Assembly: GCA_900302705.1 (NCBI GenBank)
Contig: OUUY01000064.1
Location: 1 to 64,000 of the forward strand
Direction: 5' to 3'
Length of the DNA stretch: 64,000 bases
Origin: Candidatus Sulfobium mesophilum
Lineage (GTDB): Bacteria > Nitrospirota > Thermodesulfovibrionia > Thermodesulfovibrionales > UBA6898
In this document: one piece after another, positions 1-64,000 of the stretch
Position numbering within the stretch: the first letter of the stretch is position 1
How the letters are laid out: each line of letters begins with the position of its first letter
Notes under the pieces: model-generated
Seen by the model: only the letters and a program-made list of their open reading frames with translations
What the model was told of the DNA's origin: nothing
Databases searched by the model: none
Position numbers and translations under genes: made by a program

Positions 1-145
1 TTCTCCTCGGGCGAATCCGCCGTGTGCGGACGAGCCGGGATAATATAACAAACTTCTCCTGAATAATATAAGAACTGTTGCTGCGAGCGCTGACTGTAAT
101 CCGAAGAAACAAAAAAGTATAATAGTAAACAGCGCTTATTTCGCT
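1..145. other. Non-coding left edge
   Basis: No gene is visible here. The first 50 bases contain agccgggat, also found at the end of the repeat near 13.04 kb, so this may be the tail of a similar dispersed repeat cut by the window edge. No clear promoter or Shine-Dalgarno precedes the gene at 146. Confidence 0.3.
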
Positions 146-1780
146 ATGAATAAAAAACTACTCGAGAAGACCGAATATCTTCTTTCAAAGGAGAAGGGGA
201 CTGTTTTCAAGGATCCCGGAGGCAGGATCAACATAGCGCTTGTGTACCCCAATACCTATGCTGTTGGAATGTCTAACCTCGGATTTCAGGGCATATACGG
301 ACTACTAAATGACATGAACGACGTTGTCTGCGAGAGGGCTTTTCTGCCCGGGCCCCATGAGATGAGCGAGCATTTGAGGACCGGCACGGAGATTTTTACG
401 CTTGAGTCAAAGAGAAGTCTGTCAAAGTTTGATATTATTGCCTTTTCTGCATCTTTTGAAAATGATTATCCAAATATAGTGAAAATATTAGAGATGGCCA
501 ATGTTCCTCCGCGCCGTGGCGAAAGGAGCGCTAGGCATCCTGTGGTGGCGATGGGAGGGGTCTGTGCTTTTTACAATCCGGAGCCCTTAGCGGACTTCTT
601 CGATATATGTTTCACCGGAGAGGCTGAAGAGATGCTTCCGGAATTTCTTTCTGTTTTTAGGGCATCTTTGTCAAAGGACGATCTTTTCGAAAAAGCGGCA
701 AAAGTTGAGGGTATTTATATGCCGGGGTTTTATGAGGTTGAATATACTTCTGACGGCCGAATACTCAGACGGGCAACTCTTAGCGGCGCTCCGGCAATTA
801 TCAGGAAAAGGACAGTCTCTGATATCTCCCGAAGACCTCTTAAGGCTGTCATTACAACGCCCGAGGCCGAGTTTTCCAATATGTTTCTTATTGAGGCTAT
901 GCGTGGCTGTGTCTGGTCATGCAGGTTCTGTGTTGCAGGCCATATTTACAAGCCTGTAAGAAAAAAGGATCTTGATGTCCTTGAGCAGGAGATCAAAGTG
1001 GCCTCTGACAGAACTTCCAAAATCGGACTCATAGGGCCTTCACTTTCTGACTATCCTCATGCAGAGAAGGTATTGGCGATTGAAGGAGTGGACTTTTCGA
1101 TTACTTCGCTAAGGGCGAGTCCTCGGAGCGGCAGAATTGTCAGTTTGATGAAGGGGCATAAAAGTGTTTCGATAGCGCCCGAGGCAGGGACTCAGCGCCT
1201 GCGTGATGTTATTAACAAAAGAATAAGAGATGACGACATATTGGAGACGACTAAAATCATTCTTGGGAGCGGGATAGAAACCCTCAGGCTCTATTTCATG
1301 ATAGGTCTTCCGACCGAAACTATAGAAGATATTGAAGGTATTATTACGCTCGTCAAAAGAATACGCCAGGATACAACAAGAGGTTACATAACACTTAGCG
1401 TCAGCACGTTCGTCCCGAAGCCTTTTACGCCGTTTCAGTGGCACCCGATGACACCTTTGAAGGATGTGAAGGCGAGGCTGAAGCAACTAAAGAAAGGGCT
1501 AGCAACTGTGAAGGGGCTTAAGGTTTTTCATGATGTGCCAAAGTATGCTTATATGCAGGGTTTCTTTTCACTTGGTGACAGGCGGGTATCAAGGGCCGTC
1601 GAATATATCGCGTCGGGGAAAGAACTACCTTTGGCAAATAGGGGTGATAGCGGCTTTGACCTTGATTTCTATATCTTCAGACAGAAATATGGCGACGAAC
1701 TTCTGCCCTGGGACTTTATAGATACAGGGGTTCCTAACGAAAGGCTCTGGATGGAATATAAAGAGGCGGTAGGCGTATGA
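146..1780 (+). CDS. B12-binding-type radical SAM protein (TIGR03960-like)
   Basis: A 544-aa radical SAM enzyme. The [4Fe-4S]-binding CX3CX2C motif reads CVWSCRFC (C255, C259, C262). The N-terminal ~200 residues (NIALVYPNTYAVGMSNLGFQ) look like the cobalamin-binding-type Rossmann region of the TIGR03960 family, in which an unassigned radical SAM protein often sits beside, or is fused to, a TIGR03936-type partner. No such partner is visible here. Its length is slightly below the ~600 aa usual for that family, and the C-terminal region (DLDFYIFRQKYGDELLPWDFID) looks complete. The stop overlaps the start of the downstream LysE-type exporter (ATGA), so the two are translationally coupled. The substrate is unknown. 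Radical SAM membership is sure; the family name is a recognition-based call. Confidence 0.85.
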   Translation: MNKKLLEKTEYLLSKEKGTVFKDPGGRINIALVYPNTYAVGMSNLGFQGIYGLLNDMNDVVCERAFLPGPHEMSEHLRTGTEIFTLESKRSLSKFDIIAFSASFENDYPNIVKILEMANVPPRRGERSARHPVVAMGGVCAFYNPEPLADFFDICFTGEAEEMLPEFLSVFRASLSKDDLFEKAAKVEGIYMPGFYEVEYTSDGRILRRATLSGAPAIIRKRTVSDISRRPLKAVITTPEAEFSNMFLIEAMRGCVWSCRFCVAGHIYKPVRKKDLDVLEQEIKVASDRTSKIGLIGPSLSDYPHAEKVLAIEGVDFSITSLRASPRSGRIVSLMKGHKSVSIAPEAGTQRLRDVINKRIRDDDILETTKIILGSGIETLRLYFMIGLPTETIEDIEGIITLVKRIRQDTTRGYITLSVSTFVPKPFTPFQWHPMTPLKDVKARLKQLKKGLATVKGLKVFHDVPKYAYMQGFFSLGDRRVSRAVEYIASGKELPLANRGDSGFDLDFYIFRQKYGDELLPWDFIDTGVPNERLWMEYKEAVGV

Positions 1781-2400
1781 ATGTGGCTCTTGTTGCGCTT
1801 TCGTCTTTTGTCGTAGCTTTTTCCGGAGCTCTTGTGCCCGGGCCTCTTTTTACGATAACAGTGAGCGAATCTGTTAAGCGAGGGGCTATAGCCGGTCCGA
1901 TGATTATTCTCGGCCACGGCATTCTGGAACTGCTCCTTGTATTACTACTTTTGTTTGGGGTCGCCCCTTTCCTTACTGCGGAAAGGGCAAGACTTTCAAT
2001 CGCAGTAATAGGAGGCGCCATCCTTGTTGTCATGGGCGTGATAATGATAAAAGACGCCCGCGCGGCAAAGCTGGATATCGCCTCGGGAGGCAATGGAAGA
2101 GGCCTTCATCCGGTCATATCAGGAGTAGTGGGAAGCCTGTCCAACCCTTACTGGCTCATATGGTGGGCAACAGCGGGCCTTGGATATCTTGTGGCGTCGA
2201 TGAAATACGGCTTTGCAGGAGTTGCAGCATTTTTCGCCGGGCACATTGCGGCTGATCTTGCTTGGTATAGTCTGCTGTCGCTGGCTGTCTCCAGGGGCAG
2301 AAAGATGATAGGCGACAGGGGATACAGGTTTATGCTTTACGGTTGCGGCTTTTTCCTGCTGGGTTTCGGGGCATGGTTTATTTCATGGGCCGCAAAATAA
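1777..2400 (+). CDS. LysE/RhtB family amino-acid exporter-like membrane protein
   Basis: A 207-aa, strongly hydrophobic protein with about six membrane segments. The N-terminus (SSFVVAFSGALVPGPLFTITVSES) matches the LysE/RhtB translocator pattern in which the first helix carries a PGP motif. The NPYWLIWWATAG segment near residue 125 is the second family signature (NP...W). The family exports amino acids and similar small molecules across the inner membrane; the substrate cannot be read from sequence. The ATG overlaps the stop of the radical SAM gene by four bases, so the pair is probably co-transcribed. No terminator follows before the promoter-like region near 2.47 kb. Confidence 0.85.
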   Translation: MNVALVALSSFVVAFSGALVPGPLFTITVSESVKRGAIAGPMIILGHGILELLLVLLLLFGVAPFLTAERARLSIAVIGGAILVVMGVIMIKDARAAKLDIASGGNGRGLHPVISGVVGSLSNPYWLIWWATAGLGYLVASMKYGFAGVAAFFAGHIAADLAWYSLLSLAVSRGRKMIGDRGYRFMLYGCGFFLLGFGAWFISWAAK

Positions 2401-2467
2401 GATATTCTGCTATTAGGGTTTCGCGATCAAGTTAATCACTGACTCCCGGTTTGGATTCTTATACTAT

Positions 2468-2496
2468 TTGAATTTTCGTGAAAGAGATACTACTAT
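2468..2496 (+). promoter_or_regulatory. Candidate sigma70 promoter for yggS operon
   Basis: TTGAAT (2468-2473), a 17-base spacer, then TACTAT (2491-2496). Transcription would start near 2503, just ahead of the ATG at 2518. The spacing is ideal and each hexamer matches consensus at four of six positions. No Shine-Dalgarno is seen, so the leader would be very short. Confidence 0.45.
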
Positions 2497-2517
2497 ATAC
2501 TTTCTTATAACTAACCG

Positions 2518-3225
2518 ATGGAACAAAGACTGTCTGAAAACATAAAAGGTGTATATCGAAGGATGGCGCATGCCGCGATGAGAGCGGGAAGGGAGCCTGA
2601 CGAGGTCACGTTAATCGCCGTGAGTAAGAATGTTTCGGCCCCGGTTGTCAGGGGAGCAATTGAGGCTGGACTTAGAGATTTTGGGGAGAACAGGATACAG
2701 GAGTTCAGCGCAAAGCTTCTGCAACTTTTTTTGCCCGCAGGATACTCCCTGCGATGGCATCTTATCGGCCACTTGCAGAAGAACAAAGCGAAGTCCGCTG
2801 TTGAGTTATTCGATGTTATCCATTCTGTGGATTCTTTGGAACTGGCAGAACGTATAAACAAACTCGCAGAAAATATGGGCAAGATACAGAAAATATTAAT
2901 TCAAGTGAAGCTTTCGGATGAAGAGAGTAAGTATGGAATATTACAAGAAGAAGTGCTTAATATTCTTAGCGCTACAGCGGATATGAAAAATCTGCATATA
3001 GATGGGCTTATGACAATACCTCCTTTCTTTGATGACCCTGAAAAAGTGAGGCCTTTTTTCAGAGAACTGAGGGAGATAAGAGACAGGGCAGGAAAGATGG
3101 GGTTTGATCTGACTGAGCTTTCGATGGGTATGTCACATGATTTAGAGGTTGCAATAGAAGAGGGTGCAACCATGGTGAGAGTGGGTACGGCGATATTCGG
3201 AGAAAGGAAAAAGGAGGCGGCATGA
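2518..3225 (+). CDS. yggS: YggS/YlmE family PLP-binding protein
   Basis: A 235-aa protein of the YggS/PLPBP family, a single-domain alanine-racemase-like TIM barrel that binds pyridoxal 5'-phosphate and is involved in vitamin B6 and amino-acid homeostasis. The PLP lysine is K37 in LIAVSKN. Other family motifs are FGENRIQE, WHLIGHLQKNKAK, SMGMSHDLEVAIEEG and VRVGTAIFGER. The length is typical. It heads a tight operon with proC, yggT, divIVA and hisS, resembling the ylmE-ylmG-divIVA cluster known from Gram-positive bacteria. The stop overlaps the proC start (ATGA). Confidence 0.93.
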   Translation: MEQRLSENIKGVYRRMAHAAMRAGREPDEVTLIAVSKNVSAPVVRGAIEAGLRDFGENRIQEFSAKLLQLFLPAGYSLRWHLIGHLQKNKAKSAVELFDVIHSVDSLELAERINKLAENMGKIQKILIQVKLSDEESKYGILQEEVLNILSATADMKNLHIDGLMTIPPFFDDPEKVRPFFRELREIRDRAGKMGFDLTELSMGMSHDLEVAIEEGATMVRVGTAIFGERKKEAA

Positions 3226-4010
3226 TCGGTTTTATCGGCGGCGGCAATATGGCTGAGGCGATGATAAAGGGGATGACGGCGAAGGGAATGAAGGATATAT
3301 ACGTCTCCGAGCCTAGGGAGGATCGACGACATGAACTCGCAACGGCGTACGGCGTGAGAACGACTTCTTCCAATCAGAAAGTTGTCTCCGCATGCGATGT
3401 TCTCATACTTGCTGTAAAACCGCAGATTATGGGAAAGGTGCTCGATGAGATCTCTTCCGGCATAACCGAGGAAAAGCTGGTAGTCTCTATCGCGGCGGGT
3501 ATCACGCTCGCATACCTCGAATCCAGGCTCAACACTAAACTGTTGATAAGGGTGATGCCGAACACGCCGGCTCTCGTACAGGAAGGCATGTCGGTCATGT
3601 CCCTTTGCGGAAGTTTTCACGGCTCCGGTGTCGACACGGTCCAGGCTATTCTCATGTCGATTGGTAGGGTCATCGTCCTACCGGAAGAGTTGATGGATGC
3701 AGTGACAGCTTTGTCCGGAAGCGGTCCGGCTTTTTTTGCGTTGTTCGTCGAGGCGATGATCGAGGCGGGCGAAAAAATGGGTCTTTCGGTGAAGGACGCT
3801 ACAGCGCTTGTGGTGCAGACCATGCTGGGCACTGTCAGGCTGCTCGAAACCGGCATGTCGCCGGAAAAATTGAGAAAGATTGTGACGTCTCCGGGCGGGA
3901 CAACCGAGGCTGGGCTAAAGGTCTTTGAGGAGACGGCCCTGAGACAGGTCGTGAACAAATCGCTCCTGGCCGCGAAGAAGAGATCCGCAGAACTGGGGAG
4001 GAGTCAATAA
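3222..4010 (+). CDS. proC: Pyrroline-5-carboxylate reductase
   Basis: A 262-aa NAD(P)H-dependent reductase catalysing the last step of proline synthesis, 1-pyrroline-5-carboxylate to L-proline. It opens with the Rossmann motif IGFIGGGNMAEAM, and the C-terminal helical domain carries the family signature TSPGGTTEAGL. Mid-domain ALSGSGPAFFALFVEAM is also typical. The start overlaps the yggS stop by four bases, and the stop shares its last A with the yggT start codon, so translation is coupled through the operon. The length is normal. Confidence 0.95.
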   Translation: MIGFIGGGNMAEAMIKGMTAKGMKDIYVSEPREDRRHELATAYGVRTTSSNQKVVSACDVLILAVKPQIMGKVLDEISSGITEEKLVVSIAAGITLAYLESRLNTKLLIRVMPNTPALVQEGMSVMSLCGSFHGSGVDTVQAILMSIGRVIVLPEELMDAVTALSGSGPAFFALFVEAMIEAGEKMGLSVKDATALVVQTMLGTVRLLETGMSPEKLRKIVTSPGGTTEAGLKVFEETALRQVVNKSLLAAKKRSAELGRSQ

Positions 4011-4315
4011 TGTTCGTTTTCGGCGATTTATTTATATCAGTCGCAACAATCCTCGATTATGTTCTTGGATTGTATAAATGGGTTGTGATCATTGCGGCCC
4101 TGATAACATGGGTTAACCCGGACCCTTATAACCCGATAGTTCGGTTTCTTCATGCCGTGACTGAACCCGTTTTCAAACCAATACGGCGTATCATTGGTTA
4201 CAGACTGGGGCCTATCGACATTTCTCCCGTAATAGTAATTATTGTTATTATATTCCTGCAGTCATTTCTTGTAAGGACGATCATAAAAATCGGTCAGCAA
4301 TTTGGAGGAGGATGA
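4010..4315 (+). CDS. YggT family membrane protein
   Basis: A 101-aa YggT/YlmG-family protein with two hydrophobic segments (about residues 8-32 and 68-92). These flank the family motif, here TWVNPDPYNPIVRFLHAVTE and PVFKPIRRI. YggT proteins are small inner-membrane proteins linked to membrane and division organisation or osmotic tolerance; the biochemical role is not settled. The position between proC and divIVA matches the ylmG-divIVA context in other bacteria. The start codon shares a base with the proC stop. Confidence 0.88.
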   Translation: MFVFGDLFISVATILDYVLGLYKWVVIIAALITWVNPDPYNPIVRFLHAVTEPVFKPIRRIIGYRLGPIDISPVIVIIVIIFLQSFLVRTIIKIGQQFGGG

Positions 4316-4318
4316 TAT

Positions 4319-4798
4319 ATGAGAATAACGCCGCTTGATATTCAACAGAAGCAATTTCCGATGAAGTTCAGAGGGTTTGACGTGGAAGAGGTTTACGCCT
4401 TTCTGGAAGTGATCAGGGAGGAGATGGAGGAACTTCTCAGGGAGAATGCTACGCTGAAGGAAAACGTGCAGAGGGCTGAAAGCCACGTCAAAGAATACAA
4501 GGAAATGGAAAACACGCTGCGCGAGACCCTCATGACCGCACAGCAGATGGTAGAGGATTATAAAACGAACGCCCGGAAGGAGGCGGAACTTCTGATCAAA
4601 GAGGCGGAGATCAGGGCGGACGAATTAATTAAAGGCGCCCAGGAAAAGGTCATTAAGATCCATGAAGATATTGTCGACCTCAAGGGAATACGCCGTCACT
4701 TCAAGGAGGAATTGAGGCGGCTTATCGAAAACCACACGAGGATGCTGGACCATGATTCCTACAGGGAAGGTGAAAACAGGGAAGAGGTTGCCGAGTGA
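4319..4798 (+). CDS. DivIVA domain-containing protein
   Basis: A 159-aa DivIVA-family coiled-coil protein. The N-terminal lipid-binding region shows the family signature (LDIQQKQFPMKFRGFDVEEV, residues 6-25). A long, highly charged coiled coil follows to about residue 145. DivIVA-type proteins bind negatively curved membrane and recruit division or polar factors; in Gram-negative lineages the role is less studied. The ATG at 4319 has an excellent Shine-Dalgarno (GGAGG, 9 bases upstream). The gene ends overlapping the GTG start of hisS. Confidence 0.9.
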   Translation: MRITPLDIQQKQFPMKFRGFDVEEVYAFLEVIREEMEELLRENATLKENVQRAESHVKEYKEMENTLRETLMTAQQMVEDYKTNARKEAELLIKEAEIRADELIKGAQEKVIKIHEDIVDLKGIRRHFKEELRRLIENHTRMLDHDSYREGENREEVAE

Positions 4799-6063
4799 GT
4801 TCCGGGCTGTACAAGGCGCTGAAGGGCATGAAGGATATAATGCCCCCGGACATACACATTTGGCAGGACATAGAGAAAAAGGCTAGAGAAATTTTCGCTT
4901 CTTACGGTTACCTTGAGATACGGACCCCGGCTGTAGAATCAACTTCGGTATTTATCAGAAGTATAGGTGAGGACACCGATATTGTCGAAAAGGAAATGTA
5001 CACCTTCCAGGACAAGGGGGGACGAAGCATCACCCTGAGGCCGGAGGGCACCGCTTCGGTCGTACGCTGTTACGTGGAAAACAATCTGCATGGTCTGCCT
5101 TCGCCCCAGAAATTCTATTACATGGGTCCCATGTTCAGGTATGAAAGGCCGCAGTCCGGCCGGTTCAGGCAATTTTATCAGATAGGAGTAGAGGCCTTCG
5201 GCTCTTCACGACCGGAGATTGACGCCGAAGTCATCTCGATGCTCGCCCACCTGCTCAGTGGTATTGGTCTTCAGGAGCTGCATTTCCAGGTCAATTCAAT
5301 CGGATGCGAGAAGTGCAGGCCCGGGTTCAAAGAGGCGTTGTTGTCTTTTTTTGAAGGCAGCTTCGACGAGCTTTGCGTTGACTGCCGCAGGAGATACAGC
5401 CAGAACCCTCTTAGAATACTTGATTGCAAGGTCGGACGCTGCATTGAAATAAGAAAAGGCGCGCCGAGTGTCTTAGACCATCTCTGCATTGACTGCCGGG
5501 ATCATTTTCAGAAGCTCCTTGAACTGCTCGAAATGCTTGGTATTCGTTATACAGTCAACCCGGAAATGGTCAGGGGCCTCGATTATTACACCCGTACGAC
5601 ATTTGAGGTCACGAGCGAAAACCTTGGCGCTCAAAACGCAGTTGCTGCAGGCGGCAGATACGACAGGCTTGTAAAGGAATTCGGAGGCCCTGAAACGCCC
5701 GCAATCGGGTTCGCACTTGGGATGGAAAGGATCGTCGAACTGCTGAAGATGACTTTAAAATACGACCTCCCGGCCCCTGAGGTCTTCATAGCCGTAATAG
5801 GCGAGCGTGCAGGCAGGGAGGGGGTACGTATAGTCGATGATCTCCGGGCAGGGGGTGTCTGGGCGGAGCTGGGGGACTGGACTTCATCTTTAAAGAGTCA
5901 GATGAGAAGGGCCGACAGATTGTCTGCCGGACTAGTATTCGTTATTGGCGATGATGAAATACAGTCCGGCCATGTAAAATGGAAGAAACTGGCGGACGCG
6001 GCCACAGGTGAAGTTCGAATCTCCGGAATAAGAGATTTCATAATTGAAGGGAAGCAAGCATAG
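4795..6063 (+). CDS. hisS: Histidine--tRNA ligase
   Basis: A 422-aa class II aminoacyl-tRNA synthetase that charges tRNA-His. Visible motifs are KGMKDIMPPD at the N-terminus, motif 2 (FRYERPQSGRFRQF), the histidine-binding GLDYYTRTTFEV and the C-terminal motif 3 helix (AIGFALGMERIVELL). The C-terminal ~90 residues form the anticodon-binding domain. The start is a GTG overlapping the divIVA stop. The length is typical of bacterial HisRS. It is the last gene of the yggS operon. Confidence 0.97.
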   Translation: MSSGLYKALKGMKDIMPPDIHIWQDIEKKAREIFASYGYLEIRTPAVESTSVFIRSIGEDTDIVEKEMYTFQDKGGRSITLRPEGTASVVRCYVENNLHGLPSPQKFYYMGPMFRYERPQSGRFRQFYQIGVEAFGSSRPEIDAEVISMLAHLLSGIGLQELHFQVNSIGCEKCRPGFKEALLSFFEGSFDELCVDCRRRYSQNPLRILDCKVGRCIEIRKGAPSVLDHLCIDCRDHFQKLLELLEMLGIRYTVNPEMVRGLDYYTRTTFEVTSENLGAQNAVAAGGRYDRLVKEFGGPETPAIGFALGMERIVELLKMTLKYDLPAPEVFIAVIGERAGREGVRIVDDLRAGGVWAELGDWTSSLKSQMRRADRLSAGLVFVIGDDEIQSGHVKWKKLADAATGEVRISGIRDFIIEGKQA

Positions 6064-6231
6064 TTTGGTGTATCTATTTTTGAGAAAGTTAGTGTTATAA
6101 TTTGCTTGATCCGCCTGTGAGATTATCCGGCCTGAAATATGCGGCAGCGGAGACCTGGAGGCTACGTGTTTAAGGAATGTGCCTGTCATTATTATTCATG
6201 CGCTCCTGTCTGTCACGGGGACTGAGGCGTA

Positions 6232-7702
6232 ATGAAAAAGGTTATTGTCATAGACGATGAGCCTTTTATCCTTATGATGATAGAGGACCAATTAAAGGGC
6301 GCAGGCATCGACGTCGTCACACTTCGAAGCGGCGTAAACACGGTCGAAGTCGTGAGGCAGGAGAGACCCGGCCTGGTGATACTCGACTGGATGATGCCGG
6401 AGATAAGCGGAATAGAGGTATGCAGGAACCTTAAGGCAGAGCATGATACGTCTGATGTCCCGATTTTATGCTAACGGCAAAGGGGCAGGATGCGGACGAA
6501 CAACTGGGGTTGTAATGCGGCGTTGCCAGATATATCACTAAACCCTTTAGCCCCAAGGCTCTTATGGAAAAGGTGCGCGAGGTATTAGACGTTGACCAGT
6601 AGGGATATTGGTCTTTCCCTGACTATTCGCGAGCTCAGTAACGCCTACGAAGAACTCTCTCTGCTTTACAGGATGTTCTAGGTTTTTTCCTTTCTCAGCA
6701 TAGATGTGATCTGCATCGGAATTACCAAAGAGGCGGTCAACACCATAGGCGTGCAGACTGCTGCCGTGCTCTTCCTTAATGAGAACAGCGACATGCTCTA
6801 TACAAAGACCTGTCAGGGGAAGTGGGACTGCGAACGTGTCATAGATAAAACAGTGGATGTTATCTGGAGGCAATTGGTTCCAGAAAAACATCGGCACATT
6901 GCAGGCTCATAGAAACCGAACATAAAGAACATTTTCCGGAATTGTCGTCGCTTATGATCTGCCCCATTGTGGGCAAGGCGAGAGTGATCGGTGCGATTGT
7001 GGTCGCCGACAAGGAGCCTGGTGAAGAGCTTTTCTCCAATGACTCCAAGCTTCTCTCTACAATCGCTACCGAGGCCGGTCTGGCCATCGAAAATGCTTTG
7101 CTTTACAGCGAGCTCGAAGCGCTGCTTCTGGGGGCCATACGGTCGCTGGTTAAGGCGCTCGAAGCGTCCTCATACTGGACTGCCGGTCATACGGAACGAG
7201 TTACCGAATATGCCCTCGGAATAGGGCGGGTTATGGGTCTTGAGGCCGGAATGCTCGAAAAACTTAAGATAAGCAGCCTGCTTCATGACATCGGAAAGAT
7301 CGCAACGCCAAAAGAGATTTTGAATAAGAATGGAAAACTTGAGCGCAATGAATGGGACGAGATAAAGAGGCATCCGGGTCGCGGCGCCGATATACTTGTG
7401 GAACTAAAGCAATTTAAAGAGATTATCCAGAGGTCAAGTATCACCACGAGCACTGGGACGGACAGGACGGCATCTTCGGCCTGAAAGGGGAGGAAATCCC
7501 GCTCAATGCGAGGATCCTTGCCGTTGCAGACACCTTCGATGCGATGACCTCAGATAGACCTTAAAGACAGATGAGGACAAAGGCACAGGCAATTGAGGAG
7601 ATAACGCGGTGCTCAGGGATCCAGTTTGATCCGTCGGTGGTGCAGGCTTTCCTCGTCTGGGTTGAGGGTTTTACCCCACCGCATCGAGTTTCCGTATTCT
7701 GA
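6232..7702 (+). pseudogene. Decayed response regulator: REC-GAF-HD-GYP (c-di-GMP phosphodiesterase type)
   Basis: Pieces of one protein lie in three frames. REC (KVIVIDDEPFILMM, VILDWMMPEISG) runs from 6232 and stops at 6474. A one-base loss at about 6465 moves the reading frame to MLTAKGQDADEQLG, followed by an in-frame TAA and then ARYITKPFSPKALMEKV. A GAF-like piece (TIGVQTAAVLFLNENSDML, then IGAIVVADKEPGEELF) covers 6700-7100. An HD-GYP piece (AGHTERVTEYALGIGRVMGL, LLHDIGKIATPKEIL) covers 7120-7440. Another shift follows, to [10 protein letters not shown] and [18 protein letters not shown], which ends in TAA where the family has Tyr. At least three frameshifts and several stops show genuine decay. 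An intact ancestor would have been a cyclic-di-GMP phosphodiesterase response regulator. The remnant tail overlaps the 3' end of the opposite-strand gene. Confidence 0.9.
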
Positions 7703-9059
7703 GCTTAACCCCGAGCCCTTCAGTCAGCTCCCTGCATTTATCCAAATCCACTCCTTCAAGATCGACCACCGTTGCCTGGACATCGGGTATATGCTCCTTC
7801 GCCTCGCGTATAAAGCGTATGACCTCCCGGAATGCATCTTTGTATACCGGCTTGCACAGAGTATTGTAGGTTGCCTCGTCCTGGGCATCGAGACTTACGG
7901 AGACGCTGTCTATAAGTCCCTTTAACTCAGGGAGTACGTCACGTTTGTGGATCAGGTTTGCGTGTCCGTTCGTATTGACCCTCACCCTTCCGTTATGTTC
8001 CTTTATCCATTTAGCGACATGCTTTACTGTGTCGATTCTTTGAAGGGGTTCCCCGTATCCGCAAAAGACTACTTCGCTGTACCGAGATGGGTCGCCGATG
8101 GCCCTTATGATATCGTCTTCAGTTGGTTCGTGTCCAAGCCTCAGCCTGTGTCCTTTCACGAAGTCCGAGCGGAATTTAACGCAGAATGAACACGCGTTGG
8201 TGCAGCGGTTTGTTATATTGAGGTAGAGGATGTCTCTGATCTGATAGGCGATCGCGGCCTCTTCGGAGATGAAGCCGATACCAAAGAGCCTTTTTGCGTT
8301 GAGGGTAGTGATCCTAGCGATATCATCGAGACTGATCCCGCGCAACTCCGAGATATGCTTCGCCGTATGCGTCATATAACAGGGTTCGTTGCGTTTGCCT
8401 CTGTATGGCTCGGGTGACAGGTAAGGGGCGTCTGTTTCGATGAGAAGGTAGTCGTCAGGGATGATGCTGACTATTTCCCTGAGGCGCAATGATTTCTTGA
8501 AAGTCACCGGTCCTGCAATGGATATGCTAAACCCCATCGACATGGCCTCTTCAGCCATTTGGGTGTCTCCTGAGAAACAGTGCAGTACGCCGCTACTGAT
8601 TCCCGATTCACTCAGGATGGCCATAGTGTCTTCATTGGCCTCCCTACTATGAACAATGACAGGAAGATTGGTCTCTCTGGCAAGGGCTAGCTGCCTCCTG
8701 AAAACCTCTCTCTGAACGTCGCGCGGCGAATGATCGTAATGATAGTCAAGACCGGTCTCGCCGATTGCTACGACCTTATTGTTTTTTGCCATCTCTTTCA
8801 GATCTTCATAAATTTGTTCTGAGAAATCTTTTGCATCGTGTGGATGGATGCCGACAGAGGCGTAAATGAAATCGTATTGCTGAGAGAGCTTCAATGCCTT
8901 CAAAGTGCCCTGAAGGTCGGAGCCTACCGTGATCAACGCTGCGAATCCTGCTTTCTCTGCCCTCCTGATCACCTCTTGACGGTCATCGTCGAACTGGGGC
9001 ATGTCCAGGTGGCAGTGCGTATCAATCAGGGCCACTTTTATCTCATCGTTTTCAGTCAT
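7671..9059 (-). CDS. TatD family hydrolase fused to TatD-linked radical SAM domain
   Basis: A 462-aa two-domain protein from the ATG at 9059; a TTG at 9077 would add six residues, and neither start has a clear Shine-Dalgarno. Residues ~10-262 are a TatD metal-dependent DNase-type TIM barrel with HxH (H15, H17), E101 in AIGETGLDYH, H137, H160 (VLHCFSGD) and D210 (ETDAPYLSPEP). Residues ~275-462 are a radical SAM domain with CTNACSFC (C286, C290, C293) and FCGYGEPLQR. The second domain corresponds to the TatD-linked radical SAM family, known both fused to and adjacent to TatD. The radical SAM substrate is unknown. All metal ligands of both domains appear present, so the fusion should be active. 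Confidence 0.9.
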   Translation of the reverse strand: MTENDEIKVALIDTHCHLDMPQFDDDRQEVIRRAEKAGFAALITVGSDLQGTLKALKLSQQYDFIYASVGIHPHDAKDFSEQIYEDLKEMAKNNKVVAIGETGLDYHYDHSPRDVQREVFRRQLALARETNLPVIVHSREANEDTMAILSESGISSGVLHCFSGDTQMAEEAMSMGFSISIAGPVTFKKSLRLREIVSIIPDDYLLIETDAPYLSPEPYRGKRNEPCYMTHTAKHISELRGISLDDIARITTLNAKRLFGIGFISEEAAIAYQIRDILYLNITNRCTNACSFCVKFRSDFVKGHRLRLGHEPTEDDIIRAIGDPSRYSEVVFCGYGEPLQRIDTVKHVAKWIKEHNGRVRVNTNGHANLIHKRDVLPELKGLIDSVSVSLDAQDEATYNTLCKPVYKDAFREVIRFIREAKEHIPDVQATVVDLEGVDLDKCRELTEGLGVKLRIRKLDAVG

Positions 9060-9305
9060 CTTTTTATAATACGACAATTATTTGCGCGGTGTCATGAAAA
9101 CTCAGAACCTTCAATTCACCATCTGGAGAGCGCGTCATTTGCACGGGGACAACATTCTTTCTCATTCTCGCTTCGCTCCGAGGCACCGGCGCGCATCACC
9201 AAAAAATGCTAAAATACGCGCCGCTGAAACCGTTCGAATGCATCCCCGCGCAATTTGTGCTGATGGATTTTTGCGGGAAAAAAAATAGAATACCTGAGGG
9301 CGGGC

Positions 9306-10514
9306 TTACGCCCCGAATTTTTTCAGCCTGCCTGCATTCGCAAGGGCCAGGGACATGAGGTTTACTGTCGGGAAAATGCCGAGTTCCCCTTTAGTGCATT
9401 CTCTTTCAGAGAAGCCTTTACAGAGCCCACCCAGCACATAAGGCGATTTAAGAATTATTGGAACCGGATGCCAGCTATGGCCCTTCATAAGTGCCGGAGT
9501 GGAATGGTCGCCGGTGATGATAAGTACATCAGGGTTGAGTGAAACTATCTGAGGCAGGAGGGCATCGAATTCCTCAATGCGCCTGCGTTTTCCATCGAAG
9601 TCACCGTCCTCACCGTAAGAATCAACCTTCTTTACATGGAGGAAAAAGAAATCGTACTTATCATAGTTTGCCCTGAGATAGTCGATCTCTTCCTGAACCC
9701 CTCCGGAAACTGCCGGCGTGGTCATGCCGACAAGTTTGGCGAGTCCACCGTACATGGGGTAGGTTGCAATTGCAACGGCGTTGAGGCCATATGCCTCTTT
9801 AAAGGAAAGGAGGTGGGGCATCACAGAGAAGCCCCGAAGAAGTATGTAATTCGCTTTTTCCTCTCCCTTTAAAACCTCAGCGACTTTTGAAACGAACTTC
9901 CTGGCAACACGGGCGACACGTTCCGCGGCCGACGTACCGGCTGCAGCTTCCAGGGGAGCCTTACCCTCTTTCTGAGGGTCTGTGTCGTTTATTGAATCGG
10001 CACCTGGAACAAGCGGTTCCGGGAACCTCATCAGCACAGCGAACCTGTGCTCCATGCCAGGTGCAAAATGTATCTCTGCGTCGTCTATCTTTGTAATTGC
10101 AGTTTTCAGTCTCTCTGTAATCTTCCTGCTCTGGTCGGTGGGTATCCTGCCGGCCCTGCGGTCCTTGATTATGCCCTGTTCTATCGTCCCATAGTTGCAA
10201 CGGAGGGCAATGTCCGTCCTTCTCACATCCATGCCCAGACCCAGGGCTTCGAGGATACCTCTTCCGATCTGGTGTTCAAGAGGATTATATCCAAAGAGGG
10301 AGAGATGGCCCGGACCGCTGCCAGGTGTGATGCCACAGGCGACAGGTAGATGCAGTCCACATGCACCGCTCTGTGCTAATGCGTCCATGGTCGGTGTATC
10401 CGCCGTCTCAAGTTCCGTCTTTCCGTTTACCGGAAGGCCGCCCAGCCCGTCGAGGACGATAAGCACTATCTTCGTCGAATTTGTCTGTATTAGACCGTGA
10501 ACTAATTTTTGCAT
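9306..10514 (-). CDS. apgM: 2,3-bisphosphoglycerate-independent phosphoglycerate mutase, archaeal type
   Basis: A 402-aa member of the alkaline-phosphatase-superfamily ApgM family (COG3635), which interconverts 3- and 2-phosphoglycerate in glycolysis and gluconeogenesis. The N-terminal metal site is IVLIVLDGLGGLP; GITPGSGPGHLSLFGYNP carries the phospho-acceptor serine region. C-terminal metal ligands lie in FFLHVKKVDSYGEDGD and VLIITGDHSTP. This type is shared by archaea and some bacteria and is unrelated to the dPGM and the larger bacterial iPGM families. It is transcribed divergently from the cooC-like gene. No Shine-Dalgarno is obvious at the ATG. Confidence 0.93.
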   Translation of the reverse strand: MQKLVHGLIQTNSTKIVLIVLDGLGGLPVNGKTELETADTPTMDALAQSGACGLHLPVACGITPGSGPGHLSLFGYNPLEHQIGRGILEALGLGMDVRRTDIALRCNYGTIEQGIIKDRRAGRIPTDQSRKITERLKTAITKIDDAEIHFAPGMEHRFAVLMRFPEPLVPGADSINDTDPQKEGKAPLEAAAGTSAAERVARVARKFVSKVAEVLKGEEKANYILLRGFSVMPHLLSFKEAYGLNAVAIATYPMYGGLAKLVGMTTPAVSGGVQEEIDYLRANYDKYDFFFLHVKKVDSYGEDGDFDGKRRRIEEFDALLPQIVSLNPDVLIITGDHSTPALMKGHSWHPVPIILKSPYVLGGLCKGFSERECTKGELGIFPTVNLMSLALANAGRLKKFGA

Positions 10515-10618
10515 GCCAAAATGTTACTTTAAATTGAAAAACAATGCAAGTGAAGTTGAGATAAAATTCATTGAGTGAGTTCCCTGGTTTTCACTACAGC
10601 AACAGCATAGGGAATTTC

Positions 10619-10645
10619 TTGAGAGCAGGGAGGTTGTGATATAGT
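10619..10645 (+). promoter_or_regulatory. Candidate promoter for cooC-like gene
   Basis: TTGAGA (10619-10624) and TATAGT (10640-10645) with a 15-base spacer (16 if the -35 is read one base earlier). The spacing is slightly short, so this is tentative. It lies in the only divergent interval between apgM and the cooC-like gene. Confidence 0.3.
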
Positions 10646-10680
10646 AAATAAAAAATGCAGGGAGAGAGGGGTACGTATAA

Positions 10681-11448
10681 ATGGCATATGTGATAGCTTT
10701 GGCAGGGAAGGGCGGCACCGGAAAGACGAGCATCGCAGCCCTGACCGTAAAGTATCTGATGGAAAAAAAGAAGAAACCTGTGCTTGCGGTTGATGCGGAC
10801 AGCAATTCCTGCCTCAATGATGCGCTTGGGGTTAACGTGCACGCGACAATAGGACAATTGAGAGAAGAGTCGCTGCAGACGATACGAAGTGGCGCTGACA
10901 GGCCGGGCGGCATGTCGATGGAGCAGCTTTTTGACTATCAGGTCCAACAATCCGTGGTGGAAGCGAAGGGGTTCGACTTGATGGTTATGGGACGACCCGA
11001 GGGGCCTGGCTGTTATTGCGCGGCAAACAACATAATAAGAAAATACACCGACAAACTGTCTGAAACTTATTCATATGTAGTCATCGATAACGAGGCAGGC
11101 ATGGAGCACCTGAGCAGGCGTACTACGCATAAGGTTGATCTTCTCCTCATTGTGAGCGACCCTACTGTAAGGGGTGTGCGCACTGCCAAAAGGATAGACG
11201 GTCTTGTTAAAGAACTTGAACTCGATGTTGCAAAACACGCGTTGATCATCAACCGTGTCTCGGGGGGCGAGGGAGAGGAACTTAGGAAACTGGCGGAAGA
11301 AATGGGAATTACTGTTGCAGGACTGGTGCCTCAGGACCATCAGATATTCGAATATGACCTGCAGGGCAAGGGTATAGTGGAACTTCCCGCAGATTCCATC
11401 GCCGTAACAGCATTGTACGGGATACTGAATTCATTTTCGATCGGGTAA
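10681..11448 (+). CDS. CooC-type P-loop ATPase (nickel/CODH maturation family)
   Basis: A 255-aa SIMIBI-class ATPase with the deviant Walker A GKGGTGKTS (K10 and K15), a switch region LAVDADSNS and the CooC hallmark GPGCYCAANN, whose C111-x-C113 pair is the metal/dimerisation site in carbon monoxide dehydrogenase maturation ATPases. The length matches CooC. CooC inserts nickel into the CODH C-cluster. No CODH (cooS/acsA) or acetyl-CoA synthase gene lies in the window, so it acts on a distant partner or another metalloenzyme. A GAGAGAGGGG stretch precedes the ATG as Shine-Dalgarno. It converges on argJ across a hairpin-rich interval. Confidence 0.85.
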   Translation: MAYVIALAGKGGTGKTSIAALTVKYLMEKKKKPVLAVDADSNSCLNDALGVNVHATIGQLREESLQTIRSGADRPGGMSMEQLFDYQVQQSVVEAKGFDLMVMGRPEGPGCYCAANNIIRKYTDKLSETYSYVVIDNEAGMEHLSRRTTHKVDLLLIVSDPTVRGVRTAKRIDGLVKELELDVAKHALIINRVSGGEGEELRKLAEEMGITVAGLVPQDHQIFEYDLQGKGIVELPADSIAVTALYGILNSFSIG

Positions 11449-11590
11449 AGCAGAAAAAAGCGATGGCGAAAAAGCACATTCGTTTCAATGGTCAGATTTC
11501 TGCCAACTGATGTTTGGTATTGCGGTCTCCTTTCTCCTTCGAGAATTCCAGGATTGCGACGGAGGGCGAGGTTAAAGATTTTAGACTGTC

Positions 11591-11618
11591 GTAGGGGCGT
11601 ATCGCGATACGCCCCTAC
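11591..11618. repeat. Palindromic 28-bp hairpin
   Basis: A near-perfect palindrome, gtaggggcgt ... acgcccctac, centred on tatcgcgata. It lies between the convergent cooC-like and argJ genes. It resembles short intergenic palindromes spread through many genomes and may also act as a transcription block in both directions. Confidence 0.6.
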
Positions 11619-11662
11619 CCGGGACCGTCAGACTAAACCATTAAGGAATTTTCGTCGGAGTG

Positions 11663-11697
11663 CCGTTAGCTTTCTTGGGCGGCAAGAAAGCTAACGG
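11663..11697. terminator. Bidirectional hairpin between cooC-like gene and argJ
   Basis: A 15-bp perfect stem, ccgttagctttcttg paired with caagaaagctaacgg, around a ggcgg loop. A smaller hairpin (atggggc-aaa-gccccat, 11702-11718) follows, just after the argJ stop. No long T-run follows either arm, so it is a hairpin-only terminator or a repeat element in the convergent interval. Confidence 0.5.
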
Positions 11698-11728
11698 GGG
11701 CATGGGGCAAAGCCCCATTAACAGTGAG

Positions 11729-12925
11729 TTACGTCCTATACTCCGCATTAATGCGGACGTACTCTTCGGTGAAGTCGCAGGTGAGGACGCTTACAGAGGA
11801 CTTGCCTGAATGGAGATCAATCGTTATCGTAATTTCCTTTGATGTTAGCGCCTCTGTTGCCTGTTTATCTTTATTGTTCGAGAGTCCGCCTTTAACCACC
11901 TGTGTCCCGTTGAAGAAAATGTCTATCTTTTCTTCGAGGAGCGGAACGCCTGAATATCCCAGTGCGCACATGATCCTTCCCCAATTCGCGTCGTTTCCGT
12001 AGATCGCGGTCTTCATGAGGTTAGAATTTGCCACTGCGAAGGCGGCCTTTTCCGCAAGTGTTTCATTCCGTGCTCCCTTTACAACTACTTCTATCAGTTT
12101 TGTGGCGCCTTCCCCGTCTCTAACCACGAGCCTCGCCAGTTCATAGGTAACTTTATCGAGTGCTGACTTGAACGCTCCGGTATATTTTGAATCAGCAGTG
12201 ATCGGCCTATTACCTAATATGCCGTTAGCCATCAGAAGGACCGTGTCGTTTGTTGACATATCCCCGTCAATAGTAATACGGTTAAAAGACCTCTTCACAG
12301 AATCCTTTAATAAGGCCTGGAGGGTCTTCTGTTCAACTGCGATGTCCGTGATGATAAAACATAGCATCGTAGCCATATGCGGCTCGATCATCCCAGCGCC
12401 CTTGCATATGCCGGCAATTACACCGGTCTTGTTACCGATCTTTATTTCCTGAGACGCTATCTTCGGAAAAGTATCGGTTGTCATAATTGCCTTGGCAACA
12501 TCCAGGAAGGAATAATCACTCGCATTATCGAGCAATATTCCAAGGGTCGGAATTATCCTGTCCATCGGCAGCGGAACGCCAATGACGCCGGTTGAGCAAA
12601 CATATGAAAGAGACGGCTTTACCCTGAAGTGACGAGAAATATTGGAAGCGATTTCTGAGGCATCCTTAAGCCCCCGCGCCCCCGTGCAGGCGTTGGCGTT
12701 TCCGCTATTTACGAATATGGTTCTGCCGCGGCCAGACCTGATATTGCGCATGCATAGCTTCACGGGCGCAGCCTTTACGGCATTTGTAGTGAATGTCCCA
12801 GCTATGGCTGCATCCACTTCAGAGACTATAAGCGCGATATCCTTCCGCCCGGGTTTTTTTACGGCGGCCTCTGCCACGGAGAAGAGGTATCCCTCGGGCG
12901 TTAGTGAACTTTTATATTCAGGCAT
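11729..12925 (-). CDS. argJ: Bifunctional ornithine/glutamate N-acetyltransferase
   Basis: A 398-aa ArgJ, which moves the acetyl group from N-acetylornithine to glutamate, and in the bifunctional form also uses acetyl-CoA, in the cyclic arginine pathway. The autocleavage site is visible as MIEPHMATML: the precursor is cut between A185 and T186, and T186 becomes the N-terminal nucleophile of the beta chain. Other family motifs are FVNSGNANACTG, CSTGVIGVPLP, TIDGDMSTNDT and VVRDGEGATK. The ATG at 12925 has a GAGGGAG Shine-Dalgarno. argC lies upstream on the same strand, separated by a repeat. Confidence 0.96.
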   Translation of the reverse strand: MPEYKSSLTPEGYLFSVAEAAVKKPGRKDIALIVSEVDAAIAGTFTTNAVKAAPVKLCMRNIRSGRGRTIFVNSGNANACTGARGLKDASEIASNISRHFRVKPSLSYVCSTGVIGVPLPMDRIIPTLGILLDNASDYSFLDVAKAIMTTDTFPKIASQEIKIGNKTGVIAGICKGAGMIEPHMATMLCFIITDIAVEQKTLQALLKDSVKRSFNRITIDGDMSTNDTVLLMANGILGNRPITADSKYTGAFKSALDKVTYELARLVVRDGEGATKLIEVVVKGARNETLAEKAAFAVANSNLMKTAIYGNDANWGRIMCALGYSGVPLLEEKIDIFFNGTQVVKGGLSNNKDKQATEALTSKEITITIDLHSGKSSVSVLTCDFTEEYVRINAEYRT

Positions 12926-12957
12926 GGATTTAACTCCCTCACAAGGGCTCAGCCCCT

Positions 12958-13044
12958 TGTCATTCCCGCCCGCCGGGTCTCCTCAGCGACTCGCCCGGGC
13001 GAGAATCCTTCTTAAGAATGATCCCGGGCAAGCCGGGATGACAA
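12958..13044. repeat. Dispersed intergenic repeat with inverted TTGTCAT...ATGACAA ends
   Basis: An 87-bp GC-rich element between argC and argJ. Its ends are inverted (ttgtcattcccg / cgggatgacaa) and it is built of nested palindromes (cccgggcga, gaatccttcttaagaatgat, cccgggca). The terminal TTGTCAT/ATGAC signature recurs at 23837-23968. It is non-coding and sits within an apparent operon. Confidence 0.65.
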
Positions 13045-13077
13045 ACAAAACTGCTTCGCTGTCTAACTAAGTTGTTG

Positions 13078-14118
13078 TCACGGAAACAGAGCCAGGTTGG
13101 TCAGCCCTTTTTCCTCTTCGATTCCGGTCATGATATTCATGTTATGTACTGCCTGCCCCGAGGCCCCTTTGACGAGATTGTCGATAGCAGAGACGATAAC
13201 CAGCGTGTTCGTCCTCGTATTGACCTTGACGCCGAGTTGACAAAAATTTGTGCCCCGGACGTTTTTAATATTTGGATATACGCCCTCTTCGAGTACTTTT
13301 ACGAAGGGCTCATTCCCATATTTTTTCTTATATACATTAAGTACTGAGACAGTGTCAGTTTTCTTTGTGAGCTTCGCATATATTGTCGTCAATATACCTC
13401 TGTCCAGGGGAAGAAGATGGGGAGTAAAGTCGACCGTGATATTTTCTCCCGCCAAAAAAGACAGCTCCTGCTCTATCTCCGGTGTGTGCCGGTGTGTGCC
13501 GATCCCGTAGGCCTTAAAGCCCTCGTTCACCTCGCAAAATGAAACTGCAATGTCTGCCTTTCTTCCAGCGCCGCTCGTACCGGATTTCGAGTCAATAACT
13601 ATTGAGGACAGGTCGACAAGGCCGCCCTTGATCGCGGGCAGCAATCCAAGGATTGCACTTGTCGGGTAGCAGCCCGGGTTTGCGATGAGCCTGGCTTTCC
13701 TTATTCTGTTCCTGTACATCTCGGGGAGTCCGTAGACAGTCCTTTTCAAAGTTGGAACAAAATCGTGGGCCAACCCGTACCAATCTTTGTATGTCCCAGG
13801 GTCCCTCAGTCTGAAGTCTGCTGACAGGTCTATGACCTTCTTGCCGTTTCTGAAAAAAAAGTTTACGGCTTCCTGCGACGCCCCATGCGGGAGAGCGAGG
13901 AAAAAGATATCAGCCTTATCAAGGAGCTTTTCCTTGTTCAGCGGTTCAAATAGCAAGTCCTGGTATTTATGCAAATGGGGGAATAAAGCCGTCAGCCTCT
14001 TGCCGGCAGATTTCTCCGATGTTATGGCCGTAACCCGGGCGTCGGGATGGCCCGCAAGAATGCGCAGGAGTTCTATACCTGTATATCCGCTGCCACCGCA
14101 AATAGCAATCTTTAGCAT
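13078..14118 (-). CDS. argC: N-acetyl-gamma-glutamyl-phosphate reductase
   Basis: A 346-aa NADPH-dependent reductase for the third step of arginine synthesis, converting N-acetylglutamyl phosphate to the semialdehyde. It begins with the Rossmann motif AICGGSGYTGIELLRIL. The catalytic cysteine is in ANPGCYPTSA, and the conserved histidine region is GIGTHRHTPEIEQ. The start ATG is preceded by GAGGAA. It follows the rplM-rpsI operon terminator and precedes argJ, a gene order common in deltaproteobacterial-type genomes. The length is typical. Confidence 0.96.
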   Translation of the reverse strand: MLKIAICGGSGYTGIELLRILAGHPDARVTAITSEKSAGKRLTALFPHLHKYQDLLFEPLNKEKLLDKADIFFLALPHGASQEAVNFFFRNGKKVIDLSADFRLRDPGTYKDWYGLAHDFVPTLKRTVYGLPEMYRNRIRKARLIANPGCYPTSAILGLLPAIKGGLVDLSSIVIDSKSGTSGAGRKADIAVSFCEVNEGFKAYGIGTHRHTPEIEQELSFLAGENITVDFTPHLLPLDRGILTTIYAKLTKKTDTVSVLNVYKKKYGNEPFVKVLEEGVYPNIKNVRGTNFCQLGVKVNTRTNTLVIVSAIDNLVKGASGQAVHNMNIMTGIEEEKGLTNLALFP

Positions 14119-14163
14119 TATAAATTCCTCATTCTGGAATGTTTGTGTATGCTTTTCAATTCT

Positions 14164-14198
14164 ACAAAAAGAAAAAGGCCCGTTTCAAGAACGGGCCC
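14164..14198 (-). terminator. Rho-independent terminator of rplM-rpsI
   Basis: On the minus strand the stem gggcccgtt / aacgggcc (14177-14198, 4-base loop) is followed by a T-rich run (tttttctttttg). It lies 43 bases past the rpsI stop and ahead of argC. Confidence 0.88.
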
Positions 14199-14240
14199 TC
14201 ATATGCAAAAAACTTCAGAGCTTGCGCCCTTACAGTGCGG

Positions 14241-14633
14241 CTATCTCTTTGAGAACTGGAAGCGCTTCCTGGCGCCCTTGAGACCGTACTTCTTTCTCTC
14301 CTTCTCCCTCGGGTCTCTGGTAAGGAAGCCTTCCTTCTTGAGCCTGCCCCTAAGGTCGGCATCCATCCTGGTGAGCGCCCGCGAAATGCCATGCCTGACA
14401 GCACCCGCCTGTCCCGTTGGGCCGCCTCCCTCAACTTTCACAGTAATATCGTGTTTGCCGGTCGCACCCACCAGTTCAAGAGGCTGGCGGATGATCATGC
14501 GCAGGACCTCTCTGGGGAAATAGGTCTCAACAGGCTTCTTGTTTACAACTATCTTCCCGCTCCCAGGCATCATGGTCACCTGGGCTATCGAGGTCTTCCT
14601 TCTTCCTGTTGCTGTATATTTTATCTCAGCCAT
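14241..14633 (-). CDS. rpsI: 30S ribosomal protein S9
   Basis: A 130-aa S9 protein of the small ribosomal subunit. It has the typical N-terminus [14 protein letters not shown], the [19 protein letters not shown] core and the basic tail ending [12 protein letters not shown], whose C-terminal arginine region reaches the P-site tRNA. It lies just downstream of rplM, the universal bacterial pairing, and is followed by a strong terminator. Confidence 0.98.
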
Positions 14634-14643
14634 GTAAACTCCT

Positions 14644-15069
14644 TTATTGCAAAATTTCGGGGGACTGTGCCTTGTGTGGATGCTCTGCTCCCCTGTATAC
14701 TTTCAGTTTCTTGATCATTGTCCTTCCGAGTCTGTTCTTAGGCAGCATACCCCAGACCGCCTGCTCAATAATTTTTTCGGGACTTTCATCGAGTACGTCT
14801 TTGGCAGACTTTGCCTTGATTCCTCCGATGTAGCCGGAATGATGATAGTAAATCTTGTCGGTCTGTTTGTTTCCCGTAAGACGTACTTTGCCGGCGTTTA
14901 TAACTATGATAAAATCACCGGTATCGACGTTGGGCGTAAAGACCGGTTTGTTTTTACCCCTGAGGTAAGTGGCGACTTTTACGGCAAGCCTCCCGAGCAC
15001 CGCGTCCTTGGCATCGACAACGTACCATTTCCTGTCGATATCACCTTTTTTTGCAAACTGAGTCTTCAT
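14644..15069 (-). CDS. rplM: 50S ribosomal protein L13
   Basis: A 141-aa L13 protein of the large subunit, with typical motifs [52 protein letters not shown] and [18 protein letters not shown]. It is the first gene of the rplM-rpsI operon and is preceded by a good sigma70-type promoter at 15117-15146. The length is standard. Confidence 0.98.
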
Positions 15070-15116
15070 TAGTAAACCTCTTTACACTTTCTTTATGGAA
15101 AATTTAAGAACTATAT

Positions 15117-15146
15117 AACATACTAGAATCAAAAAGGAATTGTCAA
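15117..15146 (-). promoter_or_regulatory. Sigma70-type promoter for rplM-rpsI
   Basis: Reading the minus strand: a perfect TTGACA (15146-15141), an 18-base spacer, then TATGTT (15122-15117). It lies about 50 bases upstream of the rplM ATG. The consensus -35 and the position before a ribosomal protein operon make it convincing. Confidence 0.65.
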
Positions 15147-15413
15147 TATTTTCCGCTCTTTTATTTCTGCCCGTAATTCAGTACTCGCGGAACTGCATCA
15201 TGGTACACGACTGAAACCAGCCACTTTGCCGCCCCCAAAGCCGGCTTAGCAGGAAATTAACCCTCATACGGAATGAAGTGAAGGTAGATCAATTCACCTC
15301 GCGACTGCAGGCGCAAGAATCTAAGCTGGACGCCCCAGCTTTAGTATGGAAAAATATTGTTTATACTTTACAATACTGAACCCTTCGCAAATGATGACAA
15401 GGAGAACGGCAAT
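15147..15413. other. Intergenic region between rplM and PP2C gene
   Basis: No gene is visible. A short hairpin (aagctgg-acgcc-ccagctt, about 15323-15341) lies 70 bases before the phosphatase gene. A TTG at 15357 would extend the downstream reading frame by 19 codons but lacks a ribosome-binding site. I could not match the region to a known structured RNA. Confidence 0.4.
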
Positions 15414-16181
15414 ATGCGGATACAGGCCAGTTACATATCGAATATCGGCACGACCAGAAAGAAAAACGAAGACAGCCTTTTGATTAATGACATCCTTGTT
15501 TGCGATGCTGATATGGACAGTGCGGATGAAGTAACGTCATCAGACGAGAGGCAGATTTACGTTGTTGCAGACGGCATGGGTGGGCACCAAATGGGAGAGA
15601 TTGCCAGCAGGACGGTCCTTGAAGTATTCAGGCAGAGGTATAAGGACATTGAAAATGAGGCCGACATCAGTGATGTCGTATTCTTCGCAAAAGATGCCCT
15701 GGACAGACTTGCAGGAGATGACAACCTAAGGTATGGCATGGGAACAACAGTCTCGGGAATTTTTTTTGGTCACAACGAGGTTTTTGTCTTTAACTGCGGC
15801 GACAGCAGAGTATACCTTCTGAGAGACGGCGCCCTTGAAAGGCTTACAAAAGATCATTCCCTGGTACAGGAACTTGTCGATATTGGAACAATCACAGAAT
15901 CCGAGATGAGGTTTCACCCTCAAAAGAATATTGTCACTTCGGCTGTTGTAGCCGATTTGCACGGTGGGTTGCCGGATGTCGATGCGAAGGCCATGAAAAT
16001 GTCCGACGACAGCACTTTTCTGATCTGTACAGACGGTCTGTGGGAGAGTATGGGCCGGGAGGAGATGGAGGAGTGTTTCAGAGATATGGAAAAAACAGTT
16101 GAGTGCCTCTTAAAAGGGGCAATCGCGGGCGGGGGAAGAGACAATATAAGCGCAATAGTAGTCAGGATCAGAGATATATGA
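15414..16181 (+). CDS. PP2C-family serine/threonine protein phosphatase
   Basis: A 255-aa stand-alone PPM/PP2C phosphatase of the Stp1 type, which removes phosphate from Ser/Thr residues using two metal ions. Metal-binding and catalytic motifs are all present: RKKNEDS, VVADGMGGHQMGE, FNCGDSRVYLLRDG, LTKDHSLV, LICTDGLWE and GGGRDNISAIVV. I chose the ATG at 15414 because AAGGAG lies 9 bases upstream and the protein then begins at the conserved domain. No cognate Hanks-type kinase is in the window. It converges on glyS. Confidence 0.92.
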   Translation: MRIQASYISNIGTTRKKNEDSLLINDILVCDADMDSADEVTSSDERQIYVVADGMGGHQMGEIASRTVLEVFRQRYKDIENEADISDVVFFAKDALDRLAGDDNLRYGMGTTVSGIFFGHNEVFVFNCGDSRVYLLRDGALERLTKDHSLVQELVDIGTITESEMRFHPQKNIVTSAVVADLHGGLPDVDAKAMKMSDDSTFLICTDGLWESMGREEMEECFRDMEKTVECLLKGAIAGGGRDNISAIVVRIRDI

Positions 16182-16184
16182 AAC

Positions 16185-18284
16185 TTACGAAAGCTTTGAA
16201 AAGTCCGCAAACAGCGAGGCCATCGTCCATATCTCTTTAAGGAGAGTCAACCTGTTGGATTTTATGTCATCCCTTTTGTCCATTACGAGAATCCTATCAA
16301 AGAAGTTGTTTATCGCCGGCGTTATCTCAGACAGCATCATAAGACCATCAAGAAAATTCTCCTGTCCGAGAAGCGGTGCTATTTTCTCCCTTAACATAAC
16401 AAAAGTGCTACAAAGGTTTTTTTCTTCCTCCTGCATAAGAAGATCTTCCCTCAAAGCCGGAAGGCCGGTCTTCGGGATAATATTGTTCACCCTCTTTATC
16501 GCAAGGAGAAAGGAGGGGAAGATTTCAACGTGTTTGAAACTCTGAAGGGCCACGATACGGGCTACAGCGGTCTTCAGCGGACAGGGCGATATAAGTGGGA
16601 CAACAGATTTAACGACGTCCTGAACATAGCCTTTTGAGGACATAATAAATTCAACCCGCTGTATCATAAAATCAAGAAGTTCAGTTGATATGTCGCCTAC
16701 GGCTTTTACAGGCACGTTCTGAAGCGCCTTTTCGAAAATCTCTTTAAGAGTTACACTGTAGTCACGATCAGTGAGGATCGTGACAATGCCTATTGCCTGT
16801 CTTCTAAGCGCGAAGGGATCTTCAGAGCCCGTAGGCATCAGTCCTATCGAAAAGAAGGAAGCTATGTTGTCGATCTTGTCGGAAAGACTAAGGAGGGCGC
16901 CAATGTCTGACTCTGGCATCCGGCCACCGAAGGACTTGGGCAGATACTGTTCTTCAAGCGACTCAGCTATCCCTTCCTTCTCTTTGTCGTATGCGGCATA
17001 GTATTTTCCCATTACTCCCTGAAGTTCGGGAAATTCTCTGACAACGCCCGTGATAAGGTCGGTCTTTGAAAGCCTGGCAGCTCTGACGACTTTGTCTTTC
17101 AGGTCCGGAAGAAGTTTTTCGGCCAGGAAGGACGCCATTGAAACGATCCTTTCCGTCTTTTCCTGGAGACTGCCGAGTTCATCATGAAATGTAACCTTCC
17201 TTAAATCATCAACCCTTTCGATAAGCGGCTTCTTCATGTCTTCGTAATAATAGAACCTGGCGTCGTCAAATCTGGCCTTGATGACTCGTTCTGCTCCGGT
17301 TCTGACAGTGTCGCCGTTTTCAGCGAGTGTATTTCCTATCACGATGAACTGGTTTAAGAGATTTCCCTTGTCGTCCTGAATTCCGAAATATTTCTGATGG
17401 TCCTTCATGACTGTAACGAGAAGCTCTTTCGGAAGCTTCAGGTAATCGGGTTCAAAGCTGCAAAGAACGGGCACCGGATACTCAACAAGATAATTCACCA
17501 GTCCAAGCAGTTCTTCGTCCAGCACAGGTTGTCCTCCCGACTGCACGGCCAGGGCAGAAATGTCCGTCCGTATTTTCTCCTGGCGCTCTTGCTGGTCGAG
17601 CAAGACGAAATTGTTTTCAAGAAGATTAACGAATGACGAAATATCTTTAATCTGAAAAGAGGCAGGGGAAAGGAACCTGTGTCCGCGAGTCATATTTCCG
17701 CCCCTGATGCCGTCTATATCCAGGGCTATCGTGTCGCTACCATAAAGGGTGACCAGCCAGTGAATCGGCCGGACGAACAGAAGATTGCCTTTTCCCCACC
17801 TCATAGATTTCGGAAAACGAAGGGAGAGGACTATCTTTCTGAGAACTTCAGGCAGGACAGCCTTCGTCTCCATTCCTTTTTCTGATATTACTGCAGCCAT
17901 ATATTCGCCCTTGCCCTTCGTCTTGACCACAAGGTCGGAGACTCTGAGGCCCAGGGAAGCGGCGAATCCTGTAACAGCTTTGGTTGCATTCCCCTCATCA
18001 TCGAAAGCCACTTTTTTGGAGGGACCGAAGACCTGTTTCATGACATCGCTCTGCATCGGCGCTACTTCGTTTATTATTAGGACAAGCCTCCGGGGGGTCC
18101 CATATGATCTTGCATCGCGGTAACCTATGCGATATTCATCCAGGATAGTTGTGGCAATATTCTTGAGGTCGGCAATGGCAGCCGGAAGAAATCTGGCCGG
18201 TATCTCCTCAGTGCCTATCTCAAACAAAAGAGGGTGGCCCTCAGAGGTTGTTTTAACTCTTGTCTCCGCACTATCAGAATTCAC
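16185..18284 (-). CDS. glyS: Glycine--tRNA ligase beta subunit
   Basis: A 699-aa beta subunit of the heterotetrameric bacterial glycyl-tRNA synthetase. The family N-terminus is [34 protein letters not shown] and MKDHQKYF are typical, with the HD-like and anticodon-binding regions downstream ([10 protein letters not shown]). The GTG start overlaps the glyQ stop by four bases, coupling the subunits 1:1. The length is normal for GlyS. It ends three bases from the convergent PP2C stop. Confidence 0.97.
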
Positions 18285-19156
18285 TTCTTAGTCCTCAGCA
18301 ATGGGAATCCCATATCTTCCCTCTGTTTATAAAATGCCTCTGCTGTCAGCTTGGCGAGGTTTCTCACCCTTGCTATATATTTGGTCCGCTCAGTAACGGA
18401 TATTGCTCCTCTGGCATCCAGGAGATTAAAAAGGTGAGAACATTTCAGGCAGAACTCATAGGAGGGAATGACTAGTCCCAGCTTGTTCATCCTCAGTGCC
18501 TCTCTTTCGCAATCCTCGAAATGGCGGACTAGTAGCTCTGCGTTTGAATAATCGAAATTATATTTTGATCCCTCCACTTCACTCATGTGGTGCACGTCGC
18601 CGTACATCAGGTCTTTGTTCCATTTGAGATGATAGACGTTGTCCACACCCTGCAGATACATCGCTATTCTTTCAAGACCATATGTAATTTCAAGCGACAC
18701 CGGCCTGAGGTCTATTCCTCCTACCTGCTGGAAATAGGTAAACTGGGTGACCTCCATCCCGTCGAGCCAGACCTCCCATCCCAGACCCCAGGCACCAAGG
18801 GTGGGTGATTCCCAATCATCTTCCACGAACCTGATATCGTGCTTTGTTGCATTAATACCCAGTTCGGCAAGGCTTTCAAGATATATCTCCTGGCTATCTG
18901 AAGGAGAAGGTTTTATGATTACCTGGTACTGGTAGTAGTGCTGGAGTCTGTTGGGGTTCTCCCCATACCGTCCGTCGGTGGGTCTTCTGGAAGGCTGCAC
19001 ATAAGCAGTCTTCCAAGGTTCAGGACCGATGACCCTGAAGAAGGTTGCTGTATGGAAGGTGCCTGCGCCGACCTCGATATCATAAGGCTGAAGCAGCACG
19101 CATCCCTTACGGGACCAGAAATTCTGAAGCGACAAAATCAAATCCTGAAAATACAT
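18281..19156 (-). CDS. glyQ: Glycine--tRNA ligase alpha subunit
   Basis: A 291-aa alpha subunit carrying the class II catalytic core: [52 protein letters not shown] and [19 protein letters not shown]. It forms the alpha2beta2 enzyme with the downstream glyS. The ATG at 19156 has AAGGAG 6 bases upstream. No T-box leader of the type found before glyQS in Firmicutes is apparent in the ~175 bases upstream. Confidence 0.98.
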
Positions 19157-19264
19157 TCAGTCTCCTTATGTAAAACGAAATGTTAAATAATGAGGTGAGC
19201 GTTTGTCAATAAAAACGCCTGTTCGTGCAGCATCAGAGCGTTGTCAGCTCAGGTGAGTCTTGCA

Positions 19265-19299
19265 CAAAAAAAGCAGAGATGATTAGAACCGGCTGCTTT
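19265..19299 (-). terminator. Probable terminator of macro-domain gene
   Basis: On the minus strand, aaagcag and ctgcttt pair across a 16-base loop and are followed by a run of T (tttttttgtg). It lies about 35 bases past the macro-domain stop and ahead of glyQ. Confidence 0.55.
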
Positions 19300-19331
19300 C
19301 TATATCCCCGGCTGCGGCACTATTAAAGATG

Positions 19332-19883
19332 CTATGTCCCCTTATGCAGCTTGTCGAATTCCTTTTTAAAGTGACCGAGCGTGATTTCGTCATATATGCA
19401 GAATTCGATCACATCCAGACTGACATCGGTATGTTTTTTGAGAAATAAGACTGATTCTCCGACAAGAATGCGGGCGCATCGGTCCTTTGGAAATCCGAAT
19501 ATGCCTGAACTGATCGCCGGAAGGGAGATGCTCCTTAAATTCTTTTCATTGGCCAGCACGAGTGTGCTCTGCACGGCATTTTTAAGCTTGCCGTCCTCAT
19601 CTCCCTCGCCCATTCTGGGGCCGACCGCGTGGATCACGAATTTTGAGGGGAGTCTGCCCGCACCAGTTAAAACTGCTGTTCCTACAGGCGTGAACCCTAT
19701 CCTGTCGCTTTCCTCCTGAATAATGTTGCCGCCCTTCTTCACGATGGCGCCTGCAACGCCGCCGCCGTGCTGCAGATGAGAATTGGCTGCGTTTACAATG
19801 GCGTCAACATCCCGCTCAGTTATGTCTCCCTGTACCAGACGAAGGGTTTTGTTTCCTATTTTGTGCTCCTGGATAACTTTCAT
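19332..19883 (-). CDS. Macro domain protein (ADP-ribose / O-acetyl-ADP-ribose deacetylase type)
   Basis: A 183-aa single macro domain of the MacroD/YmdB type. The substrate loop is VNAANSHLQHGGGVAGAIV, followed by VGTAVLTGAGRLPSKFVIHAVGPR and SLPAISSGIFGFPKDR. These proteins bind ADP-ribose and remove O-acetyl- or protein-linked ADP-ribose. It is transcribed divergently from hflX. A GGGGC stretch precedes the ATG. The asparagine in VNAAN and the glycine-rich loop are intact, so it should be active. The physiological target is unknown. Confidence 0.92.
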   Translation of the reverse strand: MKVIQEHKIGNKTLRLVQGDITERDVDAIVNAANSHLQHGGGVAGAIVKKGGNIIQEESDRIGFTPVGTAVLTGAGRLPSKFVIHAVGPRMGEGDEDGKLKNAVQSTLVLANEKNLRSISLPAISSGIFGFPKDRCARILVGESVLFLKKHTDVSLDVIEFCIYDEITLGHFKKEFDKLHKGT

Positions 19884-19994
19884 TTTTTCTGCCCCCTTAT
19901 TCTGTGATTCACAACTGTCTAAAGGTTTATTTATCTATGCTAAGATAATATAAAGAAATGTCAAAGTTTTGAAATCTTTTTTGGAGGAAACGCA

Positions 19995-21656
19995 ATAGCC
20001 GCACTCTACGGAAAACTGACAGGTCTCAAGGGAAGCCAGATATATGCCCTTGAGAGGATTTACCGCAGACGTCTTCATGACGAGTTGGTAAGCGTAGAAC
20101 TTGGAAAGTACCTGGCTCAGATATCCTTTGAAATAGGCAGGCAGGTCGGCATTATTGTCTCCCGAAGGGGAGCTGTTACTCATGTCGTCATAGGCGATGC
20201 AAAAAGCATTTTTATTCCTCCTCTGACTGACTATCCTGTCGGCAGGAGGGCTCTGAGAGGACTCAGGTTTATTCATACGCATCTTAATAACGAGCCTCTT
20301 AACCAGGATGACCTTACCGACCTTTCGCTCCTCAGATTTGATATCATCGCCGCAATAGGTGTCAAAGACGGTCTGCCGGCTGACATTCACGTTGCTCATC
20401 TGATGCCTCAGGGGGCAAAGGCCCCTGTGGAGGTGTTGCCTGCTGCGGATTTCTTTCAGTATAAAATCGATTTCAAACCCTTCATGACTTCCCTTGAGGA
20501 AGAACTCGAACGTTCACGCGGGTTCGAGGTTGCCGGAGATGATTCAGCCGAAGGGCGCCGAAGAAGCCGGGAGAGGGCTATTCTCGTCAGCGTTTCTCTG
20601 AGACCTAAACACGAACAGGAAGATTCCGTCGAAGAGCTGACGGAACTTGCGGAGTCGAGTGATGTGATTGTGCTGGCTTCAGCTATACAGAGACCGAAAG
20701 AAATCAATCCAAAATTCCTTATGGGTGAAGGCAAGATCAGGGAACTCGTCATAACGGCGATGAACAGGGGCGCTACGTTGCTTATCTTCGATCAGGACCT
20801 TACGCCTTCTCAAATCAAATCGATCAGCGAACTGACAGAGCTGAAGGTTATTGACCGCTCCCAGCTGATACTTGACATATTCGCAAGACGTGCGCACAGC
20901 AGGGACGGAAAGGTGCAGGTGGAACTCGCTCAGCTCAAGTACCGGCTCCCCAGACTTACCGGAAAGGGAACAGCGATGTCCCGCCTTATGGGAGGTATCG
21001 GCGGCAGGGGACCAGGCGAGATGAAACTTGAAATTGACAGACGGCGGGTCAGAGACAGGATAGGGCTTCTGGAAAGGGAATTAAAGATCTTGAGCAAGGC
21101 ACGAAGTCAGAGAAAGTCGCGGCGGGTTGAAAGAAGAATCCCAATAGTGTCCATTATCGGATACACTAATGCCGGGAAATCGACCCTTCTAAACGCCCTG
21201 ACAAAAAGCCGAACATTTGTCGAAGACAAGTTATTTGCCACACTGGATACCGCCAGCAGGAGACTCAGGTTCCCGCGGGAACGGGAAGTTGTGATCACCG
21301 ATACTGTCGGCTTCATCAGAGACCTCCCCAGGGATCTTATGGCTGCCTTCAGGTCTACGCTCGAAGAACTCGAGGACGCGGACCTCCTCCTGCACGTTGT
21401 CGATGCGTCAAACCCCAGGTTCGAACAGCATATCGCGTCAGTGGGGTGCATTCTTTCTGAACTTGATCTGGTTGGTAAAAAGCGGCTTCTCGTTTTTAAT
21501 AAAACAGACAGGCTCACCGCTGAGGAGGCCGAAAATCTTTCAGTAAGATTTGGGGCCATAGACGTCTCAGCCCTTGACACAAAGACATTTGGGCCGTTGC
21601 TTGATGCCGTCGAAGATGCCATCTTTGGTGAAAAATTGATTGAGGCAAAGGTATAA
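19995..21656 (+). CDS. hflX: GTPase HflX, apparently with an AUA start codon
   Basis: A ribosome-associated GTPase that splits stalled 70S ribosomes. G motifs are GYTNAGKSTLLNAL (G1), DTVGFIRDLP (G3) and NKTD (G4), with the HflX-specific GGIGGRGPGE loop upstream. The first canonical start in frame is a TTG at 20085. However, conserved N-terminal sequence continues upstream without interruption (IAALYGKLTGLKGSQIYALE, then RIYRRRLHDE), like the GN-SGLK-Q---LERLYRRR region of other HflX proteins. A GGAGG at 19983-19987 sits exactly seven bases before an ATA codon at 19995, and no ATG, GTG or TTG lies between the upstream stop (19941) and there. I therefore place the start at ATA 19995 (553 aa). 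A point error in an original ATG is the alternative. Confidence 0.9.
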   Translation: MAALYGKLTGLKGSQIYALERIYRRRLHDELVSVELGKYLAQISFEIGRQVGIIVSRRGAVTHVVIGDAKSIFIPPLTDYPVGRRALRGLRFIHTHLNNEPLNQDDLTDLSLLRFDIIAAIGVKDGLPADIHVAHLMPQGAKAPVEVLPAADFFQYKIDFKPFMTSLEEELERSRGFEVAGDDSAEGRRRSRERAILVSVSLRPKHEQEDSVEELTELAESSDVIVLASAIQRPKEINPKFLMGEGKIRELVITAMNRGATLLIFDQDLTPSQIKSISELTELKVIDRSQLILDIFARRAHSRDGKVQVELAQLKYRLPRLTGKGTAMSRLMGGIGGRGPGEMKLEIDRRRVRDRIGLLERELKILSKARSQRKSRRVERRIPIVSIIGYTNAGKSTLLNALTKSRTFVEDKLFATLDTASRRLRFPREREVVITDTVGFIRDLPRDLMAAFRSTLEELEDADLLLHVVDASNPRFEQHIASVGCILSELDLVGKKRLLVFNKTDRLTAEEAENLSVRFGAIDVSALDTKTFGPLLDAVEDAIFGEKLIEAKV

Positions 21657-21708
21657 TAGTTGCATTGCAGAATCGTCTTATTATAGTTCACCATAAAGCT
21701 AGGAGATA

Positions 21709-22782
21709 ATGATGGAATTTTCACCCAAGTGGATCGCCTGGGAAATAACAAGGAGATGTAATCTTCGCTGCGTTCATTGTCGCTCCTCCTCTGAGATGGA
21801 AGCCAAGGGCCACCCTGACTTTCCGACTTCAGAGGCTTTCAGGATAATTGATGATATCGAGAGTTATGCGAAACCTGTTGTTGTCCTTTCCGGGGGAGAA
21901 CCTCTTGTAAGAAAAGATGTTTTTGAAATCGCACAGTATGGGACGGACAAAGGACTGAGGATGTGTCTTGCTACCAACGGTACCCTGGTCAACGACGACA
22001 TCTGCGAGAAAATAAAGGCTTCGGGCATCAAGATAGTTTCTCTGAGTCTTGACGGCTCCGAAGAAGCAGTGCATGACGACTTCAGAAGCCAGAAGGGCGC
22101 CTTTGCGGGAACGATAAATGCGGCACGCCTCTTTAAAAGACATGGGATAGAATTTATTGTTAATTCTTCATTCACCAGAAGAAACCAGGAGGAGATACCG
22201 AAAGTATATCGCCTGGCAAAAGAGCTCGGTGCAACCGCGTGGTATATGTTCATGATTGTTCCGACAGGAAGGGGCGAAGAGATTATTAACGAGCTGATCT
22301 CCAAGGAGGATTACGAGGAGATCTTGGACTGGCATTATCAGATGGAGAAGGATGAAGATACCATGCTGGTCAGGCCGACCTGTGCTCCTCATTACTACCG
22401 CGTGGTTTTACAGCAGTCGAAGAAGGAGGGTGAAAAGTTTAAGAAACGCACCCTCAAGTTCTCCACAGGTGGTTCCAAGGGCTGTATCGCGGGGCAGCTT
22501 ATATGTCTGATCGATGTTGACGGTAATGTTCTGCCCTGCAGCTACTTCCCGAAGCCGGCGGGCAATATACGGGAGACTTCATTTAAGGAGATATGGGAGG
22601 GTTCAGAGCTTTTCAAGGATCTGAGGGATTTCAAAAAATATAAGGGGAAATGCGGCTCGTGTGAGTTCGTCAATGTTTGCGGAGGTTGCCGCGCCAGGGC
22701 ATATTCTGTCTACGGAGATTATCTGGAGGAGGAGCCCTTCTGCAGTTATACCCCCAGGAAAATGGGAAAGGCGGAGAAATGA
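21709..22782 (+). CDS. AhbD/NirJ-like radical SAM/SPASM protein (heme-type biosynthesis)
   Basis: A 357-aa radical SAM protein with CX3CX2C at C17, C21, C24 ([10 protein letters not shown]) and a C-terminal SPASM-like cysteine region ([40 protein letters not shown]). The overall form matches the AhbC/AhbD/NirJ group of tetrapyrrole enzymes; AhbD decarboxylates the propionates of Fe-coproporphyrin III to vinyl groups to make heme. The gene overlaps hemE by four bases (ATGA), supporting a tetrapyrrole role. An AGGAGA Shine-Dalgarno precedes the ATG-ATG start. AhbD is favoured, but AhbC, NirJ or a related SPASM enzyme cannot be excluded without alignment. Confidence 0.8.
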
Positions 22783-23807
22783 ACGATACTTTTTTGAAGG
22801 CGTGTAGAGGCGAGAAAGTCGATTATACCCCCGTTTGGCTGATGAGGCAGGCGGGGCGGTACATGAAGGAATACCAGGAGGTCAGGGCGAAGGTCGATTT
22901 TCTGACCTTATGTAAGACACCTGATCTGGCTGCGAAGGTGACGATCCAGCCGATAGATTTGCTTGGGGTCGATGCGGCGATCCTCTTTTCCGACATCCTT
23001 ATCCCTGTTGAGGCCATGGGAATGCATCTGGAATTTTCTGAGAAGAAAGGGCCGATCCTTGCGGAGCCTGTCAGGAGCAAGTCGGGCGTTGAAAAACTTC
23101 TCATCCCCGACACTGAAGACAGTATGCCTTTTGTCCTTGAGACAATCAGGATTCTCAGACGCGAACTCGCAGACAGGGTCCCACTAATCGGCTTTTCAGG
23201 CGCGCCGTTTACGCTTGCGACCTATATAATTGAGGGAGGCAGTTCCAAAAATTTTCTTAATACGAAAAAGATGATGTATCAGAACCCCGGTCTCTTCGAT
23301 GCGTTGCTGGACAAGATAACGTCGACGATTATCGATTATCTTTCGGCCCAGATAAGGGCGGGCGCTCAGGCAGTGCAACTCTTTGATTCCTGGGCGGGTA
23401 TACTTTCACCTTTTGACTACGAACATGTGATCTTCCCTCACGTGAAGTCTGCGATAAAGATGCTGAAAAAATTTGACGTCCCGATCATATATTTCGTAAA
23501 CGACTGTGCAGGCCTCCTGGATATAGCAAAAAAATCAGGCGCCGATGTTATGGGCATAGACTGGCGCGTTGATATGGGCCGTGCGGTAAAAAGCATCGGC
23601 AAGAAAGTGTCCGTCCAGGGTAACCTCGATCCCCTCGTCCTGTTTGGGCCGAAGGAGCATATCGAGGAGAGGGTGCAGGATGTTCTGAACAAGGCTGAAT
23701 CAGCGCGCGGACACATATTCAATCTGGGGCATGGCATACTTCCTGAGACCCCTGTGGAAAATGCCATTGCGATGGTAGAGGCGGTGCATAGACTGAGCAG
23801 GGTATAG
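22779..23807 (+). CDS. hemE: Uroporphyrinogen decarboxylase
   Basis: A 342-aa enzyme that decarboxylates the four acetate side chains of uroporphyrinogen III to coproporphyrinogen III. The signature motifs are [19 protein letters not shown] at the N-terminus, [17 protein letters not shown] and [14 protein letters not shown]. The ATG at 22779 overlaps the upstream radical SAM gene; a longer in-frame extension to 22677 lies inside that gene and is rejected. The C-terminus ([20 protein letters not shown]) is complete. Confidence 0.96.
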
Positions 23808-24163
23808 TTAAGTTGCATGTCCGGCAGGTTGTATTTGTCATCCTCGGGCCTGCCGATCGGCAGACAGGCTTGACACCCGAATCAAGTCCGGGACAGACCG
23901 GGATCCAGAGGGCATTGAAAAGACTGGATTCCCTCTGGGAGCCGTGGCCGATCAAGTCGGGGAATGACGAATCTTGAAGTATTCGTTATGGACAGTCGGT
24001 AAGTGGAGTTCACGTTTCAGCGGATTCCCCCTGGAGAATAGATAAAGATTTTTTGCCGCATGCCCCTGCATTGGCTGCTTCAAGGAACATTTTCTGGAGA
24101 AATATTATGCGTGTAAGAAGTGTTTTATCTACCGAAAGCCTTCCGGATAAGCGGGGATCTATT
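23808..24163. repeat. Intergenic region with dispersed inverted-end repeat
   Basis: No gene is seen in these 356 bases between hemE and the convergent LOG-family gene. An element at about 23837-23968 starts ttgtcatcctcggg and ends cggggaatgacg, with internal hairpins ctgccgatcggcag and ccagaggg / ccctctgg. The TTGTCAT/ATGAC ends match those of the element at 12958-13044. The remaining ~200 bases show nothing I can assign. Confidence 0.6.
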
Positions 24164-24844
24164 TTATTTAGTCGTTTTGGACTTTCTCCTTGCCTTCGGC
24201 CTCAGCCCGCCGAATACCCTGTAATGCTCATTGATGAGGAAACGGACTTCCTCAGGGGTGTCAACCAGTGAGAAGAGAGCAAAATCTTCCCGTGCGATTG
24301 TGCCGTTTGGCACGAGCGTGTTTTTCATCCAATCCATGAGACCTTTCCAATATTCCGAGCCGTAAAGGATTATCGGGAAGGACTGAATCCTTTTGGTCTG
24401 TGACAGGGTTAAAGCCTCGAAAAGTTCGTCCATTGTCCCGAACCCCCCGGGGAAGATTATGAAAGCGATAGCGTATTTTATGAACATCAGCTTTCTTATG
24501 AAAAAATACCGGAAAGAGAGACTGATGTCATGGTATCTGTTGGGCTCCTGCTCAGCGGGTATCTCTATGTTTAAGCCTACAGAATGCGCCTTCCCCTTTT
24601 TGGCGCCCTTGTTTGCGCCTTCCATAATGCCGGGGCCGCCTCCGGTGATTATCGCGAAACCGTCGTCTGCAAGCATCTTGGCAAGACGTACAGCATCTTC
24701 ATAGTACTTGTTCTCCTGCGACAGCCGCGCGCTGCCGAAGATGGTGACTGCTGGGCCCAGATCATGAAGGGTCTCAAATCCCTCGACTAGTTCGGACTGT
24801 ATCCTGAACACCCGCCACGTTTCAGAAGTCTTTAGGTCTTCCAT
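24164..24844 (-). CDS. LOG family protein (TIGR00730 Rossmann fold)
   Basis: A 226-aa Rossmann-fold protein of the TIGR00730/LOG family, whose members hydrolyse cytokinin riboside or nucleoside monophosphates. The catalytic signature PGGFGTMDE is present, as are TIFGSARLSQ and ITGGGPGIMEGANKGAKKGKA. I chose the ATG at 24844 because AAGGAG lies 9 bases upstream; longer starts up to 24931 lack one and add unconserved sequence. The physiological substrate in bacteria is mostly nucleotide pools rather than cytokinin signalling. It stands alone, convergent with hemE. Confidence 0.9.
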   Translation of the reverse strand: MEDLKTSETWRVFRIQSELVEGFETLHDLGPAVTIFGSARLSQENKYYEDAVRLAKMLADDGFAIITGGGPGIMEGANKGAKKGKAHSVGLNIEIPAEQEPNRYHDISLSFRYFFIRKLMFIKYAIAFIIFPGGFGTMDELFEALTLSQTKRIQSFPIILYGSEYWKGLMDWMKNTLVPNGTIAREDFALFSLVDTPEEVRFLINEHYRVFGGLRPKARRKSKTTK

Positions 24845-25029
24845 AGATAAGAACTCCTTGCTTATGATTTGACACTTAGGATAGGGGAAAACGGCCAAGC
24901 TATGCAAGGGTTTGGAGAGTGACTTGGGCATTCTTTCTTAGTGACTTTGTTCCTTGACGGAGACGATAGAGTTTTTGAGATTCAGCCTATTGGAATAATT
25001 TTTTTTGGAGATCGAATTACTATATTGCA

Positions 25030-25043
25030 ATAATAATTATTAT
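25030..25043. promoter_or_regulatory. Candidate PerR/Fur operator
   Basis: ATAATAATTATTAT is a perfect 14-bp palindrome 32 bases upstream of the PerR-type gene, similar to Fur/PerR boxes (TTATAATnATTATAA-like). It suggests autoregulation of the locus. Confidence 0.55.
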
Positions 25044-25075
25044 ATGATAAGCTATCGAAGCAAATAATAGTTCTT

Positions 25076-25495
25076 ATGATGAAATATAAAGACATAGGCG
25101 TTAAATTGACACCACAGAGGTTGGCGATCCTGGATTATCTTGAAGGAAATACGAGCCATCCTTCGGCTGAGGATGTCTATCGGGTACTGCTGGATAAATT
25201 TCCGACTATGTCCCTTGCAACTGTTTACAACACCCTTGACACGCTACGGCTTAAGGGGCGCATCATCGCGCTCTCGATAGACCCGGAGAAAAAGAGGTTT
25301 GATCCGAACACCAAACCACATAATCATCTAATTTGTATTAAATGCAAGAAAGTCGTGGATGTTGACAAGACATTCAGTCTGGGCCTCACCGATGATGAGG
25401 CGCCAGATTTTGAAATAATGGGGCACCATATTGAATTCTACGGAATATGCTCTTCGTGCAAGACAGAGGAGCATATCCGAAAATCTACTGCGTAG
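25076..25495 (+). CDS. Fur family regulator, PerR type
   Basis: A 139-aa Fur-family repressor: N-terminal winged helix (VKLTPQRLAILDYLEGN, SLATVYNTLDTL) and C-terminal dimerisation domain with the structural zinc pairs CIKC and CSSC. The metal-sensing loop RFDPNTKPHNHLIC has Asp after RF, the residue that distinguishes peroxide-sensing PerR from Fur, which uses Glu. The downstream genes (rubredoxin, desulforedoxin-like, rubrerythrin) are classic anaerobic PerR targets. An AT-rich palindrome sits in its upstream region. ATG codons at 25076 and 25079 are both possible starts. Confidence 0.85.
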   Translation: MMKYKDIGVKLTPQRLAILDYLEGNTSHPSAEDVYRVLLDKFPTMSLATVYNTLDTLRLKGRIIALSIDPEKKRFDPNTKPHNHLICIKCKKVVDVDKTFSLGLTDDEAPDFEIMGHHIEFYGICSSCKTEEHIRKSTA

Positions 25496-25563
25496 TTTGT
25501 TGCGGGCAGCAAAAGGATCTCTGCAATAATTAAGACTTTACAATAAGAAGGGAGGAAAGAAAT

Positions 25564-25728
25564 ATGTGGCAGTGTCAAAGGGCGAATTGCGGTTATATCT
25601 ATAATGAAGCGAAGGGGGACAGGAAAGGAAAAATACCACCGGGGACGAAATTCGAAGATCTTCCTGCGGATTGGACGTGTCCTCTGTGCGGTGCCGGTAA
25701 AAACATGTTTAATAAACTTCCGGAATAA
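25564..25728 (+). CDS. Rubredoxin
   Basis: A 54-aa mononuclear iron electron carrier. Two cysteine knuckles bind the Fe(Cys)4 centre: [11 protein letters not shown], with four rather than two residues between the cysteines, and CPLCGAG. The middle reads [18 protein letters not shown], the usual rubredoxin pattern. A strong GGGAGGAAAG Shine-Dalgarno lies just upstream. The first knuckle (CX4C instead of CX2C) resembles the less common type II rubredoxins. It probably supplies electrons to the rubrerythrin two genes downstream for peroxide reduction. Confidence 0.9.
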
Positions 25729-25763
25729 TATAGCGCCAGAAAATTTTTTTGGAGGAATTGATC

Positions 25764-25878
25764 ATGACAACTGTTGGAGAGTTATACAGATGTAAAACCT
25801 GCGGCAACGAAGCCGAAGTGAAGAAGGCCGGGGGCCGGCGCGCTTGTGTGTTGCGGAAAGCCGATGGAGAAAATATAA
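25764..25878 (+). pseudogene. Desulforedoxin-like FeS4 protein, single-base frameshift
   Basis: The gene has a perfect Shine-Dalgarno (GGAGG) and start and reads MTTVGELYRCKTCGNEAEVK. After AEVKKAGG an extra C in gggggccggcgc breaks the frame. Skipping that base restores ALVCCGKPMEKI and a stop at 25878, the second half of a desulforedoxin / desulfoferrodoxin N-terminal domain (CX2C ... CC). As written, the frame runs on to 25889 with only one cysteine pair. It is either a recent lesion or a sequencing error. The intact product would be a ~37-aa Fe(Cys)4 protein of the oxidative-stress cluster. Confidence 0.8.
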
Positions 25879-25943
25879 GAAAAAAATAAAACAGGTCAGG
25901 TTTATTAGTTATCAACAATTATGAATTAAGGAGGAAAGCTGTA

Positions 25944-26441
25944 ATGTCTGACACATTTAGGAATCTTCAGGATGCATTTGCCGGAGAATCACAGGCAAAC
26001 AGAAAATATCTTGCTTTTGCGAAGAAGGCAGAGGAGGAGGGCTTTACACAGACCGCAAAGTTGTTCAGGGCGGCTGCCGAGGCAGAGACTATTCATGCCC
26101 ACAATCACCTCAGAGAATTAAACGGGATAAAAAGTACTAGAGAAAATTTGGAGGCTGCCATAAGCGGTGAGTCCTATGAGTTCCAAAAGATGTACCCGCG
26201 CATGATTGAAGAGGCCAAGGCAGAAGGCAACGCGAAGGCGCTTCGCAGTTTCACCCTTGCAAATGAAGTTGAAAAAGTCCATGCAAGGCTCTATCAGGCC
26301 GCGCTGGAGAGCCTTGGAGAAAAAAGTGCTGAAGGGGATTATTTTATATGCCAGGTCTGCGGTTATACTGCCGAGGGCGAGGCGCCTGATGAATGTCCGG
26401 TCTGCAAGGCGAAGAAACAGGCGTTCAGGAAAGTCAGCTAA
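25944..26441 (+). CDS. Rubrerythrin
   Basis: A 165-aa diiron peroxidase of anaerobes that reduces H2O2 to water. The N-terminal four-helix domain has the ligand set E15, E48-xx-H51, E76 and E110-xx-H113. The C-terminal rubredoxin-like domain has CQVC (C136, C139) and CPVC (C151, C154). AAGGAGGAAAG precedes the ATG. It follows perR, rubredoxin and the desulforedoxin-like gene and is probably repressed by PerR and fed electrons by the rubredoxin. The length is slightly shorter than classic rubrerythrins, but both metal sites are complete. Confidence 0.95.
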   Translation: MSDTFRNLQDAFAGESQANRKYLAFAKKAEEEGFTQTAKLFRAAAEAETIHAHNHLRELNGIKSTRENLEAAISGESYEFQKMYPRMIEEAKAEGNAKALRSFTLANEVEKVHARLYQAALESLGEKSAEGDYFICQVCGYTAEGEAPDECPVCKAKKQAFRKVS

Positions 26442-26512
26442 AAAAATTCTTGGTCTGCGGACAATAAATTAATTATTATCAACGCAAAAGGAGCTTTAAC
26501 ATCGTTTAATAC

Positions 26513-26539
26513 TTGAATATTCCAAGCATTTCTTATAAT
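26513..26539 (+). promoter_or_regulatory. Candidate promoter for NifU-like gene
   Basis: TTGAAT (26513-26518) and TATAAT (26534-26539) with a 15-base spacer, about 20 bases before the ATG at 26559. The -10 is a perfect match but the spacing is short. Confidence 0.4.
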
Positions 26540-26558
26540 ATTGTAGTGTGGAGGTTGG

Positions 26559-26780
26559 ATGCTAAGGGAAAGAGTTGAAGCGACCCTCGATAAGGTTAGA
26601 GCGGGACTTAGGTCTGAAGGCGGAGACATTGAACTTGTAGATGTACGGGACACTGTCGTCTATGTGAGATTGAAAGGCGCCTGCGGAACCTGTCCCATGT
26701 CTACTTTAACTATGAAAAACTGGGTCGAATCCAGTATAAAGAAAGAGGTACCGGAGATCACTTCCGTACAGGCGATATGA
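26559..26780 (+). CDS. NifU C-terminal domain Fe-S scaffold protein
   Basis: A 73-aa stand-alone NifU-like domain, which assembles or carries Fe-S clusters. The CX2C motif is GACGTCPMS (C42, C45), preceded by RAGLRSEGGDIELVDV, the family core. GGAGG lies just upstream of the ATG. Its place after the rubrerythrin locus fits a repair role for Fe-S proteins under oxidative stress, though it has its own promoter-like sequence. Confidence 0.9.
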   Translation: MLRERVEATLDKVRAGLRSEGGDIELVDVRDTVVYVRLKGACGTCPMSTLTMKNWVESSIKKEVPEITSVQAI

Positions 26781-26816
26781 TGGAAACTGTTGACCCGGGG
26801 AGAAAATTAGGCTAAA

Positions 26817-27998
26817 TTGGGTGCGGTGCCGGCAGAAAAGCGGACTGCTTTATTCCTGCTCGCAGCCATATTTTTCCTTTTTGTCCCTGACATTGCACAA
26901 TCATCCGGCCCGGTTGACGTCACTGATATAAGCTACTGGTCTTATGAGGATTACACAAGGGTAGTTGTAACACTCTCCGACAAGGCCGAATATTTCAAGA
27001 AGCGGCTCGCCAACCCCGATCGGCTTTATTTCGATATAAGGGGCAGCAATATAAAGAAAGAAATAAGGAGCAATTTGCCTATCGGAAACGGCATGCTTAA
27101 GTCTGTGCGCGCCGCCCAGTTCAATGAGAACACAGTGAGGGTTGTGCTGGATCTGGAGAAGATCAAGGACTATAAGGTGGTGGCGCTTGAAGATCCGGTG
27201 CGGATAATAATTGATGTCTATGGTGTGTCGACGCAGCCCATTCCTTCTTTAAAGACTTTAAAGAAAAGAATAGTCCTTGACCCCGGCCATGGAGGGCATG
27301 ACCCGGGGGCGATAGGGCCGAACAAACTTTGTGAGAAGGACGTTGTACTCGACATTGCCCTAAAACTTAAAGAGATACTGTCTGAAGACCCCAATCTTGA
27401 GGTTTTTTTGACACGTGAAAGGGATGTTTTCATTCCTCTCGTGGAACGTACCGCGATAGCCAACAGTAAGAATGCCGATCTTTTCGTCTCCGTGCATGCC
27501 AATGCCAGCCCGAGGAAGGATGCCAGGGGGATAGAGACATATTTTCTGAATTGGTCGGATGACGTGGAATCGATGAAGGTTGCTGCGAGGGAGAACCAGA
27601 TATCGCTTAAGAAGATGAAGGAGATGAAAAATGAGATGGATTTTCTTGATGCGGAGTTGGCAAGCCTGAAAAGAGATCACAAGAGGGACGAATCCAATAG
27701 ACTTGCCAATTACATCCAGATGGCTATGGTAGGGGGACTTACCGACAAGTACCCCCGGGTGGTTGACCTCAGGGTAAAATGGGCCATGTTTTACGTGCTC
27801 TTTGGTGCGAGAATGCCATCGGTGCTCGCTGAAGTATCATTTATTAGTAACCCCCTTGAAGAGAAACTGCTCTCGAAAGATAATTACAGAGACGATATTG
27901 CAAAATCCATTGCATCAGGTATAACGAGATATATGTCATCTTTGCCTGGAGCCCAGACGGTTGCGAATGTCAGGAAAAAGCTTGACTCTAAAGATTAG
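26817..27998 (+). CDS. N-acetylmuramoyl-L-alanine amidase with AMIN domain
   Basis: A 393-aa exported cell-wall amidase that cleaves the muramyl-alanine bond during daughter-cell separation. A hydrophobic signal segment covers about residues 10-30 (ALFLLAAIFFLFVPDIAQSS). The AMIN domain (~35-130) targets septal peptidoglycan. The Amidase_3 domain (~145-375) shows IVLDPGHGGHDPGAIG, CEKDVVLDIALKL and FVSVHANAS, the zinc ligands. A charged helical insertion (~255-295) is probably the autoinhibitory helix seen in AmiB/AmiC. The start is a TTG; a nearby GTG at 26826 is possible. The EcfT-like gene overlaps its end. Confidence 0.92.
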   Translation: MGAVPAEKRTALFLLAAIFFLFVPDIAQSSGPVDVTDISYWSYEDYTRVVVTLSDKAEYFKKRLANPDRLYFDIRGSNIKKEIRSNLPIGNGMLKSVRAAQFNENTVRVVLDLEKIKDYKVVALEDPVRIIIDVYGVSTQPIPSLKTLKKRIVLDPGHGGHDPGAIGPNKLCEKDVVLDIALKLKEILSEDPNLEVFLTRERDVFIPLVERTAIANSKNADLFVSVHANASPRKDARGIETYFLNWSDDVESMKVAARENQISLKKMKEMKNEMDFLDAELASLKRDHKRDESNRLANYIQMAMVGGLTDKYPRVVDLRVKWAMFYVLFGARMPSVLAEVSFISNPLEEKLLSKDNYRDDIAKSIASGITRYMSSLPGAQTVANVRKKLDSKD

Positions 27999-28626
27999 GC
28001 CTGAACTTAAAATAATTTTGTATTTCCTTTCTGTTGTGCTCCTCTTTGTTTTTGACAGCATGTATGTATATCTCTGTGCTTCCGTAATGCTTATACTTTT
28101 TTTTCTCAGAATGCCCATTAAAGTAGTGAAATCGGGCTGGATGCCGATAAGTATCTTCCTGTTGTTCACTTTCCTAAGCAACCTCGTCGGTCGACATGGC
28201 AGGGTAATATTCTCGGCATTCTTTATTATGGTTACTGATGAGGGCCTGCACATCGCTACGCTTAGGACACTCCGGGTATTTCTTATGATAGGCGGGGCAA
28301 AGGTCCTGATGAGTGCTTCAAAGCCTGAAGAAATGATAGGCGGTCTTGAAAGATTATTCGGGCCATTGGAGCGGGCTGGAGTGCCTGTGAAGGATTTTTT
28401 CCACACGATGGGTTTGACAATAAAATGCCTCCCTGTTTTAAAGAATATGGCCTCCGAAGCATATAGAGAAGATATAGCCGCCAGTAATGTGACGGGTTTC
28501 TGGGGCCGGGCTAGGGTCGTTTCGTCGTGCCTTATGCCGCTTTTTGTAAAAAGCCTCCAATCTCCGGAGTCTTTTTTTGAGCAGTCTCCAGCGCCGTCTG
28601 GCACAGAGAATAACTTGGGGTCGTAG
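27967..28626 (+). CDS. EcfT/CbiQ-like energy-coupling factor transmembrane protein
   Basis: A ~219-aa membrane protein with about four to five hydrophobic segments followed by amphipathic coupling helices (SKPEEMIGGLERLFGPLERA, VPVKDFFHTMGLTIKCLPVL), the layout of EcfT/CbiQ scaffolds that link vitamin-binding S components to ABC ATPases. No EcfA ATPase or S component is in the window. It overlaps the amidase 3' end by about 32 bases (ATG 27967; a TTG at 27961 is also in frame). EcfT-like is a fair family call; the transported substrate is unknown. Confidence 0.7.
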   Translation: MSGKSLTLKIRPELKIILYFLSVVLLFVFDSMYVYLCASVMLILFFLRMPIKVVKSGWMPISIFLLFTFLSNLVGRHGRVIFSAFFIMVTDEGLHIATLRTLRVFLMIGGAKVLMSASKPEEMIGGLERLFGPLERAGVPVKDFFHTMGLTIKCLPVLKNMASEAYREDIAASNVTGFWGRARVVSSCLMPLFVKSLQSPESFFEQSPAPSGTENNLGS

Positions 28627-28634
28627 GCTCATTT

Positions 28635-30230
28635 ATGAACAAGACCTTTGATATTGTCATAAGGGGAGGGCTTCTTTATGATGGGGGCCTCTCGGAGCCT
28701 TTCATCTCTGACATCGGTATAGCAGATGGCAGGATAAGATTGATAGGCCGATGCGCTGAGAATAACGCCGGAGAGATTGTTGATGCCCGGGGGTTAGCTG
28801 TCTGTCCTGGGTTTATCGATACCCATTCGCATTCTGATTTTACTGCTGTGGCTGATCCGCGCGCAGAAGGTAAGATATGTCAGGGTATTACTACCGAAGT
28901 CAATGGAAATTGCGGAATGTCAGCAGCTCCCCTTTATAACAAAGCCTCTGAAAAACGTGAGGAGGACTTGAAGGAGCTCGGGATAAGTAAGAGGTGGAAT
29001 ACATTCGGAGAGTACTTCTCTGTCCTTGAAAAGAAAGGCATAGCTCTTAACATGGCCTTCCTCGCCGGTCATGGCAATCTCCGGGGCTCGGTTGTGGGAT
29101 ACGATGATAAAGAACCTACCACTGAAGAAATGCAGGGCATGGCAGTATTGCTTGAGAAGGCGATTGCAGATGGCGCGTGCGGGCTGTCAACAGGTCTTAT
29201 ATATCCACCGGGCATTTATTCCAGGAGTGAAGAACTCATATGTTTGTCCAGTAAACTTCGAAACAGGGATCTGATCTACACAAGTCACATGAGGAGCGAA
29301 GGTGACCGCGTGGTCGAGGCGGTGAATGAAGTCATAAGGACCGGTGAAGAGACTGGCGTAAAAGTGCACGTTTCCCATATCAAGACGGCTGGGGAAAGGA
29401 ACTGGGGTAGAGCCGAAGAGGTGATCTCATTACTGGACGATGCACGCAGGCGACAGGTGAGAATCACCTGTGATCGTTACCCTTACATCGCCTCCAGCAC
29501 CGATCTGGACTCAATACTGCCCTCATGGGTTTTTGATGGGGGAAATGAGGAGGAACTGAGAAGGCTGGCAGATGAAGAGGAAAGGGGAAAAATAGCACTG
29601 CAGATGATTGAAGAGTCCAGACCAGAGGGTTACTGGGATAAGGTGATAGTATCCTCGGTTTCTTCTGAGAAAAACAGGTGGATGGAGGGAAAGACGATTG
29701 CGCAGATTAGCATGGAAATAAGAAAACAGGAAATCGACACGGTCTTTTCAATACTTTTGGACGAGAGACTCAGGGCAGGGGCGATATTTCTTTCAATGAC
29801 TGAGGAAAACCTCAGACGGTTTCTCTCTTTGCCTTATTGCATGATAGGCTCCGACAGTTCCGCCAGGAGTTTTGACGGCCCTACGAAAAAAGGCAAGCCT
29901 CATCCAAGGGGGTTCGGCACCTTCCCCAGATTGCTGGGCAAGTACGTCAGGGAAGGCCGAATATTTTCTTTATCAGAGGCGGTGCATAAGTCGACCGGCC
30001 TTGCAGCCCAGACGTTTGGACTTAGGGGAAGAGGTTTACTGAAGGTTGGTTTCCATGCTGACATAGTGGTGTTTGATCCTGAAAAAATTGCCGACAGATC
30101 GTCTTTTGAGGATCCTTTCAGGATGCCTGCTGGAGTCGTGCACGTTTTTGTAAACGGCATACCTGGGCTTCGGGAGGGGAGACCTTCGGGGCGATTATCA
30201 GGTCAGATTCTGAAATGGAATAGCGATTGA
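28635..30230 (+). CDS. N-acyl-D-amino-acid deacylase family amidohydrolase
   Basis: A 531-aa amidohydrolase-superfamily enzyme of the D-aminoacylase type. The N-terminal metal motif is GFIDTHSHSD (H64, H66), followed by QGITTEVNGNCGMSAAP, with the conserved cysteine, GLSTGLIYPPG, YTSHMRSEGD, HVSHIKTAGERNWG and MIGSDSSARSF carrying later metal ligands. The C-terminus (RGLLKVGFHADIVVFDPEKI) is a typical composite beta domain. Likely substrates are N-acyl-D-amino acids or D-amino-acid-containing peptides, perhaps from cell-wall turnover given the nearby amidase; this is inference. No Shine-Dalgarno is clear at the ATG. Confidence 0.88.
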   Translation: MNKTFDIVIRGGLLYDGGLSEPFISDIGIADGRIRLIGRCAENNAGEIVDARGLAVCPGFIDTHSHSDFTAVADPRAEGKICQGITTEVNGNCGMSAAPLYNKASEKREEDLKELGISKRWNTFGEYFSVLEKKGIALNMAFLAGHGNLRGSVVGYDDKEPTTEEMQGMAVLLEKAIADGACGLSTGLIYPPGIYSRSEELICLSSKLRNRDLIYTSHMRSEGDRVVEAVNEVIRTGEETGVKVHVSHIKTAGERNWGRAEEVISLLDDARRRQVRITCDRYPYIASSTDLDSILPSWVFDGGNEEELRRLADEEERGKIALQMIEESRPEGYWDKVIVSSVSSEKNRWMEGKTIAQISMEIRKQEIDTVFSILLDERLRAGAIFLSMTEENLRRFLSLPYCMIGSDSSARSFDGPTKKGKPHPRGFGTFPRLLGKYVREGRIFSLSEAVHKSTGLAAQTFGLRGRGLLKVGFHADIVVFDPEKIADRSSFEDPFRMPAGVVHVFVNGIPGLREGRPSGRLSGQILKWNSD

Positions 30231-30281
30231 TTTTTTTTAGAGTGATTCAGTAAAATAGAATATTCGTTCCGGAAGTATTTT

Positions 30282-30307
30282 AAAAGAGTGGGCAATCCCA
30301 CTCTTTT
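30282..30307 (+). terminator. Terminator-like hairpin in the rimP leader
   Basis: An 11-bp perfect stem (aaaagagtggg / cccactctttt, caat loop) followed by gtttta lies right before rimP. Short gagtggg-cccactc hairpins ahead of rimP-nusA are common in bacteria and may attenuate or close the upstream unit. Confidence 0.6.
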
Positions 30308-30314
30308 GTTTTAT

Positions 30315-30776
30315 ATGGATGATATAAAAGGAATAATATCCGGATTGGCTGGTTCGGTAGCCACTCAGTACGGTGTCGACATAGTCGACATTGAATTTGT
30401 TGGAAGCATGAGGAGACCAACAGTGAGGATATTTATCGATAAGACGGGCGGTGTTACTCTTGAGGACTGCGAGAGGTTCAGTCGTGCAGTTTCAGCTGTA
30501 CTGGATGTGGAGGACCCTATCAGGTCGCCTTATGTCCTCGAAGTGTCATCCCCGGGACTTGACCGGCCATTGAAGAGGCTGCGGGACTTTCAGGCAAGCA
30601 TAGGAAAATTGGCCAGAATAGTCACCAAGGAGAGCATAGAGAGGCAAAACTTCTTTGTGGGCAGGATCACGGAAGTGCGGGGGAATGTCATAGTATTGAT
30701 GACGAAAGAAGATTCTTTAAAGGAAATCCCTTTTGCGCAGGTCTCAAAGGCCAGACTGGAGATAGAGCTTAAATGA
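30315..30776 (+). CDS. rimP: Ribosome maturation factor RimP
   Basis: A 153-aa factor needed for 30S subunit maturation. Motifs: GVDIVDIEFVGSMRRPTVRI, DCERFSRAVSAVLD and YVLEVSSPGLDRPLK. The N-terminal alpha/beta domain is followed by an SH3-like C-terminal domain from about residue 80. I start at ATG 30315; a GTG at 30288 would put coding sequence inside the leader hairpin. Its stop overlaps the nusA start by four bases. Confidence 0.94.
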   Translation: MDDIKGIISGLAGSVATQYGVDIVDIEFVGSMRRPTVRIFIDKTGGVTLEDCERFSRAVSAVLDVEDPIRSPYVLEVSSPGLDRPLKRLRDFQASIGKLARIVTKESIERQNFFVGRITEVRGNVIVLMTKEDSLKEIPFAQVSKARLEIELK

Positions 30777-31894
30777 CTAAAGAGTTGTGTCATGTCGTGG
30801 AGCAGATCAGCCGGGAAAAGGGGATATCGAAAGAGGTATTGATAGAGGCCCTTGAGTCCGCGCTGCTGTCTGCCATGCGTAAGAAATACGGCGGCAGAAC
30901 GAACATCAATCTTATTATTGACCGGCAGAAATGTAACATTAGGGTCTTTGAGACCAAATCGATCGTGGCGGCAGTAAAGGATCCCCTTGAGGAAATTTCG
31001 ATTACGGACGCCAGGAAGATCGACCCCGAAAAAAATGAAGGTGAAACCGTGGATATCCCGCTTGACCTGCATGACCTTGGCAGGATTGCCGCGCAAACGG
31101 CTAAACAGGTCATATTCCAGAGGGTGAGGGAAGCAGAGAGAGACGTTATTTACAGCGAATTTAAGGACAAGGCGGGTCAGATCGTCACGGGGACGGTAAT
31201 GAGGAAGGAAAAAGGGTTTTACTATATCAACCTCGGAAAGACTGAGGCCATACTCCCGATCAAAGACACGCTGCCGACCGAGAATCTGAAAAGGGGTGAC
31301 CCGGTAAAGGCGATCATTGAAGACGTAAGAGTAACGACAAAGGGTCCCGCTATTCTCATATCCAGGACATCGGCGGAATTTGTGGCCGGACTTTTTAAGA
31401 TGGAGGTGCCGGAGATCAGCGAGGGCCTCGTTCAGATCAAAAATATCGTCAGAGAACCCGGGGAGCGGACGAAGATCGCTGTGTATTCGAAGAACAGCGC
31501 AGTTGATCCGGTGGGTTCCTGCGTGGGAATGAAGGGTACACGTGTTCAGACTATTGTACGTGAACTGCGCGGGGAACGGATTGATATCATTCCCTGGGCG
31601 GACGACCCCAGGATGCTTATTGCCAGGGCGCTCAGTCCAGCGGCCATCGATAAGATAGGGATCAATGAAGAAGGTAAGACCGCTATGGTTGTCGTAAACG
31701 ACCAGCAGTTGTCTCTGGCGATCGGCAAAAAGGGACAAAACGTCAGACTGGCGATGAAGCTTACCGGGTGGGATATAGATATAATAAGCGACACCGAGTA
31801 TTCTAAGATCAGGATGGAAGAGACGGACAAGAATCTCGAAGACACATTGAAAAAGGAAGCACAGAAAAAAGATCATCCATCAGCTGATGGATAG
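30773..31894 (+). CDS. nusA: Transcription termination/antitermination factor NusA
   Basis: A 373-aa NusA, which binds RNA polymerase and modulates pausing, termination and antitermination. The N-terminal domain (~1-125) is followed by an S1 domain (GQIVTGTVMRKEKGFYYINL) and two KH domains (DPVGSCVGMKGTRVQTIVRE; LAIGKKGQNVRLAMKLTGW). There is no C-terminal acidic repeat region, as in many non-enteric species. It is coupled to rimP by overlap and is followed, with an eight-base overlap, by recG rather than the usual ylxR/infB. The opposite strand carries a long open frame across this gene, which is a shadow. Confidence 0.96.
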   Translation: MTKELCHVVEQISREKGISKEVLIEALESALLSAMRKKYGGRTNINLIIDRQKCNIRVFETKSIVAAVKDPLEEISITDARKIDPEKNEGETVDIPLDLHDLGRIAAQTAKQVIFQRVREAERDVIYSEFKDKAGQIVTGTVMRKEKGFYYINLGKTEAILPIKDTLPTENLKRGDPVKAIIEDVRVTTKGPAILISRTSAEFVAGLFKMEVPEISEGLVQIKNIVREPGERTKIAVYSKNSAVDPVGSCVGMKGTRVQTIVRELRGERIDIIPWADDPRMLIARALSPAAIDKIGINEEGKTAMVVVNDQQLSLAIGKKGQNVRLAMKLTGWDIDIISDTEYSKIRMEETDKNLEDTLKKEAQKKDHPSADG

Positions 31895-33974
31895 CAAACT
31901 ATCAGAAGTTCTCATAAACTCTGCAAGAGGTGTCGGTTCCAAGAGGGCCGGGTTGCTTGGTGAAATCGGCATCACTACAGTTCAAGACTCCCTCTATTAT
32001 CTCCCCTGCCGTTATATAGACAGGTCCAGTATCAGTAATATCTTCAATTTAATCGAAGGGCAGCCTCAATCAGTCCGCGGAATCGTAATTTCGACTGAAA
32101 TAAAAATGACGCGCGGCCGTGGGAAAGGCATTTACGAGATTAACCTGAACGACGGGACAGCTGTCATAAAGGCAAGGTGGTTTAATCAGCCTTTTATAAG
32201 GAAGAATATATCCGTGGGTCAGGAATTGCTTCTAAACGGAATGGTGAGGCGGGATGCCTTCTCCGGCTTATTGGTGTTTGATAATCCGGAGTATGAAGTC
32301 GCCGGCGAGAATGGTCGACCCTCTGCCCATTCGAACAGAATAGTCCCGGTGTACGGGCTCACTGAGGGCCTCAGCCAAAAGCAGCTGAGGAATATTATGT
32401 TCGGCATTATAGAAGATTTCATTAATGAAGTCATTGACCCCTTACCGGAAGATATAATAAAAAGACTTAACCTGCCCTCGCTCCGGGAGAGTCTGAAAGA
32501 ACTTCATTTCCCTGCTGACGGGGCTGATACAGACCTGCTGAACCGCAGGGAAAGTATATACCACAAACGACTGGTTTTCGATGAACTGTTCATGTTTGAG
32601 CTCTGGATGGCGCTAGTAAAGAGGAGGAATAACTGCGAAAAAGGGAGACCGCTCAGTTGCGGAGGTATCTTTCAGCGAAAACTAATCGAAAAACTGCCGT
32701 TTGAATTGACTGGCGCTCAGTTGAGGGTCCTTAGCGAAATCAGGAAAGACATGGCCGGACCTCACCCGATGAGGAGACTGCTTCAGGGCGACGTTGGATG
32801 CGGAAAAACCATAGTTGCGATTATGGCAATTCTTCATGCCGTGGAGTGCGGTTGCCAGGCGGCTGTCATGGCGCCTACAGAGGTGCTGGCCGAGCAGCAT
32901 TATTACACAATCAGCAGCGCAGTGGAAGGGCTGGGACTAAAGACGAAGCTTGTTGTCGGCGGGATGAGGGAAAGGCATATTGACAGGATAGCCTCCGGAG
33001 AGGCAGATATCGTAATAGGTACCCACGCTCTTATTCAAGACGATGTTGCTTTCAGCAATCTTGGACTTGCCATAATCGACGAACAGCATAAGTTTGGGGT
33101 GACGCAGAGGGGATTATTAAGGAAGAAAGGACAAAATCCCCATGTAATTGTGATGACGGCTACGCCAATACCGAGGTCTTTGGCACTCACGCTTTACGGC
33201 GATCTCGAATATTCTGTCATAAGCGAGATGCCTGCGGGAAGGGTGCCGGTAGTGACCCGGGCATTCACACCGGAAAAGCGATCAATTATATATAAGACCA
33301 TAGAGGAACAGATCAAAAATGGCAGACAGGTATATGTTGTTTACCCTGTCATCGAGGAGTCCGAAAAGGCAGACTTTAAGTCGGCGGTTCAAGGGTATGA
33401 GGCATTCCAAAAAATATTCCCTGAGTTTGGAGTCGGTCTTCTTCATGGAAGGATGAGCCCTGCTGACAAGCAGGCCGCTATGATATCTTTTAAGGAGAGG
33501 GAGAGCCACATTTTAGTGAGTACATCTGTTATTGAGGTCGGTCTGGACGTGCCGAACGCCACGGTGATGGTTATAGTCCATGCAGAGCGTTTTGGACTTG
33601 CTCAACTGCACCAGCTAAGGGGCCGGGTAGGTCGTGGCGCAGGACAGTCATTTTGCCTGTTGATATGTTATGAACCTCTCGGAGAAGATGCAGCGCGAAG
33701 AATTGATATCATGGTAAAAACTGCGGACGGATTCGAGATAGCTGAAAAGGACCTCGAGATAAGAGGGCCTGGTCAGTTTTTCGGCACAAGACAGGCAGGC
33801 GTGCCGGACTTTAGGCTGGCGGACATATCAAGAGATATTGACATGCTGGAGATAGCCAAGAAAGAAGCTTTTAAACTCATTGGTACGGGATGCGGGCTTG
33901 ACGGTTTTCCTCTGCTTAGGAGGTTCTTTGATGATTTTTTTGCAGAAAGGACGGATTGTTATCAGACGGCATAA
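31887..33974 (+). CDS. recG: ATP-dependent DNA helicase RecG
   Basis: A 695-aa superfamily 2 helicase that remodels stalled replication forks and Holliday junctions. The N-terminal wedge/OB domain (~20-190) precedes helicase motifs: Walker A GDVGCGKTIVA, motif II IIDEQHKFG, motif III VMTATPIPRS, motif IV-VI STSVIEVGLDVPNA and QLRGRVGRGAGQSFC. The C-terminal ELEIRGPGQFFGTRQAG is the RecG signature. The length is typical. It overlaps nusA by eight bases, so it is probably translated from the same message. Confidence 0.96.
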   Translation: MDSKLSEVLINSARGVGSKRAGLLGEIGITTVQDSLYYLPCRYIDRSSISNIFNLIEGQPQSVRGIVISTEIKMTRGRGKGIYEINLNDGTAVIKARWFNQPFIRKNISVGQELLLNGMVRRDAFSGLLVFDNPEYEVAGENGRPSAHSNRIVPVYGLTEGLSQKQLRNIMFGIIEDFINEVIDPLPEDIIKRLNLPSLRESLKELHFPADGADTDLLNRRESIYHKRLVFDELFMFELWMALVKRRNNCEKGRPLSCGGIFQRKLIEKLPFELTGAQLRVLSEIRKDMAGPHPMRRLLQGDVGCGKTIVAIMAILHAVECGCQAAVMAPTEVLAEQHYYTISSAVEGLGLKTKLVVGGMRERHIDRIASGEADIVIGTHALIQDDVAFSNLGLAIIDEQHKFGVTQRGLLRKKGQNPHVIVMTATPIPRSLALTLYGDLEYSVISEMPAGRVPVVTRAFTPEKRSIIYKTIEEQIKNGRQVYVVYPVIEESEKADFKSAVQGYEAFQKIFPEFGVGLLHGRMSPADKQAAMISFKERESHILVSTSVIEVGLDVPNATVMVIVHAERFGLAQLHQLRGRVGRGAGQSFCLLICYEPLGEDAARRIDIMVKTADGFEIAEKDLEIRGPGQFFGTRQAGVPDFRLADISRDIDMLEIAKKEAFKLIGTGCGLDGFPLLRRFFDDFFAERTDCYQTA

Positions 33975-33985
33975 GGGGGACAAAG

Positions 33986-34300
33986 ATGTTTAAGAGAATC
34001 AGAGAGAACTTGGGAAGAGGCATGGACAAGCTGAGATGGTTTGCAACGGTCCTGTCCGAAAGGCTTAAAATCGAGATAGCTGTTATAAGGCTTCTTTATC
34101 AGTCAGACGAGATGGAAAAGAGCAGGGAAGACCTGTTTAAGACTATCGGGCAGCGCGTATATGACCTGAGGGACAGCCACGACAAGAACATATTCAGGGA
34201 CAAAACGGTCTTGGAGGCACTTCAGGAGCTGGAAAAAATAGGGAAGAAGATCGAGGATCTGAAACAGAAAGCCTCGGAGATGAGCAGTGTCAGAGTGTGA
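33986..34300 (+). CDS. Small coiled-coil protein of unknown function
   Basis: A 104-aa protein that I do not recognise. It is basic at the N-terminus (FKRIRENLGRGMDKLRWFA) and then largely helical and charged, with a likely coiled coil over residues 45-100. There is no signal peptide or membrane segment. I chose the ATG at 33986, preceded by AAGGGGG; an earlier ATG at 33956 lies inside recG. It sits between recG and the prepilin peptidase, with short gaps, so it is probably in the same operon. Confidence 0.65.
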   Translation: MFKRIRENLGRGMDKLRWFATVLSERLKIEIAVIRLLYQSDEMEKSREDLFKTIGQRVYDLRDSHDKNIFRDKTVLEALQELEKIGKKIEDLKQKASEMSSVRV

Positions 34301-34302
34301 TA

Positions 34303-35067
34303 ATGTCTGAATATGTCATCGCTGTCATCTTTGGTCTCGTTGTCGGTTCGTTCTTAAATGTATGCATATACCGGATACCTCGGAACATGTCGATAGTATT
34401 TCCCTCATCGAGATGTCCATTCTGTAATAATGCGATACGGCCGTGGGACAATATTCCTGTCATGAGTTATCTCTTATTGAGGGGCAGGTGCAGAAGCTGC
34501 AAGGCGAAGATATCAGCAAGGTATCCGCTTATAGAAATGCTTAACGCCTTCTTGTATGTTGCGGTCATCTGGCGATATGGCATCGGATGGAATTCGCTCG
34601 TCTATGCCGTACTGTGTTCATCAATGATAGTAATAACATTCATCGATCTTGAGTTTCAGATTATACCGGACCGCATCACACTTGCGGGGGTTCCATTAGG
34701 GCTGCTTGCGGGCTCTTTTTTTCTTCCGGATCCCTTTATGCGTTCAGACCTGCTCGGCTGCAAGGCATCCCTGGCGGGAATGATTTCAGGAGGTGGTTTC
34801 TTTTATCTCGTTGCCGTCCTGAGCCGGGGGGGCATGGGAGGCGGCGATATCAAGATGATGGCGATGGTCGGATCCTTGATGGGATGGAAAGCGGTTTTCC
34901 TTACAACATTTCTTGGGAGTCTTGTGGGTTCTGTTGTAGGTGTTTTTTTGATCGCCTTTAAGGGCAAAGGCAGAAAGACTAAGGTCCCCTTTGGGCCTTT
35001 CCTGGCACTGGGCACCTTGATAACTCTTTTTTTCGGACAAGAAATATTAATGTGGTATCTTTACTGA
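34303..35067 (+). CDS. pilD: Prepilin peptidase / N-methyltransferase (type IV leader peptidase)
   Basis: A ~254-aa A24-family membrane aspartyl protease that cuts the leader from type IV prepilins and pseudopilins and methylates the new N-terminus. The N-terminal zinc-binding CPFC...CRSC pairs lie in the cytosolic domain, next to GSFLNVCIYRIPR. Catalytic aspartates are in TFIDLEFQIIPD and MGGGDIKMMAM. About seven membrane segments are visible. I place the start at ATG 34303; a GTG at 34297 overlaps the previous stop. Type IV pilus genes themselves are not in the window. Confidence 0.92.
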   Translation: MSEYVIAVIFGLVVGSFLNVCIYRIPRNMSIVFPSSRCPFCNNAIRPWDNIPVMSYLLLRGRCRSCKAKISARYPLIEMLNAFLYVAVIWRYGIGWNSLVYAVLCSSMIVITFIDLEFQIIPDRITLAGVPLGLLAGSFFLPDPFMRSDLLGCKASLAGMISGGGFFYLVAVLSRGGMGGGDIKMMAMVGSLMGWKAVFLTTFLGSLVGSVVGVFLIAFKGKGRKTKVPFGPFLALGTLITLFFGQEILMWYLY

Positions 35068-35106
35068 AAGACAAAGAGAAGGTTTTCGGAAGTTGGCGCT
35101 AAGAAT

Positions 35107-36357
35107 ATGAACCACCTGACCCTTATGGCTATTTCGCTTGTCCTGATAGGGCTGATGTTTGTCTCACTATATATTGCGAGATTAATTGCCATAAACAGAA
35201 GGAGGCGGGATGCCGGTAATAAGGGCTCTACGGAGGTGGGCTTCGTAGTAGATACATTTCACGACCTCGTTTCGAAGCTGAAGGAAAAGGAGAGGGAACT
35301 TGAGGTCCTCCGGAAAAAGGCCGAAGACAGGGCATCATCAGTCGAGATATATAACGAAGATATTCTCCAAAGCGTACCCAGCGGAGTGGTGAGTCTCGAT
35401 CAGGAACTTCGTATAACAAAGATGAATCAGGCAGCAGAGAAGATTCTTGAACTGAAGGAATCCGACAGCATCGGCAAGAAGTATTCGGACATATTTAATG
35501 AGCCTGTTGCGGGGATCATTTCAAAGAAGGCGGTAGTTGACAGGGCGGAAGTCGGATATGTGACTAAAAGCGGCAAAAGGATATGGCTCGGACTTAACAT
35601 CTCCCTTTTGAAAGACAGCGCCAATAACATTATCGGCAAGATTTTTGTCTTTACCGACCTCACCGAACTTAAGGCCTTCCAGTCACAGATGGAACTTAGG
35701 GAGAGGCTTTCGACACTGGGCGAGATGTCGGCTGGTATAGCTCACGAACTCAGGAATCCTCTTGGTGTAATATCCGGATATACGAAGCTGCTGTCAAAGA
35801 AAGCGGAAAGCGCGTTGCAGCCGACGGTTGAGGCGATCTTTAAGGAAGTGGAAGTTATGGATCGGATTATATCGGACTTCCTTTCTTTTGCCCGAAAGAC
35901 GGATCTGATCCTTTCGGAAGTGAACCTGAAAGACCTTCTAAATGGTTGTATATCTAACGTGGCTGTTTCAGCCCGGAAAGTGCAGGTAATTGAGCGCTTT
36001 AATTCACTGCCAGTGATTAGGGTTGATGATGTGCTTTTGAGGCAGGCGGTAACTAATCTGCTGCAAAATGCTGTGGAATCGATGCCCGAAGGAGGCCAGC
36101 TGACAGTATCCTGCTCTGTTGGAGACTGTCTGGACATCTCGGTCTCCGATACCGGCCACGGCATTCCTGAAAATATAAGAGATAAGATATTTCTTCCTTT
36201 TTTTACCACAAAGGAAAGAGGGACAGGGCTTGGGCTGTCCATCTTGCATAAGATAGTCATCTCTCATGGCGGCACGGTAGCTCTGGAAAGTGGCGATGAA
36301 GGGACGACTATTACTATCAGGCTGCCCAGGGACGCGATCGTATCACGCCAATTCTAA
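35107..36357 (+). CDS. PAS-domain membrane sensor histidine kinase (NtrB/AtoS-like)
   Basis: A 416-aa kinase. One N-terminal membrane segment (~5-28) is followed by a coiled coil (55-80), a PAS domain (~85-190: QSVPSGVVSLDQELRITKMN), the HisKA phosphoacceptor H213 in GIAHELRNPLG and an HATPase domain (LLQNAVESMPEGGQ; VSDTGHGIP; GTGLGLSILHKI). The domain form is that of NtrB-type kinases that pair with sigma54-dependent regulators. The nearest response regulator gene is convergent downstream and lacks an output AAA+ domain, so the partner may be elsewhere. Confidence 0.9.
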   Translation: MNHLTLMAISLVLIGLMFVSLYIARLIAINRRRRDAGNKGSTEVGFVVDTFHDLVSKLKEKERELEVLRKKAEDRASSVEIYNEDILQSVPSGVVSLDQELRITKMNQAAEKILELKESDSIGKKYSDIFNEPVAGIISKKAVVDRAEVGYVTKSGKRIWLGLNISLLKDSANNIIGKIFVFTDLTELKAFQSQMELRERLSTLGEMSAGIAHELRNPLGVISGYTKLLSKKAESALQPTVEAIFKEVEVMDRIISDFLSFARKTDLILSEVNLKDLLNGCISNVAVSARKVQVIERFNSLPVIRVDDVLLRQAVTNLLQNAVESMPEGGQLTVSCSVGDCLDISVSDTGHGIPENIRDKIFLPFFTTKERGTGLGLSILHKIVISHGGTVALESGDEGTTITIRLPRDAIVSRQF

Positions 36358-36411
36358 AAACAACAAATGGTCTTTTCAGCCGCCCAGTAGACAAGCTGAT
36401 TTTCTTCGCTA

Positions 36412-37080
36412 TTATTTTTCTGGCATGATATGTTTATACTGGGGGTAAAGCTTTTTTACGCAGTCCGGACAGATGCCGTGGCTGAACTCAGCCTCGGAAT
36501 GATCGGCTATAAATTTTTCGATCTGATTCCAGTATCCTTTGTCATCACGGATTTTTTTGCACGATGAGCAGATCGGAAGTAGGCCGCTTAATTTTTTTAT
36601 GTTGTCAAGGGCTTCCTGAAGTTTCGAAATAAGCATGTCCTTTTCTTTGTTTTGTTCCTGAACCTTTCTTTCAAGCATTATGGTTGAAGAGCAGTTTTCC
36701 AGGGCCGTAAAAAGCACTTCTACGTCAACCGGTTTCAAGATGTACTTGTCGATTCCGGCATCGATGGAATTTATCAAAACGGTGGCGTCGCTGTGTGCCG
36801 TTGTAAGGATTATCTTAACGTTTTTGTCCAGAACTTTGATCTGCCTCGACATTTCTATCCCGTCCATAACCGGCATTCTGACATCCGATATTACTATGTC
36901 GGGCTTGTACTGCTTAAACAGTTCCAGACCTTCTTTTCCATTTTCCGCCTGATACAGGTTTTTAACTTTTCTTTCAAGGATCCTGGCAAAAACAGCCCTT
37001 GTCAAAGTCTCATCTTCTACATATAGGATGGAAATATCCATGTTCTTGTCATTACTGTCAACTACATTTCCGCCAGCCAT
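36412..37080 (-). CDS. Response regulator with cysteine-rich C-terminal tail
   Basis: A receiver-domain protein (ISILYVEDETLTRAVF; phosphoacceptor in DIVISDVRMPVMDG; KPVD lysine) followed by a coiled coil (~115-145) and a conserved tail, CSSCKKIRDDKGYWNQIE, then HSEAEFSHGICPDC. That four-cysteine tail recurs at the end of many anaerobe response regulators and kinases and looks like a small metal-binding or linker domain, not a DNA-binding output. Start choice is uncertain: ATG 37080 (222 aa) follows promoter-like sequence; ATG 37041 would start right at the receiver. It is convergent with the PAS kinase. Confidence 0.82.
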   Translation of the reverse strand: MAGGNVVDSNDKNMDISILYVEDETLTRAVFARILERKVKNLYQAENGKEGLELFKQYKPDIVISDVRMPVMDGIEMSRQIKVLDKNVKIILTTAHSDATVLINSIDAGIDKYILKPVDVEVLFTALENCSSTIMLERKVQEQNKEKDMLISKLQEALDNIKKLSGLLPICSSCKKIRDDKGYWNQIEKFIADHSEAEFSHGICPDCVKKLYPQYKHIMPEK

Positions 37081-37088
37081 ACTATAAT

Positions 37089-37116
37089 ATAGTACATACT
37101 TACCATCATAAATCAA
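37089..37116 (-). promoter_or_regulatory. Candidate promoter for response regulator
   Basis: On the minus strand, TTGATT (37116-37111), a 16-base spacer and TACTAT (37094-37089). Transcription would begin close to the ATG at 37080, which excludes the longest possible start at 37131. Confidence 0.35.
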
Positions 37117-37166
37117 ACAAAAAAACCGCAAAATCAGAAAGTTCGGGATGTCTTCAGCAGGCGATT

Positions 37167-38610
37167 CTAGCCGCAGGCTCTTCCTTTGAGGTTAAACAGC
37201 AATGTAAGTGCCTTTCTCATGCGGGGAGAGAATAGTTTCTTTGCGAAGAGGTCGGTTACGACTTTCTTGTTGATCTCCCCCAGGGTCGGATACGGATGGA
37301 CCGATGATGCGAGAGTTGAAAGCCTTACACCTCCGTTCATGACAGCAACCCATTCTGCCAGCAGGTCTCCGGCATGTGGGCCAAGAAGTTGTACGCCGAG
37401 CAGCCTTTCTTTTTTGTCCAGAAGCATTTTTATTTTGCCTTCTCTTTCGCCCTCAGCCAGACTTCTGTCATTTTCCATAAATCTTTCGCTATAAACGGTG
37501 TATTCCAGACCGGCCGCCGTCGCCATCTTTTCATTCATTCCGATACAGGCCAGTTCGGGGTCAGTGAAGGTGCACCAGGGAAAAAAGGAATAATCCACCT
37601 TTCTTGGGATATGAAGAATGGCGTTGCCAAGGACGACTCCTCCCTCGTATCCGGCCGCGTGAGTAAACTGGTAGTCTCCAGTAACGTCGCCTGCTGCGTA
37701 GATGTGGGGGTGGGTTGTCCTGAGTCGTTTGTCAAGCTTAAGCCTTCTGCGCTCAAATCCGATCCCAATCTCTTCCAGGCCTAGGCACTTGAGGTTTGCG
37801 GTCCGGCCAACGGCTATCAGTACTGCCTTTGCCCTCAGAGCTACTGTGCTGTCCCCCTTTCTGATGAGAATTTCTCTCTCAGTTCCAAGATCTCTTGCTC
37901 CGACTATCTGCGTATTAAGATGAAAGGAGACCCCCTCCTCAGTCATAAAATTCATGATGTCAGTGGCCATATCGAAATCTTCCTTGTTGAGGATCTGTCC
38001 TCCCCTCTGGATGACCGAAACGCGGCTTCCAAGACGGCTGAAAGCCTGTGCCATCTCGATTCCTATCGGCCCGCCTCCGATGATAATGAGTGACTCGGGA
38101 AGTGAGCCAAGATAAAAAATCCCTGTTTGTAAGATACGGCATATTGTCAAGCCCTTCAATTTCAGGGATAGACGGACTGGAACCAGTGGCGATCACCCAT
38201 GTTCTTGCCGAGAGTGTCTCACCGTTCAGATCTATTGCATGTTCGTCCTTAAAAAAGGAGTAGCCGGATTCAACACGCACCCCGAGTGTGCAAAACCTCT
38301 CCTTGGAATCGTGTTTTTGAATAGTACCGACTACGGAACGGATCCTCTGTACGATACTCCTGAAATCGACCGGCTTCATATCGAGAGGCGGCAGGCCGAA
38401 GTCCCCCGATCGTCTGAAAAGATGATAGACGTTGGCTGTCCTTATTAGGGTTTTACTTGGAACACAGCCGAAATGGAGACAGTCGCCTCCGAGTTCTTTT
38501 TCTTTTTCAACCAGAAGCGTTCGGGCGCCGAGTTGAGAAGCACCGGCAGCCACGGTCAGGCCGGCTGCTCCAGCTCCTATGATCCCGATGTCGAAGTCAT
38601 ATTTGGGCAT
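37167..38610 (-). pseudogene. Flavoprotein disulfide reductase (dihydrolipoamide dehydrogenase/MerA-like), one frameshift
   Basis: One FAD/NAD(P)-dependent disulfide oxidoreductase is split across two frames. The N-terminal part (38610 to ~38120) has the FAD motif GIIGAGAAGLTVAAGA and the redox-active pair GGDCLHFGCVPSKT. The C-terminal part (~38115 to 37167) has the NAD motif LIIIGGGPIGIEMAQAF, YAAGDVTGDYQFTHAA and the C-terminal active-site HPYPTLGEI. The break is at a run of six A (38114-38119): one missing base in GAT-TTTTTAT for NRD-(I)-FYLG. Everything else is intact, so it is a recent mutation or a homopolymer error. An intact product of ~480 aa would resemble the mercuric-reductase-like branch. 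Confidence 0.85.
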
Positions 38611-38823
38611 ATTGTATAACCTCAATTTGTAACTCTGAGTATAACAGTCATAAGATGGCTTATCAACAGTCAAGCAGAGCGAAGAAAAAGGAAAATGTCC
38701 GCAAAGACATATGAAGGACTGTGTCTGGCCGCTATAGTATTATGATATTCCTATTCTGTATAATAGATTCAGCGTCGGGCGGCATTTATACATACAGCGG
38801 GCCAGAGACAAAGAAGGGAATCA

Positions 38824-39606
38824 ATGATTAAGAATACATTTTGCATTCTCGATGGAATAGGCGAAAAGCTCGAAAAAAGACTCTGGAGAGAAAGAATCCT
38901 GACCTGGGAGAACTTTACCGGGGCTGATGAACTGCTGGGGTTCAGCCGGGAGAAAAAGGATTTCCTTGATGATTGCCTTATGCAAGATGCAGTGCAACTG
39001 GGCGCTGATAACGCGGTATATTTCTCACGCAGGATCAGAAGGAGAGAGCACTGGCGTCTGTTTGATTTTTTTAAAGACAGTGCGGTTTGTCTTGATATAG
39101 AGACAAACGGACTTCAGCCCAACAGCGGCGGATTTGTAACCGTAGTCGGGCTCTATGACGGTTATGATTATAAAAGTCTTGTAAGGGGGGAGAATCTTTC
39201 GGCTGAGAGCCTGCAGAAGGAACTTTCCCGATATAAGTGCCTTGTCACATTTTACGGCTCAGCTTTTGACGTCCCTTTTGTTTTGCGGTCTTTTAGCGGT
39301 GTTAAATTTGAGATGCCACATTTCGACTTGTGTTTTGCGGCAAAAAGGCTCGGAATGAAGGGCGGATTAAAGAAGCTTGAGCACGAACTCGATATAGTAA
39401 GAGACGAATCCGTGCATGGACTTGACGGATACGATGCCGTAAAGCTTTGGGAGTATGCTAAGAAGGGCTCCCGGGATGCGATGGACACACTCATAAGATA
39501 TAACAGGGAGGATACTGTAAACCTTATGCAGATAGCGGCCATATTTTATGAACGGCTGAGACAGTCTACAGGCATAGAGGAATATCTGTCTTGTGGGGTC
39601 GCTTGA
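38824..39606 (+). CDS. RNase H-like 3'-5' exonuclease domain protein (YprB/PF13482 type)
   Basis: A 260-aa protein with a DnaQ/RNase H-like fold. Acidic residues D91 and E93 (CLDIETNGL), the FYGSAFDVPFV motif and the C-terminal YNREDTVNL aspartate correspond to the metal ligands of the RNase_H_2 (YprB) family. The first ~80 residues look like the helical region that precedes this domain in YprB-type proteins (ILDGIGEKLEKRLWRE). The cellular target is unknown. The xerD start overlaps its last 14 bases, implying one operon for two DNA-processing proteins. Confidence 0.85.
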   Translation: MIKNTFCILDGIGEKLEKRLWRERILTWENFTGADELLGFSREKKDFLDDCLMQDAVQLGADNAVYFSRRIRRREHWRLFDFFKDSAVCLDIETNGLQPNSGGFVTVVGLYDGYDYKSLVRGENLSAESLQKELSRYKCLVTFYGSAFDVPFVLRSFSGVKFEMPHFDLCFAAKRLGMKGGLKKLEHELDIVRDESVHGLDGYDAVKLWEYAKKGSRDAMDTLIRYNREDTVNLMQIAAIFYERLRQSTGIEEYLSCGVA

Positions 39607-40465
39607 GAATTTTCTTACATACCTGACGGTCGAAAAAGGCCTTTCCGTCAATACCATCGGCGCTTATCAGACAGACCTGAAAAAATACGATCTATTTCTT
39701 AAGAGGCGTGAAACAGGGGTTGGCTCTGTAGTCCCGGGAGATATTATTGATTTCGTGGAAGTATTGAGAAACGAGGGCTACTCTTCCTCAAGCATATGCA
39801 GATATATTTCCTCCATAAAGGCATTATACAAATACTTGCTCATAGAAAACCAAATAACCAGCGATCCTTCACAGAATATCCAGACCCCCAGAAAGTGGGA
39901 GCGGGTTCCAAAGGCGCTTGGCGTCGGGGATGTCAGGGCAGTACTTGATGCTGGTGCAGCAGGCAAGACCGCGCTGAGGGATTCTGCAATGATAGAACTT
40001 CTTTACTCATCGGGTCTTCGCGTCAGCGAGCTTATATCCATAAAACTCGGCGACATTCATTTTGATGCTGGTTTCATACGTGTCTTTGGAAAGGGCTCGA
40101 AGGAACGGGTCGTACCGGTTAATTCGCGCGCACTTAATAAGATAAAGAGATATGTTTCTGAAGAGAGGCCGGGCATACTTAAGAAAAGGCAGTCGGCCTA
40201 TTTGTTTGTGACACGGATGGGTGGACAGATGACAAGACAAAGGTTTTGGCAGACCCTGAAGACGGCGGGCAGAAGAGCGGGAGTTGTGCTTTCGCCCCAT
40301 ACGATGAGACATTGCTTTGCTACGCATCTGCTGGAAGGCGGCGCTGACCTGAGGTCTGTGCAGAAGATGCTGGGACACTCCGATATATCCACGACACAGG
40401 TTTATACCAAGGTAACGACTGACAGGATAAAGAAGGTTTTCAAGAAATACCATCCAAGGGCGTAA
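39593..40465 (+). CDS. xerD: Tyrosine recombinase XerC/XerD type
   Basis: A 290-aa tyrosine recombinase. The N-terminal SAM-like core-binding domain (FLTYLTVEKGLSVNTIGAYQ) precedes a catalytic domain with the full set R143, K167, H236, R239, H262 and Y271 (GLRVSEL; HTMRHCFATHLLEGG; GHSDISTTQVYTKV). The size and complete conservation favour the housekeeping chromosome-dimer resolvase XerD, not a phage integrase. The start is a GTG overlapping the nuclease gene. A transposase scrap follows immediately. Confidence 0.93.
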   Translation: MGSLENFLTYLTVEKGLSVNTIGAYQTDLKKYDLFLKRRETGVGSVVPGDIIDFVEVLRNEGYSSSSICRYISSIKALYKYLLIENQITSDPSQNIQTPRKWERVPKALGVGDVRAVLDAGAAGKTALRDSAMIELLYSSGLRVSELISIKLGDIHFDAGFIRVFGKGSKERVVPVNSRALNKIKRYVSEERPGILKKRQSAYLFVTRMGGQMTRQRFWQTLKTAGRRAGVVLSPHTMRHCFATHLLEGGADLRSVQKMLGHSDISTTQVYTKVTTDRIKKVFKKYHPRA

Positions 40466-40479
40466 ACCCTGATGTTGCA

Positions 40480-40572
40480 ATGTTTCACGGGAACAGGCTA
40501 GTCAACTATCTGGCCTTTTATAACACGCAGAGACACCACAAGGCCTTAGGGTTCAAAAAACTCATCGATTAA
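40480..40572 (+). pseudogene. Transposase C-terminal remnant
   Basis: A 30-codon frame (LVNYLAFYNTQRHHKALG) matches the end of IS3/IS481-type integrase-core transposases, where a YNT-RPH-ALG motif follows the last catalytic acidic residue. The rest of the element is missing, and no terminal inverted repeats are recognisable. It marks an old insertion just after xerD. Confidence 0.7.
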
Positions 40573-40683
40573 CTTATCTCTTAATGAGTAATGCCAAAAA
40601 TGTTTGCCATTTATACATCCTCTATACATTTTCTATTTGTCTGATACAATGATAATAGCTTGAAACCATTCAGACGGTGAATT

Positions 40684-41322
40684 ATGGGTGAAGTATTGCA
40701 AAATATGAAAATCGGCAGAAAGTTCTTACTTGGTTTCGGAGCGATCCTTGTAGTGATGGCCGTGCTGGTCGGGGTTGCGGTCATGAACATGAGCGCCCTT
40801 CATGAAGACCTCGTCAGGATTGTGCTTGTAAACAACAAACGACTGACCATTGCCACCGGCATGGCCACGATTGTCCGCGAAGAGGCAATTGCTATCCGCA
40901 ACTGTTTCATGCAGAGGGAACGGACCGAGGAAATGTCGAAACGGATCAATAATTACAATGCAAAATTCGATGAAGCGTTTAAGCAGTTTGAACAGATGAC
41001 TTCGAGTGATGACACGAAAGGTCACGAGATCCTTGTAGTAGTCAAGGAACGCTGGAGCGCGTCAAGGGCGTTAAACGAGCGTACTATTGAGCTCCTGAGC
41101 GCGGGCAGGCACCAGGAGGCGTTTGCGATGTATGTAAAGGAATCACGGGCCGCCGTGCGTCAGGCTATCCAGGCGAGCGAAGACTTAGTGAAACATCAGC
41201 AGACACTGAGCGAGATGCGGTACGATGCGGCGACGCGGCATTACCGGGATACGCGGGTCTTTATGATTTCTCTTGGATTTGCCGCATTGCTCCTTGTCAT
41301 GATTATAGCTATACGATTCTGA
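40684..41322 (+). CDS. Four-helix-bundle sensor domain protein (truncated chemoreceptor)
   Basis: A 212-aa protein with TM1 (~12-33, FLLGFGAILVVMAVLVGVAV), a periplasmic four-helix bundle of the 4HB_MCP type (~34-190) and TM2 (~192-211), ending five residues from a stop. In chemoreceptors this domain is followed by HAMP and a signalling hairpin, both absent here, so it is a C-terminally truncated methyl-accepting chemotaxis protein or a stand-alone sensor. No recognisable HAMP is seen in other frames over the next 80 bases. A transposase remnant lies just upstream, suggesting local rearrangement. Confidence 0.8.
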   Translation: MGEVLQNMKIGRKFLLGFGAILVVMAVLVGVAVMNMSALHEDLVRIVLVNNKRLTIATGMATIVREEAIAIRNCFMQRERTEEMSKRINNYNAKFDEAFKQFEQMTSSDDTKGHEILVVVKERWSASRALNERTIELLSAGRHQEAFAMYVKESRAAVRQAIQASEDLVKHQQTLSEMRYDAATRHYRDTRVFMISLGFAALLLVMIIAIRF

Positions 41323-41403
41323 CATTAAACATTTATAGGTAATCAACAATGGTTGACAAACGTTTACGCGTTCTCAGTTTATGGCTGCAATTTTTATTAG
41401 GCT

Positions 41404-41763
41404 TTAAAAATATTTTTCCCCGAATGCAATCTTTGTGTCCTTCATCCGCTGGTAATCCATCTTTAAACGTGCATTTGCGATATGTAAGTTTACGTTGATG
41501 ACATCCCGAGGTTCCTCTGAAGATCCAAACACATAAACCTTGGAAACGAGCTTCTTGTCATTCCCAACTTTGAAAATATAATCCCCTGTAAGCATATACA
41601 TATCCATTTCGTCTCTCATATCTTCGGTAACCCCTTGAGGAACTTTCTGTGTGACAAGCTGTTTTTTTAATTCAATTTCAAGCTCAACTTTTACCCCTTT
41701 GTTAGCAAGGGCAATGAAATCTTCTATCCTCCTGTAATCATCCAGTTCACTAACTCTTGCCAT
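41404..41763 (-). CDS. Conserved-looking protein of unknown function
   Basis: A 119-aa soluble protein that I do not recognise. It has a clear AAGGAG Shine-Dalgarno 7 bases before the ATG, which supports it as a real gene. The sequence is rich in alternating hydrophobic residues suggestive of beta strands (TGDYIFKVGNDKKLVSKVYV; INVNLHIANARLKMDY). There is no signal peptide, membrane segment or cysteine. It stands alone on the minus strand between the truncated chemoreceptor and the divergent V-ATPase operon. Confidence 0.7.
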   Translation of the reverse strand: MARVSELDDYRRIEDFIALANKGVKVELEIELKKQLVTQKVPQGVTEDMRDEMDMYMLTGDYIFKVGNDKKLVSKVYVFGSSEEPRDVINVNLHIANARLKMDYQRMKDTKIAFGEKYF

Positions 41764-41942
41764 ATCAAACTCCTTACTTTATGTATTTACAATTAAAGGG
41801 TAAAACCCCATAGACAGAACCGTTTCCGATCGCCTTTTGCAAACAATTTCGACAGTGTTCCAACAAGCTGATGCTATCAGAATATGTGGTTCCTGTCAAT
41901 TTAATGTATAAGTTGACTACATATGAGACACGGGGGGAGTTT

Positions 41943-42005
41943 ATGGGTGTGAAAAATGCCATTGTCATTGAGAAATTGCAAGCCGAATTTTATTTGGTAG
42001 AATGA
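41943..42005 (+). CDS. Possible 20-codon leader ORF upstream of V-ATPase operon
   Basis: A short frame (MGVKNAIVIEKLQAEFYLVE) begins at an ATG preceded by a strong GGGGGGAG Shine-Dalgarno and ends at TGA 42003-42005, four bases before the ATG of the first ATPase gene, which has no Shine-Dalgarno of its own. This layout would allow translational coupling. No known peptide is matched; it could also be a degenerate gene end. Confidence 0.4.
   Translation: MGVKNAIVIEKLQAEFYLVE
41976..42003 (+). promoter_or_regulatory. Promoter-like hexamers overlapping the leader ORF
   Basis: TTGCAA (41976-41981), a 16-base spacer and TAGAAT (41998-42003). A start of transcription about seven bases further on would fall on the ATG at 42010, giving a leaderless message. 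This competes with the leader-ORF reading. Confidence 0.4.
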
Positions 42006-42009
42006 TAAT

Positions 42010-42324
42010 ATGAATGATGATGTTCTGGCAAAAGTGATTTCCGTGGAGAAGGAGATACAGGACTGCCTTGAGACCGAAAAAGCAAAGGCCCGGGAGTGGC
42101 TTGAAGAGGTAAAGAAGGAAACAGAAGAGGAATCAATAAAGGAGGAGGAGTGCATCAGGAAGAACCTGGATGAGTCCCTGAAGCATGCCCGTGATGAGGC
42201 GACGACAAAGGCGGAGATACTTATCAAAGACGCGTCAGAAAAAGCGGAGCGACTCCTGACGCTGAGCGATAAAACCCTCAGTAGCATTATCATGCGAAGG
42301 ATCAGGATGATCCTTCCGGAATGA
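42010..42324 (+). CDS. V/A-type ATP synthase peripheral stalk subunit H/G
   Basis: A 104-aa, almost wholly charged helical protein (EEVKKETEEESIKEEECIRK), matching the AhaH/NtpF-type G/H subunit that forms the peripheral stalk coiled coil with subunit E. The position as first gene before subunit I is the standard place. It has no Shine-Dalgarno; see the leader ORF and promoter entries. The neighbouring ATG at 42014 is out of frame. Confidence 0.82.
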   Translation: MNDDVLAKVISVEKEIQDCLETEKAKAREWLEEVKKETEEESIKEEECIRKNLDESLKHARDEATTKAEILIKDASEKAERLLTLSDKTLSSIIMRRIRMILPE

Positions 42325-42328
42325 AGGC

Positions 42329-44206
42329 GTGATAGTCCGGATGTCAAAGATCGAAATCGTCGGCCCTAAGGCCCTTCTGCAGGATACTCTCACCCTTGTC
42401 AGGGAGCTTGGGATATTTCAGATCGAGCCTGAAGCTGTAGGCTTCATAGAGGAGGAGTTCGAAGAGAGAATACGGACCTTTCACCATGACGAAAAGACGG
42501 CCGTGGAACGGCTTTTTCTTCAGGGGGTGCTCCTTAAGATAGACGAATTTATCGCCCTTCTCCCCAAGAGTGAGGTAAGGAATAGTTATCTCGAACCGCG
42601 TTCTGTGATAGATGCTGTTGCTAAGACAATAGACCGGCATGTTGCACATGCAAGGCATTTATGCAGCGGGATGGATGCCCTTCAGAAGGAGCAGACCGAT
42701 CTCGGACATTACATGATATTCCTCAACGCTCTCTCATCGCTTGTCGGCAGCACTGTGGAGACGCCTGACCTCGATTTTATCGGCCTGACAATCCGGGAAT
42801 CCGGGATGACGGACCATCTGAGGGAGGCCATTTCCCGAATCACGGATTGGAAATTCGAGTTTACAACTAATGCCGCGGACGATGGGACGCTTGTCGGCCT
42901 TATAACAGTTGAAAAGGGGCTTTCGGACAAGGTGAAAAAATCGCTCAGCGACGAGCACGTCCCCGAGCTGAGCTTTCCGGCTTCTTTCAGTGGACTCAGT
43001 TTTTCTGAAAAGGTTATTTTTGTGAAAAAGCGGATGAGGGAGATTGAAGATGAGAATCTCAAGCTTCAGGCTGATCAGCAGCGCTTGGCTGCGCAGTGGA
43101 TGCCGATCTACCTCAAAGTGAGAGAATGGATACAGGACCGTTTGCTGATTCTCACGGCAACCGCATCGGCCTTTGAGACGAGGATGTGTTTTTTCATAAA
43201 CGGCTGGATGCCTTCCCATGATATCGAGGGACTTCGCAAGAGCCTGGATGAGGCATTCAGGGGCGAGGTGGTTATAGAAGAAAAAGAGATGAGGGAGAAG
43301 GACCTTGATAGGGTGCCGATAGTCCTGAAGAATCGGCCTTACTTCAAGCCTTTCGAACTCTTCACAAGCCTTCTGCCTTTGCCTGCGTATAACTCTTATG
43401 ACCCAACGCCCTTTATAGGAATTTTTTTCCCGGTATTTTTCGGTATGATACTGGGTGATGCGGGATACGGTCTGGTCCTCGTCATCCTATCCCTTGTGCT
43501 TCGGAAGCGGTACGGAAAGAAACAGGCAGTGGCAGACGGCGCCAGGATACTGTTCATTTCATCCTTGTACGCGGTTTTTTTCGGCCTGCTCTATGGCGAA
43601 TTTTTCGGCGATCTCCCACATAGGCTTTTCGGAATCGAACCCCTCTGCATCGAGCGGCGCACCGCCATTATACCTATGCTTTGCTTCACTGCATCCACGG
43701 GTGTTGTCCATGTTTTTCTGGGCCTGATCCTTGGGACTCTCACAGCGTTAAGAAAAAAGGAGAGGAGGGAGGCGCTTTACAAGCTTGTCAGTATTATCAT
43801 CATTCTTTGCATCATTGCGGTCATTGCGTCGCTCTCCGGGTTTTTCCCTTATGTGCTGGCACGTCCGGTCGTCATCGTGATACTTTTTCTCACTCCTCTT
43901 CTGTTTTTCACCGGTGGACTTCTGGCTCCCCTTGAGCTACTAAAGAGCATCGGCAATATTATCTCCTACGTGAGAATCATGGCGATAGGACTTACCTCCG
44001 TCCTTCTTGCCTTTGTCGCAAATCGGTTGGGTGGGCTGACAGGAGATATCGTGACTGGCGCGGCGGTGGCTGGCTTGCTTCATTTGCTGAATATCATACT
44101 CGGGGTTTTTTCCCCGACGATACATTCGCTCAGACTCCATTATGTGGAGTTTTTCAGTAAATTTGTTGTTCAAGGCGGCAGGAGATTTGAACCTTTAAGA
44201 AAATAG
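42329..44206 (+). CDS. atpI: V/A-type ATP synthase subunit I (membrane a-subunit)
   Basis: A 625-aa subunit. The N-terminal ~330 residues are cytosolic and partly coiled coil, linking the peripheral stalk. The C-terminal part has about seven to eight membrane helices forming the ion half-channels. The essential arginine is in NIISYVRIMAIGLTSVLLAF. FGMILGDAGYGLVLVILSL and FGLLYGEFFGDLP are family motifs. The start is GTG 42329 or ATG 42341. It interacts with the K ring to drive ion movement. The length is typical of prokaryotic subunit I. Confidence 0.93.
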   Translation: MIVRMSKIEIVGPKALLQDTLTLVRELGIFQIEPEAVGFIEEEFEERIRTFHHDEKTAVERLFLQGVLLKIDEFIALLPKSEVRNSYLEPRSVIDAVAKTIDRHVAHARHLCSGMDALQKEQTDLGHYMIFLNALSSLVGSTVETPDLDFIGLTIRESGMTDHLREAISRITDWKFEFTTNAADDGTLVGLITVEKGLSDKVKKSLSDEHVPELSFPASFSGLSFSEKVIFVKKRMREIEDENLKLQADQQRLAAQWMPIYLKVREWIQDRLLILTATASAFETRMCFFINGWMPSHDIEGLRKSLDEAFRGEVVIEEKEMREKDLDRVPIVLKNRPYFKPFELFTSLLPLPAYNSYDPTPFIGIFFPVFFGMILGDAGYGLVLVILSLVLRKRYGKKQAVADGARILFISSLYAVFFGLLYGEFFGDLPHRLFGIEPLCIERRTAIIPMLCFTASTGVVHVFLGLILGTLTALRKKERREALYKLVSIIIILCIIAVIASLSGFFPYVLARPVVIVILFLTPLLFFTGGLLAPLELLKSIGNIISYVRIMAIGLTSVLLAFVANRLGGLTGDIVTGAAVAGLLHLLNIILGVFSPTIHSLRLHYVEFFSKFVVQGGRRFEPLRK

Positions 44207-44225
44207 AAAGGCTAAGGAGGGAGAG

Positions 44226-44444
44226 ATGGAAAAGGTATTAATTGCATTTGCGGCAGCGCTGGCGATAGGTATCACGGCTGTTGCCACAGCATGGGCGCAG
44301 TCCAGAATAGGTGCAGCTGGCTCCGGAACGCTCGCTGAAAAGCCCGAGCTGGGCGGGACGATTGTTATTCTTCTGGCCATACCTGAAACGATGGTGATCC
44401 TTGGTTTTGTCGTGGCGACGATGATACTTTTCACCGGGAAGTGA
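44226..44444 (+). CDS. atpK: V/A-type ATP synthase subunit K (proteolipid)
   Basis: A 72-aa two-helix proteolipid, one hairpin per subunit. Helix 1 covers ~5-30 and helix 2 ~45-70. The ion-carrying carboxylate is E54 in AIPETMVILGF. Q25 in helix 1 lies 16 residues before the Glu of the loop motif AEKPE, the same offset as the Na+-ligand glutamines of Ilyobacter tartaricus c and Enterococcus hirae NtpK, and T55 follows E54; see findings. AGGAGGGAG precedes the ATG. The small size means a rotor of many identical subunits. Confidence 0.93.
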   Translation: MEKVLIAFAAALAIGITAVATAWAQSRIGAAGSGTLAEKPELGGTIVILLAIPETMVILGFVVATMILFTGK

Positions 44445-44445
44445 T

Positions 44446-45027
44446 ATGGGCTGCGACGAGCTGATAGGATCACTGCGGAAAGAAGCTGAAGCGAAAGTTC
44501 GTGAGATCTGGAGCAAGGCGGAGGAAGAGGCCGGCATGATCAGAGCGGATCTCTCACAGAGGCGTGAAGCTATGCGGCAGGAAAACTCTTATGGACAGTC
44601 TTCAGAAGAAGTTAGGAAAATACAGCTTGATGCCGAGACCAGGGCAAGGATAATAAAACTTGAATCGGCGGACAGGCTCTCGATGAGGCTCTATTCCCTT
44701 GCTACATCCTGTCTCGTTTTTCTGAGAGAGGAAAACTACGGAGAAATTTTCGGCAGGCTTGTCCATGAACTCCCTTCTTGTCAATGGCTGGGCGTAAGGG
44801 TGAATCCGCATGACTCGGATCTTGCGAAAAAATATTTCCCCGAAGCCAAGATCACGGCCGACAAAGACATCGCGGGGGGACTGGCTGCAGATGATGGGGA
44901 GGGCAAGGCAAAAGTCGTCAACACTTTTGAAAAAAGGCTTGAAAAGTTATGGCCTCAAATACTCCCGCATCTGCTTGGAGACATAAGCAGGGAGATCATG
45001 GATAATGGAACTCCTGACCAGAGTTGA
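44446..45027 (+). CDS. atpE: V/A-type ATP synthase subunit E
   Basis: A 193-aa peripheral stalk subunit. The N-terminal half is a long charged helix (LRKEAEAKVREIWSKAEEEA), which pairs with subunit H/G. The C-terminal alpha/beta domain (LGVRVNPHDSDLAKKYFPEA; GGLAADDGEGKAKVVNTFEK) contacts the catalytic head; GG(L/I) followed by NTFE is the family signature. Sequence identity among E subunits is always low, but size, architecture and position between K and C agree. Its end overlaps the subunit C start by 23 bases. Confidence 0.88.
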   Translation: MGCDELIGSLRKEAEAKVREIWSKAEEEAGMIRADLSQRREAMRQENSYGQSSEEVRKIQLDAETRARIIKLESADRLSMRLYSLATSCLVFLREENYGEIFGRLVHELPSCQWLGVRVNPHDSDLAKKYFPEAKITADKDIAGGLAADDGEGKAKVVNTFEKRLEKLWPQILPHLLGDISREIMDNGTPDQS

Positions 45028-45958
45028 AGACAGGGGATTCCCGCTGGACTACCTGCTTTCAAGGATAAGGGGAAAGCGGGCCTGTCTTGTATCCGACTGG
45101 AACAATATGATGTTCAGCGGCAACGCACTGGAATATTTGGCCTCGTCATCTTACAGGGGTTTTGTAAAGGCAACTTCACCTGAAGGTCTGCGGAGAGACC
45201 TGATGAAGGAATACCGCTGGATCTACCTGAGATTAAACAGAGCGCTCCTGGGAGTATTGAGTCCATTCTTTCTTTACTGTGAACTGCGCACAATTTATAT
45301 CTGCCTGCGGCATATTAAAGACGGGGCAATGTCAAAGACCGGGCAGGTCCTTTTCGACAGCCTGCTCTCAGACGAGATGAAGGATATTTTCGGGAAGGGG
45401 AGTGACATCTCATCAACTGTAAGGGAGATCGAAAAAGTCTTTTCGGGCTTGTCAAAGACGTTCGAGAGAGTCGGCGAGGTTTTCGACCATGAAGGACTGC
45501 GCGGCTTTGAGCGGGAATTGACCGTAAGGTATTTGGTGATGGCCGCGGGAGACAGACTTCATCCGCTTATGAAAGATTTTTTTGTCCACATAATAGACGC
45601 AAGGAATATTATCTCTCTTTATAAATTTATGAGGCTTCGCCCAGGGAGCGTTCCGGCATTCATACCCTTGGGCAGTGTCAGTGGCTCAGTCTTTACGGAA
45701 ATCATTGAACAGAACGATGATATGAGACTCTATAGGCTTGCAGGGCTGAGAGGCGAGGGCCCCTCACATTTAACTATCGAGGGAACACTTTACAGGAATA
45801 TGACGATTTTTCTGAAAAAAGCCGGGAGAGACCCCCTTGGAGTTGGGCAGATCCTGGATTATCTTTGGAGATGCTCGATTGAAGCGATGAACCTGAGAGT
45901 TCTCTCGTACGGAGCGGACATCCCTAAGGAAAAGGTCAGCATGGAGCTGGTCAATTGA
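45005..45958 (+). CDS. atpC: V/A-type ATP synthase subunit C (rotor socket, d-type)
   Basis: A 317-aa all-helical subunit of the AhaC/NtpC family that sits on the K ring and receives the central stalk. Features are a three-lobed repeat of helical segments with LLSRIRGKRACL, IDARNIISLYKFMRL and LRVLSYGADIPKEKV near the C-terminus. Its ATG at 45005 lies within the end of subunit E, and its stop overlaps the TTG start of subunit F, so translation is coupled. The length is normal. Confidence 0.9.
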   Translation: MELLTRVEDRGFPLDYLLSRIRGKRACLVSDWNNMMFSGNALEYLASSSYRGFVKATSPEGLRRDLMKEYRWIYLRLNRALLGVLSPFFLYCELRTIYICLRHIKDGAMSKTGQVLFDSLLSDEMKDIFGKGSDISSTVREIEKVFSGLSKTFERVGEVFDHEGLRGFERELTVRYLVMAAGDRLHPLMKDFFVHIIDARNIISLYKFMRLRPGSVPAFIPLGSVSGSVFTEIIEQNDDMRLYRLAGLRGEGPSHLTIEGTLYRNMTIFLKKAGRDPLGVGQILDYLWRCSIEAMNLRVLSYGADIPKEKVSMELVN

Positions 45959-46275
45959 AAAAGATTTCTTTTCTCACACCCGGGGATGCGGAATTCGGCT
46001 TCGGCCTTGCAGGAATGTCCCAATTTGTCTGTGAAAAGGATCAGGTAGAAGACCGGATGAAAAAAATAATGTCAGAGGCGGATATGGGACTCATCATAAT
46101 CGACGAGAGGATGATGAATGGAATAGACGAAGGGAAGATGAGGGAAACAGAGCAGCGGTGGGGCGGGATCTTTCTCGTACTGCCCTCGCCGGTTAAACCG
46201 GCTGCTGAAATAGACGACTACGCAGTGCGGCTCATAAGAAGGGCCATCGGCTACCATGTGAGGCTGAAGTTGTGA
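45955..46275 (+). CDS. atpF: V/A-type ATP synthase subunit F
   Basis: A 106-aa central-stalk subunit with the flavodoxin-like N-terminal fold (FLTPGDAEFGFGLAGM) and the core GLIIIDERMMNGID. In A/V-ATPases, F binds subunit D and modulates ATP hydrolysis. The start is a TTG overlapping the subunit C stop. The end overlaps subunit A by four bases. Confidence 0.88.
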   Translation: MKKISFLTPGDAEFGFGLAGMSQFVCEKDQVEDRMKKIMSEADMGLIIIDERMMNGIDEGKMRETEQRWGGIFLVLPSPVKPAAEIDDYAVRLIRRAIGYHVRLKL

Positions 46276-47900
46276 CAGGCAGGATCCTTGGGATATCAGG
46301 GCCTACGGTGAGCAGTGAACCTTGCGGTCTCACACTCTATGAGCGCGTCTACGTGGGTAACGCCATGCTTACCGGCGAGGTGGTGAGGCTGGAGCAAAAC
46401 AGATCAATTATCCAGGTCTACGAAGATACCCGGGGACTGGCTGTTGGCGAGCCGGTGAAGGGGGTCGGACTTCCTCTTACGGTAAGACTCGGACCCGGTC
46501 TTCTGTCAGGAATGTTCGATGGTCTTCAGCGGCCCCTGGTGAGGCTGAGACAGGAGATGGGACCATTCATTACAAGGGGCAGTGAACTCCAGGGACTGGA
46601 CTATCAAAAGAAATGGGACTTTGCTCCGACAATTAATGTAGGAGAAAAAATCACACACGGAAAGACTCTTGGTTTTGTCAAAGAAGGCGCTCTGAAACAC
46701 TACATTACCTGCGGACCAGACATCAGAGGCCAGCTCAAAAAAATCATGGGAGCGGAATTCAGGCTTGATGAGCCCATTGGGGAATACGACAGCGGAAGAA
46801 TGATATATGGGTGGCAGGAATGGCCTGTCAGGAGTCCGAGGCCTTACCTCAAAAAGATTCCTCCTGCGGGACCTCTTGTTACAGGGCAGAGGAGTATAGA
46901 TTTTCTTTTCCCGATAGCTAAGGGAGGCACCGCAATATTTCCGGGCGGTTTTGGCACAGGCAAAACCATTCTTGAGCAGGCTATCGCCAAGTTTGCTGAT
47001 ATCGATGTGGTTGTATATGTGGGGTGCGGAGAGCGCGGCAACGAGATGGCAGAAATGATCGAGGAATTCGAAGACCTGAAGGATCCGTGGACGGGAAAGC
47101 AGCTTATGGAGAGGACCATACTCGTGGTAAATACCTCCAATATGCCGGTTGCAGCACGCGAGGCGTCCATCTATACCGCAGTCACCATGGCGGAATATTA
47201 CCGGGACATGGGATACAACGTGCTCTTCCTTGCTGACAGCCTTTCCAGATGGGCAGAGGCATTAAGAGAGATATCCTCATCGCTTCAGGAGATGCCTGGA
47301 GAAGAGGGGTATCCGACATATCTCGCGTCAAGGCTGTCGTGCTTTTTCGAGAGAGCTGGCATGGTGGAGACCCTGGGAGGCAGGGTCGGCTCGGTTACAA
47401 TGATATTATCAGTATCACCGCCGGGCGGTGACTTTACCGAGCCGGTTACGCAGGCGTGTTTAAGAGCAGCAGGAGTATTTCTGATGCTTGATAAGGGACT
47501 TGCCCATAGAAGGCATTTCCCGGCTATTAACTGGTTCCAAAGTTATTCGCTTTATTCAGAGGAGTTGGGAGGACATTTCACAAAGAATGTTTCACCTGAA
47601 TGGCAGACTCTTCAGAGTCGTTGCAGGGAGGTACTTCAGAAAGAGGAGGTGCTCAGGGAGGTGTTTGAGATTGTTGGCGCTGAAGGACTTCAGGACGCCG
47701 ACAGGCTCCTGATGCTTGTTGCTGAGAAAATAAGAACTGAATTTCTTTCACAAAACGCATATGGTGATGATGCCTTCTCTCCCCCCGAAAAAACGGTCAC
47801 GCTCCTGCGGGGAATATTTGAATTTTACGACCGTGCGGGTGAAGAGATAAAGCAGGGGATAACACTTGAAGATGTATTGAAGTCCGGAGCCAGGCCATGA
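46272..47900 (+). CDS. atpA: V/A-type ATP synthase catalytic subunit A
   Basis: A 542-aa catalytic subunit. The N-terminal beta barrel (~1-70), a bulge/non-homologous region (~110-190), the nucleotide-binding domain with Walker A GGFGTGKT (~224-231), the catalytic glutamate in GCGERGNEMAE and LFLADSLSRWAEALRE, and a C-terminal helical domain are all visible. The P-loop reads GGFGTGKT, a small departure from the more usual GPFGSGKT. The protein is somewhat shorter than the ~580-590 aa common for A subunits. It is operonic with B, overlapping by four bases. Confidence 0.96.
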   Translation: MTGRILGISGPTVSSEPCGLTLYERVYVGNAMLTGEVVRLEQNRSIIQVYEDTRGLAVGEPVKGVGLPLTVRLGPGLLSGMFDGLQRPLVRLRQEMGPFITRGSELQGLDYQKKWDFAPTINVGEKITHGKTLGFVKEGALKHYITCGPDIRGQLKKIMGAEFRLDEPIGEYDSGRMIYGWQEWPVRSPRPYLKKIPPAGPLVTGQRSIDFLFPIAKGGTAIFPGGFGTGKTILEQAIAKFADIDVVVYVGCGERGNEMAEMIEEFEDLKDPWTGKQLMERTILVVNTSNMPVAAREASIYTAVTMAEYYRDMGYNVLFLADSLSRWAEALREISSSLQEMPGEEGYPTYLASRLSCFFERAGMVETLGGRVGSVTMILSVSPPGGDFTEPVTQACLRAAGVFLMLDKGLAHRRHFPAINWFQSYSLYSEELGGHFTKNVSPEWQTLQSRCREVLQKEEVLREVFEIVGAEGLQDADRLLMLVAEKIRTEFLSQNAYGDDAFSPPEKTVTLLRGIFEFYDRAGEEIKQGITLEDVLKSGARP

Positions 47901-49225
47901 GACTCTCTGAGCATACATTCCGGAGTATCTCTTCCGTAGCAGGCCCTCTTCTTTTTGTGCAGGGGGTTTTCGACTCCAGGATAGGGGAAGTGGTTCGTGT
48001 AGTCTCGCCTGAAGGTGCGCAGATGGACGGTGAGGTTCTGGAGATTGATGGGGATAACGTATTGATCGAGGTCTTCGGGGAGACGAGGGGGCTTGACATC
48101 GGCAAGACATCCGTTACATTCACGGACTCCGTCAGAAAGGTCCCTCTCTCAGAGGATATCATCGGCCGGATATTCGGAGGGTCTTTCAATCCGGTTGATG
48201 AAATGCCGATGTTTATCCCGGAGAAATGGGCATCCATCACGGGCGCGCCCATAAACCCATCGGCGCGTGCCAGGCCCGAGGAATTCATCGAAACCGGTTT
48301 TTCGGTGATTGACGGCCTGAATACCCTAGTGAAAGGGCAGAAACTCCCAGTTTTTTCATGCGCCGGCCTGCCGTCGAAGGAATTTGTAGCCCAGGTGCTG
48401 AAGAATTCCAGGCTCACGGCAAAGGGAGAATCATTCATGGTTGTCTTTGCCGCCCTCGGTCTGACTTTTCATGAATACTCGTATTACATGAAGGTGCTTG
48501 AGGATATGAAAACCGGCTTTGTCGCGTTCATTAACAGCGCAGATGAGCCGGTTATGGAGAGGCTTCTTGCGCCGCGTTTTGCATTGACGGTAGCTGAATA
48601 CCTCGCATTTGAAAGAGGCATGGATGTGCTTGTGATCATCACCGACATGACTAACTACTGCGACGCCCTGAGAGAGATATCGACGGCCCGGGAAGAACTG
48701 CCGGGCAGAAGGGGATACCCCGGCTACATGTATTCCGACCTCGCATCACTCTATGAAAGGGCAGGGCGGGTGAGAGGGTCGAAAGGCTCAGTGACGATGC
48801 TGCCGGTGCTGACAATGCCCGAAGACGATATAACACATCCGATTGCCGATCTCACGGGATATATCACTGAAGGCCAAATTGTTCTAAGCCGGGAGCTCCA
48901 CCGTATGGGCATTTTCCCGCCTGTCGATGTGCTTCCCAGCCTGTCGAGGCTCATGCAGAAAGGAATCGGCAAGGGCCGCACAAGGGAGGACCACAGGAAG
49001 ATATCTAACAACCTCTATAAATATTATGCCAGGGGGAGGGACGTTAGAAGGCTTGAGGCAATTGTGGGAAGAGAAGGCATGACGGAGCAGGACAGAAGGA
49101 TGCTTGATTTCGCCGAATCATTCGAAAAAGAGTTCGTAAACCAGGGCGCTGGCAGGAGGACGATAGCTGAGACCCTCGACACAGGCATCGACATCATGAG
49201 GCGATTTTCACTGGAGATATCATGA
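47897..49225 (+). CDS. atpB: V/A-type ATP synthase regulatory subunit B
   Basis: A 442-aa non-catalytic nucleotide-binding subunit that alternates with A in the head. The P-loop position is degenerate (FSCAGLPSKEFVAQVLK) as expected. ETGFSVIDGLNTLVKGQKLP, FINSADEPVMERLLAPR and GSVTMLPVLTMPEDDITHPI are family motifs. The length is standard. It overlaps subunit D by four bases. Confidence 0.96.
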   Translation: MRLSEHTFRSISSVAGPLLFVQGVFDSRIGEVVRVVSPEGAQMDGEVLEIDGDNVLIEVFGETRGLDIGKTSVTFTDSVRKVPLSEDIIGRIFGGSFNPVDEMPMFIPEKWASITGAPINPSARARPEEFIETGFSVIDGLNTLVKGQKLPVFSCAGLPSKEFVAQVLKNSRLTAKGESFMVVFAALGLTFHEYSYYMKVLEDMKTGFVAFINSADEPVMERLLAPRFALTVAEYLAFERGMDVLVIITDMTNYCDALREISTAREELPGRRGYPGYMYSDLASLYERAGRVRGSKGSVTMLPVLTMPEDDITHPIADLTGYITEGQIVLSRELHRMGIFPPVDVLPSLSRLMQKGIGKGRTREDHRKISNNLYKYYARGRDVRRLEAIVGREGMTEQDRRMLDFAESFEKEFVNQGAGRRTIAETLDTGIDIMRRFSLEIS

Positions 49226-49872
49226 TTCATCCTACCAGAACAAACCTGCTTATGTTAAGGGAAAAAGCGGTATCGGTCGCCAACAGCATACGCATACTGA
49301 AGGCAAGGAAGCAGGCACTGACGCGGGAGTTTCTTGAGACAACTCGGCCCTTTCTCAGATCGAGAGAGGAGATCAGGGCACGGTATGGAAAAGCACTTAC
49401 CGGACTCGCAGTGAGTCTGGGGCACGAAGGTAAAGAATGTATAGAATCCATAATCGCGGCAGCATCAAGGGATTTCAGGATAGATATCGCTGAAAAAAGT
49501 ATATGGGGACTGAGGTACAAAGAAGTGGCCGCGCACGTTACCCCTGTGCGTGATCCCGCCGAGAGAGGATACGACTATTTTTCCACTACGCCCCATCTTG
49601 AGGAATGCATAAGAGAGTTCGAAAAGATCCTGGAGGCGCTTATCGGGATGGCTGCCTTCGAAGGGAAGTTAAAAAGACTTGGCGATGAGATTCTGAAAAC
49701 GAGCAGGAGGGTCAGGGTCCTGGAAGAAAGAGTGCTGCCGGGGCTGAATTACCAGCTGAGGGCGATAGCTCAGCACATAGGAGAACGGGAGAGAGAATCA
49801 TACTGCAGGTTAAAACGTTTCAGGGACAAAAAATCCCGGGAGAATAAGACTGCATTGAAAACGATGCGGTGA
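49222..49872 (+). CDS. atpD: V/A-type ATP synthase subunit D
   Basis: A 216-aa central shaft subunit, a long antiparallel coiled coil. The N-terminus (HPTRTNLLMLREKAVSVANS) and C-terminus (RRVRVLEERVLPGLNYQLRA) match the AhaD/NtpD signature, where RRVNALE--IP is typical. It is the last gene of the nine-gene operon; no rho-independent terminator is evident in the 60 bases after it. Confidence 0.94.
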   Translation: MIHPTRTNLLMLREKAVSVANSIRILKARKQALTREFLETTRPFLRSREEIRARYGKALTGLAVSLGHEGKECIESIIAAASRDFRIDIAEKSIWGLRYKEVAAHVTPVRDPAERGYDYFSTTPHLEECIREFEKILEALIGMAAFEGKLKRLGDEILKTSRRVRVLEERVLPGLNYQLRAIAQHIGERERESYCRLKRFRDKKSRENKTALKTMR

Positions 49873-49935
49873 ATAAAACAATATTTTATGAGAATGTGAT
49901 AAAGTGCTCTGGTTGACAGCGGGAGGAAGATAGCT

Positions 49936-50439
49936 ATGGGCAAACGTGAAGGGTTGTATCTGGTGAAGACATATACATGGTATGTTGAGAGGCTGGTATG
50001 GCTTGTGGCTGGCACTGATGTACTGGCCAGTTCCATCCTGAGCGCCGTTCATCATCCCAATTGGACTTTTTCAATACTTTTTGTTGGCCTCTGCTCTGTT
50101 ATGGTCGCATTGACCGGTTTCTGTGTAGTCGGCAATATCCTCTGTCTATTTGGCTTCAGGCCCATGATACCTGTGAAAGTCGAATCTGCTAAAAAATGGC
50201 GCAGGTCTTTATATTTTATGCAGACCGACCGGTGGTTTCTCGAAAGATATATCTATATGTTCGTGGGAGTGAACCTTTCTCTAAGCTCTATGCTTGCCAG
50301 GTTCTACAGCCCCAACTGGCTCTTCTTTACAGGGTTTGTCGGGACGGCAACGATTACGTTTGCCTTCACCGGTTTTTGCATCATGGCAAACCTTCTTTAC
50401 CGACTAGGCGCTGAACCGAGACTTTGCAGATACATTTAG
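49936..50439 (+). CDS. Tandemly duplicated DUF2892-like membrane protein
   Basis: A 167-aa membrane protein made of two similar halves (~12-80 and ~94-160). Each has an ERxxxx...V(A/V)G segment, a SS(I/M)L motif, PNW, then a second helix ending in TGFC(V/I)(V/M)(G/A)N(I/L)L. The TGFC element resembles DUF2892 inner-membrane domains, which usually have one such unit of two helices. Function is unknown. It stands alone after the V-ATPase operon, with GGGAGGAAG before the ATG. Confidence 0.75.
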   Translation: MGKREGLYLVKTYTWYVERLVWLVAGTDVLASSILSAVHHPNWTFSILFVGLCSVMVALTGFCVVGNILCLFGFRPMIPVKVESAKKWRRSLYFMQTDRWFLERYIYMFVGVNLSLSSMLARFYSPNWLFFTGFVGTATITFAFTGFCIMANLLYRLGAEPRLCRYI

Positions 50440-50520
50440 ACGGTTTTTAAGGTTATGAACTTGTCGAAACGGAAGATTCGATGGTTGATTAGTTAATGCC
50501 TGCCGTGATAAATTCAGATA

Positions 50521-50703
50521 ATGAGTAATAAGGAGATATGGTTCTTCCTCTTTTTTTTCGGGGTGCTTCTTTTTAACTGGCCTTTCCTTGAAGTCTTTGC
50601 TCTTTCGCTGCCTTACTACCTGTTTATTATCTGGGGTGTCTTTATTATCGTTGTCATCGTGGTAATAAAAAAAATGAATAAGCAGAGTAGCTGGCGTGTT
50701 TAA
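50521..50703 (+). CDS. Small hydrophobic protein upstream of SLC5-type kinase
   Basis: A 60-aa protein of two membrane segments (~6-25 and ~30-50) with a basic tail (IKKMNKQSS). It overlaps the GTG start of the transporter-kinase by eight bases, so the two are co-translated. Small two-helix proteins of this sort commonly precede SLC5-histidine kinases of the CbrA/CrbS group. No function is assigned. The Shine-Dalgarno is weak. Confidence 0.65.
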   Translation: MSNKEIWFFLFFFGVLLFNWPFLEVFALSLPYYLFIIWGVFIIVVIVVIKKMNKQSSWRV

Positions 50704-53700
50704 GGGCTGGCTCCTTTTTACGTTCATACTTGGCTATCTGAGCCTTCTGTTTCTTATTGCATATTATGCCGACAGGAGGGAGAAGACCGGCAGAAGCATA
50801 GTCTCCAATCCTTACGTGTATGCGCTTTCGATGGCGGTATATTGCACCTCCTGGACCTTTTATGGAAGTGTGGGCAAGGCTGCGACATCAGGATTGTCCT
50901 TTCTCACTATATATCTTGGACCTACCCTCATGGCCTCTCTATGGCTGGTAATTCTGAGAAAGATCATCATAATAGCAAAAGAAAACAGGATTACCACGAT
51001 AGCCGACTTTATCGGATCCCGCTACGGCAATTCGATTCTTCTTTCTGCTCTTGTGGCCATTGTTGCAGTTGTAGGCATTACCCCGTACCTGGGGTTGCAG
51101 ATTAAGGCCATTATTAAAACATTCACTATACTCGCCGGAGAAACGAAAGGGAGCGCCGAGGCGGGATGGTTCATAACTCTGATACTGGGAATCTTCGCGA
51201 TCATCTTCGGCGCCCGAAGACTGGATTCCTCGGAAAGACACGAGGGTCTGATTTTTGCCATTGCCTTTGAATCCATAGTCAAGCTTCTGGCCTTCCTGGT
51301 TGTCGGCGTATTTGTGACATACGGCATGTTTGGCGGTTTTTCCGATATCTTTGCAAGGATACAGGATTCGGAATACAGCGAACTTCTTTATCTCGGCAGC
51401 GCAGTGAGCTATAAGGAATGGGGTTCACTTCTCTTTCTTTCCATGATGGCGATTATGTTTCTTCCTAGGCAGTTTCATGTTGCTGTCGTGGAGAACTCTG
51501 ATGTGTCGCACGTTTCCAAGGCCATGTGGTTATTCCCTCTGTATCTCTTCCTCATTAATATTTTCGTGATACCTGTAGCATTCGGCGGTCTTCTTCTGGG
51601 CGGTGGTCAGGCGGACGCCGATAATTTCGTCCTGACTATTCCATTGGGACAAAACGCTTATCCTGTCGCCCTGATAGCTTTTATAGGCGGCTTTTCCGCC
51701 GCTACCGGCATGGTGATAGTTGAATCACTTGCTCTTAGCACGATGGTGATGAACAATCTGGTGATGCCCGCTATTTACCGGTTCAATGAGATGAGGGGAT
51801 TTCCGGCCATAATCCTTAACCTAAAAAGGGTCATAATCCTTGTATGCGTCTTTCTTGGTTATTTTTTCGCTGTTTCGATCGGTGAGTTTTATTCCCTTGT
51901 GGATATAGGGCTTAAGTCGTTTGAGGCTGTGACAATTTTTGCGCCGGCCATAATCCTTGGGCTATTCTGGAAGAGAGGAAACAAAAACGGAGCCACTATA
52001 GGTATCATCGCAGGCTTTGCAGTCTGGTTCTATACGCTTTTGATGCCGGCCCTCTTAAAATCTGGCATGCTTACTGAAAAGGGCTTCTTCGGTTATCTTC
52101 TGCATTCGGAGATCCTGAACCCTCATGCCTTGTTTGGGGTGGAGGGGTTTGACAAATGGAGTCATTCTCTCTTTTGGGGGCTTTTCTTTAACCTGGCTTT
52201 TTACATCGGCTTTTCGATTTTCACGCGGCAGACTGAAGAAGAACAGAAACAGTCGCTGCTTTTCGTTGAGTCCTATTCTCCAAAGATGCTGCCCTCAAAG
52301 GGCAATTACAGTATACAGCAGATCACGGACGTCCTGGGACAGTATGTTGGCAGAAGGGAGTCGCGGGAGATCGTGGAGCAGTTCATCGCCAGAAACAGCA
52401 TCAGGCGCGAATCCATATCCAGACAGGAACTTATCAGGCTGAAGGACGAAGCCGAGAGAGTTCTTTCAGGCGCCCTCGGTTCCGCTATAGCAACGATTAT
52501 CTTCGAAGATAAGTTGACACTGACTGAGAGCGAAAGAGGGGAGCTTTCGACTTCGATAAAACAGATAACCGAAACGCTGCGATTGTCGAGACAGGAGCTT
52601 GCCGAGGCCAACAGGAACCTGGCTTATCTGAAGGAGTTCAGCGAAAACATTATCGAGAGCGCTCCGCTGGGAATTGTTACCATTGATTCTGCTCTGCTGG
52701 TGAGGTACTGGAACAAGGAAATAGTGAATATGACCGGCATAAAAAAGGGGGAAGCCTTCAACCGCCCTATTAATAAACTTATGCCTTGGGTGCCGGGGGA
52801 AGTATTTCTTCACAGCGAACAGGGTGAGATGACCGTTCAAAACCCGGCTATGCAGACTCTCAAGATAAACATAAGCCCCCTTAAAGATCCTTCGGGGGGG
52901 TTTGTTGTTATCCTCGAAGATATCACTGAAAAGAAGAAGATGGAAGAGCAGCTTTTTCAGGCGTCTAAGCTTGCCAGCATCGGGAAATTGACTGCGGGAA
53001 TATCGCATGAAATCGGCAATCCCCTTGCTTCGATATCCTCACTTGTGCAGGAGATCAGATCACTGAGAGGGGAGACTTTCAGCCAGGTGCCTTATAGGGA
53101 CGGCGAGACGCCGGTATCAGAAAACAACCACGGAAATGGGGATGGTGAGGACAGTCTTTTTCTCGAGGAATCCCTTAGGACGATCAATAACCATATCGAA
53201 CGGATTGCCAAGATAGTCCGCAGTCTCGGCGATTTTGCCAGGACATCTTCAAGGGAAAAGATTAAATCTAATGTTTCTGAGATCCTTGACAGGACTGTCA
53301 ATCTGGTTAGGTACGATAAGAGATTCAAAAATGTGCGGCTTGTTTCAAACATCGAACCCATTCCTGAGCTTATGATAAATGCAGACCGCATGCAGCAGGT
53401 ATTTCTTAACCTTATGCTTAATGCGATAGATGCCATGCCGTCAGGTGGAACTCTTACCGTATCTATGAAGCGCAGGGGAGATTCAGTCGAAATTGTCTTC
53501 AGCGATACCGGTGTAGGCATTGACGAGGTGATAATAGACAGGATATTCGATCCCTTCTTCACTACTAAGCCGTTTGGAAAGGGTACTGGCCTTGGGTTGA
53601 GCATGTGCTACGGCATAATCAGGGAACATAACGGCACTATTTCAGTGAAGAGCAAAAAGGGTGAAGGAACGACTTTTACGATCAATCTGCCGGTGGAAGA

Positions 53701-53704
53701 ATGA
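50696..53704 (+). CDS. SLC5 (sodium:solute symporter)-type sensor histidine kinase
   Basis: A 1002-aa CbrA/CrbS-like hybrid. Residues ~1-510 are a sodium:solute symporter domain with about 13 membrane helices (NPYVYALSMAVYCTSWTFYG; ITTIADFIGSRYG; GFSAATGMVIVESLALSTM). A linker coiled coil (~560-650) is followed by PAS (~650-745: IIESAPLGIVTIDSALLVR), HisKA with H771 (GISHEIGNPLASISSL), and HATPase (LNLMLNAIDAMPSGG; FSDTGVGID; GLGLSMCYGII). In gammaproteobacteria such kinases control acetate (CrbS/MxtR) or carbon-nitrogen (CbrA) use. The adjacent sigma54-dependent regulator is the likely partner, and the downstream acs/actP genes suggest acetate. Confidence 0.93.
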   Translation: MFKGWLLFTFILGYLSLLFLIAYYADRREKTGRSIVSNPYVYALSMAVYCTSWTFYGSVGKAATSGLSFLTIYLGPTLMASLWLVILRKIIIIAKENRITTIADFIGSRYGNSILLSALVAIVAVVGITPYLGLQIKAIIKTFTILAGETKGSAEAGWFITLILGIFAIIFGARRLDSSERHEGLIFAIAFESIVKLLAFLVVGVFVTYGMFGGFSDIFARIQDSEYSELLYLGSAVSYKEWGSLLFLSMMAIMFLPRQFHVAVVENSDVSHVSKAMWLFPLYLFLINIFVIPVAFGGLLLGGGQADADNFVLTIPLGQNAYPVALIAFIGGFSAATGMVIVESLALSTMVMNNLVMPAIYRFNEMRGFPAIILNLKRVIILVCVFLGYFFAVSIGEFYSLVDIGLKSFEAVTIFAPAIILGLFWKRGNKNGATIGIIAGFAVWFYTLLMPALLKSGMLTEKGFFGYLLHSEILNPHALFGVEGFDKWSHSLFWGLFFNLAFYIGFSIFTRQTEEEQKQSLLFVESYSPKMLPSKGNYSIQQITDVLGQYVGRRESREIVEQFIARNSIRRESISRQELIRLKDEAERVLSGALGSAIATIIFEDKLTLTESERGELSTSIKQITETLRLSRQELAEANRNLAYLKEFSENIIESAPLGIVTIDSALLVRYWNKEIVNMTGIKKGEAFNRPINKLMPWVPGEVFLHSEQGEMTVQNPAMQTLKINISPLKDPSGGFVVILEDITEKKKMEEQLFQASKLASIGKLTAGISHEIGNPLASISSLVQEIRSLRGETFSQVPYRDGETPVSENNHGNGDGEDSLFLEESLRTINNHIERIAKIVRSLGDFARTSSREKIKSNVSEILDRTVNLVRYDKRFKNVRLVSNIEPIPELMINADRMQQVFLNLMLNAIDAMPSGGTLTVSMKRRGDSVEIVFSDTGVGIDEVIIDRIFDPFFTTKPFGKGTGLGLSMCYGIIREHNGTISVKSKKGEGTTFTINLPVEE

Positions 53705-53768
53705 TGTCATCTTCAGGTACGACGCTGTTATAATAGAGCGCCCAAATGCCTGTTGAAAGAGGACGAAG

Positions 53769-55115
53769 ATGACTGAAAAGTTATTGATTATCGAAGACGA
53801 AGAAACCCTGCGCGAGTCTCTGAAGCGAGTATTCCTTCGTGAACAGTACGAAACAGATGTGGCTGAGAGTGCTGAGACAGCCCTAAACATGATAGACGGC
53901 AGGATCTACGATCTGATCATCACCGACATAATTCTTCCGGGTATCAGCGGCATCGAGTTTCTTAAGAAATGCAGGGAGCAGAACCCCGAACAGGTAGTAA
54001 TCATTATTACAGCGTACGCCTCGCTTGAAACTGCTGTGGAGGCGTTGCGTGCCGGCGCCTACGATTACATTGTCAAGCCGATTATCCACGAAGAAATCAA
54101 AAGGATAGTAAGGAACGCCCTACGGGAAAGGGCCTTAAGGGCCGAAAACACTATCCTCAAGAAGCAGATAGAAGAGCGGTACGACTTTGACAAAATTATT
54201 GGGGAAAGCAGGGTAGTTACCGATCTAATCGGGGAGGTAAAAAGGGTTGCTGACGCCAAAAGCAATGTTCTCATACTCGGCGAGACGGGGACCGGGAAGG
54301 AATTGTTTGCCAGGGCTATCCATTTCAACGGCTCAAGGAGAAATAATCCTTTTGTCCCTATTAATTGCAGTGCCATCCCTGAAAATCTTCTGGAATCTGA
54401 GCTTTTTGGCTATGTTAAAGGCGCTTTTACCGGAGCAGTTAATTCAAAACGAGGACTTTTTGAAGAGGCCGACGGAGGTACTGTTTTTCTCGACGAGATC
54501 GGGGATCTTAGTCTTTCTCTTCAGGCAAAACTGCTAAGGGTGATTGACGACCATGAGATCAGGCCACTGGGCGGTGTGCAGACGAGAAAGGTCGATATTA
54601 GGTTCATTACAGCAACAAACAAGGAGATAAACAAGGCGGTTAGGGACGGCTCTTTCAGAGAGGATCTCTTCTTCAGGATAAATGTTATGACGCTGGTGCT
54701 GCCTCCACTGAGAGAGCGCAAGGAGGATATAATAATTCTTGCGAAGCATTTCCTGGAGAGATATGCCGCTGAAATAGGCAAGAATGTTAAATTTATTGAC
54801 GATACCACCTATAAAGTGCTGACGGCTTACTACTGGCCCGGTAATGTGAGGGAGTTGCAAAACATTATAGAAAGGGCCGTACTGATTACCGATAACAACA
54901 CTGTCTTTCCTGAACATCTGCCCGAGGGCATGAAAGGCGTTTCCACTTTTTCGTCAGAGTCGATCGAAAAAATCCTTTCGATCGAGGATTATACAAAGGA
55001 ATTTATATTGCGTTACCAGCATAGCTATGGCGAACAAAAACTCTCAGGTTTGCTTGGAATAACAAGAAAATCCTTATGGGAAAAGAGGAAAAAGTGGGGA
55101 ATATCAAGAAGATAG
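53769..55115 (+). CDS. Sigma54-dependent response regulator (NtrC family)
   Basis: A 448-aa activator: receiver domain (1-120; phosphoacceptor D53 in DLIITDIILPG), AAA+ domain with Walker A GETGTGKELFAR, the sigma54 contact loop GAFTGA (~218-223), Walker B GGTVFLDEIGD, and a C-terminal Fis-type helix-turn-helix (YGEQKLSGLLGITRKSLWEK). It lies 64 bases after the SLC5-type kinase and is its probable partner. A rho-independent terminator follows at 55177-55201. A clear -24/-12 target was not found nearby. Confidence 0.95.
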   Translation: MTEKLLIIEDEETLRESLKRVFLREQYETDVAESAETALNMIDGRIYDLIITDIILPGISGIEFLKKCREQNPEQVVIIITAYASLETAVEALRAGAYDYIVKPIIHEEIKRIVRNALRERALRAENTILKKQIEERYDFDKIIGESRVVTDLIGEVKRVADAKSNVLILGETGTGKELFARAIHFNGSRRNNPFVPINCSAIPENLLESELFGYVKGAFTGAVNSKRGLFEEADGGTVFLDEIGDLSLSLQAKLLRVIDDHEIRPLGGVQTRKVDIRFITATNKEINKAVRDGSFREDLFFRINVMTLVLPPLRERKEDIIILAKHFLERYAAEIGKNVKFIDDTTYKVLTAYYWPGNVRELQNIIERAVLITDNNTVFPEHLPEGMKGVSTFSSESIEKILSIEDYTKEFILRYQHSYGEQKLSGLLGITRKSLWEKRKKWGISRR

Positions 55116-55132
55116 GCTAGTGTTACTATATT

Positions 55133-55154
55133 TCACATTGGTTTGTGATATAAT
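55133..55154. promoter_or_regulatory. Inverted repeat TCACA-N6-TGTGA joined to TATAAT
   Basis: TCACA (55133-55137) and TGTGA (55144-55148) flank six bases, immediately followed by TATAAT (55149-55154). It could be an operator or part of a small hairpin. No good -35 is present, so a promoter here would need an activator. Confidence 0.3.
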
Positions 55155-55176
55155 GTAACCTTTGGTAACGTCGCAT

Positions 55177-55201
55177 TGCCTTGAAAAATAAGGCATTTTT
55201 T
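55177..55201 (+). terminator. Rho-independent terminator after sigma54 regulator gene
   Basis: Stem tgcctt / aaggca with a gaaaaat loop, followed by six T. It lies 60 bases past the regulator stop. Confidence 0.7.
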
Positions 55202-55382
55202 CAACTTTGAAACTGGTCGTCACAATTGGTAACATAGCTATTTTAATCTAAATCACCGGCTTTAGTTTGACGTTAGAGTATAGCTTTAATTGTCCTGTCT
55301 AAGTTATCTACATTAAACACAAGTCTTGCTGTTCTCCCTTCTTCGTGATAACGGGCATATACATTGCTTATCTTCCATATCG

Positions 55383-57287
55383 ATGGTCATTACCGAAGAT
55401 CTGATAGACTTCCTGAAGAGCGTCCCCCCATTTCAATTTTTAGACGAACAATTATTGAATGATATCGCTCGCAGCGTCTCCATGGAGTTTTATCCAAAGG
55501 GGACTACGGTTCTTCACCAGGACGGCCCTCCCAGTGATGCACTTAGGATCATCAAGAAAGGGGCGGTAAAGGTCTTCTTCGCCCCTGAGAAGGGGGAGGA
55601 GGTTCTTATCGATTACAGGAGTGAGGGAGAGTCCTTTGGGCTTCTTTCTTTGGTGGGAGGAGACAAGTCACGTGCCACAGTGGTTGCTGTTGAGGACACC
55701 ATATGTTATCTGATCGGAAGAGGCGGCGTCCTGAAACTCGTGGATGCTCACCCATCCTTCACGGAATTCTTCTTTAAATCGTTCCTGAATAAATATATTG
55801 ATAAAACATATCAGGAAATGCATAACAAAAGCCTCCTCTTCGGTGGGGGCGATAAACCTCTCTTTACAACACCGGTTGGCGAAATTGGGACAAAAGGGGT
55901 CCTGAGTGCGTCACAGGAGATATCGATCAGAGAGGGCGCAGAAGTGATGTCTCAGAACAGGATGAGTTCGCTGGTGCTCGTGGACAAAGAGGGGGTCCCT
56001 ACAGGCATCGTTACTGACAGGGATCTTAGGGATAAGGTGGTATCCAAGGGCAGACCGGTAACTGACGCGATAAGCAGTATCATGAGTGTTTCCCTGATAA
56101 AGACCGAAGCCCGCGACTATTGTTTTGAGGCCCTTTTGAAGATGATACGGTATAACATTCACCATCTGCTTGTCGTTGACGAGGGCAAACTCAAGGGGAT
56201 CGTGACGAACCACGACCTTATGATGATGCAGGGGACATCACCCATCTCCCTCGTAAGGGACATAGAGAGTCAGCATACCGTGGAGGGGCTTGCCCCGGCT
56301 GCGAAAAAGACGAATGAAATCATAGGCCTTCTCCTTAAAGAAGGGGCCAGGGCCAGTAACATCACGAGGATAATTACAGAGATTAACGACAGGCTCCTGA
56401 AAAAGATATTGGAGCTTGCAGAAAAGGAGTTTGGAAAGCCCCCCGTCAGGTACTGCTGGATAATTTTTGGCAGCGAAGGCCGGAAGGAGCAGACGTTCAG
56501 GACAGACCAGGATAACGCAATAATCTATGAAGACCCCTTGACCGACAGTGACGATGCGCGGAGCAGGACCTACTTTACTGTTTTTTCTGCCTTTGTCAGG
56601 GATAGCCTTCTTAAGTTGGGGGTTCCGCGCTGTCCTGCAAATTATATGGCAAGCAACCCTGAGTGGTGCCAGCCGGTGAAACAGTGGAAAAAATATTTTT
56701 CGACATGGGTGTATACCCCCACGCCCGACGCGGTCATGAAGTCTCTGATATTTTTTGATTTCAGACCGCTATACGGCGACCTTAGCCTTGCCGAATCACT
56801 CCGGGACTCCCTGCATGCGCTCCTTGAGGGGCAGATGATATTTCTGGGATATATGGCCAACATGATTATAAAGAACACGCCGCCGGTTGGATTCTTCAAG
56901 TCTTTCATAGTTGAAAAAAGTGGGGAACATAAGAATGAGCTGAACATGAAAGTCAAGGGCATTGCTCCTATTGTCGACATGGCCAGACTCTTTGCTCTTG
57001 AAAAAGGTGTCCGTGAGACATCGACTATCGAACGGCTTTCCACGCTAAAAGAAAAACATACCATAGTGAAGGAATTTGCTGACGAATTGGAACATGCATT
57101 TGAATTTATGATGCTCCTGAGAATTCAGCATCAGTTCGAGCAGATGGAGTCAGGTAAGGAGCCGAATAACTTTATCAACCCTAACAGCCTTAGCAATCTA
57201 GAAAAGAAGATGATGAAGCAGTCTTTTAATCTGATAACAAGGCTGCAAGACATCATTATAGAGCGGTATAAGCCGCTTATCTGGTGA
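55383..57287 (+). CDS. cNMP-binding / CBS / DUF294 nucleotidyltransferase-like protein
   Basis: A 634-aa cytosolic protein with four parts. A cyclic-nucleotide-binding (CRP-like) domain covers ~10-130 (FYPKGTTVLHQDGPPSDAL). A CBS pair covers ~190-300 (MSSLVLVDKEGVPTGIVTDR; HHLLVVDEGKLKGIVTNHDL). A GlnD-like nucleotidyltransferase domain (DUF294) has GSEGRKEQTFRTDQDNA, and a C-terminal DUF294_C helical domain follows. Such proteins typically lie next to actP/acs and a DnaQ-like exonuclease, as here, and are thought to regulate acetate or carbon metabolism by nucleotide sensing. I start at ATG 55383; an upstream TTG (55326) has no ribosome-binding site. It probably nucleotidylates an unknown partner. 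Confidence 0.88.
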   Translation: MVITEDLIDFLKSVPPFQFLDEQLLNDIARSVSMEFYPKGTTVLHQDGPPSDALRIIKKGAVKVFFAPEKGEEVLIDYRSEGESFGLLSLVGGDKSRATVVAVEDTICYLIGRGGVLKLVDAHPSFTEFFFKSFLNKYIDKTYQEMHNKSLLFGGGDKPLFTTPVGEIGTKGVLSASQEISIREGAEVMSQNRMSSLVLVDKEGVPTGIVTDRDLRDKVVSKGRPVTDAISSIMSVSLIKTEARDYCFEALLKMIRYNIHHLLVVDEGKLKGIVTNHDLMMMQGTSPISLVRDIESQHTVEGLAPAAKKTNEIIGLLLKEGARASNITRIITEINDRLLKKILELAEKEFGKPPVRYCWIIFGSEGRKEQTFRTDQDNAIIYEDPLTDSDDARSRTYFTVFSAFVRDSLLKLGVPRCPANYMASNPEWCQPVKQWKKYFSTWVYTPTPDAVMKSLIFFDFRPLYGDLSLAESLRDSLHALLEGQMIFLGYMANMIIKNTPPVGFFKSFIVEKSGEHKNELNMKVKGIAPIVDMARLFALEKGVRETSTIERLSTLKEKHTIVKEFADELEHAFEFMMLLRIQHQFEQMESGKEPNNFINPNSLSNLEKKMMKQSFNLITRLQDIIIERYKPLIW

Positions 57288-57294
57288 AAGAAGA

Positions 57295-57993
57295 ATGCTT
57301 AGTTTCATAACGGGCAGGAGCAAGAGTGATGAAAAGGAAAGCAGACTCCAAGAAACGCAATATGTGGTCATAGACACTGAGCTTACAGGTCTCAATGGTC
57401 GAAGAGACTCGATTGTGTCGATAGGGGCCGTGAGGATGAAAGGCGGAAGAATAGACATTGGAGAATCTTTTTATAAGATGATGAATCCTGAAACCTCTCT
57501 CACAGCGGAAAGCGTGGTCATTCACGAAATCATGCCTTCTGATGTGGTCATGAAGCCCAATATTGACGCTGTGCTCGGTGATTTTCTTGATTATTGCGGG
57601 ACTGATGTCTTAGTCGGCTTTTGTGTGAGTGTTGACATGGAATTTCTTAACAGGGAGACCAAAAGGCTTTTTGGCGCTCCTCTGGGAAACCAGGTCATAG
57701 ACATTTATCCGCTGTTCGAATGGTTATTGAAAAAAGGAATCTTTAGCGGCGAAAAGGCAGCCCTTTTGTCCAGTCGCTATCAACTTTATGACATCGCAAG
57801 ATGTTTTGACATCGAGGTTAACGGAGCTCACAACGCTATAATTGACGCATTTATTACAGCACAAATATTTCAGAGGTTTATTCCGTTGCTGTCGAAGGCC
57901 GGGATGAAGAGCGCGGCGGATCTCGTGAAACTGACAAAGAATTTCAAAGGAGGTGATCATAACCGGATATCAAGCAACATAAGTAACTTTTAG
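57295..57993 (+). CDS. DnaQ-like 3'-5' exonuclease
   Basis: A 232-aa DEDD-family exonuclease. The catalytic D27 and E29 lie in VVIDTELTGL, a middle motif in LVGFCVSVDMEFLNRE and the final HNAIIDAFITAQIF (H...D). The size and motifs resemble the DNA polymerase III epsilon-type nuclease family, but it is not the housekeeping dnaQ by context. It follows the DUF294 protein by seven bases and precedes DUF485-actP, an association seen in many Proteobacteria around acetate genes. Its substrate is unknown; cleavage of nucleotides or signal molecules has been suggested by context only. Confidence 0.85.
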   Translation: MLSFITGRSKSDEKESRLQETQYVVIDTELTGLNGRRDSIVSIGAVRMKGGRIDIGESFYKMMNPETSLTAESVVIHEIMPSDVVMKPNIDAVLGDFLDYCGTDVLVGFCVSVDMEFLNRETKRLFGAPLGNQVIDIYPLFEWLLKKGIFSGEKAALLSSRYQLYDIARCFDIEVNGAHNAIIDAFITAQIFQRFIPLLSKAGMKSAADLVKLTKNFKGGDHNRISSNISNF

Positions 57994-58042
57994 TGAAAAG
58001 GCTGCAATTATGCAGTTAACCTAGTAAGAGGAGGTAGTGGGA

Positions 58043-58357
58043 ATGAGCAAGAAGACAGTACACGAAATTCTTGAGGACGAGGATTTCAAAGCGTTGTCCA
58101 GTCAGAAGAATGTAATATCCATTATCCTGACAATCCTTGAGCTGGTTCTTTATTTTGGGTTTATAGCCCTGATCGCGTTTAACAAGCCGTTTCTGTCGCA
58201 GAAACTGTCCGGTGAAGGTGCAACGACTATTGGAATACCCATAGCTGTCGGAACCATACTTGGGTCCTGGGTGTTTACGGGGATCTATATCTTCTGGGCA
58301 AACAGCAAGTACGACGCAGAAGTAAAGAAAGTCAAAGATAATATAATAGGAGGATAA
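58043..58357 (+). CDS. DUF485 family membrane protein
   Basis: A 104-aa protein with two membrane segments (~25-48 and ~65-90) and the N-terminal signature [16 protein letters not shown] typical of DUF485. These proteins are almost always encoded directly before ActP acetate symporters, as here, and are believed to support them. The ATG at 58043 follows GGAGG at 8 bases; a GTG at 58037 is too close to that site. The actP start follows after two bases. Confidence 0.9.
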
Positions 58358-58359
58358 CG

Positions 58360-60114
58360 ATGCCACAAGCAGCTCAGACAGCACAGACTATGATTGGGCA
58401 GTCGAACCCGACTGCGATAATGTTTTTCGTTGCCTTCGTTGTAAGTACACTTCTTATAACCTGGTGGGCGGCAAAAAGGACAAGGACGACTAAGGATTTC
58501 TATGCCGCAGGAAGAAGCATAACCGGATTCCAAAACGGGCTCGCCCTTGCCGGCGACTATATGAGCGCGGCGTCGTTTTTGGGCATAGCCGGTCTTGTTT
58601 CGACAAAGGGATATGATGGTCTAATATATTCCGTCGGCTGGCTGGTCGGATGGCCGATTATCATGTTCCTCATCTCTGAACCACTTAGAAACCTCGGGAA
58701 ATACACATTTGCGGACGTTGTGGCATATCGCTTGAACCAGAGGCCTATAAGGGCAGCAGCAGCAGCCGGATCACTGGTTGTTGTTCTTACATACCTTATC
58801 GCCCAGATGGTCGGCGCAGGAACTCTTATTAAGCTGATGTTTGGTCTGCCCTTTGAACTTGCGATCGTCGTTACAGGGTCTCTCATGATAATGTATGTTC
58901 TTTTTGGCGGTATGATAGCCACCACCTGGGTCCAGATTATCAAAGCCGGTCTGCTTCTTAGCGGCGCTACGCTTCTTGTTCTTTTAACACTGAACAAATT
59001 CAACTTCAGCTACGCGAATCTTTTCAATCAGGCTGCTGCTGCAACACCGGCCGGACAGAAGTTTCTTGAGCCGGGCGGCCTGGTCACCAGTCCTATTGAT
59101 GCATTTTCACTCGGTCTGGCTCTTATGTTCGGCACAGCAGGTCTGCCGCACATTCTGATGAGGTTTTATACGGTGCCTGACGCTAAGGCGGCAAGAAAAT
59201 CGGTCTTCTATGCAACAGGGTTTATCGGCTATTTTTACATCCTCACGGTGACAATCGGATTCGGCGCAGCAGTACTCGTCGGCCAGAAGGTCATTATGGG
59301 CATTGACAAGGGCGGCAACATGGCTGGTCCTCTGCTTGCGGAAGCACTTGGCGGAAACCTCTTCCTTGGGTTCTTGTCGGCTGTCGCATTTGCGACAATA
59401 CTCGCGGTTGTCTCTGGTCTTACGCTTGCGGGTGCATCGGCATTTTCTCATGACTTGTTCGTCGGCGTTATCAGGCACGGCAAGGCATCAGAGAAAGACG
59501 AGGTCAAGGTGGCCAAGATTGCTACGGTTGGTCTTGGAATCACGGCAATACTGCTGGGCATCCTGTTTAAAGGCCAGAACGTTGCCTTCCTCGTCGGTCT
59601 GACATTTGCTATCGCGGCAAGCGCCAACTTCCCTGCCCTTCTGATGTCAATCATGTGGAAGAAGTTTACGACGGCAGGCGCGGTAACAAGCATTTACAGC
59701 GGTCTGATTGTGGCAACAGTACTTCTCATACTGAGCCCAACGGTTTGGGTCGATATTGTCCACAAGAGTGAAGTGGATGCAATAACAAAGCAGGTAAAGG
59801 GCATAGAAGACGCGGCGAAGGCCAAGATAGGAGAGATCGAGAAACAGAAGGCACCCGGTCTCGATGCAGCGAAGATGGCGGAGATAGATGCAACGATAGC
59901 AGCGGAGAAGAAGGCAGTCGAAGCGCAGACGAAGGAAGCAAAGGCAGCTATGCCTAAGGCGATTTTCCCGCTCAAAAATCCGGGTATATACTCCATGGCA
60001 GCTGCGTTTCTGATCGGCATACTTGTATCTCTGATGGCCTCTGATAAAGTGGCCGAATCTAAGTACGAGGCACAGAAACTAAGGGAATACATAGGCGTAG
60101 GAGCGGAAGATTAG
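58360..60114 (+). CDS. actP: Cation/acetate symporter ActP-like
   Basis: A 584-aa sodium:solute symporter with about 13 membrane segments. Motifs: [72 protein letters not shown] and [16 protein letters not shown], which match ActP acetate permeases. It is unusual in carrying a ~65-residue hydrophilic, Ala/Lys/Glu-rich insert (~466-533) between two of the last membrane segments, predicted to be coiled coil ([30 protein letters not shown]). AGGAGG precedes the ATG. It imports acetate for the downstream Acs. Confidence 0.92.
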
Positions 60115-60156
60115 GCTGATTTTCAGCTTAAAATAACTAATAAGGAGAATAAAGGA

Positions 60157-62127
60157 ATGTCGCAGAAGAACATTGAAGTCTTAATGGCGGAAAACAGGAC
60201 ATTCCCGCCGTCAAAGGAGTTTAGTGAGAAGGCGCATATAAAAAGCTTTGCGGATTATGAAAAGATGTACCAAAAATCCGTGCAGGACCCTGATGGTTTT
60301 TGGGCAGAGATGGCTGAAAAGCAGCTCACGTGGTTCAAGAAGTGGGACAAGGTACTGGAATACGATTTCTCAAAGCCTGAGATCAAATGGTTCCAGGGCG
60401 GCAAGCTCAACGTCTCTTACAACTGCCTTGACAGACATATTAATAAGGCGACGAGGAATAAGGCAGCGATCATCTGGGAGGCTGATGACGGTTCCTATAA
60501 GACCTATACGTATCAGCAGATGTACTATGAGGTCAACCGCTTTGCAAATGTCCTTAAGAAGCACGGCGTGAAAAAGGGCGACAGGGTCACTATTTACCTG
60601 CCGATGATACCTGAACTTGCTATCTCCATGCTTGCGTGTTCGAGGATTGGGGCTATTCACAGCATAGTGTTCGGAGGATTCAGCGCACAGGCTCTTAGAG
60701 ACAGGATCCAGGACTGTAAGGCTAAGCTTGTTGTGACCTCGGACAGGGGCATGAGGGGCGGAAGGCAGGTAGCCCTTAAGGCCAATGCCGATGAGGCCAT
60801 TCAGGAATGCCCGACCGTAGAGAAGATGATCGTTGTCAAAAGGACCGACGGCATCGACATGGAGCCCGGAAGGGACCTTTGGTGGCATGACGAAATGAAC
60901 GCGGGGGATATCGCAAATTACTGCGAGCCGGAGCATATGGATGCCGAAGATCCGCTTTTCATTCTCTATACATCGGGGTCGACCGGAAAACCGAAAGGCG
61001 TTCTCCACACTACCGGCGGGTATTTGCTCTATACCAACCTGACATTCAAATGGATCTTTGACTACCACGAGGAAGATATTCATTTCTGCACCGCCGACAT
61101 AGGCTGGGTGACGGGCCACAGCTATATAGTATACGGTCCGCTTTCTCTGGGGGCAACGAGCCTAATGTTCGAGGGTATTCCGACCTATCCGGATGCCGGG
61201 AGATTTTGGTCTATAGTCGCCAAGCACAAGGTGAATATCTTTTATACGGCTCCGACTGCGATCAGGGCCCTCATGAGGGAAGGGGAGGCTCATGTTCAAA
61301 AGCATGATCTCTCTTCCCTGAGAGTGCTCGGAACTGTCGGTGAGCCGATAAACCCCGAGGCGTGGATGTGGTATCACATCAATGTCGGAAAAGAGAAGCT
61401 GCCGATAGTAGATACATGGTGGCAAACAGAAACAGGCGGCATCCTTATAACTCCCTTACCGGGTGCGATGACGCTGAAGCCCGGTTCTGCCAACAGGCCC
61501 TTCCCCGGAGTTGTTCCGAGGGTGCTTAAGGAAGATGGATCTCCTGCGGGCGCGAATGAAGGCGGTTATCTTGTCATAGAAAAACCATGGCCGGGCATGA
61601 TCAGAGGGACCTATGGCGATCCGGAGAATAAGCGCGTCAAGGAGGTCTATTTTTCGAGATTTGCCAACAAGTACCTTACCGGAGACGGCGCAAGGGTAGA
61701 CGAGGATGGCGACTATTGGCTCATGGGCAGAATCGACGATGTCATTAACATATCGGGCCATAGGCTCGGCACGGCCGAGGTCGAATCCGCCCTCGTCAGT
61801 CACGAGTCGGTAGCTGAGGCCGCGGTAGTCGGATTCCCTCATGAGATCAAGGGCGAAGGCATTTACGTCTATGTGACTCTCAAGGAGGGCTTTAAAGCAA
61901 CGGATGAGCTGAAGAAGATCCTCGTAGGTCATGTCAGAACTGTTATCGGGCCTATCGCCACGCCGGATAAACTGCAGTTCGCGCCCGGACTGCCAAAGAC
62001 CAGAAGCGGCAAGATCATGAGAAGGATATTGCGGAAGATCGCATGGGGGCAAGTCGAGGAGTTGGGCGACACCTCTACGCTGGCAGACCCTTCTGTGGTC
62101 GATAATCTCGTGAAAGAAAGACTGTGA
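60157..62127 (+). CDS. acs: Acetyl-CoA synthetase
   Basis: A 656-aa AMP-forming enzyme that makes acetyl-CoA from acetate, ATP and CoA. The adenylate motif [37 protein letters not shown] and [20 protein letters not shown] are present. The C-terminal [16 protein letters not shown] contains K619, the lysine whose acetylation inactivates this enzyme in other bacteria. It is 42 bases downstream of actP with AAGGAG before the ATG. A strong terminator ends the unit at 62192. Confidence 0.97.
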
Positions 62128-62156
62128 TCAGACTTTCGGAATAAGGAAGTGTCATT

Positions 62157-62192
62157 GAAGGGCAGGCCTACGGACCTGCCCTTCTTTTTTTT
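62157..62192 (+). terminator. Rho-independent terminator of the acetate operon
   Basis: A ten-bp perfect stem (gaagggcagg / cctgcccttc) with an eight-base loop and a run of eight T, 30 bases after the acs stop. Confidence 0.93.
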
Positions 62193-62213
62193 CATTCTGG
62201 AGGAGGCGCTGTC

Positions 62214-62820
62214 ATGATTTCGACATTGCTTGAAGGTAACAAGGTTTTCGTCTCTGAATAATTCGAGAAAGAAAAGGAATTTTATAACTCGCTTGCAAAA
62301 GACCAGAGACCTGCTGTCCTATGGATAGGGTGCTCAGATTCGAGGGTGGCTGTTAATACGATCACACATACAAGGCCGGGCGAAATCTTTGTCCACCGCA
62401 ACGACGGCAACATTGTTTCGATCAACGACTGGAACCTCAGTGCAGTGCTTGAATTCTCGATCAACCGTCTGCACATCCCAGATATCGTCATATGCGGTCA
62501 CTACGGATGCGGGGGATTAATGCGTTCGACGAGGAAAATTGCGAAGACAAAAGTATATACCTATCTGCCTTATCAATGCTTATAAGGCTAAAGAAAGGGT
62601 TGATGAAAAAGTCCAAGCCCTCCACATAGAGATATCCCGCGAGCAGGGGATGAAACTTATCGTCGAGGGAAATGTCCGGCTTCAGCTCGAACATCTACGG
62701 GAATATCCGTTTGTCCGCACTGCCATGAATGCAAAAAAGCTGAACCTCCACGGATGGGTGTATGATATGTCCTGCGGTGCTATCAGGATTATCGAGACCG
62801 AGCGTCCGAACAAGGCCTGA
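62214..62820 (+). pseudogene. Beta-carbonic anhydrase, broken
   Basis: A beta-class carbonic anhydrase (CO2 hydration) with an intact GGAGGAGG Shine-Dalgarno and ATG at 62214 but two lesions. Codon 16 is TAA (62259-62261, TCT-GAA-TAA-TTC). A frameshift lies in about 62540-62585, after GGLMRSTRKIAKTK, and the frame continues as INAYKAKERVDEKV and NLHGWVYDMSCGAIRIIET to 62820. The zinc ligands CSDSR and HYGCGG are still present. It is probably a recent loss; sequencing error in two places is less likely. It stands between acs and the isochorismatase-family gene. Confidence 0.87.
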
Positions 62821-62940
62821 TCCGTCACACAGGAAATCTCAGGGTCAGTGAAGTCCCTCCGGGCCTGTGTCCTCTTTTCATGTGGTAAAATAGCTGGAGT
62901 TTATTTTATAAGAAAGTTATGCGGACACTGCGGGGTAATC

Positions 62941-63492
62941 ATGAATAAATTTTTTCTTGAAACGAATGAAGTTGTCTTGGTAATCGTCGATATTCAGGAG
63001 CGGCTTGCTGCTGTGATGGATGATAGAAAGAAGGTTGTGGACAACTGCCTTCACCTTATAGAGTTGTCCAGGCTCCTTGATTTTCCTGTTATCCTCAATG
63101 AGCAATATCCCAAAGGGCTGGGTCCAACAGTAAGCGAAATAAAGGAGGCGCTTCAGCCCTATGAACCGCTTGAGAAGCTGACCTTCAGCTGCTGCAAGGG
63201 ACCTTCGTTTATGGACAGGCTTTCTGAAACAGGGAAGAAGAAAGTTATCCTTTCGGGAATGGAGACCCACGTCTGCGTCTTACAGACCTGCATCGGCCTT
63301 TTGGATGCCGGGTACACGGTCCACGCAGTCAGCGATGCCATTTGTTCAAGGACTAAAGAGAACTACCAGGCTGCAATCGAATTCATGCGCGACGCAGGAG
63401 CAGTGATCACATGCACCGAAACGGTTCTTTTTCAGCTTCTTGAAAAAGCAGGGACGGAGGAGTTCAAGATCATATCGAAGAGGATTAAATAG
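62941..63492 (+). CDS. Isochorismatase family hydrolase
   Basis: A 183-aa cysteine hydrolase of the isochorismatase/nicotinamidase superfamily. The catalytic triad is visible as D17 (VIVDIQERL), K79 (LEKLTFSCC) and C112 (METHVCVLQTC). The substrate is unknown; short single-domain members act on varied amides or as uncharacterised hydrolases. I start at ATG 62941, with GGGG upstream; the frame is open to 62848 but that extension is unconserved. It stands alone on the plus strand. Confidence 0.88.
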   Translation: MNKFFLETNEVVLVIVDIQERLAAVMDDRKKVVDNCLHLIELSRLLDFPVILNEQYPKGLGPTVSEIKEALQPYEPLEKLTFSCCKGPSFMDRLSETGKKKVILSGMETHVCVLQTCIGLLDAGYTVHAVSDAICSRTKENYQAAIEFMRDAGAVITCTETVLFQLLEKAGTEEFKIISKRIK

Positions 63493-63502
63493 ACTTTTAA
63501 GA

Positions 63503-64000
63503 CTATTTATATTGCGACTTCTTTGAAAGCATCTGAAGGGCCGTCCCCATGTCCCTTTTCAGCCAGAAGACGCAAAAGACTGCTGATACAAGGACCAAAA
63601 TGGCGAGGGTTTTGTCCCCCTTCATCATCATCGTAATCCCGCCTCCCAGCAAAAATAGCATGAAAAGAAGCGGAACTGCGATCCGGGACATTATCTCTCT
63701 TGCAGGTGTAAGATTCTTAAAACACTTGCCTGCCTGGGTCCGGTCACCCAGTTTTTCATGGACCAGGCCTTTATTGAACCAGACCATATTGTTATGCGGG
63801 TCCATCTGTGTGAGCTTTTCATAATATCCAAGTGCCCTCGCAGGATCAATGTCCTGAAGCTGAAGCGCCAGCCGAAACATGAGGGTAAATACGTTTCCGG
63901 CCTTCTCCATAAATTTTGCCGCTTCCGCTTCCCTGCCGGTCTCCTCTAAAATAATGCCCTTTAGAAACCATCCGCGGTGGAAATTGGGATTGGCTGCCAG
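63503..64000 (-). CDS. TPR-repeat membrane protein, 5' end beyond the window
   Basis: The frame is open from the right edge and ends at 63503; an ATG at 63910 is internal, because TPR sequence (NPNFHRGWFLKGIILEETGR) continues upstream of it. At least two TPR motifs are visible (one near 63960-63900, one at DPARALGYYEKLTQMDPHNN and VWFNKGLVHEKLGDRTQAGK), then two membrane segments (PLLFMLFLLGGGI; LAILVLVSAVFCVFWL) near the C-terminus. It is probably a scaffold or assembly protein in the inner membrane. Function is not assigned. Confidence 0.75.
   Translation of the reverse strand: MAANPNFHRGWFLKGIILEETGREAEAAKFMEKAGNVFTLMFRLALQLQDIDPARALGYYEKLTQMDPHNNMVWFNKGLVHEKLGDRTQAGKCFKNLTPAREIMSRIAVPLLFMLFLLGGGITMMMKGDKTLAILVLVSAVFCVFWLKRDMGTALQMLSKKSQYK

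Follow-up and report, generated by a model that had tools for sequence, protein, structure and literature searches.

Nearly all sampled Nitrospirota appear to begin the gene of the ribosome-splitting GTPase HflX at AUA, AUC or AUU, a start codon class that IF3 discriminates against

The stretch of DNA analyzed here, referred to as the window, comprises 64,000 nucleotides of Candidatus Sulfobium mesophilum. The draft genome in which it forms contig 91 totals 2.77 Mb in 151 contigs (84% complete) and has Nitrospirae and Thermodesulfovibrionales metagenome bins as its nearest named relatives. On the plus strand, a coding sequence of 553 codons and a stop (19995..21656) encodes the GTPase HflX. 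As a whole, the protein scores 437.6 bits against TIGR03156 (curated cut-off 216.75), and GTP-bdg_N, GTP-bdg_M, and MMR_HSR1, all above the Pfam cut-offs, make up its core (20574..21620, plus strand). The core is preceded by an N-terminal domain (19995..20570, plus strand), which is conserved from the first codon onward and opens with the pattern I-P/A-x-h-Y-G-N-x-x-G-L-K. Residues 91-116 of this domain (20265-20345) display an invariant H-T-H...D pattern (H94, H96, D106, D116), which may resemble a metal-binding JAMM/MPN-like site. Upstream of hflX, a divergent gene on the minus strand (19332..19883) encodes a presumably macro-domain-like product, named from a sequence motif. Hence, hflX is the first gene on its strand here.

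The hflX frame is closed upstream by an in-frame TAA (19941..19943, plus strand). From position 19977 the window reads TTTTTTGGAGGAAACGCAATAGCCGCACTCTACGGA, which contains a Shine-Dalgarno (SD) motif GGAGG (19983..19987, plus strand), followed after 7 nt (AAACGCA) by the codon ATA (19995..19997, plus strand). The computed duplex of the GGAGG region with the anti-SD tail amounts to -9.3 kcal/mol. The earliest conventional start in the frame is TTG at codon 31 (20085..20087, plus strand), which lies inside the conserved region and is therefore not considered the start. A first-pass annotation of this DNA had proposed initiation at ATA 19995, pointing to GGAGG exactly seven bases before it, to the lack of any in-frame ATG, GTG or TTG between the stop at 19941 and this codon, and to conserved HflX sequence upstream of TTG 20085. 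Spacing and frame are confirmed in the sequence, and the start itself as well as the extended N-terminus are borne out by the comparison of relatives described below. An RNA switch in the leader was rejected as a candidate, since the hflX leader had no Rfam match and the fold of the start region was unremarkable (z = -0.74).

Homologous starts were gathered from the genus, family, order, class, and phylum of the window genome. Genomes, most of them metagenome assemblies, were chosen by protein match independently of the start codon, and removal of identical copies resulted in 194 distinct Nitrospirota loci. The codon homologous to ATA 19995 was ATA in 74, ATC in 55, and ATT in 54 of these, i.e. 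183 loci with an AUH codon (AUA, AUC or AUU). Eleven loci carried ATG (9), GTG (1) or TTG (1). The AUH start was found throughout the class and, beyond it, in nearly every sampled family of the phylum, including the complete chromosomes CP070737 (L130) and CP070669 (L189), both with ATA. Canonical starts were mainly confined to three families (f15, f22, and f24), with isolated cases at L093 and L193. Thus, relatives predominantly have neither an ATG at the equivalent place nor a true start corresponding to position 20085, and judged from the aligned loci hflX in Nitrospirota almost always begins at AUA, AUC or AUU. Outside the phylum, the two readable homologues that share the N-terminal domain, one from Fusobacterium (L250) and one on an unassigned IMG/VR contig (L276), both start with ATG. 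In family f22 (L211, L212, L320, and L321), the canonical ATG or GTG frame is open far upstream (664-724 codons); these loci mostly have a poor SD sequence and are possibly coupled to an upstream gene. At the strict threshold, an hflX match was missing in some Nitrospirota genomes (G011, G043, G061, G064, G070, G167, and others).

The window derives from a fragmented draft genome, which might be taken to favor a sequencing error or a chance change of ATG to ATA in this one assembly, but 183 of 194 loci share this codon class, and they stem from numerous independent assemblies, the two complete chromosomes among them; we regard such an explanation as practically negligible.

Several properties mark the AUH codon as the point of initiation. 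At codon 1 of the AUH loci only the third base varies, among A, C, and T, and over the whole set the sole clear alternative is Met or another start codon. Internal hydrophobic positions of HflX (codons 4, 16, and 22) swap Ile with Val and Leu. From codon 4 onward amino acids are conserved and third codon positions vary. Codon 2 specifies Pro, Ala or Ser in 138 of 143 loci; as Met aminopeptidase prefers these second residues, this fits removal of the initiator Met. An SD match of at least 5 bases precedes 91% of the AUH codons versus 12% of control positions, mostly at a proper spacing of 4-11 nt. In three loci (L078, L067, and L046) the start, as judged from SD spacing, is displaced by 1-3 codons, and ATC or ATT once more occupies the first position.

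Initiation elsewhere, either at a downstream ATG, GTG or TTG or upstream via frameshift or read-through, was weighed against these data. TTG 20085 is the annotator's default in the window, and ORFs in other frames run through the AUH codon at 56 and 68 of the 183 loci. These ORFs are not conserved, however, and upstream entry was rejected on this ground. Of the 183 loci, 140 lack a usual in-frame start 5' of the AUH codon as far as the upstream stop, and the other 43 have an ATG, GTG or TTG in frame somewhere upstream, at scattered distances. A stop codon directly precedes the AUH codon in 14 of the 183. Downstream, the position at which a canonical codon first occurs varies from locus to locus (median codon 47), and a downstream start was rejected because conservation of the protein extends up to the AUH codon, to which the SD sequence is properly spaced. 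Taken together, this makes another start very improbable, and on the comparative data translation of hflX starts, with near certainty, at the AUH codon.

A number of control genes were inspected for their start codons. In 30 infC loci of the same clade, ATA or ATC follows GGAGG in all but one, the starts having been placed visually according to SD spacing; the exception (L228) concerns one of two paralogues, which seems to start with ATG. The window genome encodes infC on other contigs (G000:C1:7406-7900 and G000:C28:12872-13351), and two genes for IF3 are present in it and in several relatives. In most of the genomes read, the divergent paralogue likewise has an ATA or ATC start preceded by GGAGG. 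Obg, a control ribosome-associated GTPase, starts with ATG or GTG in 19 of 19 readable genomes. Syntenic contigs of relatives supplied homologues for 46 window genes including hflX, for several genes from only one comparison genome, and no second conserved AUH start was found among the 45 others. Wherever homology extended 5' of the first canonical codon, either a relative had ATG at or close to this position or the extension was due to gene overlap or chance. One gene with apparent upstream homology (6849-7484) proved to be frameshifted. It belongs to a GAF/HD-GYP-type gene (6700-7484, plus strand) whose N-terminal part runs on in another frame; the gene is uninterrupted in relative G001, so that the window version is an assembly indel or a pseudogene. 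A general use of AUH starts in the clade was therefore rejected.

The distribution of third bases was evaluated on a gene tree built quickly with FastTree from the first 154 loci, partly from short fragments. At least 36 changes among A, C, and T were counted at the third base of the start codon, and at most three more led to G. Assuming that one third of third-base changes give G, the binomial probability of at most 3 of 39 changes to G is 0.0002, which speaks for selection against ATG; this is a rough estimate, since it is based on the FastTree gene tree. Canonical starts, found in eleven of the 194 loci, account for six changes on the same tree. Hence, the throttle attributed to the AUH codon below can be lost or replaced.

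The strength of the SD sequence differs with the start codon. The median computed pairing is -7.3 kcal/mol in the 11 canonical loci versus -10.1 kcal/mol in the 183 AUH loci (Mann-Whitney P = 0.0006, the 11 canonical loci being few and non-independent), and -6.9 kcal/mol in 37 ordinary window genes, for which the choice of start was approximate. The combination of a weak codon with a strong SD sequence and of a strong codon with a weak one fits a selected output level of hflX. It appears as if output in the canonical-start lineages were held down in another way. The pairing in hflX fits the situation in S. aureus, in which non-canonical starts are accompanied by extended SD sequences (PMC13009471).

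Under stress, 70S ribosomes are split by HflX, and reassociation of free 30S with 50S subunits is prevented by IF3 (PMC9067457). IF3 discriminates against start codons that do not end in G and represses them (PMC4611024). According to the mechanism we propose, the AUH codon of hflX (AUA at 19995 in the window) would be read by the initiator tRNA, and the protein would begin with fMet-Ala or fMet-Pro. Lacking a third-position G, this codon falls into the IF3-discriminated class, and hflX would initiate poorly in spite of its strong SD sequence. Poor initiation would keep the ribosome-splitting GTPase scarce, and its synthesis would be predicted to rise, in step with that of IF3 from infC, as IF3 activity per 30S subunit falls. 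An AUH start, throttled HflX, and a response to IF3 parallel to that of infC together probably represent the best explanation of the data, and we hold this with considerable confidence. Its parts differ in strength. By analogy to precedents in E. coli, Streptomyces, and S. aureus, which very likely apply, the AUH codon very likely throttles HflX. Dynamic control of hflX by IF3 would follow from the chemistry of the codon class, from which we also infer the link of the hflX start to initiation fidelity. Physiological co-control of HflX and IF3 is speculative.

Alternatively, the AUH codon may fix a low level of HflX without any physiological regulation via IF3, in the way proposed for pcnB of E. 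coli. The weaker SD sequences of the canonical-start lineages, which look as if a fixed set-point mattered, are consistent with this, as is S. aureus cvfC1, whose output from AUU is low and not affected by the medium (PMC13009471). On the other hand, the IF3 sensitivity of AUH codons (PMC4611024) lets some response be expected by chemistry, infC shares this codon class in the genomes concerned, and a fixed level would leave unexplained why the phylum employs a weak codon with a strong SD sequence rather than a weak SD sequence. A purely static function therefore seems somewhat unlikely to us.

The first-pass annotation had compared hflX with the autoregulatory rare start of infC. The likeness holds as an analogy of codon class, but the term autoregulatory does not, as infC-type autoregulation acts on a gene whose product is IF3. 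The product of hflX is HflX, so that control would be cross-control by IF3. Extending the proposed IF3 response, a small IF3 regulon in Nitrospirota is conceivable, in which IF3 and HflX share AUH starts, low IF3 per 30S subunit raises both, and homeostasis of the subunit pool results throughout the phylum; this we put forward tentatively, and we slightly more doubt than expect it.

To our knowledge, AUA, AUC or AUU rarely serve as natural starts, and the case with deep conservation is infC. A second phylum-wide AUH gene, which also encodes a ribosome-subunit factor, suggests that start codon stringency serves as a control input beyond IF3 autoregulation, and that Nitrospirota couple ribosome splitting to how stringently translation is initiated. 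A change of the codon to AUG, or less IF3, should raise HflX. For annotation, gene callers limited to ATG, GTG, and TTG must misplace the HflX start in Nitrospirota, usually losing the conserved N-terminus. No published report of hflX with a non-canonical start was found in a literature search confined to open-licence papers. What is new, as far as we can tell, is the gene, its tie to ribosome splitting, and the depth of conservation across the phylum; the type of control is already known.

The closest known system is infC with its AUU, AUC or AUA start and translational autocontrol. It shares with hflX the codon class with a variable third base other than G, the strong SD sequence, the function as a translation-factor gene, deep conservation, and presence in the same genomes. 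In contrast to hflX, on which IF3 would act in trans, infC is subject to control by the IF3 that it encodes. Streptomyces sigR provides a precedent for a gene other than that of IF3, as its GTC start puts it under IF3 repression (PMC5472188). Like hflX, it combines an IF3-discriminated start with an extended SD sequence and conservation in its taxon; it differs in the codon (GTC or GTT), in the restriction to one genus, and in encoding a stress sigma factor. The IF3 effect on sigR was established experimentally, whereas the hflX case is known from sequence comparison.

The Staphylococcus genes ccpN (AUA) and cvfC1 (AUU) resemble hflX in having such starts with extended SD sequences, but they have unrelated functions and were mapped by ribosome profiling (PMC13009471). 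In S. aureus, AUA and AUU starts yield about 10% of AUG output (PMC13009471). For the chromosomal E. coli gene pcnB, limitation of translation by an AUU start has been proposed, as cited in PMC13009471; like hflX it is a chromosomal gene with an AUH start, but it encodes an RNA-processing enzyme. E. coli hflX and Listeria hflXr encode orthologues of this GTPase, and these rise in level under stress. Their control, however, is exerted not at the start codon but by transcription or attenuation, since E. coli hflX lies in a heat-shock superoperon and Listeria hflXr is under leader attenuation (PMC9067457).
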